The position numbers and the translations under genes were made by a program. A model generated the notes under the pieces. That model was not told the origin of the DNA. It worked only from the letters and a program-made list of their open reading frames with translations, and searched no databases. From Campylobacteraceae bacterium (GTDB taxonomy: Bacteria; Campylobacterota; Campylobacteria; Campylobacterales; Campylobacteraceae), in assembly GCA_031284315.1 (NCBI GenBank), contig JAITAB010000026.1, positions 1-64,000 of the forward strand: DNA of 64,000 bases. The letters are read 5' to 3'. Of this stretch, positions 1 to 64,000 are shown one piece after another (position 1 is the stretch's first letter; each line of letters begins with the position of its first letter).

Positions 1-651
1 GCTTATGAAGACGGCGATTTTGCAAAAGCCGTGAAGCTTTACAATAAAGAGTGCGGCGGCGGAAATTCAAAAGCATGTTTTTATCTTGGCACGATGTATG
101 ATTTTGGAGACGACATAGAGCAAAATTATGCGGAGGCGGCAAAACTATATAAAAAAGCATGCGATAAAGATTACGCGGACGCATGCTACAATCTTGCCAT
201 ACTGTATGAAGACGGAAACGGCGTGAAGCAAGATTATGCGCAGGCAGTGAAACTTTATACAAAATTATGCAATAAAGATTACGTGGACGCATGCTACAAC
301 CTTGCCTTACTTTATGAAGACGGCAAAGGCGTGAAGCAAGATTATGCGCAGGCTGTGAAACTTTATACAAAAATCTGCGAACAGGACGATGTGGACGCAT
401 GCTACAACCTTGCCTTGCTTTATGAAGACGGCAAAGGCGCGAAGCAAGATTACGCACAGGCGGCAAAGTTGTATCAAAACGGCTGCAACAATAATGACGC
501 TCTTTCATGCAATAATTTGGCTTTATTGTACGAAACAGGCAAAGGCGTACAGAAAAATCAAAAAACGGCTTTGCAGCTTTACAAAAAAGCATGCGATTTG
601 GAAGAAGAACTCGGCTGCAAAAACTACAATTCACTTAAATCGCCGCTATAA
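1..651 (+). CDS. Sel1-like repeat protein (5' truncated by window edge)
   Basis: Reading frame is open from base 1; repeated units of the form ACYNLALLYEDGKGVKQDYAQAVKLYTKxC are typical of Sel1/TPR-like repeats. Confidence 0.9.
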   Translation, partial: AYEDGDFAKAVKLYNKECGGGNSKACFYLGTMYDFGDDIEQNYAEAAKLYKKACDKDYADACYNLAILYEDGNGVKQDYAQAVKLYTKLCNKDYVDACYNLALLYEDGKGVKQDYAQAVKLYTKICEQDDVDACYNLALLYEDGKGAKQDYAQAAKLYQNGCNNNDALSCNNLALLYETGKGVQKNQKTALQLYKKACDLEEELGCKNYNSLKSPL

Positions 652-653
652 TA

Positions 654-700
654 AATAAAGGCATTTTCGCAATACGCGCAAGATGCCTTTATTGTCTCCT
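654..700. terminator. Rho-independent terminator after Sel1 gene
   Basis: Inverted repeat AATAAAGGCAT (654-664) / ATGCCTTTATT (683-693) just downstream of the stop codon. Confidence 0.6.
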
Positions 701-813
701 CAACTTTAAGCCTTATGAGAAAAAAAGTAACCATATCTGCAAATATAATACCGCAGCTTTTTCTAATGGTTTGGAGCGTTAAATTAGCGGTTTTTTATAA
801 CGCGCCGCATAAG

Positions 814-855
814 AAGTTTAAGTGGTTTTTGTTTGGTAGCTGGGGGGAGACTTGA
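814..855. repeat. att direct repeat, tRNA-distal end
   Basis: Duplicate of the tRNA 3' end, 41/42 identical to 6103-6144. Confidence 0.88.
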
Positions 856-1083
856 TTGAATATCCTTGCTTGCTAAGTAAGAAAAAGCCCTTAAACACGG
901 TGTTTGTTAGGCGCTTTAAGGTTTGAGAAAATGGGTAAAAGGTAACCTATGAGTAACCTTACCTTGAAAATCGTATCTTAAAGCTATGTTTTTAGAGTGG
1001 GTTTTTCTGAATAGCGCGCGTTAATTTTAACGGGTGGTTTTATCAGTAAGCGCATTCTAACATATTTTTTTAAAAGGATTTGT

Positions 1084-1284
1084 ATGGAAAAGGTGGCTAT
1101 CCCTGACGAGGTTAGAATGGAGATTGTCAAAGAGTTTCAAATCTGCCAAGCTATTTTAAATTTAAAAATGGAGTTGGCAGACGCTGAGGGCGGAGGATTA
1201 GATGTAGTTTCTGAATTGCTATCGGATAAAATAGACTATGTTTATCGTTTGCTGTTTAAAGGTGAGTTGCCTAAAACGGCTTAA
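1084..1284 (+). CDS. Hypothetical protein of integrative element (66 aa)
   Basis: ORF preceded by AAAAGGATTTGT, ends before a hairpin-like GGGTATCAT...ATGATACCC and T-run. Confidence 0.5.
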   Translation: MEKVAIPDEVRMEIVKEFQICQAILNLKMELADAEGGGLDVVSELLSDKIDYVYRLLFKGELPKTA

Positions 1285-1502
1285 ACCTGCGGGGTATCAT
1301 TTTTATGATACCCTTTTTTTTAGTTTGTAAAAACTCCACTTAACTTTTTTTTAAGGCAAAATGGCTTGTAGATTAACTTAGTATCTGCAAATTTTTCATA
1401 CTCTAAAAACATCTCCTCAATTTTGGATACATCTTTTTTTACTCAATCCGTTTTAAGCGTGTGTACGCTATGATGTACGCAAATTTTAAAGAGGTATGAA
1501 AC

Positions 1503-1745
1503 ATGGTAAGCGTAAATATTACAAATTTCAGAAAATCTATTTTTAGCATACTTGAACAGACTATCAAACATAATGAACATGTAAGCGTTAATACCAAAGC
1601 GGGCAATGCCGTTATTATGAGCGAGGACGATTACAACGGGTTAATGGAGACTTTGCATTTGTCGTCTATGATAAAAGAAACGATTACAGAAGGGCTAAAA
1701 ACTCCATTATCCGAATGCGTATCAGAGGATAAGGTTATTTGGTGA
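1503..1745 (+). CDS. Phd/YefM-family antitoxin
   Basis: MVSVNITNFRKSIFSILEQTIKHNEHVSVNTKAGNAVIMSEDDYNGLMETLHL is a typical Phd/YefM N-terminus; overlaps the toxin ORF. Confidence 0.85.
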   Translation: MVSVNITNFRKSIFSILEQTIKHNEHVSVNTKAGNAVIMSEDDYNGLMETLHLSSMIKETITEGLKTPLSECVSEDKVIW

Positions 1746-2002
1746 AAATAGTTTACACAAAAAGAGCTTTAAAGGATATTCCAAAATTAAAATCGGCGGG
1801 ACTTGACAATAAAGCAAAAACTCTCATAGAGCTAATAAAGCAAAATCCTTTTAAAACTCCTCCGCGCTTTGAAAAACTGCAAGGGGATTTAAGCGGAGCT
1901 TACTCACGCAGGATAAACATACAACACAGACTTATCTATGAAGTGATAGAAACCGAACACACAATAAAAATAATCAGTCTATGGACACATTATGAGGGAT
2001 AG
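1739..2002 (+). CDS. Txe/YoeB-family RelE-like toxin
   Basis: KIVYTKRALKDIPKLKSAGL...FEKLQGDLSGAYSRRINIQHRLIYEVIE...KIISLWTHYEG matches the YoeB/Txe pattern; 4-codon-scale overlap with antitoxin. Confidence 0.87.
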   Translation: MVKIVYTKRALKDIPKLKSAGLDNKAKTLIELIKQNPFKTPPRFEKLQGDLSGAYSRRINIQHRLIYEVIETEHTIKIISLWTHYEG

Positions 2003-2334
2003 AGGTTAAAATCGCTTAGCGTTTGATTTAGAGGGCAAAGATGACGATTTTAAATCCTATCGTGAGTAAAAAGAGAAAATCCATTGAAACCGTTATTAAA
2101 TAAGTTGCATAATAGCGCGAGGCTATGGGGTAAAATGAAATTTAACGCGCGGGGATAATACTTGTTACATAACTGCATACTGTTTTTAGAAGCTTAGTTT
2201 ATTCTTAAATCATTATGTAGAGAGAGAGGGTTATTTTGTAAGTGAACACACGCACGCGTGTTAAGATAAATAGAGACTGCAAACGAGGGATAGTTAATTT
2301 TTAAGGATTAATTAAGTGCCGTAATGCTAAAATA

Positions 2335-2886
2335 TCAATTAGTAATTAAGTCTATTATGTGCTTAAACTCTAAAAGAGGCAATGAGAGAAGCTCGGGGTT
2401 AGCCGTAGGTATGGTTATCGTAGCTTCTATCCTCCATAAAGGGTATGATAAGCGGTTCTTTGATTGTTTATTGTAGATAGTTACCTTATCAAGCGTGGGA
2501 TAGCCCGTTTGGTTTATGTAGTAAGTATCTGTGTCCTTGTATCTTGTTAAACCTTCAAGGTTTGGTTCTGATGAGGTATCAAAACAGATGTCAAGGCTTG
2601 TAATGGGTAAGAATGAGGTTACTTTTCTTATCAAGTCAAGGTTCGGTTCTTTGTCAGGCTGAGATATGCCAAAGATTACAAGCATAGCGTTACGGTATTT
2701 TGGCGGGTTAGAGTAATTGTAGAAATAAATGTTTTCATTCTCTAATCTGTAAACGCTCGTAAGTTCTTTTTTGGTTAGTCTCTTAGTAAGCTTATTACAA
2801 AGAGAATGTTCTTTGGTAAGTTTAATCCACTCCCCTAATGATTTAACCTTACTCTGCTTGTATTGCTTGCTGTATTCAAACCTCAT
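2335..2886 (-). CDS. Rep-like (rolling-circle replication initiator-like) protein, possibly N-terminally frameshifted
   Basis: SLDICFDTS...LDKVTIYNKQSKNRLSYPLWRIEATI resembles the lDlavD ... YDK ... RiE pattern of Rep_trans/inovirus-type initiators; the frame stays open upstream without an obvious start. Confidence 0.4.
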   Translation of the reverse strand: MRFEYSKQYKQSKVKSLGEWIKLTKEHSLCNKLTKRLTKKELTSVYRLENENIYFYNYSNPPKYRNAMLVIFGISQPDKEPNLDLIRKVTSFLPITSLDICFDTSSEPNLEGLTRYKDTDTYYINQTGYPTLDKVTIYNKQSKNRLSYPLWRIEATITIPTANPELLSLPLLEFKHIIDLITN

Positions 2887-3318
2887 CGTATCAATGGATA
2901 GTTTTATTTGTTGTTCGAGATTAAAGCGTTCGAGGTCGTCTGCTATGGCTAAGTTTGTCTTGCTGAACGGTCTTGCATTAGGCGCGCGCGAGGGAATGCT
3001 TCATAGCCCATACACGCTCAAAGCCCTTGCTATCGTGGCTATTGCCGATTTGAGCCTTTTGAGTGATGAACTTACTTGACTGCAAAAAGCTTTAAATAAC
3101 AAGGGGTATTTTTTTAAGGTAAAAGTATTAACTTTTAAGTATTGTTTAAGCATAGAACAACCTGCTTTTATGATTTTATGATATGGTTTTTCGCTTGTCC
3201 AAAGAAAATTTTAAGCTTAGTAATACTTATTTGATTTTTTATGTTATTTATGGTAAAATTCATTCTTCATCTCCATAAGAGAGGCAACTAATGCCTCTCT
3301 ATTTTAATTTAATACTTT

Positions 3319-3600
3319 TTACGGTATCATAATATGAGTGTTTTTATCACTCTCATCACGGGATACAGAGCAACCACCCCAATAACCGCTCCGTATCCCG
3401 TTTAGATACCTCTTAGCTTTATTGTAGTCAATAATCCTCCACCATTTAAAGGTATGGGTTTCATTCCATTCACCCTTACAAATGCCCTCGCGCTTTAATT
3501 CATTAAAGTACGCATTAGCATTTGAGATATTAAACTGCGCGGCAGTAACCTGTCCGCGTTCGCTCATTGCCATAAGTAGGGTTTGTTTATGATTACTCAT
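3319..3600 (-). CDS. Hypothetical protein of integrative element
   Basis: ORF in a tightly packed minus-strand run (overlaps 3593..3877). Confidence 0.55.
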   Translation of the reverse strand: MSNHKQTLLMAMSERGQVTAAQFNISNANAYFNELKREGICKGEWNETHTFKWWRIIDYNKAKRYLNGIRSGYWGGCSVSRDESDKNTHIMIP

Positions 3601-3877
3601 AAGTTCCTCCTCTTAAAAGTTTGATAACCGATTTTGCTTTGGCTTCATCGTTAATCGCCCAAACGGGGATAGCTTTGCCATTAGCAATGGTAATCGTTAG
3701 AGATACAATCCCGAGCCGTTGTAATGTCTGAAAATCATCAGTTAGATGAGGTTCATCATACAAGCCATCTAAGGTATCGTATGGAATGGGTTTACCGCTT
3801 AAAACGATGTGATGAAGAGCGTCTAAGACTTTCTCTCCTCTGTAATCCTTTGGAGTTTTAACCATTGGACACCTCAC
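3593..3877 (-). CDS. Hypothetical protein of integrative element
   Basis: ORF overlapping both neighbours by 4-8 nt, operon-like. Confidence 0.55.
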   Translation of the reverse strand: MRCPMVKTPKDYRGEKVLDALHHIVLSGKPIPYDTLDGLYDEPHLTDDFQTLQRLGIVSLTITIANGKAIPVWAINDEAKAKSVIKLLRGGTYE

Positions 3878-4065
3878 GCTGTTTTTTGTGAACGGCTATC
3901 AAGCCATTCATCTAAATCTTTAAGTCTGTAAAAGACTTTACTATTTCTCTCGCTAAGTTTAATAAACTTAGCGCCTAAGCCCGCTCTTTTTAAGCGGTAC
4001 AGTGTGGAAACTGACAAGCCGAGATATTCTGCGGTGTCTTTTAGCGTTAAAATGTTTTTTTCCAT
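3874..4065 (-). CDS. AlpA/MerR-like helix-turn-helix protein (putative excisionase/regulator)
   Basis: MEKNILTLKDTAEYLGLSVSTLYRLKRAGLGAKFIKLSERNSKVFYRLKDLDEWL matches the AlpA/HTH_17 pattern. Confidence 0.85.
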   Translation of the reverse strand: MEKNILTLKDTAEYLGLSVSTLYRLKRAGLGAKFIKLSERNSKVFYRLKDLDEWLDSRSQKTA

Positions 4066-4250
4066 TTTAAACCTTTGTGTAAATTTTAAACATTTGAATG
4101 TTTATTAATTGAAATTATGGCAAATAGTGGCAGAAATGATAACCTTAAAATCTTAGGGTATCATAGCCCGCTAAAAATGGGCGTTCTCTCTAATATGTAG
4201 TGATTTTTAAAAAAAATATGTGATTGTTGGCAAGAAAAAACAGAAAAATA

Positions 4251-4880
4251 TTATTTTTTTGATAATACCCATTGTATGAGAAGTTCATTCATTTCACGCG
4301 CTTTTTCTAATGCTCGCTTAGAAGGCGCTCTGGGTTTGGCAAAACTACCTCTGTAGAGGTTGGATGTCTGTTTGTAAAGTTCAAACAGTTCAAGAGCTTT
4401 GACTTTTGGAATGATATTAAACCTTGTAATATGGTCTAAATACTTTGCAAAAATATGCTCTGGGGATAATGGCAAGTGTGGCAAGGGAATTCGCTGTTTG
4501 GTTTTTTGACTGATTTTTTTTGCCTCTCTGATAAGCTGTTTTTGTTTGGCCGCAAGGTTTTTAGTTTCAGTAGTATTTAGCGCGGCTAAAAGATTATTAT
4601 CATTGGCAACCAAATCGGAATAAAGTTCCGTAAAACATACATAATAAAGATACTTTTTTTCAACTGCGGAATATTGAGAATAATCGTTTAGTTCTTTTAA
4701 TATTTCCAAATCTTCATTATCAATCATTCTGGTAATAATTTCGTTAATCCGCTTTATCGGTTCGGAAAGATATTTTTTAACTTTTTCATCATCAAAGCTT
4801 GGTATCTGCGCCGATAAGCTATTGTGTATGTTCTCGGTTGCTTTTTTAATCTCATCATCTTTATTTATTTTCATTTCCAT
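4251..4880 (-). CDS. Hypothetical protein of integrative element
   Basis: 209-aa ORF overlapping the integrase stop region. Confidence 0.6.
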   Translation of the reverse strand: MEMKINKDDEIKKATENIHNSLSAQIPSFDDEKVKKYLSEPIKRINEIITRMIDNEDLEILKELNDYSQYSAVEKKYLYYVCFTELYSDLVANDNNLLAALNTTETKNLAAKQKQLIREAKKISQKTKQRIPLPHLPLSPEHIFAKYLDHITRFNIIPKVKALELFELYKQTSNLYRGSFAKPRAPSKRALEKAREMNELLIQWVLSKK

Positions 4881-5968
4881 AGCCCCCTTACCGCTTCTAA
4901 TCCATTATCGGGCGATAGTTTTGCATATCTCAAAGTGTCTTTAATATCTTTGTGGTCTAAGAGTTTCATAATCGTGAATATCGGCACTCCGTTAATCGCC
5001 AAAAGACTTGCGAATGTATGCCTTAGGGTATGGATAACCACTCTGTTTTTAGCGTCTTTTGTATTAAGTCCTTGATTAAATAGGCTGTTTAGTATCGGTT
5101 GGAGCTGTTTTTGAATGGTTTTAGGCGAGGTAGTAATAACTTTATCGTTTGGAGTTTGGAGTTCAGAATACCGCGCTTTGAGTAATGGCAAAAGGCTATC
5201 GGAGATAAAGCCTGCGTATGTGTTATTTGTTTTATGGTTTTTAAGCTGAATAGCGCGGGTGATGAGGTTAATATCTTTTTTGGTTATGCTTGCTATCGTT
5301 TCTAATCTCCCCCCCGTGTTTAAAGATAACTCCACGAATAATAAAAGCATAGGTTTGTCTTTGATAGTTTCTTTGAGTTGGACGGCCTCCCCATGCGCTA
5401 AATATCTAACACGCTCATTATCAATCTTTGGCTTATCTATTTTTTTACACGGGTTTTGCCCTTTAAAAAACTCTCTATCAATTGCAAAATTAAAAATGGT
5501 ATTTATTCTTTGTAAGTAGGTCGTAACGGTTTTGGGCGATTTGCTGTCGTTGGTGAGTTTGTTTTTGAATTTATTCACGGTATCAATGGTTATCTCATCT
5601 AAACGGCTGTTACCAAAAATATCTTTTATCGCTTCGTATGCGAGGGTTACCTTTTTGGAGTTGGTTTTACTCTGAACATACTTATCTATCATATCGCTAA
5701 ACAGTACGCCTGATTTATTTTTGTATTTAACTATCGGTGCGTCCTCGCCAAATCTTGCTTTATTGATGATGTCGTTTCTTTGTTGCGCGCAAAAGGGTTC
5801 ATTGACGCCCGCGCTCTCTTTACCGATAAATAGTTTGTGAGTTTTACCTTGTAACTTGTATGTGATAAAGTAGGATTTATCTTTTTTTGGTTTGCCGTCT
5901 GCTATGATATTGTAATAAACGCCTATGAATTTTTTGCTTTTTATGAGTTTTGTCCCTTTGGTTTCCAT
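4871..5968 (-). CDS. Tyrosine recombinase/phage integrase
   Basis: C-terminal HTLRHTFASLLAINGVPIFTIMKLLDHKDIKDTLRYAKL contains the R..HxLRH..Y catalytic pattern. Confidence 0.95.
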   Translation of the reverse strand: METKGTKLIKSKKFIGVYYNIIADGKPKKDKSYFITYKLQGKTHKLFIGKESAGVNEPFCAQQRNDIINKARFGEDAPIVKYKNKSGVLFSDMIDKYVQSKTNSKKVTLAYEAIKDIFGNSRLDEITIDTVNKFKNKLTNDSKSPKTVTTYLQRINTIFNFAIDREFFKGQNPCKKIDKPKIDNERVRYLAHGEAVQLKETIKDKPMLLLFVELSLNTGGRLETIASITKKDINLITRAIQLKNHKTNNTYAGFISDSLLPLLKARYSELQTPNDKVITTSPKTIQKQLQPILNSLFNQGLNTKDAKNRVVIHTLRHTFASLLAINGVPIFTIMKLLDHKDIKDTLRYAKLSPDNGLEAVRGLWK

Positions 5969-6102
5969 TTTTATCCCCTTTGAGAGTAACCTATTAGTAA
6001 CCGTATTTTATCAAAGATAACCTTAATTGACAAGATATGATTTTTATGCTATCATTACGAAATACGATTTCAAGAGGCTTTTAGAAGTTTTTGAAGTCGT
6101 TT

Positions 6103-6144
6103 AAGTTTAAGTGATTTTTGTTTGGTAGCTGGGGGGAGACTTGA
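6103..6144. repeat. att direct repeat, tRNA-proximal end
   Basis: 41/42 identical to 814-855. Confidence 0.88.
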
Positions 6145-6199
6145 ACTCCCGACCTCCGGCTTATGAGACCAGCGCTCTAACCAGCTGAGCTACCCAGCC
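6123..6199 (-). tRNA. tRNA with CAT anticodon (tRNA-Met, or Ile2)
   Basis: Reverse complement GGCTGGGTAGCTCAGCTGGTTAGAGCGCTGGTCTCATAAGCCGGAGGTCGGGAGTTCAAGTCTCCCCCCAGCTACCA folds as a cloverleaf, anticodon CAT, encoded CCA. Confidence 0.95.
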
Positions 6200-6316
6200 A
6201 TAAAAAAGGGAGTAATTATATAGCGTAGTTACTTATAAATGCCTTTGAAATTTACAACTTCTTTTAAAGAGCGGTTCATGCGCGCTTTATCGGATTTTTC
6301 GCTCTTTAAATTTAAG

Positions 6317-8329
6317 CTATTTAAAAATTTTATCCAACGCCTTGTTTATCTTGTCGCTGTTTTTGTCAAGATATCTGTTTATCTCTTTTGCCGCTTTATC
6401 CTGCAAATATTTAGAACTGTCAACAGAAACCTTCGGCTTATCGGTCGTGCCTGTGATTTTGCCGTTGATATCAGTTTTTTCTATCTGTATTTTAAGCGGT
6501 ATATCCAAAACCGTGTCCGTTATTTTGCCCTCAGGAACATTCAAAGATACCTTTTTGCTTTTCGCATCAAATAAAAACTTTATCTTTCCATTGTCTATAT
6601 TTCCGTCAAGCAAAATATTTTCATACGCCTCTTTGCTCATGTCAAAATTTAAAAATGTTTTTACCAAGTCCCCAAGCTGTGTTTGAGTAATATGCCCGCT
6701 CGGACTTTCCGCCTTGAAATTGCCTTTGCTTGTATTGACATTATAATCGGCGTCAAGTTTTATTTTAGCGTCAAAAATCTGAGGATAACTCAACATTTTT
6801 AACAGCTCAAGCGTTGACAAATTTGCGCCGTTTATTTTAGCTGTGTTATTTACAAAGTCAAAGTTGATATTTCCGCCCGCGACATTACTCTTACCGCTTA
6901 CCTTAAGCATTTTATCCTTATAGTCCGCTTCACCTTCTACTGCGATGGAACCTTTCATTTTTTGTCCCGTTATACCGTCAAATTTGGAGAGGTCTTTTAT
7001 ATCTGCGGCATATATTGATTTGAGTTCCGTTTTCGCCGTATCAAAAACGCCGTCAAATTTTTCAAGATTGAGTAAGGTTGATAAAAATTTCATATCAAAT
7101 TTAATATTGTTTTTATTCATGACGATATTTGTTTTCGCGCTAAAATCAGTCTTTGGCAGCGTTATATTAAACTCTTTTTTCATGACGGCGGCATTCACAA
7201 GACCGTTCGTCAAATCTGCGTCAATAGCGCCGACTTGATTTGCCAAAGAGCTAAATTGCGCTTTTAGATTTAGATTTGCATTTGCATAAGACGGCATAAC
7301 AAGCGTATTTAAAATTTCCGATATTTTTGCATTTGCCAAACTCGCGTCCAATTTATCATCATCAAGTTTTGCCGCAAGTTTTCCGCCCGCGAAATTGTCG
7401 CTATTTATATTTGCCGCTATCTTGCCGTTGGCATATTTTACATTGCCATGCAGCGATACCGCTCCTTGAAGCGCCATGCCGGCAAGAGTTTCCAACTGTT
7501 TTAGGTTTGGAATGTCAAGCTTATATGCGCTTGAAATATTAAATGTATTAATATTGACTTTCAAGTCCGAAGCCTTTAAATTCGCCAAAGATGAAGCAAG
7601 TTCCACAACGCCGACCAAATCCTGACTATTTGAGAGTTTCAAATCAGCGGACATTTTATATGAAATATCGTCTTTTAGCGTCAGATTAAACTCTTTTTTC
7701 AGCGTATTTTTATATACTGCCCCATTATCTACATGTAAAAGCGCGTCTCCATCGAGCTCGTTTTTTTCGTTAGGATTGATATGTATTTTAGCCGAAAATA
7801 AACCGTCAGCGTATATCGGCTGCCCCAAAATAGCCAAAACTTTCGCCAATTTTAATTTGTTTGCGTCGATATTTATTGTTGCGGGCTTAAAATCTTTCAA
7901 AACGGCGTCAAAATTCAAAGCCGCGCCGAAAATATCGCCTGTGCCGTTGATATTTATATCTTTCAGACCGCCTGCCGCATTTCCGTTTAACGCCAAAGGT
8001 TCATTTATTTTGATACCGCCCATTTCGGGCAATTTATCGGCATTTACCGAGTAATTTATATCAAACGACTGTTTAAAAAGATTTATTCCGCCTGATGCTT
8101 TGGCTTTAACGCTCTCCAAAACAACCGCTTCCACATCAATGGAGCTAAATCTCAAATAAAACTTCTCAAGCCTTATATCTATGCCGCTCGCTTCTTTTGC
8201 CTTCTCCTCAATGATGGGTTTTAAAATGCCGTTTCCGAACTCCGTGAAAAGCAAAACATATACCAGCGCTACTATAAGCACAACCAAAATCAAAACGCCC
8301 AAAAGAAAAATTTTGATGAACTTTTTCAT
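6317..8329 (-). CDS. AsmA-like inner-membrane-anchored periplasmic protein
   Basis: Single N-terminal TM helix followed by long AsmA-like repeats (GINLFKQSFDINYSVNADKLPEMGG, FAGGKLAAKLDDDKLDASLANAK). Confidence 0.6.
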   Translation of the reverse strand: MKKFIKIFLLGVLILVVLIVALVYVLLFTEFGNGILKPIIEEKAKEASGIDIRLEKFYLRFSSIDVEAVVLESVKAKASGGINLFKQSFDINYSVNADKLPEMGGIKINEPLALNGNAAGGLKDININGTGDIFGAALNFDAVLKDFKPATINIDANKLKLAKVLAILGQPIYADGLFSAKIHINPNEKNELDGDALLHVDNGAVYKNTLKKEFNLTLKDDISYKMSADLKLSNSQDLVGVVELASSLANLKASDLKVNINTFNISSAYKLDIPNLKQLETLAGMALQGAVSLHGNVKYANGKIAANINSDNFAGGKLAAKLDDDKLDASLANAKISEILNTLVMPSYANANLNLKAQFSSLANQVGAIDADLTNGLVNAAVMKKEFNITLPKTDFSAKTNIVMNKNNIKFDMKFLSTLLNLEKFDGVFDTAKTELKSIYAADIKDLSKFDGITGQKMKGSIAVEGEADYKDKMLKVSGKSNVAGGNINFDFVNNTAKINGANLSTLELLKMLSYPQIFDAKIKLDADYNVNTSKGNFKAESPSGHITQTQLGDLVKTFLNFDMSKEAYENILLDGNIDNGKIKFLFDAKSKKVSLNVPEGKITDTVLDIPLKIQIEKTDINGKITGTTDKPKVSVDSSKYLQDKAAKEINRYLDKNSDKINKALDKIFK

Positions 8330-8409
8330 GTTACACCCTGCCTTTTATTTTTTATTAGAATACTTTAGTCAAATCAACTCAAGTATTGTGATTTTACTTG
8401 TGTTAGGTA

Positions 8410-8438
8410 TTGACATTTTAGACCAAATATTGTAAAAT
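8410..8438 (+). promoter_or_regulatory. groESL promoter (TTGACA - 17 nt - TAAAAT)
   Basis: TTGACA 8410-8415, TAAAAT 8433-8438, upstream of groES. Confidence 0.65.
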
Positions 8439-8439
8439 T

Positions 8440-8466
8440 CCGTCACTCATTTAAGTTGAGTGCTAA
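8440..8466. promoter_or_regulatory. CIRCE operator (HrcA site), imperfect left half
   Basis: CCGTCACTC-N9-GAGTGCTAA compared with consensus TTAGCACTC-N9-GAGTGCTAA, immediately upstream of groES. Confidence 0.85.
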
Positions 8467-8493
8467 AAAATCAATATTTGGAGGACGAATAGC

Positions 8494-8763
8494 ATGAAGT
8501 TTCAACCGCTGGGTCAACGAATTTTAGTTGAAAGAGTTGAAGAACAGACAACTACTGCGTCAGGCATTATTATACCTGATAATGCAAAAGAAAAACCTTT
8601 GCACGGAAAAGTGCAGGCTGTAAGCGAAGAGGTGAAAGAGAAGAAATTGGTCAGTGCGGGCGATACTGTCGTATTTGCCAAGTATTCAGGCTCGGAAATC
8701 ACGCTTGATAAAAAAACATATTTAGTCATGAACATTGAAGATGTTCTTGGAATTTTAAAATAA
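8494..8763 (+). CDS. groES: Co-chaperonin GroES
   Basis: [35 protein letters not shown]... is full-length GroES. Confidence 0.98.
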
Positions 8764-10413
<1,650 letters not shown>

Positions 10414-10457
10414 TTTCGTTCATTTTTGCAATCCTGCCTTTTGGGCGGGTTTGTTTT

Positions 10458-10490
10458 GCAGGCTTTCATGTGAAAGCCTGCATTTTCTGC
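10458..10490 (+). terminator. groESL terminator hairpin
   Basis: Perfect inverted repeat GCAGGCTTTC-ATGT-GAAAGCCTGC (10458-10481) followed by ATTTTCT. Confidence 0.65.
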
Positions 10491-10823
10491 ATGTTTTTTA
10501 AAATCACAGTTTTTTATATTTGTTAGATTTTGCATAAAAGGTTTTGCAATCTTTTATCGCTTTCGTTTGCAAAAGCGCATGCAAGTTTTTTATTTTTAAA
10601 TATTTTAAAAGCCAAAAGCGTTTTTTATTCCCAAATTTTGACCGTTTTACTATAAAATTTTTATAATATTTACCTTAAAATTATAAAAACTGTTTTGCTA
10701 CAAAATTACTCGCTTGCAAAATAGTAATGTTACTAAAAGTTACATATATCTTTCAAATTTCTTTTTGCCATATACTTCACGCCTATAATAAAAAAGCAGT
10801 GAAATAATTCATAAGGAGAAAAT

Positions 10824-12770
10824 ATGGCGCAAATTTATGAACCAAACCGCGCTTTCAGTAAAGAGGCGCGCATTAAAAACATGTGCGAATATAAAGAGTT
10901 GTGTTTGCAGGCAGAGGAGGATTATGAAGGTTACTGGACAAAATTGGCGAATGAAAAGATAGAGTGGTTTGAGCCGTTTCATACCGTACTTGACGAGAGT
11001 AATGCGCCGTTTTACAAGTGGTTTACGGGCGGAAAATTGAATGTAACACACCAGTGTTTAAGACGCCATCTTGATGTCAGGAAAAATAAAGCCGCGATTA
11101 TATGGGAGAGCGAATTTGGCGAAAAGCGCATCATTACATATTTGCAGCTCTTTTATCGTGTGAACCGCATGGCAAATTTGCTAAAAAATGGATTTGATAT
11201 CAAAAAAGGCGACAGGGTTATTTTATACATGCCGATGATTCCCGAAGCCGTATTTGCCATGCTTGCATGCGCAAAAATCGGCGCTGTCCATTCGGTAGTA
11301 TTTGGCGGATTTTCGGCTGAAGCTTTAAGGGACAGGATAGAAGACGCACAGGCAAAACTCGTTATAACGGCTGACGGCGCATTTAGACGAGGAAAACCTT
11401 ACATGTTAAAGCCTGTCGTTGATGAAGCGCTCGGCGGCGGGTGCGAATGCTGCAAAAAAGTCTTGATGGTGGAAAGAAATAAGGAGAGCGTCAATTATGT
11501 AAGAGGCAGGGATTATATATATAATGAACTTGTCATGCAAGAGTCTCAATACTGCGACCCCGAATACATGGAGAGCGAAGATCCGCTGTTTTTGCTTTAC
11601 ACATCGGGAAGTACGGGCAAGCCGAAGGGCGTTCAGCATTCAAGCGCGGGGTATATTCTCTGGGCGCAATACACGATGGAGCATGTATTTGACGTGAAAG
11701 AGAACGATACCTTTTGGTGTACCGCCGATATAGGCTGGATAACGGGGCATACATATATCGTTTACGGACCGCTTGCCATGGGCGCAACCACTTTTATATA
11801 CGAAGGCGCTCCGACATATCCCGATGCGGGGCGTTTTTGGAAAAATATAGAAGAACATAGAATAAATCAATTTTACACATCTCCCACCGCCGTAAGAATG
11901 CTCCATAAAGAGGGGGCAAATGAGCCTTCAAAATATGACCTTGGCAGTTTAAGGGTTTTGGGTACTGTCGGCGAACCGATAGACCCTGACGCTTGGGCGT
12001 GGCTTAGAGAGACTATAGGAGGAGGCAGATGTTCCATCGTAGATACTTGGTGGCAGACGGAAACGGGCGGACACATGATAACGCCGCTTCCGGGAGCCAC
12101 TCCGCAAAAGCCAGGATTTGCAAGCTTTCCGCTTCCGGGGATTTGTGCCGAAATTGTGGATAGCGAGGGCAATTTAACGCCGCGCGGCGAAAAAGGATTG
12201 CTCTGCATAACAAAACCATGGCCTTCCATGATAAGAACCATTTGGGGTGATTCTGAGCGTTTTGTGAAGTCGTATTTTAGCGATGTCAAAAAAAACGGCA
12301 AAAGCGTCTATTTCTCGGGGGATAGCGCGATAGTGGACGAAGACGGATATATTATGATAATAGGGCGCATGGACGATGTTATAAACGTATCGGGTCATAG
12401 ACTCGGAACCGCCGAAATAGAGGCTGTTTTGACGCACCATGAAAATGTCGCCGAAGCCGCGGTGGTAGGCAAGCCAAATCCCATAAAGGGCGAGGGAATA
12501 TTTGCGTATATCGTCCTGAAAGACACGAGCGGCATAGGCGAAGAGATAGAGATGATAAAGGAGTTAAACGCACTGATCATTAAACAGATAGGCGCTATCG
12601 CAAGACTTGACGAGATCAGGTTTGTGCCCGGTCTCCCCAAAACCAGAAGCGGCAAAGTGGTAAGGCGGATTTTGCGCTCCATCGCCAAAAATGAAGAGAT
12701 AAATCAAGATATCTCAACGCTTGAAAACCCTGCGATAGTGGAACAAATACGCATGCTTGAGGCAGGCTGA
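10824..12770 (+). CDS. acs: Acetyl-CoA synthetase
   Basis: 648 aa; [43 protein letters not shown] and [13 protein letters not shown] motifs; RBS AAGGAG. Confidence 0.97.
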
Positions 12771-12897
12771 GTTTTTCTGACATTGCAGAACGACAAGTTT
12801 TTGTAGAAAACGCATATCATGAAATTGGGGTCTCCAAAAGCGGCTTGTCCGCTTTTGGGGCAAGAAGGCAAGAATAGATAATTAAAAATATTCTCTC

Positions 12898-13034
12898 CGT
12901 CATTTCGGCAAAGCGAAGCAATCCATGTTTTACAAAGCAAAAAAATTATTATGAAATACATGGAACAATCTTTTTTATCCGTATGTTTTATTATTTTTCT
13001 GGATTGTTTCGCCGTTGCGCTCTTTGCAATGACA
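12898..13034. repeat. Palindromic/MITE-like interspersed repeat
   Basis: CGTCATTTCGGCAAAGCGAAGCAATCCA at left and TCTGGATTGTTTCGCCGTTGCGCTCTTTGCAATGACAG at right form imperfect terminal inverted repeats. Confidence 0.5.
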
Positions 13035-13327
13035 GAATTATTGTCTTTAATTTATATTAATTTCCGCCTGCATAGAAATGACGGAAAGCGCGCATGATTT
13101 TGTCTGTCGTTAAAAGTGGGAATGACAAAAATATACTCTCTGTCATTATGAGAAGCAAGCGGTTTTGCGGCGATTATGGTAGTGTTTGGGCGATGTTTTC
13201 TTCCATCATTCCCGCGCGCTCGGGAATCCAAAACAAAAAATTGCAAAAATATTTTATCCGTCCTTGATTTTGGCTTTGGAATTGATTAAAATACATGTTT
13301 GACATAAAAAATTTTAAGGAAATATAA

Positions 13328-14287
13328 ATGAAAATGGTTTTGAAGCTATTAGCCGCAGCGGTATTGTTTGGCAATTTGGCTTTTGCCGACGATTTTGACG
13401 AAGCTTATAAAGCTTACGAAAAAGGCGATTATGAAAAAGCGGCAAAACTTTATAAAAGAGCCTGCGATAAAGGAAGCGCCGCAGACTGCCATAAACTCGG
13501 ACGCATGTATCTTGACGGTAAAGGCGTTGAGATTGACGATATCAAAGCTATGGAACTTTTCAAAAATGGCTGCGATAAAGGATATGCCGACAGCTGCACC
13601 AATGCAGGATATATGCATAGCAGCGGCAGAGGCGTAAAACAGGACTTTTCCAAAGCCGTCAAATTTTATGAGAAGGGCTGTGATAAAGGAAGCGTTATAG
13701 GCTGCAGCAATTTAGGAAACACATATAAAAACGGCAAAAGCGTTAAGCAAGACTATTCAAAAGCTGCTGAGTTTTTCAAAAAAGCCTGCGATGGAGGAAA
13801 TATTGAAAGCTGCCATGAACTCGGATATATGTATTTTTTCGGCAATGGAGTAGAGCAAGATGATATCAAGGCTTTCAAATTGTTCGAAAAAGCCTGTGAC
13901 AGTGGAAATGCCGGCGGTTGCCATAGTCTCGCGCACATGTATTATAGTGGTAAAGGCGTAGAGAACGATGATATTAAAGCTTTCGAGCTATTGGAAAAAG
14001 CCTGCGATGGAGGAGTTTCTAATAGCTGCGTTTTTTTGGGAACTGAGTACAAGAAGAGTCCGTGGAATTTTGGCTTGGAGAAAAATGAAACCAAATCCGC
14101 TGAACTTTTCAAAAAAGCCTGCGATAATCAAAACGCTGAGGGCTGCCTTCGCTTGGGCTATATATATGAAAATGAGAAAAATAAAGGCAAAGCTATGGAA
14201 TACTACAAAAAAGCGTGCGATTTGGAAGGGGATCTGGCTATTAAGCAAGTAGCGTGCGGCTATTATGAGGATAAACTCAAAAAATAG
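13328..14287 (+). CDS. Secreted Sel1-repeat protein
   Basis: Signal peptide MKMVLKLLAAAVLFGNLAFADD followed by tandem Sel1 repeats (ACDKGSAADCHKLGRMYLDGKGVEID...). Confidence 0.92.
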   Translation: MKMVLKLLAAAVLFGNLAFADDFDEAYKAYEKGDYEKAAKLYKRACDKGSAADCHKLGRMYLDGKGVEIDDIKAMELFKNGCDKGYADSCTNAGYMHSSGRGVKQDFSKAVKFYEKGCDKGSVIGCSNLGNTYKNGKSVKQDYSKAAEFFKKACDGGNIESCHELGYMYFFGNGVEQDDIKAFKLFEKACDSGNAGGCHSLAHMYYSGKGVENDDIKAFELLEKACDGGVSNSCVFLGTEYKKSPWNFGLEKNETKSAELFKKACDNQNAEGCLRLGYIYENEKNKGKAMEYYKKACDLEGDLAIKQVACGYYEDKLKK

Positions 14288-14358
14288 AGAAATTTTCCAT
14301 ATATCTGATTTTGGCATCGGAGAATTTATATCAAACAAAAATATTTAAAGGAGGCTTC

Positions 14359-14475
14359 ATGAAAGCGGTTAAAAATGATGTAGAAAAGATATTTGAGCGC
14401 GTCCGTTTTGATTTTGACGAAGAGTCGGGACAAAAATCATCAAAAAACATCAAACAAAAAACATATCAACAGTAG
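14359..14475 (+). CDS. Short ORF (38 aa) running into the leader-distal end of CRISPR array 1; possible truncated gene
   Basis: RBS AAAGGAGG then ATGAAAGCGGTTAAAAATGAT... = MKAVKNDVEKIFERVRFDFDEESGQKSSKNIKQKTYQQ*; the stop lies in the first repeat. Confidence 0.35.
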   Translation: MKAVKNDVEKIFERVRFDFDEESGQKSSKNIKQKTYQQ

Positions 14476-15336
14476 AAATTAATTTGAGAGTCTAGACTGA
14501 GAGTACTACGGCAGGTTTGACGGCATCTACAACAGTAGAAATTAATTTGAGAGTCTAGACATGCCGCGCGAGAGCGTATCGGCTGAAATCTACAAAAGTA
14601 GAAATTAATTTGAGAGTCTAGACCTCGCGTTAGGCGGGCTATGAGTTACGAATATCTACAAAAGTAGAAATTAATTTGAGAGTCTAGACTGCTATCCTTT
14701 AATAATTTTATGGTCATCATCTACAAAAGTAGAAATTAATTTGAGAGTCTAGACACTGTTTTAGTCCCGTCCGATATTTTCTATCTACAAAAGTAGAAAT
14801 TAATTTGAGAGTCTAGACGCCAAACCGCAAACACAAACAGAAGCGAATCTACAAAAGTAGAAATTAATTTGAGAGTCTAGACATCATATCCTTCTTCGGT
14901 AGTTCTTAAATCTACAAAAGTAGAAATTAATTTGAGAGTCTAGACACATATTTTTCATCTCGTCTTTGATTAATTATCTACAAAAGTAGAAATTAATTTG
15001 AGAGTCTAGACCGCACTAATTGAGAGTTATGTCAGGCGCATCTACAAAAGTAGAAATTAATTTGAGAGTCTAGACGAACTTGAAGAGAAAGACTTTAAAG
15101 AGTATCTACAAAAGTAGAAATTAATTTGAGAGTCTAGACCCTGGAAAGTGCTCTGCAAATTTCCAGTATCTACAAAAGTAGAAATTAATTTGAGAGTCTA
15201 GACCCTGTCTTACCATAAACTCTTGAATAGAGTATCTACAAAAGTAGAAATTAATTTGAGAGTCTAGACTTCCATAGCGGCCCGCGTGGCGTGATTAGAA
15301 ATCTACAAAAGTAGAAATTAATTTGAGAGTCTAGAC
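14462..15336 (-). CRISPR. CRISPR array 1 (type V-A), 14 repeats / 13 spacers, crRNA sense on minus strand
   Basis: 36-bp repeat ATCTACAAAAGTAGAAATTAATTTGAGAGTCTAGAC (crRNA sense GTCTAGACTCTCAAATTAATTTCTACTTTTGTAGAT), spacers 27-31 bp; terminal repeat 14462-14497 is degenerate. Confidence 0.99.
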
Positions 15337-15520
15337 TTTACACATAAAAATATAGCACAAAAGAGGCGATATTTCAATGTATTTTTCACTTTTTTTTGAA
15401 AACATATTTATCCCCCGTCATAAATAATGCATTTGACATTGATATGTTAAAGAACCGATGGCGTCATCATATAATACGATTCGTTAAAACAAACATAAAA
15501 AAATTAAGACTCGCCTTTGC
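15337..15520 (-). promoter_or_regulatory. Leader of CRISPR array 1
   Basis: Near-identical inverted copy of the array 2 leader (35174-35356). Confidence 0.9.
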
Positions 15521-15716
15521 GGTTCATATCAAATCCTATTGCCAAAGTTTAAAACTGCCACAGGCTTTGCATTTAACATAAAAAACGCGCAAATTTTTGC
15601 TGAATATATATCGGATTTAACATATCGCCGGACTGCGAGTATTTACTCAAGTCCCGCATACTCGCAGCATTTTTAGATTATGGAATATCGGACAATTTTC
15701 GTTGTCCGATATTTTG

Positions 15717-17264
15717 CTACCTCACGCAGTCAAAGAAATAGTCTGTTTTGCCTGTATCTTTTGTCTGTTCGTCCAGATTGTCCAGCACGGCGTTTGTTAT
15801 CCATGTGAGAAGATTTAACGCGCCCTCGTACCCGCTGATGGAATATCTATGCAGATGGTGGCGGTCAAATATGGGAAATCCTATGCGGATTAGCGGCGTT
15901 TTTGTGTCTCTGTAAAGCTCTTTGCCGTAAACATTGCCTATCATAAAATCAACAGGTTCTGTGAATAAAAGGCTTCTTAAATGCCATAAATCCTTGCCAG
16001 ACCAGATATGAATCTCCTCTTTATGAGGACTTTTTTCAATAATAGCTTTCATGTCCTTTTCCAAATTTTTTCGCGGCGAGTTATGGCATAAAATATGCGT
16101 AGGAATAGCTCCCATTTCTATCAAAAACGACACAAGTCCCAGCAGAAAATCAGGATCGCCCCAAATGGCAAACTTCTTGCCGTGCATGTAAGGATAACTG
16201 TCCTGCATAGCGTCCACAAGCCGACCTCTTTGCAGCGCAAGCTCTTTTGGCACGCTTTTGCCTGTGAGTTCGGAGAGTTTCATCACAAAGTTATCGGTCC
16301 CGCCGAGTCCTATGGGATTTAGCGCGATATACTCCTGCGCCCAGTCATTTTTTACGGTTTTGCCGGTAGAGACGGTAGAGTATTTTTGCAGAGAAATCGT
16401 AGCTTTCGCTCTGTGCGCCGTTTTGGCAATGGCGATAGGCGTGCCGCCCGCGTAGAGTTTGTATTCGCCCGCAGGCGTATCCCACTGCTCTTTATGGTCG
16501 CCTATCATGTAGATTTTATCGCTGAATAAAGACGCTATTTTTTTTATCTCTCTCAAACTTCCAAGATATGTTTCAAATCCTGGAATGATATTGATGCGCT
16601 CTTCGTCTCTCTCTTCCCTGCTCTCAAGAGGATTTAACTCCTGCAAAATAGCGTTCATCATATTGTCATAACCCGTTATGTGGCTGCCTTGAAAAGATGG
16701 CGTATGCGCCGCAGGTATGAGCGTATCGTCAAGTTTGCCCTCTGCCTCTTTTTTAGCGCCTATTATGAAAGCGTTAAGGTCGTCTCCTATGACTTCCGCC
16801 ATATATGTAGTAGAGACCGCTATCATATCGGGTTTATACAAAGCTCTACAATTTAAAAGCCCCTCTTTCATATTTGCAAGTCCGCCGAAAACCGCCGCGC
16901 TTTCACTCATACTGTCGCTGACGCATGGAGTAGGCTCTTTGAAATGCCTCGTAAAATAACTCCTGAAATACGCCACGCAGCCATAACTTCCATGTACATA
17001 AGGCATTGTATTTTCAAAACCCAAAGCCGCCATGACGGCTCCTAACGGCTGGCATGCCTTAGCGGGATTTATCGTAATATGTTCGCGGGCAAAGTTTTTC
17101 TCTCTATACTCCCATGTTTTCGTCCACTCCGCAATATCCGCCGTTTTTTCGGGATTTACGGCCAACGCCGAACTCTCAAACTCTTTCTTTCTTTTCAAAA
17201 CCTCTTGATATTCAGGCTTTAAAAACAGCTTTTGTCCGTCCACTATTTGATTTATATCTTGCAT
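15717..17264 (-). CDS. nifK: Nitrogenase molybdenum-iron protein beta chain
   Basis: [47 protein letters not shown]; apparently uninterrupted, 515 aa. Confidence 0.95.
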
Positions 17265-18724
17265 TTACGCCTCCTCCTCTTTTTTCTCCTGGAGCTTTTG
17301 TATGCACCCAAACAGGCGAATTTAACGCCATATCCCGCGCAAAAACCGCAAAAGCGTCATATCCATGATAATGTCCGCTGTAATCCCAAGAATGCATCTG
17401 TCTGAAAGGCAGTCCCATCTTTTGAAACACATATTTCTCTTTTACGCCGCTTGCCACAAGGTCGGGTTTTAACTGTTTCACAAACTGTTCCAGCTCGTAT
17501 TCGTTTGTATCGTCATATATCAGCGTAGCGCCTGCCAATTCGTCTTTTGTTCTTTTATAATCGTCCCCATGTCCGAACTCGTATCCCGTGCCTATTACCC
17601 GCATGCCCAAATCCTCATAAGCGCCTATAACATGGCGCGGACGAAGCCCGCCGACATAAAGCATGACTTTTTTGCCTTCAAGGCGCGGGCGGTATTTGGC
17701 TATAACTTCATCTGTCATTTTTGTATATTTTGCTATGACTTCTTCCGCTTTTTTCTGTATGGTTTCATCAAATTGGGCGGCAATTTTTCTAAGACTTTCG
17801 GTAGTTTTTGACGGTCCGAAAAAGTTATACTCTATACATGGAATGCCAAACTCCTGTTCCAAATGCCTCACGATATAATTCATGCCTCTATAGTAGTGCA
17901 AAAGATTGAGTTTGGCTTTGGGGGTCATATAGCAAGCTCTTTGTATGTCGCGTCTCCGCTCCACTGGGCTATTACTCTTAAGCCTATCTCTTCAAGCAAA
18001 ATCCTTGAACTCCATGCGTCTCCGCCTATATTGTAATCGCCGATGATTACCACATCGTAAGGCGTGCTCTCAAAATCTTTTCTGTAAGATGTGTCGCTTA
18101 ACACCTCGTCTCTTAACATATCGTTTGCGATGTGATGTCCCAAACTTTGCGAAACTCCTCTGAAACCCTCGCATGAGACCGCAACAACGGGCTTGCCGCT
18201 CTCTTTTTTGTAGGCTCTGGCGACTGCTTGGATATCGTCTCCGATAAGTCCGACGGGACACTCGCTTTGAACGGTTATGCCGTTATTTAACGGAAAAAGC
18301 GAATCCAGCTCGGCAAGCGCGGCTTTTAACTTTTTATCTCCGCCGAAAACTATATCTTTTTCATTATAATCGGTCGTAAAATTCATCGTAACAAAAGTAT
18401 CCACGCCCGTTACTCCGACATAGTAATTTCTCCTACCCGCACGGCTATACTGCCCGCAGCCGATAGGTCCGTGAGATATATGTATCATATCTTTCACGGG
18501 TCCCCAAACAACGCCTTTGCTTCCAGCGTATGCACAGCCCTTTGACTCATAACGCCCGGAACCGTCTGCTTGTTGCTTTTTATTGAGTCGCATGCGCCTT
18601 TCACGCCTTCGGGCAAATCAACGCCGAGATGTTTTGCCCTATCTTTCCCGGCTTTTTCGGGATATGCTTTGAGCGCCTCTTCTATGGCGGCTCGCTGCAA
18701 ATTTTCCAGTATTTCCGTCGTCAT
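17212..18724 (-). pseudogene. nifD: Nitrogenase molybdenum-iron protein alpha chain, split by frameshifts
   Basis: NifD sequence is spread over ORFs 18494..18724 (...PGVMSQR), 17925..18593 ([32 protein letters not shown]...) and 17212..17964 ([20 protein letters not shown]...); an additional slip is possible near the C-terminus. Confidence 0.88.
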
Positions 18725-18766
18725 TGTAAATCCTTAATTTTTAATTAAACTCATGCAACTTTAACT

Positions 18767-19108
18767 CTACAGATTCATGTCGTCAAGTTTTTTGCAAATT
18801 TCCGCCGTCTTTCCGCCGTCAACCGCTTTGCTTATTTCGCTGATTTGGTACTTGTTGGTATAAAAAACCATTTTATACTCGCCTCTGATTTCTGATTTTT
18901 TATAATAATCAACAAAAGCGGTGAACAAAAATGTGCCTTTCTCAACGCTGATAGTTTCAAGCTGTTTGCCCTCTCTTGTTTCGCTTGTAAGCTCCACCGT
19001 GCTGTAAGACGAAAGGTCGCCCGCTCCCGAGATGACCTTTTCTATAACTTTGTTAAACTCTATTTTGTTTCCTTTGCTTGCAGGAAAGTAATAACCGCAA
19101 ATAAACAT
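18767..19108 (-). CDS. Hypothetical protein encoded between nifH and nifD (113 aa)
   Basis: MFICGYYFPASKGNKIEFNKVIEKVISGAGDLSSYSTVELTSETREGKQLETISVEKGT...; preceded by AAGGAGA. Confidence 0.7.
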   Translation of the reverse strand: MFICGYYFPASKGNKIEFNKVIEKVISGAGDLSSYSTVELTSETREGKQLETISVEKGTFLFTAFVDYYKKSEIRGEYKMVFYTNKYQISEISKAVDGGKTAEICKKLDDMNL

Positions 19109-19128
19109 TTGTATCTCCTTATATTTAT

Positions 19129-20116
<988 letters not shown>

Positions 20117-20231
20117 TTAAAAACAACCCAAAATATGCGAAAAATTGCAAAAATATTTTATCTGCCCTTGATTTTCGCTTTTGAATTTATTAAAATAATA
20201 TCCTGAATAAAAAATATCCAAAGGAAGCAAA

Positions 20232-20759
20232 ATGAAAACGGTTTTGAAATTGTTAATGGCTATGGCGTTATTTGGCAGTTTGGCTTTGGCTGATGATATT
20301 GAAGCTGAAAAAGACAAAATAATGCGCAGTTTGCAGGCTTTTAATTATTTTATTGAAGCCGATAAAGCTTACAAAAAAGGCAATTATCAAGAAGCAGTAA
20401 AACTCTTTAAAAAATCCTGCGATGGAGGAGTTGCTTGGGGCTGCGCAGGTTTGGGATACATGTATGAATATGGTCAAGGTGTTAAGCAGGATTATTTCAA
20501 GTCCGTTGAATTTTATAAAAAAGGTTGTGATGATGAAAAGGTCGGTGGCTGCACAGGTTTGGGATACATGTATTATGAAGGTAAAGGTGTTAAGCAAGAC
20601 TATTTCAAAGCGGTGGAACTCTATAAAAAAGGCTGCAATGGAGGAAATGCTCTTGGCTGCGGTTTTTTGGGATACATGTATGAATATGGTCAAGGCGTAA
20701 AAAAAGAGACAAATAAAGCTCTTGAATACTACGGTAAAGCGTGCGATATGAAATTGTAA
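20232..20759 (+). CDS. Secreted Sel1-repeat protein
   Basis: MKTVLKLLMAMALFGSLALADD signal peptide plus Sel1 repeats (GCAGLGYMYEYGQGVKQDYFKSVEFYKKGC). Confidence 0.92.
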   Translation: MKTVLKLLMAMALFGSLALADDIEAEKDKIMRSLQAFNYFIEADKAYKKGNYQEAVKLFKKSCDGGVAWGCAGLGYMYEYGQGVKQDYFKSVEFYKKGCDDEKVGGCTGLGYMYYEGKGVKQDYFKAVELYKKGCNGGNALGCGFLGYMYEYGQGVKKETNKALEYYGKACDMKL

Positions 20760-20888
20760 CAAGGGTGCGAAAATTACGCAAGATTGAAAAAATAACAATA
20801 CCATAAAAGCAATTGTTGTTATTTCGTCATCTAAAATCCTGCATATATTCAATAAAATCCCTCTCAATTTAAAAATAATTGCTGTTAT

Positions 20889-20952
20889 TTCGTCATTCCC
20901 GCGCGAGTGATAGCCTTTCATGGAAAGCTCATCACGAGGCAGGCGGGAATCC
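20889..20952. repeat. Interspersed palindromic repeat (copy a)
   Basis: CGTCATTCCCGCGCGAGTGATAGCCTTTCATGGAAAGCTCATCACGAGGCAGGCGGGAATCCAA. Confidence 0.75.
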
Positions 20953-21136
20953 AAACCTTTGTCATTGCGGACAAAACAACCTGCTTTCCGTCATTGCGAG
21001 CCGAAGAATGCGGCATGGCAATCCAGAAAAATAAAAAAAAATCAAGAAATAATGCAAAAAATCGCGAGAGATTTTACCTGCGCTTGATTTTGATTTTAAA
21101 ATTGATTAAAATAAAAAAAATATCTAAGGAAGCAAA

Positions 21137-21541
21137 ATGAAAACAGTTTTGAAGTGGTTAATCGGCGCGGTACTGTTTGGCAATTTGGCTTTGGCTGGTG
21201 ATTTTGACGAAGCCGAAAAAAAATACGGAAAAGGCGATTATGAAAAAGCGGCAAAACTTTTTAAACAATCCTGCGATGCAGGCGTTGCTGAGAGCTGCTA
21301 TAATTTGGGATACATGTATAATAACGGCGAAGGCGTAAAGTATGACCATTTTAAAGCGGTGGAATTATATAAAAAAGGCTGCGATGGAGGAAGCGCTCTG
21401 GGCTGCATCAGTTTGGGAGTTTCTTATGAATTCGGCGAAGGCGCAAGAGAAGATATAGATAAAGCTCTTGAATATTACGGCAAAGCATGTAATATGAAGT
21501 CGCTGTTCGGCTGCGAAAATTACGCAAGATTGAAAAAATAA
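21137..21541 (+). CDS. Secreted Sel1-repeat protein
   Basis: MKTVLKWLIGAVLFGNLALAGD signal peptide plus Sel1 repeats. Confidence 0.92.
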   Translation: MKTVLKWLIGAVLFGNLALAGDFDEAEKKYGKGDYEKAAKLFKQSCDAGVAESCYNLGYMYNNGEGVKYDHFKAVELYKKGCDGGSALGCISLGVSYEFGEGAREDIDKALEYYGKACNMKSLFGCENYARLKK

Positions 21542-21575
21542 CAATACCATAAAAGCAATTGTTGTTATTTTTTCG

Positions 21576-21638
21576 TCATTCCCGCGCGAGTGATAGCCTT
21601 TCATAGAAAGCTCATCACGAGGCAGGCGGGAATCCAAA
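21576..21638. repeat. Interspersed palindromic repeat (copy b)
   Basis: CGTCATTCCCGCGCGAGTGATAGCCTTTCATAGAAAGCTCATCACGAGGCAGGCGGGAATCCAA, almost identical to copies a and c. Confidence 0.75.
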
Positions 21639-21759
21639 TAATGGACTCCCGTTTTCACGGGAGTGACGGAATGGTTTGTCGTTGCAAGTAAAACGGCAAA
21701 CAATTTATGCTTTTGTCATTCTCGCAATCGAGTGACAAATAAAGCGTTGCGCCCACTCT

Positions 21760-21822
21760 GTCATTCCCGCGCGAGTGATAGCCTTTCATAGAAAGCTCAT
21801 CACGAGGCAGGCTGGAATCCAA
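21760..21822. repeat. Interspersed palindromic repeat (copy c)
   Basis: TGTCATTCCCGCGCGAGTGATAGCCTTTCATAGAAAGCTCATCACGAGGCAGGCTGGAATCCAA. Confidence 0.75.
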
Positions 21823-22276
21823 TTCAAGCACAAATTATCAACTTTAAATTTAACCGTTTGTTTTGTTCAATTGCTTTGTTGGATGTTTTATAATGATTCG
21901 CGTATCTCCGTGCTGTTTTCAACGGCTCGCAATAATAAAAGGCGTGTCGTTAAAAGTTTGGATTCCCGCCTGCGCGGGAATTACAGAGGACAGACACGGA
22001 TAAAACTCATAGAGAGAAGCAGGAAAAAAACCACGCGAATGCAAGCTCCCATGAGAAGCGAAGTTTTAAGACCATTGCTTCCAAAAAGTATTAAAATGTC
22101 AAACAACTTATATTTTTTAAATAGATTTATTGTTTTTGATTTTTCTGGATTGTCGTGCCTTGCATGCGTTTTTTTCAGTATTTGATTACCTTGCGGTGCT
22201 TGGCGCGGATAAAATAAAACCTTGACAAACTTTGCCGGCTATTGCCTTGTCAAATTCTTCACTTTAATTACATTTT

Positions 22277-22563
22277 TTTAAATGCTATTCTTTAATACTT
22301 TATAACTTTCGCACCTTTTTTGCAATTTCATACTGCATGTTTTGTTAAAGTATTCAAGAGCTTTGCCTGTGTCCTGCCTTATGTCTCTTCGCCGTTACCA
22401 TACATGACGCCCAGAGATTGTAGCAACCAAAAGCTTCTCCCCATTCGCAGGCTTTTTCATAATTGCTGTTCGCATACGCCTTTTTGGCTTCGCCAATATC
22501 GTCGCAAAATCCAGATTGTCAAATAACGCCATAGCCGTTAGCCGCCTCAAAACCGTTTTCATC
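22277..22563 (-). pseudogene. Decayed secreted Sel1-repeat paralog
   Basis: Minus strand encodes MKTVLRRLTAMALFDNLDFA... then frame-shifted pieces of a Sel1 unit and a C-terminal GKALEYFNKTCSMKLQKRCESYKVLKNS-like tail, matching the tail of 20232..20759. Confidence 0.7.
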
Positions 22564-22929
22564 GCAATTTCCTTAAAAAAATTTCTTAAAACTAAAATCA
22601 AGAATAAATTGAAAATATTTTTATAAATTTCTTTTGTATTTTGTAATTTTTGCAGCAGTTACATGGAATTTAAGGAAAATGTATCGGCATGAACGATAGA
22701 TTTTTACAAATGCATGCAGTAAATAAATGGAGTTTTAAAGAGCGGTTTAAAAAGATAAAAAGCCGCTTATTGCCGCGTGCATAAAAAATTGCTTGTCAAA
22801 TTTTCAAATCTCAAAAATTGAAGCGGGGACGCTTTTTAAATCGCCCCCATGTTATCTTTTGCGGCTGCCAAAAATGACTTTTATTTTACCGTTTGCCGCT
22901 TTTAATTGCAAATTTAACTTAAAAAAATA

Positions 22930-24309
22930 TTATAAAGACAAATCTTTCAATATCTGAGCCGCAGCCATTTTGCCGTCAGCCGCAGCCATTACGACCAAAG
23001 CCGCGCCTCTCATACAGTCGCCGCCCGCATAAACTCCTGCTTTGCTTGTGCGGTAAAAATTATCTACCACAATCGCGCCTCGGCTGTTTATATCTATGCC
23101 GTTTTCAGCTAAAAATGTCGGGATATTGGGCGTAAATCCAAGCGCAAAAATCACTACATCGGCGTCTATTTTAAAATCGCTTCCTTTAACTATCTCCACG
23201 CTTTGACGCGCACCCTTATCGCTCGTTATAGTTTTTTGCATGTTAAGCCCGATAACGCTTCCTTCACTGTTTATGATAACATCGCGCGGAGCCGCATTGT
23301 AAAGGAAATTCACGCCCTCGTCAAGCGCGTTTTTAAACTCTTTTTTGGAGCCGGGCATGCTGAATTTATCGCGGCGGTAAAGACATGTAACGCTTTTGGC
23401 GTTTTCTCTAACGGACGAACGCAGGCAATCCATAGCCGTATCGCCGCCGCCGACAACGACAACATTTTTATTGGCTACATTTATATCTTTGTCAAGCTTT
23501 TCTTTAAATTGCTTTTTTTGGATATTGCGCAGAAAATCCACCGCCATAATCGTACCGTTTGCGGTTTCATTGCTGATATTGGCGCGGTTAGGAAGTTCTG
23601 CGCCAAGCCCTAAAAATACGGCGTTATGAGAATTTACAAGCTCTGAGAAAGCCACATCTTTGCCAACTTCGGTATTGGTTTTTAACTCCAAGCCTGCTTC
23701 CACAAGCCAGTTTACTCTTCGCGCAATGACCTCTTTTTCTATCTTAAAGCCCGGTATGCCGTAAGTCAAAAGCCCGCCCGCGCGGTTTTGCCTTTCATAC
23801 ATGACGACTTTAACGCCGGCTCTTAAAAGATATGTCGCGGCAGATATGGAAGCTGGACCTGAACCTACGATAGCAACAGATTTGTCTATCTTTTTTGCTG
23901 AAAAAAGCGGTTTAAGTCCATTTCTAAAGCCGTTTTCGCTTACCGCCGCTTCAATCGCGCCTATCGTAATGGATCCATATCCGTCATTTAAAGAGCAGTC
24001 GCCTTCGCAAAGCTTGTCCTGTGGACATACGCGCCCCGTGATTTCAGGGAAAGGGTTGCTTTCATTGGAGATTTGAAACGCTGTGCGCATATCCGCTCTT
24101 GCGCCTACGGCTTTTAACCAAAAAGGGATAAAATTGTGCAAAGGGCATTTATTGTGGCAAAAAGGGTCGCCGCACTGTATGCATCGGCTTGCCTGCTCTT
24201 TTATATCGTCTTTTGACAACAGTTCGTAAATTTCCCTAAAATCTTTTGTTCTCTCCGTTACGGAGCGTTTTTTAATTTCGGCTCTTTCAATAGTTAAAAA
24301 ATCTTGCAT
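22930..24309 (-). CDS. gltD: Glutamate synthase small subunit
   Basis: CIQCGDPFCHNKCPLHNFIP, GSGPASISAATYLLRAGVKVVMYER, YAGGDCMRGAALVVMAAADGKMAA. Confidence 0.95.
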   Translation of the reverse strand: MQDFLTIERAEIKKRSVTERTKDFREIYELLSKDDIKEQASRCIQCGDPFCHNKCPLHNFIPFWLKAVGARADMRTAFQISNESNPFPEITGRVCPQDKLCEGDCSLNDGYGSITIGAIEAAVSENGFRNGLKPLFSAKKIDKSVAIVGSGPASISAATYLLRAGVKVVMYERQNRAGGLLTYGIPGFKIEKEVIARRVNWLVEAGLELKTNTEVGKDVAFSELVNSHNAVFLGLGAELPNRANISNETANGTIMAVDFLRNIQKKQFKEKLDKDINVANKNVVVVGGGDTAMDCLRSSVRENAKSVTCLYRRDKFSMPGSKKEFKNALDEGVNFLYNAAPRDVIINSEGSVIGLNMQKTITSDKGARQSVEIVKGSDFKIDADVVIFALGFTPNIPTFLAENGIDINSRGAIVVDNFYRTSKAGVYAGGDCMRGAALVVMAAADGKMAAAQILKDLSL

Positions 24310-24310
24310 C

Positions 24311-27300
24311 TTAATTTCCTTCTTGCGGATTTAAAGGCAGTCTCGTCATATCTTTTGGATATACCATCCAAAAATCTCTTATAGAGTGTCTGAAACTGTT
24401 CATAATGAGTTTTGCCTTGGCGCTTTGCGTTTCGTTAATATGAGCGCGCAAAAGCCTTTTTAGTATGTGTCTTGCTTCGTCCATTTCGTCCGTGTCTATA
24501 CGCGCGGCTTTCACAAGTTCTTGATTTAATTTGTCTATAAAATCATGGTCTTTATCGTAAATAAACGCCACGCCGCCTGTCATACCTGCGCCGAAATTCA
24601 TGCCCGTTTTGCCGAGTATCAGCACTTCGCCGCCTGTCATGTATTCGCATGCGTGGTCTCCTGTGCCTTCTACTATCGCGATTGCGCCGGAGTTTCTAAC
24701 GCAAAATCTCTCGCCGACATTACCCGCGACAAAGAGTTTGCCGCCTGTCGCGCCGTAAAGACATGTATTGCCCGCACATGAAAAATACTCGCCTTGAACT
24801 TTCGGCGCGATGACTATTTTGCCGCCGTTCATTCCTTTGCCGACATAGTCATTTGCCACTCCATGCAGATTAATCGTAACGCCCTTAATCAAAAACGCGC
24901 CCAGCGACTGCCCGGCGATACCGTCAAGATTGTAAACGATGCTGTTTTCGCTCAAGCCATCGTTGCCGTAAAATTTCGCGATTTCGCCGCTTGTTTTCGC
25001 GCCGAAACTTCGGTTGGTATTGGCTATCGTTTTATTGATGACGATATATTCGTTTTTATTTTCTATGACTTTATATGCTTCTTTGAGTATTTCGCTCTCA
25101 TATTCATTTTTGTCGTACGGAGGATTTGAGGGTTTTTGACATGTATTGACGCCTTGAATATTTGTCAAAATGGAGCTAAAATCAAATTTTTTCGCAAATT
25201 CATCATCTTTTACGCTTAGAAAATAGCTGCGCCCGATAATATCCTGCAGCGACGCATAACCCAAAGAGGCAAGTATCTCTCTGACATCTTCGGCTAAAAG
25301 CGTGAAATAGTTTACTATTTTCTCAACCGTGCCGTTAAAGTTTTGCCTGCATTCGTCATTTTGAGTTGCAACGCCGACAGAACAGCGGTTCAAATGGCAC
25401 ACACGCAGCATTTTGCAGCCCAAAATCGTAAGCATGAGCGTACCGAACGCATAACTTTCGGCTCCCAAAAGAGCGGCTTTGATAATATCAAGACCGATTT
25501 TCAGACCGCCGTCTGTCTGCAAATGTACAAATTCTCTTAAATTGTTATATTTTAAAGCGTTGTGGGCTTCGCTAAGACCTATTTCCCATGGGTCGCCCGC
25601 AAATTTTATAGATGTCAGCGGAGCCGCGCCCGTACCGCCGTCATTGCCGGAAATGATGATTTTATCCGCATAAGCTTTTGCCACGCCTGCGGCTATCGTG
25701 CCAACGCCTGCGGTAGAAACGAGTTTGACGGTGATAATAGCTTCCGGATTTACTTGTTTTAAGTCAAAAATAAGCTGCGCCAAATCCTCAATAGAGTAAA
25801 TGTCATGATGAGGCGGCGGCGATATAAGCGTAACGCCGGGGATTGTATAGCGAAGGCTTGCGATGAGCGGCGTTACCTTGTGTCCGGGGAGCTGTCCGCC
25901 CTCTCCGGGTTTCGCGCCCTGCGCGACTTTTATCTGTATCTCTTTCGCGCTTCTTAGATATTCGGGCGTAACGCCGAATCTGCCTGAGGCTATCTGTTTG
26001 ATTTTGGAATTTTTAATGCTTTTAAGTCTTTCGGGAGCTTCGCCGCCTTCGCCTGAGTTTGACATACCGCCAAGTTTATACATAGCCAATGCGATAGCCT
26101 CATGCGCTTCTGGCGAAATAGAGCCAAGACTCATAGCCGCGCCGTTAAACCGCTTGAATATTTCAGACGCGGGCTCAACTTTATCTATATCTATGGGTTT
26201 TCTATCTGAAGTTATATGAAAAAAGTCGCGTATCATTTTCAGATTTCTTGAAACGATGAGGCTTTTCAAACTCTCATAGTCTGATTTCAAGCCGCTTTGC
26301 GCCGTTTTATGAATTGCATGTATGACGCTTGGTCCGTAGTCGTGATATTCGCCGCCGTCTATGTATTTGTAAAATCCGCCGATTTCCAAAGGAAACATTT
26401 TCACGCGCGTGTCAAGCTCGTAAGTTTTTGCGTGATTTTGCTCTATGCGTTTTTCAATATCGTCATAATCAAGTCCCGCCAAAAGGCTTGTAGCGTTTCT
26501 AAAACAGTCGTTTATCACCCTTGAAGATAGACCGATAACATCAAAAAGCCCTGAATTTTTATATGAAGCTATCGTTGAAATGCCCATTTTAGAGATGATT
26601 TTCAGCAATCCTTGCCCAAGCGCGTGATTGATATTTTTCAGCGCCTCTTTCGTGTCGTAACTGTCCATGTTTCTTGATTTTGCCATATCCAAAGCAGTCG
26701 CATATAGCAGATACGGGTACACGGCGCTCGCGCCAAATGCTATCAAAACAGCCGCCGAGTGCGAATCAAACGCTTCGCCCGTTATCGCTACGATAGAAGC
26801 CTTGTGTCTTACGCCGCTGTCCGAAAGAGCGTTGTTCACGCGCCCTACGACCATAGCCATGGGGATACATTTGTGCGTTTTGTCAAGCCCTCTGTCGTCC
26901 AAAAACACCATATGCACATTTTCGTTTCTGACAGCTTCCACGATGTCGTAAACCAAATCCTCCAAAGAGCCTTGCAGATTTTCCTCAAAAAGCGTTGAAA
27001 ATGTGCGGCATTTGTACTCTTTCTTATATAGCGGCTGATTCGGGTCGCCGAAACTTTTCAAAACCTCCATGCGCTCTTGCATAAGTATGGGAGAAATTGA
27101 TTTGATGCGGAAAGCATGAAGAGGCGTTTCGTCCAAAATATTATGAACCTGCCCGAAATCCGTATTTAAACTCATGACAACCATTTCTCTTATCGGGTCA
27201 ATCGGCGGATTTGTAACCTGCGCGAATTTTTGCTTGAAAAAGTCCGTGAAAAAACGCTGTTTTTGGCTGAATGCGGCAAGCGGCGTATCATCTCCCATAG

Positions 27301-28738
27301 AGCCTGTGGCTTCCTTGCCCAATTTCATCATTGGCTCTACTATCATCTCTCTTATCTCTTGCGTGATATTGTTGTAGCGTTGAAGATATTCTAAATTGTT
27401 AAACTGATAATCTTTCGTATCGGCAAACAAAATATCCACATACTCCTGCAAATAGAACATGTTTTTATTGAGCCATTCGGCATATGGGTGGGAGTTTTTC
27501 AGATAGTCGTTTATCTCGGGATTTTTCATGACTTTGCCGAATTTCAAATCCACGCCGAGCATTTCGCCGCTTTGCAGGCGTCCGCGTTCAAGGATATTTT
27601 CTTCGTCTATTTTAAGCACGCCGTATTCGCTTGCTATCAAAATCCTGTTATCTTTTGTGATGATATATTTCGCTGGGCGCAAGCCGTTTCTATCCAAAAT
27701 ACAGGCTATATATCTGCCGTCTGTTAAAGAGATAGCCGCAGGTCCGTCCCAAGGCTCAAAACTATTGCTTGAATATTCATAAAACGACCTCAATTTTGCG
27801 TCTATATGAGGCGAATTTTGCCAAGGAGCGGGTATCAAAACGCGTGCGGCTTTAAAAAAGTCATAACCGTTCGCGAGCAAAAATTCAAACATATTGTCCA
27901 AACTTGCGCTGTCGCTGACATCGTCAGCCGTAATCGGAAGCAAGGTTCGCATCTCTTTATCCGAATAAATGGAGCTTTTTAAAAATTCGCTTTTTGTTTT
28001 TAAATTGAAACGATTTGCTACGATAGAGTTTATTTCGCCGTTATGCGCAAGCGTACGAAACGGCTGCGCCAATTTCCAGCGCGGAAGCGTATTTGTAGAA
28101 AATCGTTGATGAAACAGCGCGAAAACCGCCTTAAAACTGCCGCTTTGCAAATCCTTATAAAACTCCCGCAAATAGGTCGGCATGACAAGACCTTTGTACG
28201 AGATGACTCTGTTTGAAAATGAGGGGATATAAAATTCATCGTCATCTTTAAGGGCGTTTTCAATATTGCGCCTTGTCAGATACAGAAGCGCTTCAAAGCG
28301 TTTCGTGGCAATCAGCGAATTTGGTATAACAAAAACCTGCGTAATTTTCGGAAGCGTTTTAAGCGCCAGCTCTCCCAAAGCGTTTATATCTACGGGTACA
28401 TCGCGGTACAATAGAACTTTCAAATCGTTATTTTGACAAATCTCCTCAAATACGCTCTTTTGCTCCTCTTTTGTGAAAAAAACCTGAGCTACCGCAAACT
28501 GTTTAGGCAGATCCACGCCGAGTTTTGCCGCCTCTTTTTTCATAAATTCCACAGGCAGGGAGAAAAGCAGTCCGCTTCCGTCTCCGCTTTTGCCGTCTGC
28601 GGCGATAGCGCCTCTATGCACCATTCGCTCCAAAGCAAAAATAGCGTCTTTAACAATGTCATGAGAGGCTATATTGTTAGTATTTGCAAGCAGTCCGAAA
28701 CCGCAGCTGTCTTTGTAACTTTTGTATAGTTCCATCAA
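24311..28738 (-). CDS. gltB: Glutamate synthase large subunit
   Basis: 1475 aa; CGFGLLANT N-terminal amidotransferase, GGAMSLGSISPEAHEAIA-like and GEGGEAPERL motifs. Confidence 0.97.
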   Translation of the reverse strand: MMELYKSYKDSCGFGLLANTNNIASHDIVKDAIFALERMVHRGAIAADGKSGDGSGLLFSLPVEFMKKEAAKLGVDLPKQFAVAQVFFTKEEQKSVFEEICQNNDLKVLLYRDVPVDINALGELALKTLPKITQVFVIPNSLIATKRFEALLYLTRRNIENALKDDDEFYIPSFSNRVISYKGLVMPTYLREFYKDLQSGSFKAVFALFHQRFSTNTLPRWKLAQPFRTLAHNGEINSIVANRFNLKTKSEFLKSSIYSDKEMRTLLPITADDVSDSASLDNMFEFLLANGYDFFKAARVLIPAPWQNSPHIDAKLRSFYEYSSNSFEPWDGPAAISLTDGRYIACILDRNGLRPAKYIITKDNRILIASEYGVLKIDEENILERGRLQSGEMLGVDLKFGKVMKNPEINDYLKNSHPYAEWLNKNMFYLQEYVDILFADTKDYQFNNLEYLQRYNNITQEIREMIVEPMMKLGKEATGSMGDDTPLAAFSQKQRFFTDFFKQKFAQVTNPPIDPIREMVVMSLNTDFGQVHNILDETPLHAFRIKSISPILMQERMEVLKSFGDPNQPLYKKEYKCRTFSTLFEENLQGSLEDLVYDIVEAVRNENVHMVFLDDRGLDKTHKCIPMAMVVGRVNNALSDSGVRHKASIVAITGEAFDSHSAAVLIAFGASAVYPYLLYATALDMAKSRNMDSYDTKEALKNINHALGQGLLKIISKMGISTIASYKNSGLFDVIGLSSRVINDCFRNATSLLAGLDYDDIEKRIEQNHAKTYELDTRVKMFPLEIGGFYKYIDGGEYHDYGPSVIHAIHKTAQSGLKSDYESLKSLIVSRNLKMIRDFFHITSDRKPIDIDKVEPASEIFKRFNGAAMSLGSISPEAHEAIALAMYKLGGMSNSGEGGEAPERLKSIKNSKIKQIASGRFGVTPEYLRSAKEIQIKVAQGAKPGEGGQLPGHKVTPLIASLRYTIPGVTLISPPPHHDIYSIEDLAQLIFDLKQVNPEAIITVKLVSTAGVGTIAAGVAKAYADKIIISGNDGGTGAAPLTSIKFAGDPWEIGLSEAHNALKYNNLREFVHLQTDGGLKIGLDIIKAALLGAESYAFGTLMLTILGCKMLRVCHLNRCSVGVATQNDECRQNFNGTVEKIVNYFTLLAEDVREILASLGYASLQDIIGRSYFLSVKDDEFAKKFDFSSILTNIQGVNTCQKPSNPPYDKNEYESEILKEAYKVIENKNEYIVINKTIANTNRSFGAKTSGEIAKFYGNDGLSENSIVYNLDGIAGQSLGAFLIKGVTINLHGVANDYVGKGMNGGKIVIAPKVQGEYFSCAGNTCLYGATGGKLFVAGNVGERFCVRNSGAIAIVEGTGDHACEYMTGGEVLILGKTGMNFGAGMTGGVAFIYDKDHDFIDKLNQELVKAARIDTDEMDEARHILKRLLRAHINETQSAKAKLIMNSFRHSIRDFWMVYPKDMTRLPLNPQEGN

Positions 28739-29063
28739 ATACCTTTACATGTAAACATTTCGGTCAAAAAAAGTGTAAGAATATAGCAAAAAAAAGCTTT
28801 AATATCAATTACTTGGTTTTTTATGAGGTTTTATAGATTTTACATATCAAAAGTAAAATTAAAATTCAATAAAATATTTGGATAAAAACAGAGTGCGAGA
28901 TAAACTACATGTCAAACATGATAGATTTTTAAGTATATTATACAAAAAGCTACACTAATTATTTTTGACTGCCAAAAAACTTCAAAGTAAAAATACAAGC
29001 GTTAAAATACTCAAGATACTGGAAAAATATATCTGAAATTATTTTTTTTTAATGGTAACTGAC

Positions 29064-29069
29064 TATAAT
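29064..29069 (+). promoter_or_regulatory. Putative -10 box of the solitary crRNA-like gene
   Basis: Perfect TATAAT 11 nt upstream of the lone Cas12a handle. Confidence 0.55.
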
Positions 29070-29075
29070 GACACC

Positions 29076-29178
29076 TTGTTAATTTCTACTTCAGTAGATC
29101 GTGTGTTATATGATTAAAATATCAACTAAATGCAAATTTAATGTAGCTTTAAATATATTTGAGCTACAATTTTGTTTT
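29076..29178 (+). ncRNA. Putative CreR-like Cas12a-guiding regulatory RNA
   Basis: Lone handle TTAATTTCTACTTCAGTAGAT (29079-29099; differs from the array repeat 3' end only at two loop bases), followed by CGTGTGTTATATGATTAAAATATC and then hairpin GTAGCT...AGCTAC (29143-29167) plus AATTTTGTTTT. Confidence 0.65.
29143..29178 (+). terminator. Putative terminator of the solitary crRNA-like RNA
   Basis: GTAGCTTTAAATATATTTGAGCTAC followed by AATTTTGTTTTG. Confidence 0.5.
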
Positions 29179-29187
29179 GAAGCATAT

Positions 29188-29216
29188 TTTACGTGTGTTA
29201 ATGATAATTATATAAT
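29188..29216 (+). promoter_or_regulatory. Putative cas12a promoter overlapping a Cas12a target site (TTTA PAM + 9-nt seed)
   Basis: TTTACG (29188-29193) - 17 nt - TATAAT (29211-29216); TTTA at 29188-29191 followed by CGTGTGTTA (29192-29200), identical to the first 9 nt after the lone handle. Confidence 0.6.
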
Positions 29217-29310
29217 AAAAAAGTAGCTAAAAAAATATCATATTGCGAACACAAAAGGTACTTTATAATATTTTTGAGTTTAAAATTAAAATTGTATGGT
29301 AGGAGTCAAA

Positions 29311-32300
29311 ATGTATAATGCAAATTTTAAGGATTTTACTAATGTGTATCAAATCTCAAAAACATTGAAATTTGAGTTAATACCACAAACTACTAAAGAT
29401 GGAATTTTGGTAAAGGCTGATCAAAATTTTATTGCGGATATAATCGCAAAAGACAGAAAAATAAAAGAAGCTTATATCGCACTAAAACCAATTATGGATA
29501 AAATTCACGAAAATGTAATCAATGAGAGCCTCAATTCCGATGATGCTAAAAAAATTAACTTTTTGCCTTATTTTGAAAAATATAAAAACAAAGAAAAATT
29601 TACAGCCGAAGAAAAAAGTTTACGAAAATCCATTGGGGAAACATTCTTTAACGGTGTAAATAAAATCAAAGAAAAAGCAAGCGTTGATGGCAAAAATCAA
29701 CCAATATTTAAAAATAATGGCGTAAAATGTTTAAAAGATTTGAGAATACTTAGATATATAGAGAGAAATATAGACGAATTTGCTTGCGAAGAAGTATCTA
29801 AAATTCAAATTGAAGAATATTTAGAAACTTTTAAAAATTTTTTCACATATTTTTCAGGCTACAATCAAAATAGGGAAAATTATTATGCTACAGATAAAAA
29901 ACAATCAACCGCAATCGCGACAAGAATAGTCCATGATAATTTACCAAAGTTTTGTGATAATTGTTTACAATTTGAGTTTGGAAAAATTTCTAAAAAGAAA
30001 TCTAATAAAAAAAATGCAGACAACGACACAGAAATAAAATCCAGAAAAAATGAATACCTGAATGTGTATCAATTTCTAAAAGCAACCAACATAGATACAA
30101 AAGTAAAAGACGCACAAACCAATTTGAGAGAGTCTGAGCCTGTAGATGAAAAAATGTTTAAAATTGATATATTTTCTCATTGCTTGTCGCAAAAAGGCAT
30201 TGAAGAATATAATAGAAAAATTGGAGATTATAATTTTTTAATAAATCTTTATAATCAGTCAAAAAATAATGAAAAAAATTTTAAAAAATTGGAACCATTT
30301 AAAACTCTCAATAAGCAAATTGGCTGCGGAAAAAAGAAAATGCCTTTTTTGGCATTAAAATATGATACACGAAAAGATCAAGAGAATGCATTGCAAGGTT
30401 ATGAAAACAAAAATGATACGATATTTAACCTTCAAGAATTACTATCCAAAATAGATAGCGCATGCAAAATGTTTTTCAAGAAAAAACCAAATGAATCTGA
30501 TATACGCAGTGTTCCTGCTTTTAACGAATGGATAAAAAGTTGCCAAAATTGGAATGGTATTTATTGGTCAAAAAGCGCTGTTAATATTATTTCAAATAAA
30601 TACCTATCAAATTGGCATGAAATAGAAGAATTTATACAAGTCAATTTGCAAGACAAAAATAAAAAAAAGTATTATAAAGCTGTGGCAACTTATGACAAAA
30701 AGAGGGAAGAGCAATTAAAACTAAATGATGCTGTCGAATTGTCGGGGCTATTTGAACTTCTTGATAATAATACACAAACTGATTGGAGCAAGGCATTTTT
30801 TAAGGAATCTATTTTAGAGGATGAGAGTTTTAAAAAAATAATTAATGAAAATATTTCTCCAAGTAGAAATATTATTAATTTGATATGTGCTGACATAGAC
30901 AAGAATATACAAAATACTTTTAGCTTGTCTCATGAAATATTGAATATTGTGGACTATAAAGACGAAAACAATAAGACAAAAATAAAAAATTGGTTAGATG
31001 GTATCGTTGAAGTTATTAAAATATTGAAAAATTTTTCTGTTAAAGCAGATAAAATAAAAGGTGGACCTATTAATCCTGAGCTATCTAATGCTCTTTATAT
31101 ACTATTGTATTCTGATGATATTTTATGGTTTAAATGGTACGATATTATCAGAAATTATCTGACTAAAAAGCCTCAAGATGACGCCAAAAAAAACAAACTC
31201 AAACTCAATTTTGATTGCAGTGTTTTGCTTGGCGGTTTCAGTGATGGTCAAGAGAAAAATAAACGTGCCATTATTTTGAAAAATGAGAGTAAATATTACT
31301 TGGGGATACTTATAAAAACCTCTCTTTTTGATACAGAAAAAAAAGACAATCTTATGTATAAAACATCTGACAGCAGTGTCGAACGTCTCATACTGAAAAA
31401 TTTAGCATTTAAAACTCTTGCAGGTAAGGGATTTGTGAGCAAATATAAAGAAAAGTATAGCGATATTGGAAAACGCAACCCTCAAGAAGCAATCGAAAAA
31501 TTACAGATATTTATCAAAGAAAATTATGAAAAAAAATATCCATTACTAAAAAATATTACCAATAAAAAGTATATAAATAAGAAATTATTTGATGAAGAAG
31601 TAACAAAAATATTGGCGGATTGTTATGATTGCAGTTTTATACCTATAAATTGGAACGAAGTTTTAAAGGCTATTTCAACAAAATATAAGAACAAATTCAA
31701 TGAATTATATTTGTTTGAGATTTATAGTAAGGATTTTTCTGAAAAAAGTGCTGGCAAAAAAAATCTGCAAACGCTTTATTGGGAACATATTTTCCAAGAA
31801 GACAGTACAATGCAATTATGTGGTGGTGGTGAAATATTTTATAGAGAGCGAGCTATAGAAGAGAATGAAATAATAATTCATGAGAAAGATAAACCAATAC
31901 ATAGAAGGAGTGATGATAGGACTGTAAGTGTTTTTGATTATGATATTATTAAGGATAGAAGATTTACAGAAGACAAATATTTTTTTCATATTCCTATAAA
32001 AATAAATTATACAAAATCAGTAAATAATGATATAAATAATGATATAAATAATGCATTTGTTTTGTCTGATGATATTCAATTTTTTGGTATTGATAGAGGC
32101 GAAAATCATCTAATTTATTACTCATTAATTTCTAAAGATGGAGCAATAAAAGAACAGGATAGTTTAAATATCATCAATGGAAAAGACTACTATAATGCAA
32201 TTTATGAAAAATCAAAAAAGCGGCAGGATAGTAGAAAGAATTGGCATGAAATAGGCAACATTCGCAACCTAAAAGATGGATATATTTCCGTCGTGCTTTA

Positions 32301-33366
32301 TGAAATTATTAAAAAAATTATTGATCTGAAAAATTTCAAACCAACTTTTATTGTTTTGGAAGATCTAAATACCGGTTTTAAGCGCAAACGCCAAAAAGTT
32401 GAAAAGCAAGTTTATCAAAAATTTGAATTAGCTTTGGCAAAGAAGCTTAATTATTTAGTGTACAAAGACATTTCTAATGGAGATATTGGATCAGTGTATA
32501 ATGCTCTGCAATTGACACCACCTGTAACGAATTATCAAGACATTGAAAATAAAAAACAAGTCGGCATTATACTATATACTCGTGCCAATTATACTTCTGT
32601 AACCGACCCGATAACGGGATGGCGAAAAACAATCTATCTGAAAACTGGTAGCGAAGAATATATTAAAAAGCAAATTATGGGGGTTTTTTCTGATATTGGT
32701 ATAGACGAATATGGCGACTACTTTTTTGAATATGTTGATCAAGCGAACAAAATATGGCGATTATGGTCAAGCAAAAATGGGAAATCTTTGGAACGCTATA
32801 AATATAAAAAAGGTAATGATAAAAAAGAAGGTACGGTTGAATTTTATAACATAAAAGATGATTATTTAGATATATTATTTAGAATTTTCAACAAAAAAGA
32901 ATCCTTACTGCAGCAATTAAAAAATGGCGTTATGTTGTCAAAAATTCCCAACCATAATTATACAGCATGGGAATCGCTTCGTTTTGCAATCGACCTTATT
33001 CAACAAATAAGAAATTCGGGTGATATAAATAAAAAACAACCTGTTAATTTTTTACATTCTCCAATAAGAAATAATAAAGGAGAACATTTTGATTCGCGTC
33101 TTTATCAATATCAAGAAAATGCTAAATTTCCCAAAGATGGAGATGCAAATGGCGCTTATAATATTGCCCGCAAAGGTATAATTATGTATGAACATATCAA
33201 GATGTGGAGTAAAAAAAATAATGAGGGCGAAAAGATTGATTTGAATTTATTTGTTTCAGATGAAGAATGGGATCTTTGGCTCAATGATAATAAATCATGG
33301 TTGGATAAATTAGCTTCTTTTGCTTTCAAAAATCAAAAAGAAAATCAAACCGATATGCAAAAATGA
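29311..33366 (+). CDS. cas12a: CRISPR-associated endonuclease Cas12a (Cpf1), type V-A
   Basis: Cas12a N-terminus MYNANFKDFTNVYQISKTLKFELIPQ; RuvC motifs FFGIDRGENHLIYY, FIVLEDLNTGFKRKRQKVEKQVYQKFE and DANGAYNIARKG present. The start at 29311 is preferred over 29296 because TAGGAG sits just upstream of it. Confidence 0.98.
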   Translation: MYNANFKDFTNVYQISKTLKFELIPQTTKDGILVKADQNFIADIIAKDRKIKEAYIALKPIMDKIHENVINESLNSDDAKKINFLPYFEKYKNKEKFTAEEKSLRKSIGETFFNGVNKIKEKASVDGKNQPIFKNNGVKCLKDLRILRYIERNIDEFACEEVSKIQIEEYLETFKNFFTYFSGYNQNRENYYATDKKQSTAIATRIVHDNLPKFCDNCLQFEFGKISKKKSNKKNADNDTEIKSRKNEYLNVYQFLKATNIDTKVKDAQTNLRESEPVDEKMFKIDIFSHCLSQKGIEEYNRKIGDYNFLINLYNQSKNNEKNFKKLEPFKTLNKQIGCGKKKMPFLALKYDTRKDQENALQGYENKNDTIFNLQELLSKIDSACKMFFKKKPNESDIRSVPAFNEWIKSCQNWNGIYWSKSAVNIISNKYLSNWHEIEEFIQVNLQDKNKKKYYKAVATYDKKREEQLKLNDAVELSGLFELLDNNTQTDWSKAFFKESILEDESFKKIINENISPSRNIINLICADIDKNIQNTFSLSHEILNIVDYKDENNKTKIKNWLDGIVEVIKILKNFSVKADKIKGGPINPELSNALYILLYSDDILWFKWYDIIRNYLTKKPQDDAKKNKLKLNFDCSVLLGGFSDGQEKNKRAIILKNESKYYLGILIKTSLFDTEKKDNLMYKTSDSSVERLILKNLAFKTLAGKGFVSKYKEKYSDIGKRNPQEAIEKLQIFIKENYEKKYPLLKNITNKKYINKKLFDEEVTKILADCYDCSFIPINWNEVLKAISTKYKNKFNELYLFEIYSKDFSEKSAGKKNLQTLYWEHIFQEDSTMQLCGGGEIFYRERAIEENEIIIHEKDKPIHRRSDDRTVSVFDYDIIKDRRFTEDKYFFHIPIKINYTKSVNNDINNDINNAFVLSDDIQFFGIDRGENHLIYYSLISKDGAIKEQDSLNIINGKDYYNAIYEKSKKRQDSRKNWHEIGNIRNLKDGYISVVLYEIIKKIIDLKNFKPTFIVLEDLNTGFKRKRQKVEKQVYQKFELALAKKLNYLVYKDISNGDIGSVYNALQLTPPVTNYQDIENKKQVGIILYTRANYTSVTDPITGWRKTIYLKTGSEEYIKKQIMGVFSDIGIDEYGDYFFEYVDQANKIWRLWSSKNGKSLERYKYKKGNDKKEGTVEFYNIKDDYLDILFRIFNKKESLLQQLKNGVMLSKIPNHNYTAWESLRFAIDLIQQIRNSGDINKKQPVNFLHSPIRNNKGEHFDSRLYQYQENAKFPKDGDANGAYNIARKGIIMYEHIKMWSKKNNEGEKIDLNLFVSDEEWDLWLNDNKSWLDKLASFAFKNQKENQTDMQK

Positions 33367-33932
33367 TGCACAACTACATCGCCATATCAACTTTAAATGA
33401 TTTTATATTTTGTCCGTATTCTATTTATTTGCATAATGTTTACATGGGCGGCGATGAGGAGTTGGTGCATGCTGTTCCGCAAACGCGCGGTAAAGTCGCA
33501 CATGGGACGATTGACAATAAAAATTACAGCAGTAGAAAAGATGAGATAACGGGTTTGCCTGTTTATTGCGGCGAGCTTGGTATTGTCGGAAATATAGATA
33601 TTTACAAAACCAAAGAAAAATTACTTATAGAGCGAAAATATCAAATCAATGAAATTTATCAGGGTCAGATTTATCAGCTTTGGGCGGAATATTTTTGCAT
33701 GATTGAGATGGGATATGATGTCAAAAATCTGGCTTTTTACGCAATATCTACCAATAAAACTTTTCCCGCAGCCGTTCCAAATGAGGAAAATAAAAAAGAA
33801 TTGCAGGATTTTATTTTGAAATTTAAGCAGTTTGACCCAGAACAATCTATCTCAATCAATACAAACAAATGCACGCATTGCATATATTGCGCATTGTGCG
33901 ATAAAGTGGATATTGAAAATGTTTACGCATAA
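33363..33932 (+). CDS. cas4: CRISPR-associated protein Cas4
   Basis: Position between cas12a and cas1; GxxxH near residue 47, ERK motif, C-terminal CxxCxxCxxC-type cysteines (KCTHCIYCALC). Confidence 0.93.
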   Translation: MMHNYIAISTLNDFIFCPYSIYLHNVYMGGDEELVHAVPQTRGKVAHGTIDNKNYSSRKDEITGLPVYCGELGIVGNIDIYKTKEKLLIERKYQINEIYQGQIYQLWAEYFCMIEMGYDVKNLAFYAISTNKTFPAAVPNEENKKELQDFILKFKQFDPEQSISINTNKCTHCIYCALCDKVDIENVYA

Positions 33933-34890
33933 AGATATAGAGTACCGCTCTATTTTTGTCATAAATTGCATTAAGGATAGATCGTTGCGTGTCGCGAACG
34001 GAGAGTTGCTGCTTGAGAATATTGAAGAGAAAAAGACGCTTACAAAGCTGCCGTTTCAGAAAATATTGGCGCTGTTTGTCATAGGACATGCGAGTATTAC
34101 GACTCCATTAATTGACAAATGCACCAGATACGGGATATCGCTTGTCGTGATGAAGCAAAACCTAAGACCTGTTTTCTTCTTTTCCATCACAGCCGAAGCC
34201 AATTTTTTACTTCGCAAAAAGCAGTATGAGTATGATAAGGAAAATTTGCAAATTCCAAAAATATTGGTAACAAACAAGATAAAAAATCAGTTGAGTTTAT
34301 TGAGAAAAACCCGCCTGAAAACGGACAATATACAAAAAGCAAAAGAGCAGTGCGCAGCCATTTTATCTCTAATCCCGAATGCTTCAAATTATGATGTCGT
34401 TATGGGGCTTGAGGGCAAGGCGGCAACGATTTTTTTCTCTGTTTATTTTGAACCGTTTGCTTGGAAAAACCGCTCTCCCAGAACAAAGATAGACCCGATA
34501 AATGCGACTCTTGATATTGGCTATACTATATTGTTCAATTATATTGAGGTATTTGTCCGACTGTTTGGATTTGACCCATATAAAGGCGTTTATCATCAGC
34601 TCTGGTTTAAGCGTAAGTCGCTGGTTTGTGATTTGGTGGAGCCTTTTCGCTGCATAATAGACAAGCAGGTCAGAAAAGCTTTTGGCGTTCAACAGTGCAA
34701 AGCGGAGGATTTCAACTTTATCAAAAATGAGTATATTTTAAAACGCGAAAAAAACAGCGACTATACTAAAATGTTTTATGATGTATTGATAGAACAAAAA
34801 GCGGCAATTTTTAATTATATGCGTCAATTTTATCGTTGTTTTATGCAGCAAAACTATGTGTCGGAATACCCTCAATTTTTAATGGAGTAA
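33919..34890 (+). CDS. cas1: CRISPR-associated integrase Cas1
   Basis: LEGKAATIFFSVYFEPFAWKNRSPRTKIDPINATLDIGYTILFNYIE is a Cas1 core; start MFTHKDIEYRSIFVIN at 33919 preferred over 33832. Confidence 0.95.
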   Translation: MFTHKDIEYRSIFVINCIKDRSLRVANGELLLENIEEKKTLTKLPFQKILALFVIGHASITTPLIDKCTRYGISLVVMKQNLRPVFFFSITAEANFLLRKKQYEYDKENLQIPKILVTNKIKNQLSLLRKTRLKTDNIQKAKEQCAAILSLIPNASNYDVVMGLEGKAATIFFSVYFEPFAWKNRSPRTKIDPINATLDIGYTILFNYIEVFVRLFGFDPYKGVYHQLWFKRKSLVCDLVEPFRCIIDKQVRKAFGVQQCKAEDFNFIKNEYILKREKNSDYTKMFYDVLIEQKAAIFNYMRQFYRCFMQQNYVSEYPQFLME

Positions 34891-34895
34891 ATTAT

Positions 34896-35171
34896 ATGCT
34901 TGTTGTGAGTTACGATATATCAAACGATAAATTAAGAAGTAGATTTTCAAAAACGCTTGAAAGATACGGCGGCATTAGACTGCAATACTCTGTTTTTGAA
35001 GTTAATAACTCGAAAAGAGTCATGGATACTTTAAAAATAAAAATAGAAAATATATTTGCCAAACAATTTGGCGGAGAAGACAGTATTTTTATATTTGAAA
35101 CGGATGAAAAGAAGGCGGTTAAATATGGAAATGCAATTCATAGAGATCAAGAACTGCTGTTTTTCACATAA
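34896..35171 (+). CDS. cas2: CRISPR-associated endoribonuclease Cas2
   Basis: MLVVSYDISNDKLRSRFSKTLERYGGIRLQYSVFEV is a canonical Cas2 N-terminus; start at 34896. Confidence 0.96.
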   Translation: MLVVSYDISNDKLRSRFSKTLERYGGIRLQYSVFEVNNSKRVMDTLKIKIENIFAKQFGGEDSIFIFETDEKKAVKYGNAIHRDQELLFFT

Positions 35172-35173
35172 TA

Positions 35174-35356
35174 GCAAAGGTGAGTCTTAATTTTTTTATG
35201 GTTGTTTTAACGAATCGTATTATATGATGACGCCATCGGTTCTTTAACATATCAATGTCAAATGCATTATTTATGACGGGGGATAAATATGTTTTCAAGA
35301 AAAATGAAAAACATATTGAAATATCGCCTCTTTTGTGCTATATTTTCATGTGTAGA
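35174..35356 (+). promoter_or_regulatory. Leader of CRISPR array 2
   Basis: Begins immediately after the cas2 stop; inverted near-identical copy at 15337-15520. Confidence 0.9.
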
Positions 35357-36430
35357 GTCTAGACTCTCAAATTAATTTCTACTTTTATAGATACGCGGAC
35401 ACGCCCACATCGCTTTATGAAAGGTCTAGACTCTCAAATTAATTTCTACTTTTATAGATATGCGTTTTTCATACTCTGCAATTATTTCTTGTCTAGACTC
35501 TCAAATTAATTTCTACTTTTATAGATTGTCAATATACCGCCCGCCTGTTAATTTGTCTAGACTCTCAAATTAATTTCTACTTTTATAGATAATTATCGCA
35601 GATTGTCATTGTCGCGGGTCTAGACTCTCAAATTAATTTCTACTTTTATAGATGCGCCGCAACTACAGCCAGCCATGGTTTACTGTGTCTAGACTCTCAA
35701 ATTAATTTCTACTTTTATAGATATATATTCATTCCAGACGGGCTTATTTGGTCTAGACTCTCAAATTAATTTCTACTTTTATAGATACGGGCGGTTTGGG
35801 GCTTCATGACGGAGGTCTAGACTCTCAAATTAATTTCTACTTTTATAGATGAAAGAGCCTCTTTGATAAGCTCCTGTGTGGTCTAGACTCTCAAATTAAT
35901 TTCTACTTTTGTAGATATAATGTAAGAGCAATCTATTTTATTAATAGTCTAGACTCTCAAATTAATTTCTACTTTTGTAGATAAGCGCTTAAAGCAAAAC
36001 TTGGCAAAATATGTCTAGACTCTCAAATTAATTTCTACTTTTGTAGATAACAGCGCACAAGATTTAGCCACAACAGTCTAGACTCTCAAATTAATTTCTA
36101 CTTTTGTAGATATTTTCTCGCTTATGTCAGATTTAGTTTGTCTAGACTCTCAAATTAATTTCTACTTTTGTAGATATTATCTCATCTACTTTGGCATTTA
36201 TCTCGTCTAGACTCTCAAATTAATTTCTACTTTTGTAGATAGCCTGACGGGTGATTGAGTTTTTACTCAGTCTAGACTCTCAAATTAATTTCTACTTTTG
36301 TAGATAATGAGTTCCCTATTGATAGAGTAGAGTCTAGACTCTCAAATTAATTTCTACTTTTGTAGATTAACAAGTTTGCCCTTCATAATGTCCCAGTATA
36401 GACTCATGAAATAATTTCTATTTTTCACAT
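35357..36430 (+). CRISPR. CRISPR array 2 (type V-A), 16 repeats plus one degenerate terminal repeat, 16 spacers
   Basis: GTCTAGACTCTCAAATTAATTTCTACTTTT(A/G)TAGAT repeats, spacers 26-33 bp; repeats 1-8 carry A and 9-16 carry G; degenerate terminal copy starts at 36396. Confidence 0.99.
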
Positions 36431-36681
36431 ATATTTAACAATTTATAAAAAATATTTCTATTAAATCTAAACTATTTTAAAAATTTTATTGTTTAGCTTC
36501 AGGGCGGGTTGGCGGCAAAGAAAGTATATTGTTTTTTGGTGTTTATGAAAAGTTAATTACAATATATTTTTGTTTGCTATATATTAATATGCTTACTACT
36601 TAAAAAGCATTTAATACTTTAATAACATTTCTCTCAAAAATAAAAGCCAAAATTTGGCGGTAAAAACAATCTTAATTCTGT

Positions 36682-37836
36682 CTAATTAAGCCAGCTTTTT
36701 ATTTTATCAAACACGCTCTCGTCATGCGCTGAACTTTCTATGCCAAAAGAATCTTGAAGTTTTTTGAGCATATTTTTTTGTTCATCGTTCAATGTTTTGG
36801 GGTATTTAATGGAAATTTGCACTACAAAATTTCCAATTTGTTTAGTGTGCAAATCCTTCACGCCTTCGTTTTTAAACACAAACTGCTGTTTGTCATGCGC
36901 GCCCATCGGGAGTTTTAACTCTTTTTTGCCTCTTATGGTTGGGATAGTGACAGTTTCGCCTAAAATTGCCTGCGTGAAAAATACGGGAACTTCTATGTAG
37001 ATATTCTGCCTGTCGCGCACAAACCGTTCATCGTTTTTCACATTGATAAATATATACAAATCGCCCCTGCTGCCATCTTGCATGACATTGCCCTTTTTGG
37101 CGATTCTGATGCGGTTATCGTTGTCAATACCCTCAGGAATATCCACAGCAACACTCTCTTTTATCTCTTCCCAGCCTTTGCCGCCGCATGTTTTGCATGG
37201 GTTTTTTATGATTTGCCCGCTGCCGCGGCATTTCGGACAGGCTTGTGAAAATGTCATAAAGCCTTGACGATAAAATACCTGCCCTTTGCCGCCGCATTTG
37301 GGGCATTCGGTTTTGACTTTGTCTTCGCTTCCGCTTCCACCGCATGTTTTGCATGGCAATTTGTAAGAGAAATTTACTTCTTTTTTGCAGCCGAAAACCG
37401 CTTCGTTAAATTCTAAAGTTATTTCGCTTTCCAAATCTGACGGATATTTTTCATTGCTTTTTCGTCTTTTACCGCTGCCAAAACCAAATCCGCTGCCAAA
37501 AACAGACTCAAATATAGATCCCAAATCCCCCATAATATCTTCGTAATTTTGTTCGGAAAAATGGCTAAATCCTTGCCTGTCAAGTCCTGTTTTACCGTAT
37601 CTGTCATAAATTTCGCGTTTATTTGCATCGCTTAAAACCTGATAAGCTTCATTTATCTGTTTAAATTTTTCCTCAGCTTCTTTGTCTCCTTGATTGCGGT
37701 CCGGGTGGTACTTGAGAGCCAATTTGCGGTAAGCTTTTTTTATTTCGTCTGTCCCCGCGTTTTTTGTAATTTCTAAAATTTCGTAATACTCAAAATCCAA
37801 TAAAAATCCTTTCATGAAAAACCGTAATTCTATCAA
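36682..37836 (-). CDS. dnaJ: Chaperone DnaJ
   Basis: J-domain [35 protein letters not shown] and four CxxCxGxG zinc motifs; start codon uncertain. Confidence 0.95.
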
Positions 37837-38282
37837 AAATAAGTTTAATAGTTAGTAAGAGGCGGGATATTTTAAATAATGAACGCGATAAATATCGAAA
37901 TAAAAATAGAGTTTTACAGTTGCAAGTTAAGAAGAAAAGCGCTTTTGAAATGTGTGTTCCCATGAAAACGCCGCTAAAAAGCAAAGTATAAAAGTTATAA
38001 AAATAGATAATTTTTATAAAAATTCAATTTTTATCTATTTCATACTTAATATATTGGCATTTTTTCACAGATTAAGGTAATTTTATATGTATAAAGTTTA
38101 TAATACGCTAAATGTATATTTATGGTGGAAGTGTTGAAAAAAATAAGGAATAGTGAAAAAAATGGCAAATCAGCAATAAAAAATAAATTGCTGTTAGAGT
38201 TTTGTCATAGAAAAGTTGCTATAATTATAACTTGTAAAGGTTCTGCCTTTTAATTTATAAAATCTCATTGAAGGAGTGCATT

Positions 38283-38960
38283 ATGATTAATGTTTTGATG
38301 ATTGAAGATGATATAGAATTCGCTCAGATATTAAGCGAATATTTGGCACGCTATAATATTAAGATCACCAATTACGAAGATCCGTATCTTGGATTAAGCG
38401 CGGGAGTAAAAAATTACGATTTGCTAATTTTGGACTTGACGCTTCCTGGAATTGACGGACTTGACGTATGTCGTGAAGTTGCGACAAAGTACAATATCCC
38501 CATCATTGTTTCGTCTGCAAGAGGCGATTTGTCCGATAAGATTATAGGACTTCAAATAGGCGCTGACGACTATTTGGCCAAGCCGTACAATCCACAGGAA
38601 ATGTATGCGAGAATCGTTAGTCTTATCAGAAGATACAAAAAAGTTGCCGCGCAGGTTGAAGAGGCTTCGCATGAGGATTCAAGATTTAGAGTAGATGAAA
38701 AAAGACATCAGATTTTTCTTGAAGACAAACCGCTTACGCTTACGCCTGCGGAGTATGAAATACTTGCATGTTTGATTCAACAGCACAGTTTTTCGCTTTC
38801 TCGCGAGCAATTGGTTTACAACTGCAGATCTATAAAAGATAAAGGCGGCAAAAGTCTTGATGTTATTATAGGAAGAATTAGAGCGAAAATAGGCGACAGT
38901 TCAAAACATCCGAAATATATCTATTCCGTAAGAGGCATAGGCTATAAATTAGTAGGATAA
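38283..38960 (+). CDS. OmpR-family response regulator (ArsR-like of Campylobacterota)
   Basis: MINVLMIEDDIEFAQILSEYLARYNI receiver plus winged-helix C-terminus; AAGGAG upstream. Confidence 0.88.
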   Translation: MINVLMIEDDIEFAQILSEYLARYNIKITNYEDPYLGLSAGVKNYDLLILDLTLPGIDGLDVCREVATKYNIPIIVSSARGDLSDKIIGLQIGADDYLAKPYNPQEMYARIVSLIRRYKKVAAQVEEASHEDSRFRVDEKRHQIFLEDKPLTLTPAEYEILACLIQQHSFSLSREQLVYNCRSIKDKGGKSLDVIIGRIRAKIGDSSKHPKYIYSVRGIGYKLVG

Positions 38961-39089
38961 ACTGTTTTTAGGCGGATGGCAAATTTGCGTTTGCCTTTCG
39001 CCTCTTTTTTAATTTTACGACTGCAGTGATAAACAATATGTATATAAAGCAAAATTGTTAGCCGCTATAAAAACTTAAAGGGCAAACTT

Positions 39090-39764
39090 TTGGAAAAGCT
39101 TGACAAACCTCTCAAAATTATCGCCGATACGACTGCCTTTCGCACTCTTTTTACGCGCGCTATCATGCATGAGTTAAAAACTCCGATAGGAAAAGGGCGC
39201 ATTATAGTCGAAATGATAGAAGAGGGCGTAAATAAAGAGCGGCTTATTAATGTTTTCCGCCGACTTGACGATATTGTTAATGAATTTGCCAAAATAGAGC
39301 GTCTTGCGGCAAAAAACTACGAAATGAATATAAAAAAATGCTCCATTAAAGAAATTTTAGCCGCTTCGTTTGATATTTTGATGATAAATCCTGACCGTTT
39401 AAAAGAAAAAATAAGCGTAAAACTTCCGAGTAAAAATGTGTATATTAATGCCGATATGGATTTCATGCCGCTTGCTTTTAAAAATCTCATTGACAATGCT
39501 ATAAAATACGGCAGTGAAGGGCAGGTTGCCATTACTTTGGAGCGCGGCATACTATCTTTTTGCAACAAAGGCGAAGTCTTAGATAAGTTGTTTGCCAAAA
39601 GCAGAGAGCCGTTTATCCATTCTGATAAAAAAGATAAAACAGTCGGCGGCATGGGGCTTGGGCTGTATATAGTGGAAAATATTCTCAGGCTTCATAAGTT
39701 GAAATTGGATTATGAATACAAAGAGGGCTTCCACTGCTTTTTTATCAATCTTACCGCGTCTTAA
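39090..39764 (+). CDS. Histidine kinase core lacking N-terminal sensor/TM region
   Basis: IMHELKTPIGKGRI H-box, NLIDNAIKYGSEG N-box, GGMGLGLYIVENIL G-box; in-frame stop shortly upstream. Confidence 0.8.
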   Translation: MEKLDKPLKIIADTTAFRTLFTRAIMHELKTPIGKGRIIVEMIEEGVNKERLINVFRRLDDIVNEFAKIERLAAKNYEMNIKKCSIKEILAASFDILMINPDRLKEKISVKLPSKNVYINADMDFMPLAFKNLIDNAIKYGSEGQVAITLERGILSFCNKGEVLDKLFAKSREPFIHSDKKDKTVGGMGLGLYIVENILRLHKLKLDYEYKEGFHCFFINLTAS

Positions 39765-39789
39765 AATAAATTAGGTTAAACTTCACTCC

Positions 39790-40350
39790 ATGAAACTTCA
39801 AAAATTTAACCGCTTGGTAGAAGCGCTTACGGCGCTGCCTTCTGTGGGCAAAAAATCAGCTCTGCGCTTTGCTTATCATTTGACTCTTGTGGATACATTC
39901 GGCGCCATGAGGCTTGCTCATGCGATTGAGGACGCAGCGCAAAATATCAGGCGATGCAAAAAATGCGGCGGAGTAAGCGAACATGAGATTTGCGAAATCT
40001 GTATAGATGAAATGCGCAGTAATGGGCAGCTTTGTGTGGTAGAAAGCGCGAAAGATATATTTACGCTTGAAGAACATGGGCTGTTTTCGGGGCGTTATTT
40101 TGTTTTTGATGATTTGGAAAAGATAGAAAAACTAAAAGAGATAATCCAAGAAGTCGGGATAAAAGAGGCGATATTTGCCTTTACGCCCTCTTTGGCAAGC
40201 GATGCGATGATACTGTTTATAGAAGACAGGCTGAAAGATTTGGATTTGAATTTTACGAAAATTGCGCAGGGAGTTCCTACGGGCGTACAGCTTGAAAATG
40301 TGGATATGCTTTCACTCTCAAAAGCCTTGAAAGACAGAACGAAAATATAA
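39790..40350 (+). CDS. recR: Recombination protein RecR
   Basis: LTALPSVGKKSALRFAYHL, CKKCGGVSEHEICEIC, FTPSLASDAMILFIEDRL. Confidence 0.95.
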   Translation: MKLQKFNRLVEALTALPSVGKKSALRFAYHLTLVDTFGAMRLAHAIEDAAQNIRRCKKCGGVSEHEICEICIDEMRSNGQLCVVESAKDIFTLEEHGLFSGRYFVFDDLEKIEKLKEIIQEVGIKEAIFAFTPSLASDAMILFIEDRLKDLDLNFTKIAQGVPTGVQLENVDMLSLSKALKDRTKI

Positions 40351-40351
40351 A

Positions 40352-41165
40352 ATGTTTTTTATCAAAAAATGTTTGATATTGTTGGTATTGAAAATCTGCA
40401 GCTTTAAAATGCTGCGTCCTATAAGGCATATTGCATTTTACAATGAATTTACGCATGCAACAGTTAGCCATAAAGCCATGCTTATTGTAAAGGAAAATTC
40501 CAAAAAACATAACGAACTCTATAGAAAAAATAGCAGTTTTACCTCATGAAAAGCAACTCCATGTTGTTTTATGATTTTTATGAATACGACCATGTGTATG
40601 GAGCGGGCGAATATGAAATAACTGAATTTCTCTCTTGAGGATTTTATTTTAAAATTTACTAAAAGTGAAATACTTACTGAAACTACAGTCACTTGAATTT
40701 GCTTGTAAACATGGGTGTATAGACGAAAAACGAGCAGATATTGCCAAATTTTCAAAAGAGCCGCTTGAATATAAAGATGAAATTACTAAAGCTCCATGCA
40801 TGCCTCCAGCGCTGGATATTTTGTTGAAAATTTGCCGAAGCGGATATATGCGAATAATCGGCAAAGCGTAACGGATTGTTCTTTAAATTTGTCAATAACC
40901 TGTATTAAAAGAACAGCGCGCCGAATGATTTTTTGTTTTTTGACGGATACCTGCGCAATGACATGGGCGGCGATATAAGATTTGACTTGCAAAAAAATAT
41001 TATATTTTCATGCGCAACGGCAAAGAGCACGAGTATGATTTTCAAAAATTGAACAGTATAATTGTCTCTTGTCTATTCGTGAAAATGAGAGCGATAAAAG
41101 CGAAATAACTAATTTTATTCTGTCACGGGATAATATGAGCTTGATGGTGTATTTTAGTTGGTATA
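40352..41165 (+). pseudogene. Probable decayed coding region
   Basis: Consecutive short fragments in different frames with plausible coding composition (MKSNSMLFYDFYEYDHVYGAGEYEITEFLS; ACKHGCIDEKRADIAKFSKEPLEYKDEITKAP; MRNGKEHEYDFQKLNSII), no intact ORF. Confidence 0.35.
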
Positions 41166-41180
41166 ATCTCTACAAAAGAG

Positions 41181-41969
41181 TTATATATTAAGCAGACTTT
41201 TTCGCATTATTTGGGCGATTTTTGTTTCATCGTAGGCGTTGTCAAAAAATATATTAAAAGCAAAAACCGCTTGATACAAAAGCATATCAAGACCGTCTTT
41301 GCATTTCAATCCAAATTCATCGCACAGTTTTAAAAACGGCGTTTTTTTATTGTAAACCGCGTCAAATCCAAACCGCGCGTTTTTGAGCGTTTGATTTAGT
41401 ATTTTTTCAGGCGCGGGCAAAGCATTGTCTTTCAGTCCTGCTGATGTCGTATTGATAACAATATCGTATTTTTCGGGCGCGAAATATTCCCAAGAGAAGC
41501 TTTTAAAGCCTTTTTGTTTAAAAAATTCCAATCTCTCGGCGCTTCTATTAAGGATAGCAGGCTCAATACCATTTTGCCGCAAAATAAACGCGATTGCCTT
41601 TGCCGCGCCGCCAGCTCCCAATATAAGGGCGTTTTCTATTTTGCCAAACTCTTTTATCGCTTCAAAAAAACCCGCCGCATCCGTATTGAAGCCGATAAGT
41701 TTATCGTTTTTTTTGACTATCGTATTTACGGCTTCTATATTTTTTGCTATCCCTAAAATTTCATCGCATGCGCTAAATGCGCTCTCTTTGTGCGGGACGG
41801 TTACATTTGCGCCTTCAAATTTTAAAAGAGTTTCTCTTAATTTGCCGCTATCTTCAAGCAATATTTTTGTGTAATTTGCATTTATGCCAAAAGCCTTATA
41901 CGCGGCGTTATGCATGAGAGGAGAGACGGAATGTTCTATCGGATTTCCAATGACGCAAAAAATTTTCAT
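41181..41969 (-). CDS. aroE: Shikimate dehydrogenase
   Basis: CVIGNPIEHSVSPLMHNAAYKAFGINANYTKI, ANVTVPHKESAF, LILGAGGAAKAIAFIL. Confidence 0.96.
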   Translation of the reverse strand: MKIFCVIGNPIEHSVSPLMHNAAYKAFGINANYTKILLEDSGKLRETLLKFEGANVTVPHKESAFSACDEILGIAKNIEAVNTIVKKNDKLIGFNTDAAGFFEAIKEFGKIENALILGAGGAAKAIAFILRQNGIEPAILNRSAERLEFFKQKGFKSFSWEYFAPEKYDIVINTTSAGLKDNALPAPEKILNQTLKNARFGFDAVYNKKTPFLKLCDEFGLKCKDGLDMLLYQAVFAFNIFFDNAYDETKIAQIMRKSLLNI

Positions 41970-42003
41970 ATTTTAAACGGGTCGGAAAAACCGACCCATG
42001 TTG

Positions 42004-42684
42004 TTATTTGACTTGATAAAGAAATGCGTCTTTGCTGATGTCGCTTTTGACATTAACGAGCGCGTTTCTTGCTTCTTTATCCGAACTGTACGGACCTATG
42101 AGAGTTTTTGTAACCTGCTTTGAATTGACGGTTGTTTTATGCAGCCGATACGAATATCCTTTTTTTGAAACGCCATCCAAAAAGCTTTTCGCAGGCGCGT
42201 TCGCGGCGGAGCTTACTTGTATATACCAGCCTTTGGGCGTTGCGGCTTGATTTGAAGAGGTTTCGGTCTTAATCGGCGGCTGCGGCGTTTTGACATTCTC
42301 CTCCGTTTTAACAGGCGGCTGCGGCGCAATCGTAGGTTCTTCAATCTGCGTTTCATTTTGCGCTTCTGTTATAAGCGGCGATATTTGTGTTATTTCGGCG
42401 GCTTGAGACGATATATTTTCTTCAATATTTTCAATTATGGAGTCATTTTCTTCCGTAATCGGCGTAATTGTTTGGATATTTGTACTCTCTTCAAGCATGG
42501 ATTGCGTTAAAGTATTTTGCGGCTGTTCATCGCTTTTGTTGATAAACCTCATTATCATCAGCACCACAATAAACAACAATATTAAAAGCACGACAATAAC
42601 GAGCAGTCTTTTTATCTTGACTGTGGCGCTGTTCTTGGAATTCATCTGCTCTAATAAAATATCGCTCAATTCATGTTCTTCCAT
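42004..42684 (-). CDS. SPOR-domain membrane protein
   Basis: N-terminal TM helix, Pro-rich linker, C-terminal GWYIQVSSAANAPAKSFLDGVSKKGYSYRLHKT SPOR domain. Confidence 0.85.
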   Translation of the reverse strand: MEEHELSDILLEQMNSKNSATVKIKRLLVIVVLLILLFIVVLMIMRFINKSDEQPQNTLTQSMLEESTNIQTITPITEENDSIIENIEENISSQAAEITQISPLITEAQNETQIEEPTIAPQPPVKTEENVKTPQPPIKTETSSNQAATPKGWYIQVSSAANAPAKSFLDGVSKKGYSYRLHKTTVNSKQVTKTLIGPYSSDKEARNALVNVKSDISKDAFLYQVK

Positions 42685-42693
42685 TTTCTATCC

Positions 42694-43941
42694 TTAATAT
42701 GTAGGTCTATCGTAAATGATAAATTTGGACGAGAGTTCTCTCACCTCTTTTCTGACTTTTTGCTGAACGGATATGTCGTTTATGTTTTCCAATACTTCGG
42801 CTATTTTTTCGGCGATAAAAGTGAACTCTTTATCTTTCATGCCGCGCGAAGTAAGAGCGGCGGAGCCTATTCTGACGCCCGAAGTTACAAAAGGACTTCT
42901 TGTCTCTCCCGGGACTGTATTTTTATTGACTGTGATACCGGCGTTTTCAAGCGCATGGTCGGCGTCTTTGCCGCTGAATTCTCTGTTTAAAAAGCTAAGC
43001 AGTATCAAGTGGTTGTCCGTTCCTCCGCTTACGATGTCAAATCCTTTTTCGGATAAAACATCTGCAAGAATTTTGGCGTTTGTTTTGACTTGCTTTGCAT
43101 AAATTTTCCATTCCGATTTTAAATTCTCGCCAAATCCTACGGCTTTAGCGGCTATGACATGCTCCAAGGGACCGCCTTGAATGCCCGGAAATATAGCGGA
43201 ATTTATCTTTTTTGACAACTCTTCGTCATTTGTCATAATGATGCCGCCTCTTGGACCTCTTAGCGTTTTATGCGTTGTTGTTGTAACTACATGAGCGTGC
43301 GGGAACGGGTCTTGATGTTCACCTGCCGCGACAAGTCCTGCTATGTGCGCTATATCGGCAAATAGATACGCCCCGACTTCATCCGCTATGCTTCTGAAAG
43401 CTTTAAAATCAATCTCTCTTGGATATGCGGACGCGCCGCACACTATCACTTGCGGGCGGACTATTTTTGCTATCTCTCTTACTTTATCGTAATTTATTCT
43501 GCCGTTTAACTCTACGCCGTACGAAAAGCTATGATAATTTTTGCCCGAACTGCTTACTTTTGCGCCATGCGTCAAATGTCCTCCATGGCTTAAATCCATT
43601 CCCAAAATCTTATCATAAGGTTTCAAAAGAGCTTGATATACGGCTTGATTTGCCTGCGAACCGGAGTTTGGCTGTACATTTACATATTGGCAGTTAAAAA
43701 GCTTTTTGGCTCTTTCTATCGCTATCTCTTCTATTTTATCTACTATTTCGCAGCCGCCGTAATATCTTTTTGAAGGGTATCCTTCGGCATATTTATTTGT
43801 CAAAATGCTTCCCATAGCCTCTATAACGGCATTTGAGGCGAAATTTTCACTTGCTATCATTTCAAGATTATAACTTTGTCGTTCCAATTCCTGCTCAAAA
43901 AGCGCGTAAATTTCAGGGTCATTTTTAGCTAAAAAACTCAT
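42694..43941 (-). CDS. glyA: Serine hydroxymethyltransferase
   Basis: [40 protein letters not shown]. Confidence 0.98.
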
Positions 43942-45458
43942 TCATTGTCTCCTTCGTTTTGTTTATCATTTGATTTTATCTGTTTCATCGCAGGGAACAG
44001 TATAACATCTCTGACTGAGATTTGATTTGTCAAAAGCATGACAAGCCTGTCTATACCAAGCCCTTCTCCTGCCGTCGGCGCAAAACCGTATCCCAAAGCC
44101 TTGATATAATCCTCGTCCATCTCATGCGCTTCATCGTCTCCCGCCGCTTTTGCTTCAAGCTGCGCCGCAAAACGCGCATACTGGTCTAAGGGGTCGTTTA
44201 ATTCGTTAAAACCGTTTGCGAGTTCGTTGCCTGCAATAAATAACTCAAATCTTTCGGCTATATTTTTATCTTCGTCGCTTCTTCTGGAAAGCGGGCTGAT
44301 TTCTATGGGATAATCAACCACAAAAGTCGGATTTATCAGCTTCTCTTCTATATAATTATCAAACAATTCAGCTTTAAGCTGTCCTAAATTGAGGTTTGGT
44401 TTGACATCAAAACCGTCTTTTTTAAGCTTGTTTTCAATGGCTTTTTTATCATTTAAAATAGAAGCGTCAATGTTTCCGATGTTGATTAGCGCGTCTTTGA
44501 ATGAAATCTTTTGAAACGGTTTTGAAAAATCTATGATTTTATCGCCGTAAGGCAAAATTTCAGGTAAATTAAGCGTTTGGAGCAGTACATACAGCAGTTT
44601 TTCCGTCAAATCCATCAAATCTTTATAGTTATGATGCGCCCAATAAAATTCTATGCTTGTAAATTCGGGATTGTGCGTAGCGTCCAATCCTTCGTTTCTA
44701 AAATTTCTATTTATTTCAAAAACAGCGTCAAATCCGCCGACAACAAGTCTTTTCAGATATAGTTCGGGAGCAATTCTAAGGTATCTTTCAACGCCCAAAG
44801 CATTGTGAAAAGTAACAAACGGCTTTGCGTTTGCGCCTCCGGGTATCGGATGCATCATAGGAGTTTCAACTTCCAAAAAGCCATGCTCTTCGAAAAATCT
44901 TCTGATTACGCTTATAATTTTACTTCTGGTTTTAAAAGTCTGTTTGACTTCCGGATTCATGATAATATCAAGATACCGCTGGCGGTATCTAAGCTCTTTA
45001 TCCTGAAGCCCGTGAAACTTTTCGGGAAGAGGCGTTATGGATTTTGCCGCTATTTCAAGGGTGATTACATGCAAGGAAAGTTCTCCCGTTTTGGTTATAA
45101 ACGGATAACCGCTCACTTGCACTATATCGCCCACATCAAGCAGTTTTTTGATATGGCTAAACCACTCTTCGCCAAGAGCTTCCTTATTGAAATATATCTG
45201 CAAATCGCCGTCTTCATCTTCTATTTTGGCAAAGACCGCTTTTCCCATCCATCGCAAAAATTTCACTCTGCCGATAAGCGTCAATATGATTTTATCGTCT
45301 TTTTTCTCTTCCAAATCGTTTATGTAAGCAAATCTTTTTTTAAATTCGCTTGTATTTATGTCTCTTGTTGTGCCGTGTCTGTACGGATTTTTACCGATGG
45401 CTTTAAGGGCTTCGGCTTTTTCAAGTCTTTGTATTTCAAGCTGGTTTGTAAAAAACAA
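43938..45458 (-). CDS. lysS: Lysyl-tRNA synthetase
   Basis: Class II LysRS with [36 protein letters not shown] and [14 protein letters not shown]. Confidence 0.97.
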
Positions 45459-45468
45459 TTTTTTCCTT

Positions 45469-45927
45469 TTAATTTTTTTGGCAATTGTTGCAAATACCGT
45501 AAAGCTGCATGAGGTGTCCTGTAAGTTTAAAATTGTTGTTTTTGGCGATTTTTTCCTGCAGTTTTTCTATGGATTTATCTTCAAATTCCACAATTGTTCC
45601 ACAGTTTTTGCAAATTATGTGGTCATGGTGCGGTTTGTTGCCAAGCTCAAATTTTTTACCTTGACTGCCAAAAGAGAGCGAAGTAGCGATATCGGACTCT
45701 TCCAGCACATTCAGCGTTCTGTAAACTGTCGCTATGCCTACATTCAATTCGGGATATTTTTCTTTGATGATAAGGTACAAAGCATCGGGCGTAAAGTGTC
45801 CGTTGTTAGAGTAAAGCGTTTTTAAAATCACTTCTCTTTGCGTGGTAAACTTTAATCCATTTCTTTTTAAAATATCCTTAAAGCTCGCAAGCAACGCGTC
45901 ATACTCAATATTTTCGAGTTTTTTCAT
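45469..45927 (-). CDS. fur: Ferric uptake regulator
   Basis: [67 protein letters not shown]. Confidence 0.95.
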
Positions 45928-45938
45928 GTTGTCTCCTT

Positions 45939-46547
45939 TTACTCAATTGGAGTTAATGATATATTAATATCATCGCTCGTGATTTCACTTATATTGTCAA
46001 GCATAAACTCTATATTTTCTTCAGCATCTTCCGTTATATCGGTCATATTCCCGTGTATGGTTTTTAACTCCATGTCTAATATTTTACTGCCCATGAAGAG
46101 AAATTTTTCATACAAAAAGCTATTTTCCAGTGCATTGTCAAGTTTAACTCTTGCAAATTCTATATTTGAAAGCGCAAATATAATAACCGAAAATATCAGG
46201 AACATTTTCAAACAGCAAAACACAAATCCCAAAAATCTGTTAATGCCAGCCATTATGCCCAAATTGAAAAGTTTTGAAATTATCAATCCTGCCATGAAAC
46301 AAAAAAACCAGACAAAAAGTAGCGTAATGACAAAACCGACAAGCTGAGCCGCAGCTTCGTTGTGCATGGTATATATATTTTCATTAATAATTTTTCCGAC
46401 ATTGTTCGCAAAGCGGGCGGCGAGAAAAATACCGCCTGCCAGCCCCAGCAGATTGAACAGCTCTTTTATAAAGCCGTTTATAGCGCCTCTAATGCCGATA
46501 AGAGCGATAATTATGATAGTTAATATATCAAACCACGAAAAATCCAT
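45939..46547 (-). CDS. CvpA family membrane protein
   Basis: [42 protein letters not shown]. Confidence 0.88.
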
Positions 46548-46550
46548 ATT

Positions 46551-47627
46551 TTATCCCCCGATAGTTATAAGGTTGCTAAGTTCCTGCGGCTGCGTGGAGT
46601 GCCGCAAAGCGTTTTCTTTCGTGATAAGATTGGTTTTTATGGCGTCTGTCATGGATTGCGTTTGGGTTATCATGCCCGACTGAGCCTTGTTGAGCTGCAT
46701 CTGTGAATATATTTGATGCACTTTGTCTTCTCTGATGAGGTTGGCGATAGCTGGATTGGAGATTAAAATCTCAAATATGGCAATTCGTCCGCCTCCTATT
46801 TTTGGCAGCAGCGCTTGAGAGATAACAGCCGTAAGCGAAACGGAGAGCATATTTCTTATCTGAACCTGTTCGTTCCCTTCAAAGCTGTCTATAATACGGT
46901 TAATGGTTTGAACGGCTGAAGTAGTGTGCAGCGTTGCAAAAACCAAGTGCCCCGTTTCTGCCGCAGTAACAGCTGTAGCCATTGTCTCTCTGTCTCTCAT
47001 CTCGCCCACAAGTATGATGTCAGGATCCTCGCGCAATGCGTATTTAAGAGCGGTAGAAAAACCTTTTGTATCTTCGCCTACATTTCTCATGGAAAAGAGC
47101 GATTTTTTATTCTCATGGATAAACTCTATCGGGTCCTCAATCGTGATAACATGTTTATGATCTGTATTGTTTATTTCATTCAACATTGCCGCAAGCGTGG
47201 TTGATTTGCCGCTTCCTGTCGGTCCTGTTACAAGTATCAAGCCTTTCTCTCTTTTTGTGATTGCTTTAAAGATAGCGGGCGATTTCAGTTCGTTCAATGT
47301 TGGAATAACAACGGGGATAGTACGAAAAGCCGCCGCCAAATCGCCGTTCATTGTGTAATAGTAATTGACCCTGAATCGTCCTGCTTCGGGCAGATGTATG
47401 GAAAAGTCAAGCTCTTTATTTTCTTCAAGATTTTTTTTCTGCTTGTCGGTGATGAGAGTGTAGCACATCTCCTTTATTGTTGCGCCGTCAAGTTTGGGCA
47501 TATTTACAGCCGTCAGTTTTCCGTCTATCCTTATCTGCGGTTCGCTTCTGCTGACAAGATGCAAATCAGAAGCCTTATAGGCTACGACATTTTTCAGTAA
47601 AGCTCTAATATTCGGAATCTCTGCCAT
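46551..47627 (-). CDS. pilT: Twitching motility ATPase PilT
   Basis: GLILVTGPTGSGKSTTLAAMLNEIN, VGEMRDRETMATAVTAAETGHLVFATLHTTSAVQTINRIID. Confidence 0.94.
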   Translation of the reverse strand: MAEIPNIRALLKNVVAYKASDLHLVSRSEPQIRIDGKLTAVNMPKLDGATIKEMCYTLITDKQKKNLEENKELDFSIHLPEAGRFRVNYYYTMNGDLAAAFRTIPVVIPTLNELKSPAIFKAITKREKGLILVTGPTGSGKSTTLAAMLNEINNTDHKHVITIEDPIEFIHENKKSLFSMRNVGEDTKGFSTALKYALREDPDIILVGEMRDRETMATAVTAAETGHLVFATLHTTSAVQTINRIIDSFEGNEQVQIRNMLSVSLTAVISQALLPKIGGGRIAIFEILISNPAIANLIREDKVHQIYSQMQLNKAQSGMITQTQSMTDAIKTNLITKENALRHSTQPQELSNLITIGG

Positions 47628-47638
47628 GTGAACCTCTT

Positions 47639-47935
47639 TTATTCTATAATTTTAGGAACTATAAAAAAGCCGTTTTGGGCTTTTGGAGCATATTTAATAA
47701 CAGTTTGAATAATTCTCTCATCATTTTTGGGTATATCTTCGCGAAAAGGCGTCCCGCCCTCAACAGTTGTAAATGTCGCTTCATAAGCGCCCAAATCCAG
47801 CTCATTCAGGTTTTCTACGAAATTTACAATCTCACTAAGCTGATTTATAATGTCTTCTCTTTTGCCGCCTTCTATTTTCAAAGACGAGAGAGTTTCCAAT
47901 TTTGAGAGCAATTTGCCGTCGATATTCATAAACAA
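47639..47935 (-). CDS. gatC: Aspartyl/glutamyl-tRNA amidotransferase subunit C
   Basis: LLSKLETLSSLKIEGGKREDIINQLSEIVNFVENLNELD ... FREDIP. Confidence 0.9.
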   Translation of the reverse strand: MFMNIDGKLLSKLETLSSLKIEGGKREDIINQLSEIVNFVENLNELDLGAYEATFTTVEGGTPFREDIPKNDERIIQTVIKYAPKAQNGFFIVPKIIE

Positions 47936-48078
47936 CCTTTATTTGTACTTGAAAAATTATAAGTTAAAGGCATTGTACCAAAATGAGTTTTCAATCGCGC
48001 TGAAATTGTGATTATTTAGATTTTATTTTTACTATGGTACTATATAATTTTTAATTTTAGAAATACAAAGGAAACAAC

Positions 48079-48645
48079 TTGGCTTTAAAGGAAAATTTAG
48101 AAGCTCTGAAAAGTGAGCTTAGTACGCAAGAAGAGCTGTTAAAAAACATCATTCAAGGCGAGCGTTTTTTTAAAAGGCATAAACGCTCAATAGTCGCCAT
48201 AATTGTTGTTGCCGTTATTTTGTTGATTGGCTACAGCATAAACGGCGCATTGAAAGAGAGTAATCTCAAAGCTTCCAATGAAGCTTATAAAACGCTGCTC
48301 GTATTTCCTACAAACGAACAGGCTTTGAATACGCTGAAAAATAAAAACAAGCCGCTATATAGAGCGTTTGTTTTTCAAGAAGCTGCAAAAAACGGCGATA
48401 ATGCAGCCTTGCAAACGCTTATAGATGAAGACAAATCCGATGTTATCGGACAGCTTGCCTCTTATGTGTTAGGTCAAAACAGCGAAGTTATGAGCGATTT
48501 CGCAGCTTTGCAAAGCGGTTATGAGCTTTTGAAAACGGGAAAAACAGAGGAAGCAAACTTGCAGTTTATCTCTATAACGAGCGGTTCGCTTTCCGAATTG
48601 GCAAAAGGTTTGGAGCATTATCAACCAAATAAGCAGGAAAAATAA
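48079..48645 (+). CDS. Single-TM TPR-like protein (YfgM-like)
   Basis: N-terminal cytoplasmic segment, TM helix AIIVVAVILLIGYSI, helical periplasmic tail; TTG start. Confidence 0.6.
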   Translation: MALKENLEALKSELSTQEELLKNIIQGERFFKRHKRSIVAIIVVAVILLIGYSINGALKESNLKASNEAYKTLLVFPTNEQALNTLKNKNKPLYRAFVFQEAAKNGDNAALQTLIDEDKSDVIGQLASYVLGQNSEVMSDFAALQSGYELLKTGKTEEANLQFISITSGSLSELAKGLEHYQPNKQEK

Positions 48646-49652
48646 TGTTAAAAACGATAATTTCAATATCCATGTTGGTTTTGATGCTGTTTTTTAGCGG
48701 CTGCGGCACAAAAAGGCAGTATTTTAAAGCTGATAGTATTGACGGCATCGTCAAATCAAGCGGTTCGCTCTCATCAAACCTGAAAGAAGTTACGAAAAAC
48801 GGAGCTTCTTTAAAGGACGGCAAAATCATTACCATGAAGGGCGAAGAAAATAGCGTGCAGATTGAAAATGGATATAGCTTTTTGGGCGAATTTGACAATA
48901 AATTTATTTCCGTTTCGCCGCTTGGAGAGATACATGTGAAAAATGGTAACAATTCACTGCTTTACGCTTTAAATCTCAACACTATGATAGCTTCTGCCTC
49001 CATGGACGGCGATACGCTTGCCTCAGTCGCTTCTGACAATACGCTTTATCTTGCCGATATAAATACCGCAACCGTGTTTTTCCAAAAAAAAATGGATACT
49101 GTGGCGGCTGTTGATTCAAGGATAGCGGCGCCGTATTTTTTGGGGAGTTTGGTGATATTTCCAACGCTTGACGGCAAACTCATCATAGTAGACAAAGAGA
49201 GCCAAACGGTTGTAAACAGCGTTGTCGTAAGCGGCGAGCGCGAATTTAACAATATCATATTTTTAGATGTGTCTGGGGATAGAATGTTTGCCGCTACTAC
49301 CAAAAGAATTATCGCCATAAATTCGGACGGCAGTATAAGCTACATGGACAAAGATATAAAAGACGCGGTAGTGGCGGATGAGCGGGTATTTGTATTTACC
49401 AAAGACGGCAAAATATTTTTGTACGATTTGGAGTTGAAAGTTTTAGGCGAAAAAAAGTTTCCTTTTGCGATTTTTGCGGGAGTTTCAGCAAATAAAAAAC
49501 TCTATATTCTGGAAAAAATGGGATATCTTATCAAAAGTGATTTTCAGCTGAAAGAGTTTGAAATTTTTGAATTTCCGTCGAAAATAGACGATTTTTTGTT
49601 TATCACAAAAGATAAAATCTTTTACAAAGACAGCTTTTACGCGTTAGAGTAA
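48645..49652 (+). CDS. Lipoprotein with beta-propeller-like repeats
   Basis: Lipobox LMLFFSGCG; repeated VxSxDGTLYxxD-like units reminiscent of PQQ/BamB propellers. Confidence 0.65.
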   Translation: MLKTIISISMLVLMLFFSGCGTKRQYFKADSIDGIVKSSGSLSSNLKEVTKNGASLKDGKIITMKGEENSVQIENGYSFLGEFDNKFISVSPLGEIHVKNGNNSLLYALNLNTMIASASMDGDTLASVASDNTLYLADINTATVFFQKKMDTVAAVDSRIAAPYFLGSLVIFPTLDGKLIIVDKESQTVVNSVVVSGEREFNNIIFLDVSGDRMFAATTKRIIAINSDGSISYMDKDIKDAVVADERVFVFTKDGKIFLYDLELKVLGEKKFPFAIFAGVSANKKLYILEKMGYLIKSDFQLKEFEIFEFPSKIDDFLFITKDKIFYKDSFYALE

Positions 49653-49656
49653 GACC

Positions 49657-50271
49657 TTGATACTTTGCGATATTGGAAATACAAACGCCCATCTGTTCAT
49701 GAATGGGCGTTTGTATGTAAAGAGCATACGGGAATTTTTGAGTTTGACATTTAACGAGAAGGTTTATTATATTTGCGTTAATGATGACTTGAAACCTTTT
49801 TTGCATGCGGATAAAAACTTTTTTGATTTGGAGCCGCATATAGAGTTTGATACGAAATATGCCTGTATGGGCATAGACAGGATTTGCGCATGCAAGGCTG
49901 TGCATGAGGGCGTAGTTGTGGACGCAGGAAGCGCGGTTACTGTGGATATTATGAAAAACGGCGTACATGACGGCGGATATATTTTGCCCGGATTTGCCGC
50001 TTACAGCGCCGCTTACATGTCTGTTTCGTCCCGCTTAAAGCTTGATATTAATAGAAGCGTAAGACTTGATACAATGCCGAAAAATACACAAGATGCGATA
50101 AGCTACGGCGTGATAAAATCCATAAAGCTTATCATAAAAAACAGCGCCAAAAATAGGAAAATCTATTTTTGCGGCGGAGACGGCGGATATTTGTGCGGTT
50201 TTTTCAAAAATGCCGTGTATGATGAGATGTTGATTTTCAGGGTTCTTGAAAAAACATTTTTAAGTTTATAA
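49657..50271 (+). CDS. coaX: Type III pantothenate kinase
   Basis: ILCDIGNTNAHLF, GIDRICACKAV, VDAGSAVTVDIM, GGYILPG. Confidence 0.93.
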   Translation: MILCDIGNTNAHLFMNGRLYVKSIREFLSLTFNEKVYYICVNDDLKPFLHADKNFFDLEPHIEFDTKYACMGIDRICACKAVHEGVVVDAGSAVTVDIMKNGVHDGGYILPGFAAYSAAYMSVSSRLKLDINRSVRLDTMPKNTQDAISYGVIKSIKLIIKNSAKNRKIYFCGGDGGYLCGFFKNAVYDEMLIFRVLEKTFLSL

Positions 50272-50281
50272 AGGAGAAAAT

Positions 50282-50893
50282 ATGCTGACAATAGCGCTTC
50301 CTAAGGGAAGAATAGCGGAAGATACGCTGAAAATATTTGAAAAGACTTTTAAAAAACCATTCATTTTTGATGATAGAAAGCTTATCTTACATGAGGGAAA
50401 TTTTAAATTTCTACTTGTCAGAAGTCAAGATGTTCCCGCGTATGTTTTGCATCAGGCGGCAGATATGGGCGTGGCAGGATTGGATGTGCTGGAAGAGCAG
50501 GAGGCAAATTTAACAAGACTGCTTGATTTGGGAGTCGGCAAATGCAAAATTTGCATAGGCGTACCCAAAAACAGAAAGCTTGATTTTTCACTGCCCGAAA
50601 TCAAAATAGCGACAAAGATGGAAAATATAACAAGAAATTATTTTTCCTCCAAAGCCATATCGGTAAATATCATAAAGCTTTACGGCTCTATAGAATTAGC
50701 GCCGCTTGTAGGCTTGGCAGATGCTATTGTGGATTTGGTTGAGACGGGAAGCACTATGGAGCAAAACGGGCTTGAAATAGCCGAAGTTATCTCTCGCTCG
50801 TCAGCGCATTTGGTTTGCAATAAAAACAGTTTTATATCAAAAAAAGAGGAGATACTCGCACTTTATACGAGTATCAAAGAGGCTATTTGTTAG
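50282..50893 (+). CDS. hisG: ATP phosphoribosyltransferase (short form)
   Basis: LTIALPKGRIAEDTLKIFEK, GVAGLDVLEEQ, DAIVDLVETGSTMEQNGL; ~203 aa short HisG. Confidence 0.96.
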   Translation: MLTIALPKGRIAEDTLKIFEKTFKKPFIFDDRKLILHEGNFKFLLVRSQDVPAYVLHQAADMGVAGLDVLEEQEANLTRLLDLGVGKCKICIGVPKNRKLDFSLPEIKIATKMENITRNYFSSKAISVNIIKLYGSIELAPLVGLADAIVDLVETGSTMEQNGLEIAEVISRSSAHLVCNKNSFISKKEEILALYTSIKEAIC

Positions 50894-51267
50894 TCAAGCA
50901 GCTGCGCTATTTTTAAAATCTTTTCAGAAAGCTCAGGCTCTCTTAACGGCTTTACCAGAAAATCATGAGCGCCGTTTTCAAGCGCTTCGTATTTTTTGGT
51001 TTCATCTGTTGTAAGGACTATTATAGGCATATTTTTCAATCCTTGCGAACGGATATTTGCCAAAAATTCTATACCATCCATCACAGGCATTTTAATATCT
51101 AAAAGAACTACATCAACATCTTGTTCCCGTTTTAAGATATTTAGCGCTTCAAGACCGTTCGATGCTTCTATGACGCTTGATATATTAGGATTTTTTTTCA
51201 ACATAGCCCTTACTAACTTTAAGTTGATAAAGTCATCATCTACAGACAACACTTTAAGTTTTTTCAT
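50890..51267 (-). CDS. Single-domain CheY-like response regulator
   Basis: KVLSVDDDFINLKLVRAMLKKNP...VVLLDIKMPVMDGIEFL...LVKPLREPELSEKI. Confidence 0.93.
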   Translation of the reverse strand: MKKLKVLSVDDDFINLKLVRAMLKKNPNISSVIEASNGLEALNILKREQDVDVVLLDIKMPVMDGIEFLANIRSQGLKNMPIIVLTTDETKKYEALENGAHDFLVKPLREPELSEKILKIAQLLD

Positions 51268-51276
51268 TCATTTTTC

Positions 51277-54200
51277 CTATAAATACTTGGCTATCAATGA
51301 TTTTAGCGACTGTTTACTGATGATATTCTTTTTAACTTCATCAAATTTCGCCGCTTCCGCCTCAGAACATGTGTCAATATCATAAAAGAGTATAGTTGCC
51401 GTACGAGCGCTATTATGTCTTTTTTCAGCTTCTTTTATGAGGTTTAAAATCGCGTCCAAAGCCCCTTCTCCAAGCTCTTTGTCAAGAATAGCTATTTTTA
51501 TGCGCGTATGTTCAAGCGCTTTTTTAAGCTCTGCAACATCGTTTACGGATAGAATGGAATTTCCAAATTGTTCCAATACGTCTGCAAATATACTCGTTTC
51601 AAGCGCTGTCTTTTTATATACCAAAACATCTTTTGCTTCGCTGGTTATTATATGCGGTTGAACCGCGCTTTGCGGCGGAGGCGGCGTTTCAACGGCAGAC
51701 GGCGCAGGAGTTGAAGCCGCAGGTGTTGGCGCGCTTGGCGCACTGTTTGCCATGATTGATTCAAATTTTTGATTTATAGCCTGTTCAACTTTTGGGTCAG
51801 GGATAATTTTATCAGGGATAAACATATTCAAAACCCTTAAAATAGCATCTTTTTTAATTGGTTTTGTTACATATTCGTCCAATCCTTCGCCCATAAAACG
51901 CTCTCTGTCGCCTTTAAGCGCGTTTGCCGTAACGGCGACTATCGGAGTATGTTTTTTGCCTGTTGCCTGCTCGTATTTAATGATTTGATGAGTTGCCTCA
52001 ACGCCGTCCATAACGGGCATAGCAATATCCATAAATACCATATCAAACTGTTCTTCCTTGTTTTTTTCAACAGCCAAAAGTCCGTTTTGAACTATCGTTA
52101 TCGTAAGTCCGATATCTTGCAAAGCTCTTTTAATGAGTTTTTGATTTATCTCATTATCTTCAGCTACAAGGATTTTCGCATCAAACATTGTTCCGGGTCC
52201 TTTTATCGCCGCGCTTTGTACAGGCGGAGGCGGCGGAGGCGGCGTTGGAATAGAAAAAGGCTGTACCGGCGGCGGTGTCGGCGCCGCAGAAGGAATTTCC
52301 GTCGCCGCAGGCGGAACTTCATGAGAGAAATCAATATTTATTTTCGGCGTCTCTTCCACTCTTTCAAATACAGGCTGTTTGACGGCAGCCGTCTGCGTAT
52401 CATCTTTCAAATCAAATTTAATATCCAATTTCGGCTCCTCGTTAATTGTTGGCTCTATATCAGGCTCTTTTGGTCTTGCAATATCATTTATCACATTTAC
52501 AACAGGTTCTTTTATGTCTATTTTTACTTCAATCGGTTCTTCAACCAGCGTTACGCGCGGCTCATAAGGCGGCGCCGTGAACGATGGCGCAGGCTGCTCA
52601 ATAGGCGGAACGGTAAAGGACGGCTCCGCAGGCTGTTCATGTGGCGGTACCGTAAAAATCGGCGTAATGCTTGGCTGCACAGGTTCTGTATGTAATACAG
52701 GCTCTACATACGGCGCAGGTTGTATTATCGGCTGTGGCTGAACAACTTTCGGAGCCGCTTCTTTCGGTAGTTTGCTTATTTTCTGGTCTAATACCTTAAC
52801 AAGTTTTGTAATATTTACAGGTTCAAAAATAGAGGATATAAAATCGGTATTAAACTCTTCAAAGCGTCTCTGCTGAGACGGCTTTATGATTACTATAATA
52901 GGAAGTTGTATTTTTTTATACTGTTTAATATCCTCTTCGCCGACATTTTCCAAATCCAAAAATATTGAGTTGATAGAGGAGTTGTAAACAAGTTTTTTGA
53001 GTTCGTCAAATGATGAGTATTGTATAATCTGCGAACCGAAATACTCCAGATACGACTTTGCAAACTTCTCGTAAAATTTGACATTATTGGCTTTTGTAAG
53101 CATCGCAAATCTGTACTCGCTGTATCTGTGAAGCAAGGCAGGCTCATTTGAAGGAGTCTCTACAAGGTCTAACGCAAAGAAAAACTTGCTTCCTTTGCCT
53201 TCCGTGCTTTCAACTTGCAACTGTCCGCCCATCATATCAACAAATTTTGACGAAATCGTAAGTCCGAGACCTGTTCCGCCGTATTTTCTCGTGATAGTGG
53301 AGTCTGCCTGCGAAAATGCGTTAAATATGTCATGCAGTTTTGATTGAGGTATGCCTACGCCGTTATCTTCTACGCTGAATTGTATTCTGGTATTTCCCTG
53401 CACCATAGAATCAAATCTTACGATAGAGACAATGATAGAGCCGTTTTGAGGCGTAAATTTGACGGCGTTGCTCATGAGGTTTATCAAAACTTCCTTAATC
53501 TTTGTAATATCGCCCTTCAAATAGTTCGTGAGGCTTGGGTCTATATAAGCTGAAAGCTGTATATTTTTCTCAGCCGCTTTAGGCCCGTAAACTTCAACGG
53601 CATTTTCAAACTCCTGAATAGGCAGGAACGGAATTTCGTCAAGTTCTACTTTATTGCTTTCAATCTTTGAGAGGTCAAGAACATTATTGATAATCGTAAG
53701 AAGATTTTCTGAGCTTTTCTGTATAACTTCAACAAATTCAAGTTTTTCGCCGTCTAACCCGCTCTCTTTTAAAAGGTCGGTAAAACCGATAATACCGTTT
53801 AGCGGAGTTCTAATCTCATGCGACATGTTTGCCAAAAATATACTCTTTGCCGCGCTTGCTTCTTCGGCTTTTCTTTTCTCAAGCGCAATATTGATAAGAG
53901 CTTGGTCTATAATCTTGTAAGCTTTGCTTGTATCTTCTGCGGTATCCAAATCAAGCCTGTTCTGAGTTCCCGCCAAATCTTCAACTCTTGCGAACACATT
54001 TCCAAGTTCCAACATGTTTTGAAAGAATTTTCTTGCATATATAAAACCTGTCAATAGCAATAGCGATGATACAATCCAGATAGTCGCCGAAATAGAAAAT
54101 CTTGCAATAATTTCAAATCTATAGTTTTCTATCTCGTTATCAAGAGTGTTTTTAATCGTTCCCGCAGCCGTATTTATAATTTTTATTTTATCCGACATCA

Positions 54201-55014
54201 TTGTAAACCAAAGCGTTGGGTCAGTCATGAACGCGCCTGTGGTGGAAGCTTGCATGATGCCGCTTTGAGCCTCTTCTATATCCGCATATACTCGTTTTGC
54301 TTCATCGGAATTCAAGATTGCGTTCAAAGCTCCTTCTATGCCGCTTGTGTGCAAGCCCGTTGTCTGCAATGTGCTGGTTTGGCTTGAAATGCCAATCCAT
54401 GTATGCAGCGCATCTTCGGATATCGGCTCATAAGAAGAGAGTACGCCCGTTATAAAGCTCATCTCCTGTCCGTTATACTCTATATCATGATATGCCGAAA
54501 TCAAAGCGTTGCTAAGAGATGTTATCTGGCTGTTTGTAGTTGCTAAAAGAGCAGAACTTCGCATTTCGTCCAAAAGAAGCTGGTTTATCTGCGCGTAATA
54601 GTCAAAAAATATCTTTTCTGACGCAGTATCGAGACTGTCAATCTGCGTCCTTATTGAAGCAAGCTGGGCTAACTGTTCAGACGCTTTTTGTATTCTGGGA
54701 CTCTTTTCATGGGTGGTATAGAAAAGATTAAAACTTTTTAGCGCATTATCCGTTCCCGCTCTCAGTTGAGGAATAATATCTCTTGCAATAATACCCTTAC
54801 TGCTCAAATATGCGTTTGTTACGCTTCTTTCAGATGCAAGTTGTATAGCCAATCCATTGAGCATGTTGCTCTCTTCGTTCTTTTGTTTAAATTCAGTGAT
54901 ATTTTGATACGCAACAAACGAAGCATACAGATAATATGAAGAAACGATGAATAGAATGATTAGCGGAAACTGAGCTATCAGCCTTAGCATATTTTTCGTT
55001 TTGATATTAAACAT
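51277..55014 (-). CDS. Hybrid sensor histidine kinase with NIT-like periplasmic domain and receiver domains
   Basis: Two TM helices flanking an [15 protein letters not shown]...[15 protein letters not shown]-like region; [16 protein letters not shown]-box; [18 protein letters not shown]; receiver [18 protein letters not shown]...[10 protein letters not shown]; Pro-rich linkers. Confidence 0.9.
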
Positions 55015-55031
55015 AGTGCCTAATCCTTAAA

Positions 55032-55934
55032 TTATAATTTTAATGCCGACTGTTTAAATTCAGAAGCAGTCTCTTCAAGTTCTCGCAATATTTCACGCTT
55101 ATCTGCGCTTGTATCGTTAGACAAGAGTTTTTGAAAGCTTTGAACTAACTCTTTTATTCTTAAATTGCTGCCTATTCCAATCAAATTTGCCAGCACGCTT
55201 TTTATCTTTGCCGTATCTTTATTCTCATAAAGCGCATGCAAAGATTTGATATTCTCTTCCAGATAAGAAGCATACTCTTTCATGTATTTGACGACATCCT
55301 CTTTGTCTATGCCTAAAATATCGGAGACCTCTTGAATATCTATCTTAACGATAATCGCTTCTCTTTTTTGCTCCGCGCCGTTTTGATTTGAATTTTCATC
55401 GGAGAAAATCTTTTTCTCGCCGTATTCGGCTCCGCCGCCGTTAAAATTTGTATGCGTATCCGCATCGTCCATGATAAATGTAACTTTTGCGTCTTCCGCG
55501 TTGTTTTCCGCGCTTCTGTTGAAATCAGCCTTCGGGCTTATCGGCTCTTCTTTGATTTTGAATATCGGCTGTTTGTTTTTAGCGGCGTCTTCGGTATTTG
55601 CAGTATCCAAGTAGCGTATATCGTTTAGAGATACAAGATAATATTTGTCATTTTTAGCATCAGAGAGAAATATCTCGGAGATAGAGATAGAAGCTCCTAT
55701 TTCGCCGCCGTTTCGCTGTTTTATGATGACATTTTTACTAGGAAGACTGCCGTTTAAAACATAATTGATCCATGAGAAATCGTCAAATTTATGCACATAT
55801 CCCTGTTTATTGACAAAAAGGTCTGCCACATCATTGTTGTATGCCATAAAAGCGCTCATATCCTCATATCCCAAAACAGAAAGAACATCCGCACTCACAC
55901 CTATAAATTTGGTGTCTTTATCATATAAAATCAA
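55032..55934 (-). CDS. Protein with PAS-like N-terminus and HPt-like C-terminal helical domain
   Basis: C-terminal VKYMKEYASYLEENIKSLHALYENKDTAKIKSVLANLIGIGSNLRIKELVQSFQKLL resembles HPt but lacks an HxLKG histidine. Confidence 0.5.
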   Translation of the reverse strand: MILYDKDTKFIGVSADVLSVLGYEDMSAFMAYNNDVADLFVNKQGYVHKFDDFSWINYVLNGSLPSKNVIIKQRNGGEIGASISISEIFLSDAKNDKYYLVSLNDIRYLDTANTEDAAKNKQPIFKIKEEPISPKADFNRSAENNAEDAKVTFIMDDADTHTNFNGGGAEYGEKKIFSDENSNQNGAEQKREAIIVKIDIQEVSDILGIDKEDVVKYMKEYASYLEENIKSLHALYENKDTAKIKSVLANLIGIGSNLRIKELVQSFQKLLSNDTSADKREILRELEETASEFKQSALKL

Positions 55935-56242
55935 AGTCCATTTCCTTCAAAAATATAATTTGTGTACATTCTATCTTATATTAGATTAAATAAATCTTGT
56001 GAAAAATGCGTTATATAAGCACATATAGCATTTTAAGGCATATATTTTAAATAACAAAATGTAATATTAACATATTTTAAGCTTTCATGTAAATAATTTC
56101 ATACGATTTTGCATGTTATGAAGTTATTTTAAAGCGCAAAAACTAAACGGTTTTTCCAAAAAATTTTATATTTTTCAGGAAAAAGGAGTGTCCGCCGTTA
56201 ATTAAAATCCCCGAAATTTTTATCTTTCGGGGAAGTAAAATA

Positions 56243-57670
56243 TCAGCAGGAGTATGTTGTTTTAAACTCAAAAGCGGTAGGACGCGCCTCGTAAGGCCAC
56301 ACCTGCGTAGAGAATTTATAGTGCTGATAAGTTTGTATAAAATCATCTGTCATTATCGATTTTAGATAGTTGTTATCGCGAATCAGCGCTTCAAGAGAGC
56401 CTCTTAAAGTATGCGGCATCTGCTCTATGCCCTTTTCGCGTATCTCATCAAGCGTGAGTTCAAATAAATCCTCGTCCATAGGACCTATGGGCTCTATTTT
56501 GTTTTTGATGCCGTCAAGTCCTGCTAAAAGCATAGCTGTAAACGCTAAATATGGGCATGAAGAAGAGTCTGGAAATCTCATTTCCGCGCGCACGGATTTT
56601 TCGCCCGAACCGTAAGGGATACGGCATGAAGCGGATCTGTTTTGTGATGAAAATGTCAATATTGACGGAGCCTCAAAGCCGGGAATCAATCTTTTATAGG
56701 AGTTTGTTGACGGGTTTGTAAAAGCCGCAACGCTTCTTGCATGCGCCAAAACGCCGCCGATATAATATCGCGCAAGATCACTCAAATTAGCGTATGAACC
56801 TTTGCTGTAAAAGAGATTTTTACCCTCTTTCCATATGGACTGATGCACATGCATGCCGCTGCCGTTATCGCCGTAGAGCGGTTTTGGCATGAAAGTTGCG
56901 GTTTTGCCGTTCAAGTGGGCTACCATTTTGACTACATATTTATATTTTTGGACATTATCTGCCGCTTCGACTAAATTGCCGAATCTTACGCCTATTTCGC
57001 CTTGAGCCTGCGCGACTTCATGGTGAAGAACGAAAGTTTCAATTCCGATTTGGTTTAATACCTGAACCATTTCAGCTCTCAAATCAACCATGGAATCTAT
57101 CGGCTGAACAGGAAAATAACCGCCTTTGGTACCGGGTCTGTGTCCCGTGTTGTAACCGTCTTTATAGTCTGCCGCGCTGTTCCATGTACCCTCTTCGGAA
57201 TCAACCTCATAATATCCGCAATTAATATCATCTCTTATTTTTACATTGTCAAATACGAAAAATTCATTTTCAGGTCCGAAATAAGCCTCATCGCCGATGC
57301 CTGATTTTTTAAGATATTCAAGCGCTTTTTTGGCGATGCTTCTTGGACACTTTTCGTATAAATCGCCTTTGTAAATGTCATATACATCGCAAAATACTAC
57401 GATTGTAGCGTCTGCTGTGAAAGGGTCTAAAAAAGCCGTAGGCACATCGGGAATTAGCAGCATGTCGGATTTATTGATAGGCTGCCATGCTTCTATGGAC
57501 GAACCGTCAAACGGAATGGATTTAATAGTATCCTCATTAACGGCTTCCATGCTGTAAGTTAAGTGATGCCAAGCTCCCTTTAAATCGGTAAATCTAAAAT
57601 CTACAAATTTAACCTCATTTTTTTTGCAAAATGCGAAAAACTCCTCCGCATTATTTACAAATTTGCCCAT
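56243..57670 (-). CDS. glnA: Glutamine synthetase type I
   Basis: [52 protein letters not shown]. Confidence 0.98.
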
Positions 57671-57742
57671 AAAGACTCCTTAAAATTAAAATTTTTGCAG
57701 TTATTATACTTATTGTCAGCATAAACTCATATTACAAAATGG

Positions 57743-58522
57743 TTAAAATTTAACCAAGCTCCTATCCCTTTTTGAAAAAACCGCGCATTTATCGTATCCG
57801 AACTCTCTCGCTATTTTCTCCGCATCCGCGCTTTTATACGCTATGTGTTCTATCTCATGAGCGTCCGAGCCAAAAGTTATTGCGATGCCAAGTTCGCTCG
57901 CCGCTTCCAAAATAGCGCGTGAAGGATACTGTTCGTTTATCGGTTTTCTAAAGCCCGCCGTATTTATCTCTATCGTCATGTCGGCTTTTTTTATCGCCAC
58001 AAGCGCGTTTTTGGATAAAATTCTCATATCGGTTTTAGGCAGATATTTGAATATTTTAAGCAGGTCAATATGTCCGACAATATCAAAAAGTCCGCTTTTT
58101 GCCATTTTTTCTACCGCGTCAAAATAATCTTTCCATACCCTGTCCATGTCTTTATTTCCATAAGCGCCGATAAATTCGGGATTGTCAAATCCCCACTCGT
58201 CCAAAAAATGCACAGAACCTATAAAATAATCCACTTTTCGTTCCATGACACGCTCATCTACCAGCGAATTTAAAAAATCCACCTCATAACCGACAAATAT
58301 GTTTATATCGGATTGAAATTCGCTTTTTACCTCTTTTATCATATTTTCGTAAAGCGGCATTTGGGCAAAATCCATTCTGTACTCTTCGTCAAATTTCATC
58401 GGCGCATGGTCTGAAAAACCGAAATATTCCGTCCCCGCTTCAATTGCTTTTTGTATATACTCTTTCGGTGTTCCGCTGGCGTGTTTGCAAAGCGGAGTGT
58501 GGTTGTGCAAATCTACTCTCAT
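57743..58522 (-). CDS. PHP-family histidinol phosphatase
   Basis: MRVDLHNHTPLCKHASGTPKEYIQKAIEAGTEYFGFSDHAP ... GSDAHEIEHIA. Confidence 0.9.
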   Translation of the reverse strand: MRVDLHNHTPLCKHASGTPKEYIQKAIEAGTEYFGFSDHAPMKFDEEYRMDFAQMPLYENMIKEVKSEFQSDINIFVGYEVDFLNSLVDERVMERKVDYFIGSVHFLDEWGFDNPEFIGAYGNKDMDRVWKDYFDAVEKMAKSGLFDIVGHIDLLKIFKYLPKTDMRILSKNALVAIKKADMTIEINTAGFRKPINEQYPSRAILEAASELGIAITFGSDAHEIEHIAYKSADAEKIAREFGYDKCAVFSKRDRSLVKF

Positions 58523-58618
58523 GAATACCTTTTTTAGTCCTGCATAAAAATATAAAGTTGAATTATATATATTTTTTTATATAATTTCGCATAATTTTTA
58601 AACTCAAAGGAATTTTTT

Positions 58619-59032
58619 ATGGAGAAGGAGTTTGATATTTTAAGTGCAAAGCTTAATATAATTAAGGGTTCAATGGTTGAAATCGAAAATTTTGCCCGCA
58701 AACAGTCCGAACTTTTTGCAGTTTTAAGCAGAAAATTTCCAAATATAGAGCAGTTTACCAATGCCCTTAAAGAAGCGCATGAATTGCAGGAACGCGCAAA
58801 ATATTTGGAAACGGAGACCAATATATGCGCTCGAAGCGCAGGCGTTTTGTCCGCAAAACTGAGCTCCGAAAAAAATATTCTTAAAGAGAAAGAAGAGGCT
58901 GTGCGGATACTTAAAGAGAAAGAGGAAATTATGCATATACTTGCCGAAACTTTAAGTAAAATAGAGAGTATGGACGAAACGGCGCTGAATGATCTAAAAA
59001 AACTCATAAGCAGTTCAAATAGTGAGAGTTGA
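58619..59032 (+). CDS. Coiled-coil hypothetical protein
   Basis: Heptad-rich ORF, overlaps the start of the U32 peptidase gene. Confidence 0.65.
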   Translation: MEKEFDILSAKLNIIKGSMVEIENFARKQSELFAVLSRKFPNIEQFTNALKEAHELQERAKYLETETNICARSAGVLSAKLSSEKNILKEKEEAVRILKEKEEIMHILAETLSKIESMDETALNDLKKLISSSNSES

Positions 59033-60278
59033 GCTTTTATCGCCCGCTGGAAATTTTGAAAAACTTAAAATCGCTCTTTCTTACGGCGCTGACGCCGTTT
59101 ACGGCGGTGTCAGCCACTTTTCGCTGCGCATTCGCTCAGGCAGGGAATTTTCATATGAGAGTTTCAGGGAAGCGATTGATTACACGCACTCTTTGGACAA
59201 AAAGATATATGTAACTATAAACGGATTTCCGTTCAATTCACAGTTAAAACTTTTGGAAAAACATATAGAAACTATAGCCGGCATGGAGCCTGACGCGTTT
59301 ATAGTCGCAGCTCCCGGAGTTATAAAACTTGCGCAAAAGATAGCTCCGCATGTACCGATACATCTCTCTACACAGGCGAATGTTTTAAATTATTTAGATG
59401 CGGAAATGTATTATGAAATGGGCGTGAAGCGCATAGTTGCGGCGCGTGAAGTGAGTTTGAGCGATTTGAAGGATTTTAAAAAAAGACTGCCGCAGCTTGA
59501 AATAGAAGTATTTGTACATGGCTCCATGTGTTTTGCATACAGCGGCAGATGCCTTATAAGCGCGGTGCAGAGCGGACGCGTGCCAAATCGCGGAAGCTGT
59601 GCGAACGATTGCAGATTTGCCTATACGCTTTACGCTAAAAATGAAGAGAGCGGGACGCTTTTTAAGATAGAACAGACATCAGAGGAGGGGACTTATATCT
59701 TTAACGCAAAGGATTTAAATCTCATGCCGCGCTTGAAAGAGATTTTAAACAGCGGCGTTATAGACGCGCTCAAAATAGAGGGCAGAACCAAAAGTCCCTA
59801 TTATGCGGCGGCTTCTACCAATGCTTACAGAAAAGCGGTTGACGGGTATTATGCGGGCGATTTTGATTTGTCTTTTTATCAAAAAGAGCTCGAAAGCATA
59901 AAAAACAGAGGTTTTAGCGAAGGGTATCTTATCCAAAGACCGCATGAGAGAAATAATACGCAAAATATAGACTCAACGCTTTTAGAAGGCACTCATCAAG
60001 TTTATGCGGAAGTCAATGAGAGCGGGACAAGTTTCAAGGCAAAAGACAGAGTTGACATCGGCGGTGTTTATGAGATTTTATCGCATGGAGAAATAAGCGC
60101 GTGCGATAACGCCGTAGGCAGGATTTGGCAGGAAGAGGGCGTTTGGAAAATAACGATACATGAGTTAAAAAGCGTCAGCGGCAAAGTTTACGAAGCGGTT
60201 CACAGCGGCAATACAAACGATATACTTTTGCCTGCCGCGCTGCCCGCGTTTACATTTTTCAGAAAAAAGATAGAATGA
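59022..60278 (+). CDS. Peptidase U32 family protein
   Basis: VELLSPAGNFEKLKIALSYGADAVYGG, EVFVHGSMCFAYSGRCLISAVQSGRVPNRGSCANDCR. Confidence 0.95.
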   Translation: MRVELLSPAGNFEKLKIALSYGADAVYGGVSHFSLRIRSGREFSYESFREAIDYTHSLDKKIYVTINGFPFNSQLKLLEKHIETIAGMEPDAFIVAAPGVIKLAQKIAPHVPIHLSTQANVLNYLDAEMYYEMGVKRIVAAREVSLSDLKDFKKRLPQLEIEVFVHGSMCFAYSGRCLISAVQSGRVPNRGSCANDCRFAYTLYAKNEESGTLFKIEQTSEEGTYIFNAKDLNLMPRLKEILNSGVIDALKIEGRTKSPYYAAASTNAYRKAVDGYYAGDFDLSFYQKELESIKNRGFSEGYLIQRPHERNNTQNIDSTLLEGTHQVYAEVNESGTSFKAKDRVDIGGVYEILSHGEISACDNAVGRIWQEEGVWKITIHELKSVSGKVYEAVHSGNTNDILLPAALPAFTFFRKKIE

Positions 60279-60335
60279 TACTTTTGGCAGTTAATTTTGA
60301 TACAATACGGTTTTTAAACAACATGGAGCAAAAAA

Positions 60336-60839
60336 GTGAAATTCGTTTCTATTATTATAGGAAGTAAAAGCGATTACGACGCCATGAGCGAGTGCGCCAA
60401 AACGCTTGAAAAATTTAATGTCAAATATGAGCTTGTAGTCTCTTCCGCCCACAGAAGTGCGGAGCGGACAAAAACTTATGTGAAAAGCGCAGAGGCAAAA
60501 GGAGCTGCGGTTTTTATAGCGGCGGCTGGAATGGCTGCGCATCTTGCGGGCGCCGTGGCGGCTATCACAACATGTCCTGTTATAGGCGTTCCGATGGCAG
60601 GCTCGGCTGTAAACGGCATAGACGCGCTCTTTTCTACCGTCCAAATGCCATCAGGCATGCCCGTAGCGACAGTTGCAATAGGGAAAACGGGAGCCGTAAA
60701 CAGCGCCTATTTAGCCATGCAGATACTCTCTTTAAGCGATGAAGAACTTTTTGTAAAACTTCAAGAAGACAGAGTCAAAAAGGCAAAGCAGGTAGAGACG
60801 GACTCAAAAGAGATAGAAGTTTTGATAAGCAATACTTGA
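60336..60839 (+). CDS. purE: N5-carboxyaminoimidazole ribonucleotide mutase
   Basis: [60 protein letters not shown]. Confidence 0.96.
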
Positions 60840-60941
60840 CAGATTGTTTCGCGCATAAAAAGTGTTTTTGCGGGACTTTAAACAAAAAATCGTATAATGA
60901 CGCTTTATTTTTCATGAAAAACAGACAAAGAAAGAGGAACT

Positions 60942-61805
60942 ATGATGACATTCAGCGAAATACTGCTTGCCTTGCAGGATTTTTGGCAAAAACAAGGATG
61001 CAATATAATTCAGCCGTATGATATCCCCTCAGGCGCAGGTACTTTTCATAATGCTACATTTTTGCGCTCTTTGGGCAAAAAGCCATGGTCGGCCGCATAT
61101 GTTGCGCCAAGCCGAAGACCCACAGACGGCAGATACGGTGAAAATCCAAATCGTCTGGGCAGTTACTATCAATTTCAAGTGATTATAAAACCAAGTCCTG
61201 ATGGGATTCAAGCGTTATATCTCAAAAGTCTTGAATCTTTGGGGCTTGAGATAAAAAAACATGATATACGGTTTGTGGAAGATAATTGGGAATCCCCGAC
61301 TTTGGGCGCATGGGGACTTGGCTGGGAAGTTTGGCTTGACGGCATGGAAGTTACGCAGTTTACCTATTTTCAGCAAGTCGGCGGCATACCTTGCGATCCT
61401 GTTTCAGTGGAGATAACATACGGCGTTGAGAGGCTCGCGATGTATCTGCAAGAGGTTGATTCGGTGTTTGATATAGTATGGAATTCCAACGAATACGGCA
61501 CTACGACTTACCGCGACATACACCATGAGAGCGAGTATGAATTTAGCAAATACCATTTTGAAGTTGCGGATATACAGATGCTTTTTGCCCAGTTTGAAGC
61601 CGTGCAGCTTGAATGCAAACGCTGCCTTGACGCCAATCTTTCGCTTCCCGCTTATGATTATTGCCTGCTTGCGTCTCACATTTTCAATATTTTGGACGCG
61701 CGCAAAGCGATATCCGTAACAGAGAGGCAAAACTATATCCTGAAAATCCGCGAATTGACCAAAGGGTGCGCTTTAAAATATCAAGAGAGCATTAATGAAG
61801 ATTGA
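60942..61805 (+). CDS. glyQ: Glycyl-tRNA synthetase alpha subunit
   Basis: [44 protein letters not shown]. Confidence 0.98.
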
Positions 61806-62517
61806 GAAAATCTATGAATTTTTAAACGCTCTAAGTCCTTTTGAACTCCAAGAGGAGTGGGATAACAGCGGGCTTGTCGCAGGATCCATGCAAAGTGAAG
61901 CAGAAAGCATCTGCGTTTGTTTAGATTTGAGTTTAAAGACAGTTTTGAAAGCCGATAAAAACACGCTTTTTATCACTCACCATCCGCTTGTTTTCAAATC
62001 GCTGAAAAAATTTGACTATTCAAGATATCCGAGTTCTATTTTAAAAGCCGCGATGGAGAAAGAGTGCGCAATTATCGCTATGCATACGAATATAGACAAA
62101 ACGCATCTAAACCGTTTTGCACTTGAAGAAATTCTTGGTTTTAAAACGCTGAAAAGCGAAGGATTTATAAGCTATTTTGAAACGGATAAAAGTTTTAATG
62201 AACTTGCCTTACATGTAAAAGAGAAGCTGAAAATTGCCGCGATAAAAGTCGTTCCGACAGATAAACGGATAAAAAAAGCCGCTTTTTGCGCGGGTTCGGG
62301 CGGAGATTTGCTCGGCGGCGTAGAAGCGGATTGTTTTATAAGCGGAGATTTCAAATATCATCATGCGATAGAGGCAAAAGAGAATAATATAGCTCTTATA
62401 GATGCAGGACATTTTGAGAGCGAACGCTATTTTCCGCACATGCTAAGCAAATATTTGAAAAATTTTCCATTAAAGGCTATAATAACAGATTGCAAAAATC
62501 CGTTTGAGTACAAATAA
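61795..62517 (+). CDS. Nif3-like dinuclear metal center protein (DUF34)
   Basis: [40 protein letters not shown]; overlaps glyQ stop. Confidence 0.93.
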
Positions 62518-62535
62518 TTTAAGGACAGCAAAAAT

Positions 62536-63249
62536 ATGAACAAATATCTAAATCAACTTGTGAAACTTTCTGAGATAAACAAAGAGATTGATGCTTTTGA
62601 ACCGAGAATTCAAAGGATAGAAAAGAGTATAAGCGTTGCTTTTGAAAAAGCCAAAAATGCCGTAGAAAGCGTTGAACTGATAGAAGCGGAGATAAAAGAA
62701 GCCAAACTGAAAAAGCTTAAAAACGAGAGTCTTTTGGCGGAATTGTCCGAAAAATTGAAAGTTATCGGTAAAAAAACCTCCGCGATTAAGAGCGAAAAAG
62801 AGGTTAAGGCTTTGCAGTTGGAAGAGGATATCGCAAAAGAACAGTGCGATTTTGCCAACGAAGAGATAGCAAGATTTGAAAAAATAGCAGAGTTAAAAGA
62901 GGACGAAAAAATAAAGGCAAAAGCGCTTTATGAAGAACTTCAAAAGGCTGCGGAAGAGGTCAGCCTCTCTATGGAAAAAGAGAAAGAAGCGATAAAAGAG
63001 GAGATGTCCTCGGCATACGCCAGAAAAGAAGAGCTTGTAGGCGCAATGAGCCAGAGAATTCTCTCTTTTTATGAAAAAATCCGAAAATGGGCGCATAACA
63101 GCGCGGTAGTTCCCGTCAAAAAACAGGCATGCTACGGCTGCTTTATGCGCATAAATGACAAAACAAACGCTTTGGTTATTCAAAGTGAAGATATTGTTAC
63201 ATGTCCTCATTGCGGACGAATTTTATATAAGGAAGCTGCGCAAAATTAA
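62536..63249 (+). CDS. Coiled-coil zinc-ribbon protein (C4-type)
   Basis: Long coiled coil then CYGCFMRIN...ITCPHCGRILY-type zinc ribbon. Confidence 0.85.
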   Translation: MNKYLNQLVKLSEINKEIDAFEPRIQRIEKSISVAFEKAKNAVESVELIEAEIKEAKLKKLKNESLLAELSEKLKVIGKKTSAIKSEKEVKALQLEEDIAKEQCDFANEEIARFEKIAELKEDEKIKAKALYEELQKAAEEVSLSMEKEKEAIKEEMSSAYARKEELVGAMSQRILSFYEKIRKWAHNSAVVPVKKQACYGCFMRINDKTNALVIQSEDIVTCPHCGRILYKEAAQN

Positions 63250-64000
63250 TGAAGCTCTTTTTTATATACTTCTATTGCGCGGTACTTAGCTTGTTTTACA
63301 TTGCGGCTCTGCCTGCATCTTTTGTAATATGCTGTTTCAAAAAATACAGAAGAGCCGTGCCTTCGCGTTTTTTCCTTTACAAAAATATGCCTTTCTCCAA
63401 CAAAAAAGGTATATGGCTTCATGCATGCAGTTACGGCGAAGTTTCGTCATTAACGCCTTTGATACATGCGATTGGAAGCGATAATGTTAATATCAGCGTC
63501 ATTACAAAAACAGGCTTTGACAAGGCATGCCAAATATGCAAAAGCGAAAATGTGCGATTTTTGCCGTACGAAATATTTTTGCCATTTTGGATAAAAAAAC
63601 AGCGCGCCCTTGTAGTAACGGAAGCGGAATTGTGGCTCATGTTATTTTACATCGCGAAAAAAAGAGGCATAAAAACCATATTGATAAACGCCAGAATTTC
63701 CGACAATTCATATCATAAGTATAAAAAGTTCAAATGGTTTTATAAAATACTCTTTTCATTTGTGGACGAGGTGCATGCGCAAAGCGAAACGGACAAAAAA
63801 AGACTTGCCTTTCTTGGCGCGCAGCATATAAAAGTTTCGGGTAATATAAAAAGTTCGCTGCTGCCGAAAATTACAAAGCGGTATAAAATAAACAATATCT
63901 ATAAAAGGGTCATAACGCTTGCCAGTACGCATATAGGCGAAGAAGCGGCGCTTTTGGAACAGCTTTCGCTTGCGGATTTGTCAAATACGCTTATTATAGT
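63249..64000 (+). CDS. waaA: 3-deoxy-D-manno-octulosonic acid transferase (3' truncated by window edge)
   Basis: MKLFFIYFYCAVLSLFYIAALPASF...KGIWLHACSYGEVSSLTPLIHAI...VVTEAELWLMLF...VHAQSETDKKRLAFLGA. Confidence 0.9.
   Translation, partial: MKLFFIYFYCAVLSLFYIAALPASFVICCFKKYRRAVPSRFFLYKNMPFSNKKGIWLHACSYGEVSSLTPLIHAIGSDNVNISVITKTGFDKACQICKSENVRFLPYEIFLPFWIKKQRALVVTEAELWLMLFYIAKKRGIKTILINARISDNSYHKYKKFKWFYKILFSFVDEVHAQSETDKKRLAFLGAQHIKVSGNIKSSLLPKITKRYKINNIYKRVITLASTHIGEEAALLEQLSLADLSNTLII

Follow-up and report, generated by a model that had tools for sequence, protein, structure and literature searches.

A probable stand-alone CreR-type guide RNA ahead of cas12a in a Campylobacteraceae genome, and its covariation with the cas12a promoter among relatives

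The intergenic region ahead of cas12a in a Campylobacteraceae bacterium carries a solitary Cas12a crRNA handle, raising the question of whether this element is a remnant of a CRISPR array or belongs to a small RNA directing Cas12a to its own promoter. The window, that is, the whole stretch of DNA analysed here, covers 64 kb of a 158.6-kb contig belonging to a 1.83-Mb genome; in it gltB is followed by the intergenic region, the genes cas12a-cas4-cas1-cas2 and a CRISPR array (Table 1). A sequence-only reading of the window had interpreted the element as an autorepressor, and this interpretation is supported by covariation within the genus and by recurrence in unrelated phyla, from which we infer the repression itself. 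It is highly probable, judging from these sequence comparisons, that positions 29064-29178 constitute a stand-alone type V-A CreR gene, whose RNA would guide Cas12a to repress its own operon.

Table 1. Features of the cas12a locus and its surroundings (positions are those of the window).
Feature	Position	Strand	Remarks
Second V-A CRISPR array in the window	14525-15355	-	
gltB	24311-28738	-	
-10 element (TATAAT) of the putative guide RNA, T-run upstream	29064-29069	+	TATAAT also precedes the handle in G356, G402 and G404
Solitary Cas12a crRNA handle, TTAATTTCTACTTCAGTAGAT	29079-29099	+	truncated repeat, loop TTCA; stem predicted by folding
Guide seed, CGTGTGTTA, same letters as the promoter site beside the PAM	29100-29108	+	seed and site covary within the genus
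Skipped guide nucleotide T, predicted RNA bulge	29109	+	
Second pairing block, ATGAT	29110-29114	+	pairs with 29201-29205 past the bulge
Hairpin resembling a terminator (29142-29149 with 29161-29168), then a U-rich tail	29142-29178	+	predicted by folding
Predicted cas12a promoter, TTTACG-17-TATAAT	29188-29216	+	10/12 consensus positions
TTTA PAM of the promoter target	29188-29191	+	TTTA in nearly all relatives, even without a PAM requirement in the scan
Target site, CGTGTGTTA plus ATGAT	29192-29205	+	shares positions with the -35-like element and the spacer in the predicted promoter
cas12a	29311-33366	+	TIGR04330, 514 bits; RuvC motifs GIDRG, LEDL and DANGA present
cas4, cas1, cas2, same operon as cas12a	33363-35171	+	
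V-A CRISPR array yielding crRNAs in putative competition for Cas12a	35358-36430	+	

Comparison with the intact array repeat bore out the claim that the handle is a repeat lacking its 5' part (the first 15 nt, GTCTAGACTCTCAAA) and altered in the loop alone (TTT to TCA); the handle pattern has a chance expectation of 0.01 in the window. The TATAAT ends 9 nt before the handle, and transcription from it would start a few nucleotides ahead of the handle, making upstream processing unnecessary. The guide that follows, CGTGTGTTATATGATT, begins at 29100 and may, according to fold prediction, fold weakly on itself. Regarding the proposed terminator, a hairpin with 8-nt arms, beginning 42 nt past the handle, and a U-rich tail are present; the terminator is weak: a consensus terminator scan of the region gave no match, the hairpin (29142-29168) lying under its threshold. 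The hairpin was found by folding. Rfam contained no relevant family. The element is crRNA-like, with a Cas12a handle, and stands outside the arrays and near the cas locus, and each coordinate of the sequence-only reading (TATAAT, handle, guide, PAM, seed site and promoter) was correct.

The claimed PAM-flanked seed match at the best predicted cas12a promoter is also present: the first 9 nt of the guide recur at 29192-29200, directly behind TTTA, and TTTACG-17-TATAAT, with its TATAAT at 29211-29216, ranks jointly first among the promoter-like matches of the region. TTTV followed by CGTGTGTTA occurs a single time in the 1.83-Mb genome, at 29188-29200. The guide is thus partially complementary to a cas promoter beside the correct PAM, and this complementarity (9 contiguous nt, 14 with a bulge) lies below what cleavage needs. 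The uniqueness of the site bears on a CreA-type antitoxin RNA, in which the guide would repress a toxin gene and make the cells dependent on Cas12a. Although CreTA modules use similar, partially matching crRNA-like guides (PMC12737573), the only PAM-plus-seed site of this genome is the cas12a promoter and not that of an adjacent toxin gene, and no separate ORF of at least 80 aa, a threshold that smaller toxins would not reach, lies between the handle and cas12a; we consider this explanation extremely improbable. A second TATAAT at 29264-29269, downstream of the target site, could drive cas12a from beyond an initiation block by the bound complex. As the start of cas12a, the ATG at 29311, with AGGAG ahead of it, is more likely than 29296.

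On this genome alone, the seed match exceeds chance only moderately. The probability that chance alone yields a match of 9 nt or more beside a PAM is about 1e-3 for Markov guides and 3e-4 for real 15-mers of the window, since 18 TTTV sites lie near the promoter in an AT-rich region; the earlier figure of once in 262,144 positions ignored both circumstances and was too strong. A chance of about 1e-3 is compatible with a relic of a CRISPR array, namely a degenerate solitary repeat upstream of cas12a with a fortuitous 9-nt match. The handle corresponds to an array repeat in truncated form, orphan or terminal repeats are common, and in the genome G321 a similar promoter and handle stand without cas genes and now lead to an ordinary spacer followed by a repeat remnant. 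Such a relic is nevertheless very unlikely, as it is contradicted by the covariation in four genomes and the recurrence in unrelated phyla described below, and by the promoter and hairpin, which are retained around the handle across the genus despite sequence drift. As far as sequences can tell, it is the relatives and not the single genome that decide the question of the seed match.

Fourteen genomes of the genus were searched by protein; Cas12a was found in four, and G356 adds an N-terminal cas12a fragment. Lone handles were found ahead of cas12a in three further genomes, G356, G402 and G404 (L022, a Campylobacteraceae MAG of the same genus, has the handle coordinates of G404), and the hairpin occupies the matching place in all four members, its sequence differing in G402, G404 and G356. 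In G402 and G404 the handle adjoins what reads, by sequence, as the C-terminus of a seryl-tRNA synthetase-like protein, and in G356 it adjoins gltB, implying that the guide RNA travels with cas12a and not with a chromosomal site. The guides and their sites (lower case marking a skipped guide nucleotide, or a G opposite T) are CGTGTGTTA-t-ATGAT and CGTGTGTTA-ATGAT in the window, TATGTATTG-c-gCAAT and TATGTATTG-ACAAT in G356, TGTGTgTCA-t-ACAAT and TGTGTATCA-ACAAT in G402, and TGTGAGTTA-t-gCAAT and TGTGAGTTA-ACAAT in G404. Each guide fits its own site (9/9 in the window, G356 and G404; 8/9 in G402, where the mismatch at nt 6 is an rG:dT wobble) better than the sites of the others (5-7/9). The sequence after the handle has changed in G356, G402 and G404, as has the promoter site, and the pairing was retained, so that guide-promoter pairing is preserved among relatives despite drift. 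The sequence-only reading had named conservation of the handle without the pairing as an outcome that would refute it; the opposite was seen in the genus, and this covariation speaks for selection acting on a regulatory guide.

The target site of G404, G402 and G356 lies approximately 25-60 nt ahead of the start codon, and with so short a distance elongation or translation signals, and not initiation, may be blocked. No such lone RNA was found at the cas12a locus of G398, a member of the same genus in which cas12a adjoins a tRNA gene. In G356 (L007 1-460, minus strand) a short N-terminal cas12a fragment with a stop is followed by a second cas12a-like start at the contig end. In G321 (L100 1870-2010, on G321:C5), where cas12a was not detected, a CreR-like promoter and handle stand beside a serS-like C-terminus; from its sequence, this locus looks like the product of a recombination between a CreR handle and an array repeat in which the cas genes were lost.

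The survey of other lineages comprised 80 Cas12a loci from species genomes, and the full count covered 87 contexts. In a scan without a PAM requirement, the guides of L022, L031, L059, L077 and L081 had seeds matching their own promoters over 8-15 nt, in all cases beside TTTA, and the guide of L084 pairs with its own promoter with one rG:dT wobble. L031 and L081 belong to Bacteroidales and L077 and L084 to Coriobacteriia, whereas L059 is an alphaproteobacterial MAG. Further matches came from a wider scan, of 12 nt in L037 and in L064 and of 9 nt (TTTG) in L060. Overall, in the 87 contexts, 9 of 16 lone handles had a seed of 8 nt or more beside a TTTN PAM in their own promoter, the 16 being a set that includes one masked locus (L078) and genus members related to one another; the controls, with the same minimum seed length, gave 1 of 1,376 pairings of guides with other promoters and 2 of 844 array spacers. 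An out-of-sample set of 15 later Cas12a loci contained one clear lone upstream handle, L125, which matches 9 nt beside TTTA in its own promoter. In every matching lone-handle locus, across unrelated phyla, the PAM beside the site is T-rich. Campylobacteraceae, Bacteroidales, Coriobacteriia and other MAGs thus provide what would be natural replicates of Cas12a autorepression.

Most of the scanned Cas12a loci had no lone guide RNA upstream, and lone handles downstream of cas12a in L025, L030 and L071 showed no promoter match. The wider scan also gave matches in L049 (8 nt, TTTC) and L054 (7 nt), both of them weak and possibly due to chance. Both array-spacer matches are terminal spacers with 12 nt beside TTTA, at about +6672 (L037) and +6203 (L064) relative to cas12a, the guide of the latter being cut off by the contig end; a CreR function may reside at the distal array end in these two loci. 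Relaxed-pattern array hits in L061 and L089 were discarded, as their repeats had been read in reverse. No Cas12a was confirmed among 120 candidate stretches of viral contigs, and a search of plasmids gave one distant Butyrivibrio record.

These comparisons also bear on regulation in cis, in which transcription from 29064 would run on into cas12a, the handle would form part of the 5' leader, and Cas12a would cut its own mRNA at that place, creating a post-transcriptional feedback. Cas12a processes pre-crRNA at the handle motif, and in the window the handle shares its strand with cas12a and is preceded by a good -10 element. However, the hairpin and U-rich tail stand between the handle and cas12a, and regulation in cis leaves unexplained the PAM-flanked seed matches downstream, the opposite-strand sites in L031, L081 and L125, and the handles located far downstream of cas12a in L037 and L060. 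We therefore give this mechanism very little credence.

The sequence-only reading had mentioned that an ATGAT match follows the seed if one base is bulged. This match exists, with nucleotide 29109 skipped, and it is no mere curiosity, as the same geometry recurs in relatives. Among 14 guide-site pairs, at least 5 of 6 post-seed nucleotides match in five pairs when one guide nucleotide is skipped and in one pair when two are skipped; no pair reached this level with target-side skips (shifts -1 and -2), and neither these nor ungapped continuation past the seed gave an excess. When tails were shuffled between pairs, the probability for the +1 shift was 6e-5; with each lineage represented by one pair, most choices of pair gave 0.0018 and the worst gave 0.02, values that refer to a bulge spotted post hoc and to about three independent lineages showing the 1-nt form and one showing the 2-nt form. 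The 1-nt bulge is found in the four genomes of the genus, in L031 and in L059, and the 2-nt form in L084 and, less clearly, in L077; L081 is an exception, with 15 contiguous nt and no bulge. We tentatively suggest, as a possibility that falls short of even chances, that type V-A CreRs recurrently carry a guide bulge of 1-2 nt after a seed of 8-10 nt, followed by about five pairs, as an evolved code to bind and not cut for a nuclease-active Cas12a. If true, this rule would represent a natural design by which Cas12a keeps full activity and yet binds without cleavage, and a directly testable account of how self-cleavage is avoided at a PAM-flanked site in its own genome. The post-seed bulge is possibly a new detail and is offered as a lead.

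For the window RNA as a CreR, we infer the following course: it would be transcribed, its transcript ending at the hairpin (29142-29168), and loaded through the handle on Cas12a, which would be guided to TTTA plus CGTGTGTTA within its own promoter. Pairing would extend over 9 nt, skip guide nucleotide 10 and resume for 5 nt, which may suffice for binding but would be too short and too interrupted for cleavage, so that the bound Cas12a would block RNA polymerase. The window Cas12a is probably an active nuclease, as all three RuvC motifs were found; full pairing at a PAM-flanked site would then be expected to cut the chromosome, and the site must therefore fall short of full complementarity. Expression of cas12a-cas4-cas1-cas2 would be set by the Cas12a free of array crRNAs, which would relieve repression by competing for the protein. 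With 15-nt spacers, wild-type AsCas12a binds without cleavage, and the resulting repression in human cells is weak (PMC11919711).

Standalone repeats in CRISPR-cas loci, with spacers partly matching cas promoters and with type V-A reportedly included, are said to have been described by Shmakov and co-workers in 2023; most of those examples are reportedly type I mini-arrays with two repeats, whereas the window RNA has one. Workman and co-workers reportedly described in 2021 autorepression of Cas9 by a natural single guide, the long tracrRNA. That system resembles the window RNA, as interpreted here, in that a short natural guide reportedly makes an active nuclease bind its own promoter without cutting, and differs from it in being type II, with the guide inside the tracrRNA and an unrelated scaffold.

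Autorepression by Cas12a through a type V-A CreR has already been published (Liu et al. 2023, PMID 37659410, as relayed in PMC13131331 and PMC12737573). According to these two accounts, that RNA is crRNA-like, has limited complementarity to a cas promoter and supports a Cas12a autorepression that competes with crRNAs, as would the window RNA, which by its sequence is of this published kind and has unusually good comparative support. Compared with what these accounts relay, the window RNA occurs in a new host lineage, Campylobacteraceae, and has one truncated handle, its own -10 element, no second repeat and a post-seed guide bulge.

Type V-A RNA anti-CRISPRs (Racrs) also exist and inhibit the V-A system of Moraxella bovoculi (PMC10651486). 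Like the window RNA, they consist of a solitary repeat directly past a promoter, with a handle potentially bound by Cas; unlike it, they are encoded by phages or plasmids and act against Cas, whereas the window RNA lies in the host cas locus and its seed matches a promoter. A phage-derived repeat titrating Cas12a might be considered because other lone handles of the genus adjoin phage repressors, but the window handle lies between gltB and cas12a with no adjacent phage gene, and the action of a Racr needs no match to the cas12a promoter, which the window guide and its relatives possess; a Racr at this locus is hardly credible. In two genomes of the same genus, lone handles lie near genes for phage CI-like or other phage-type repressors (L103 1974-1992 and L105 1743-1761) and are, by sequence, candidate V-A Racr RNAs. 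The genome of the window also has a perfect 19-nt Cas12a handle inside the coding region for a prophage head-tail adaptor (L099 1753-1771, G000:C26:10752-10770), possibly as an embedded RNA anti-CRISPR and possibly by chance.

A third V-A array is located elsewhere in the genome (G000:C28:34128-35022), and with three arrays the lone guide RNA would face competition from all of them. The leader of the second array of the window (14525-15319, minus strand) is almost identical to that of the first. At 35374-35850, eight leader-proximal repeats of the array beside the cas genes are TTTTATAGAT and not TTTTGTAGAT, with loss of the loop-closing pair of the Cas12a handle, and the newer spacers behind these repeats may give weaker crRNAs.
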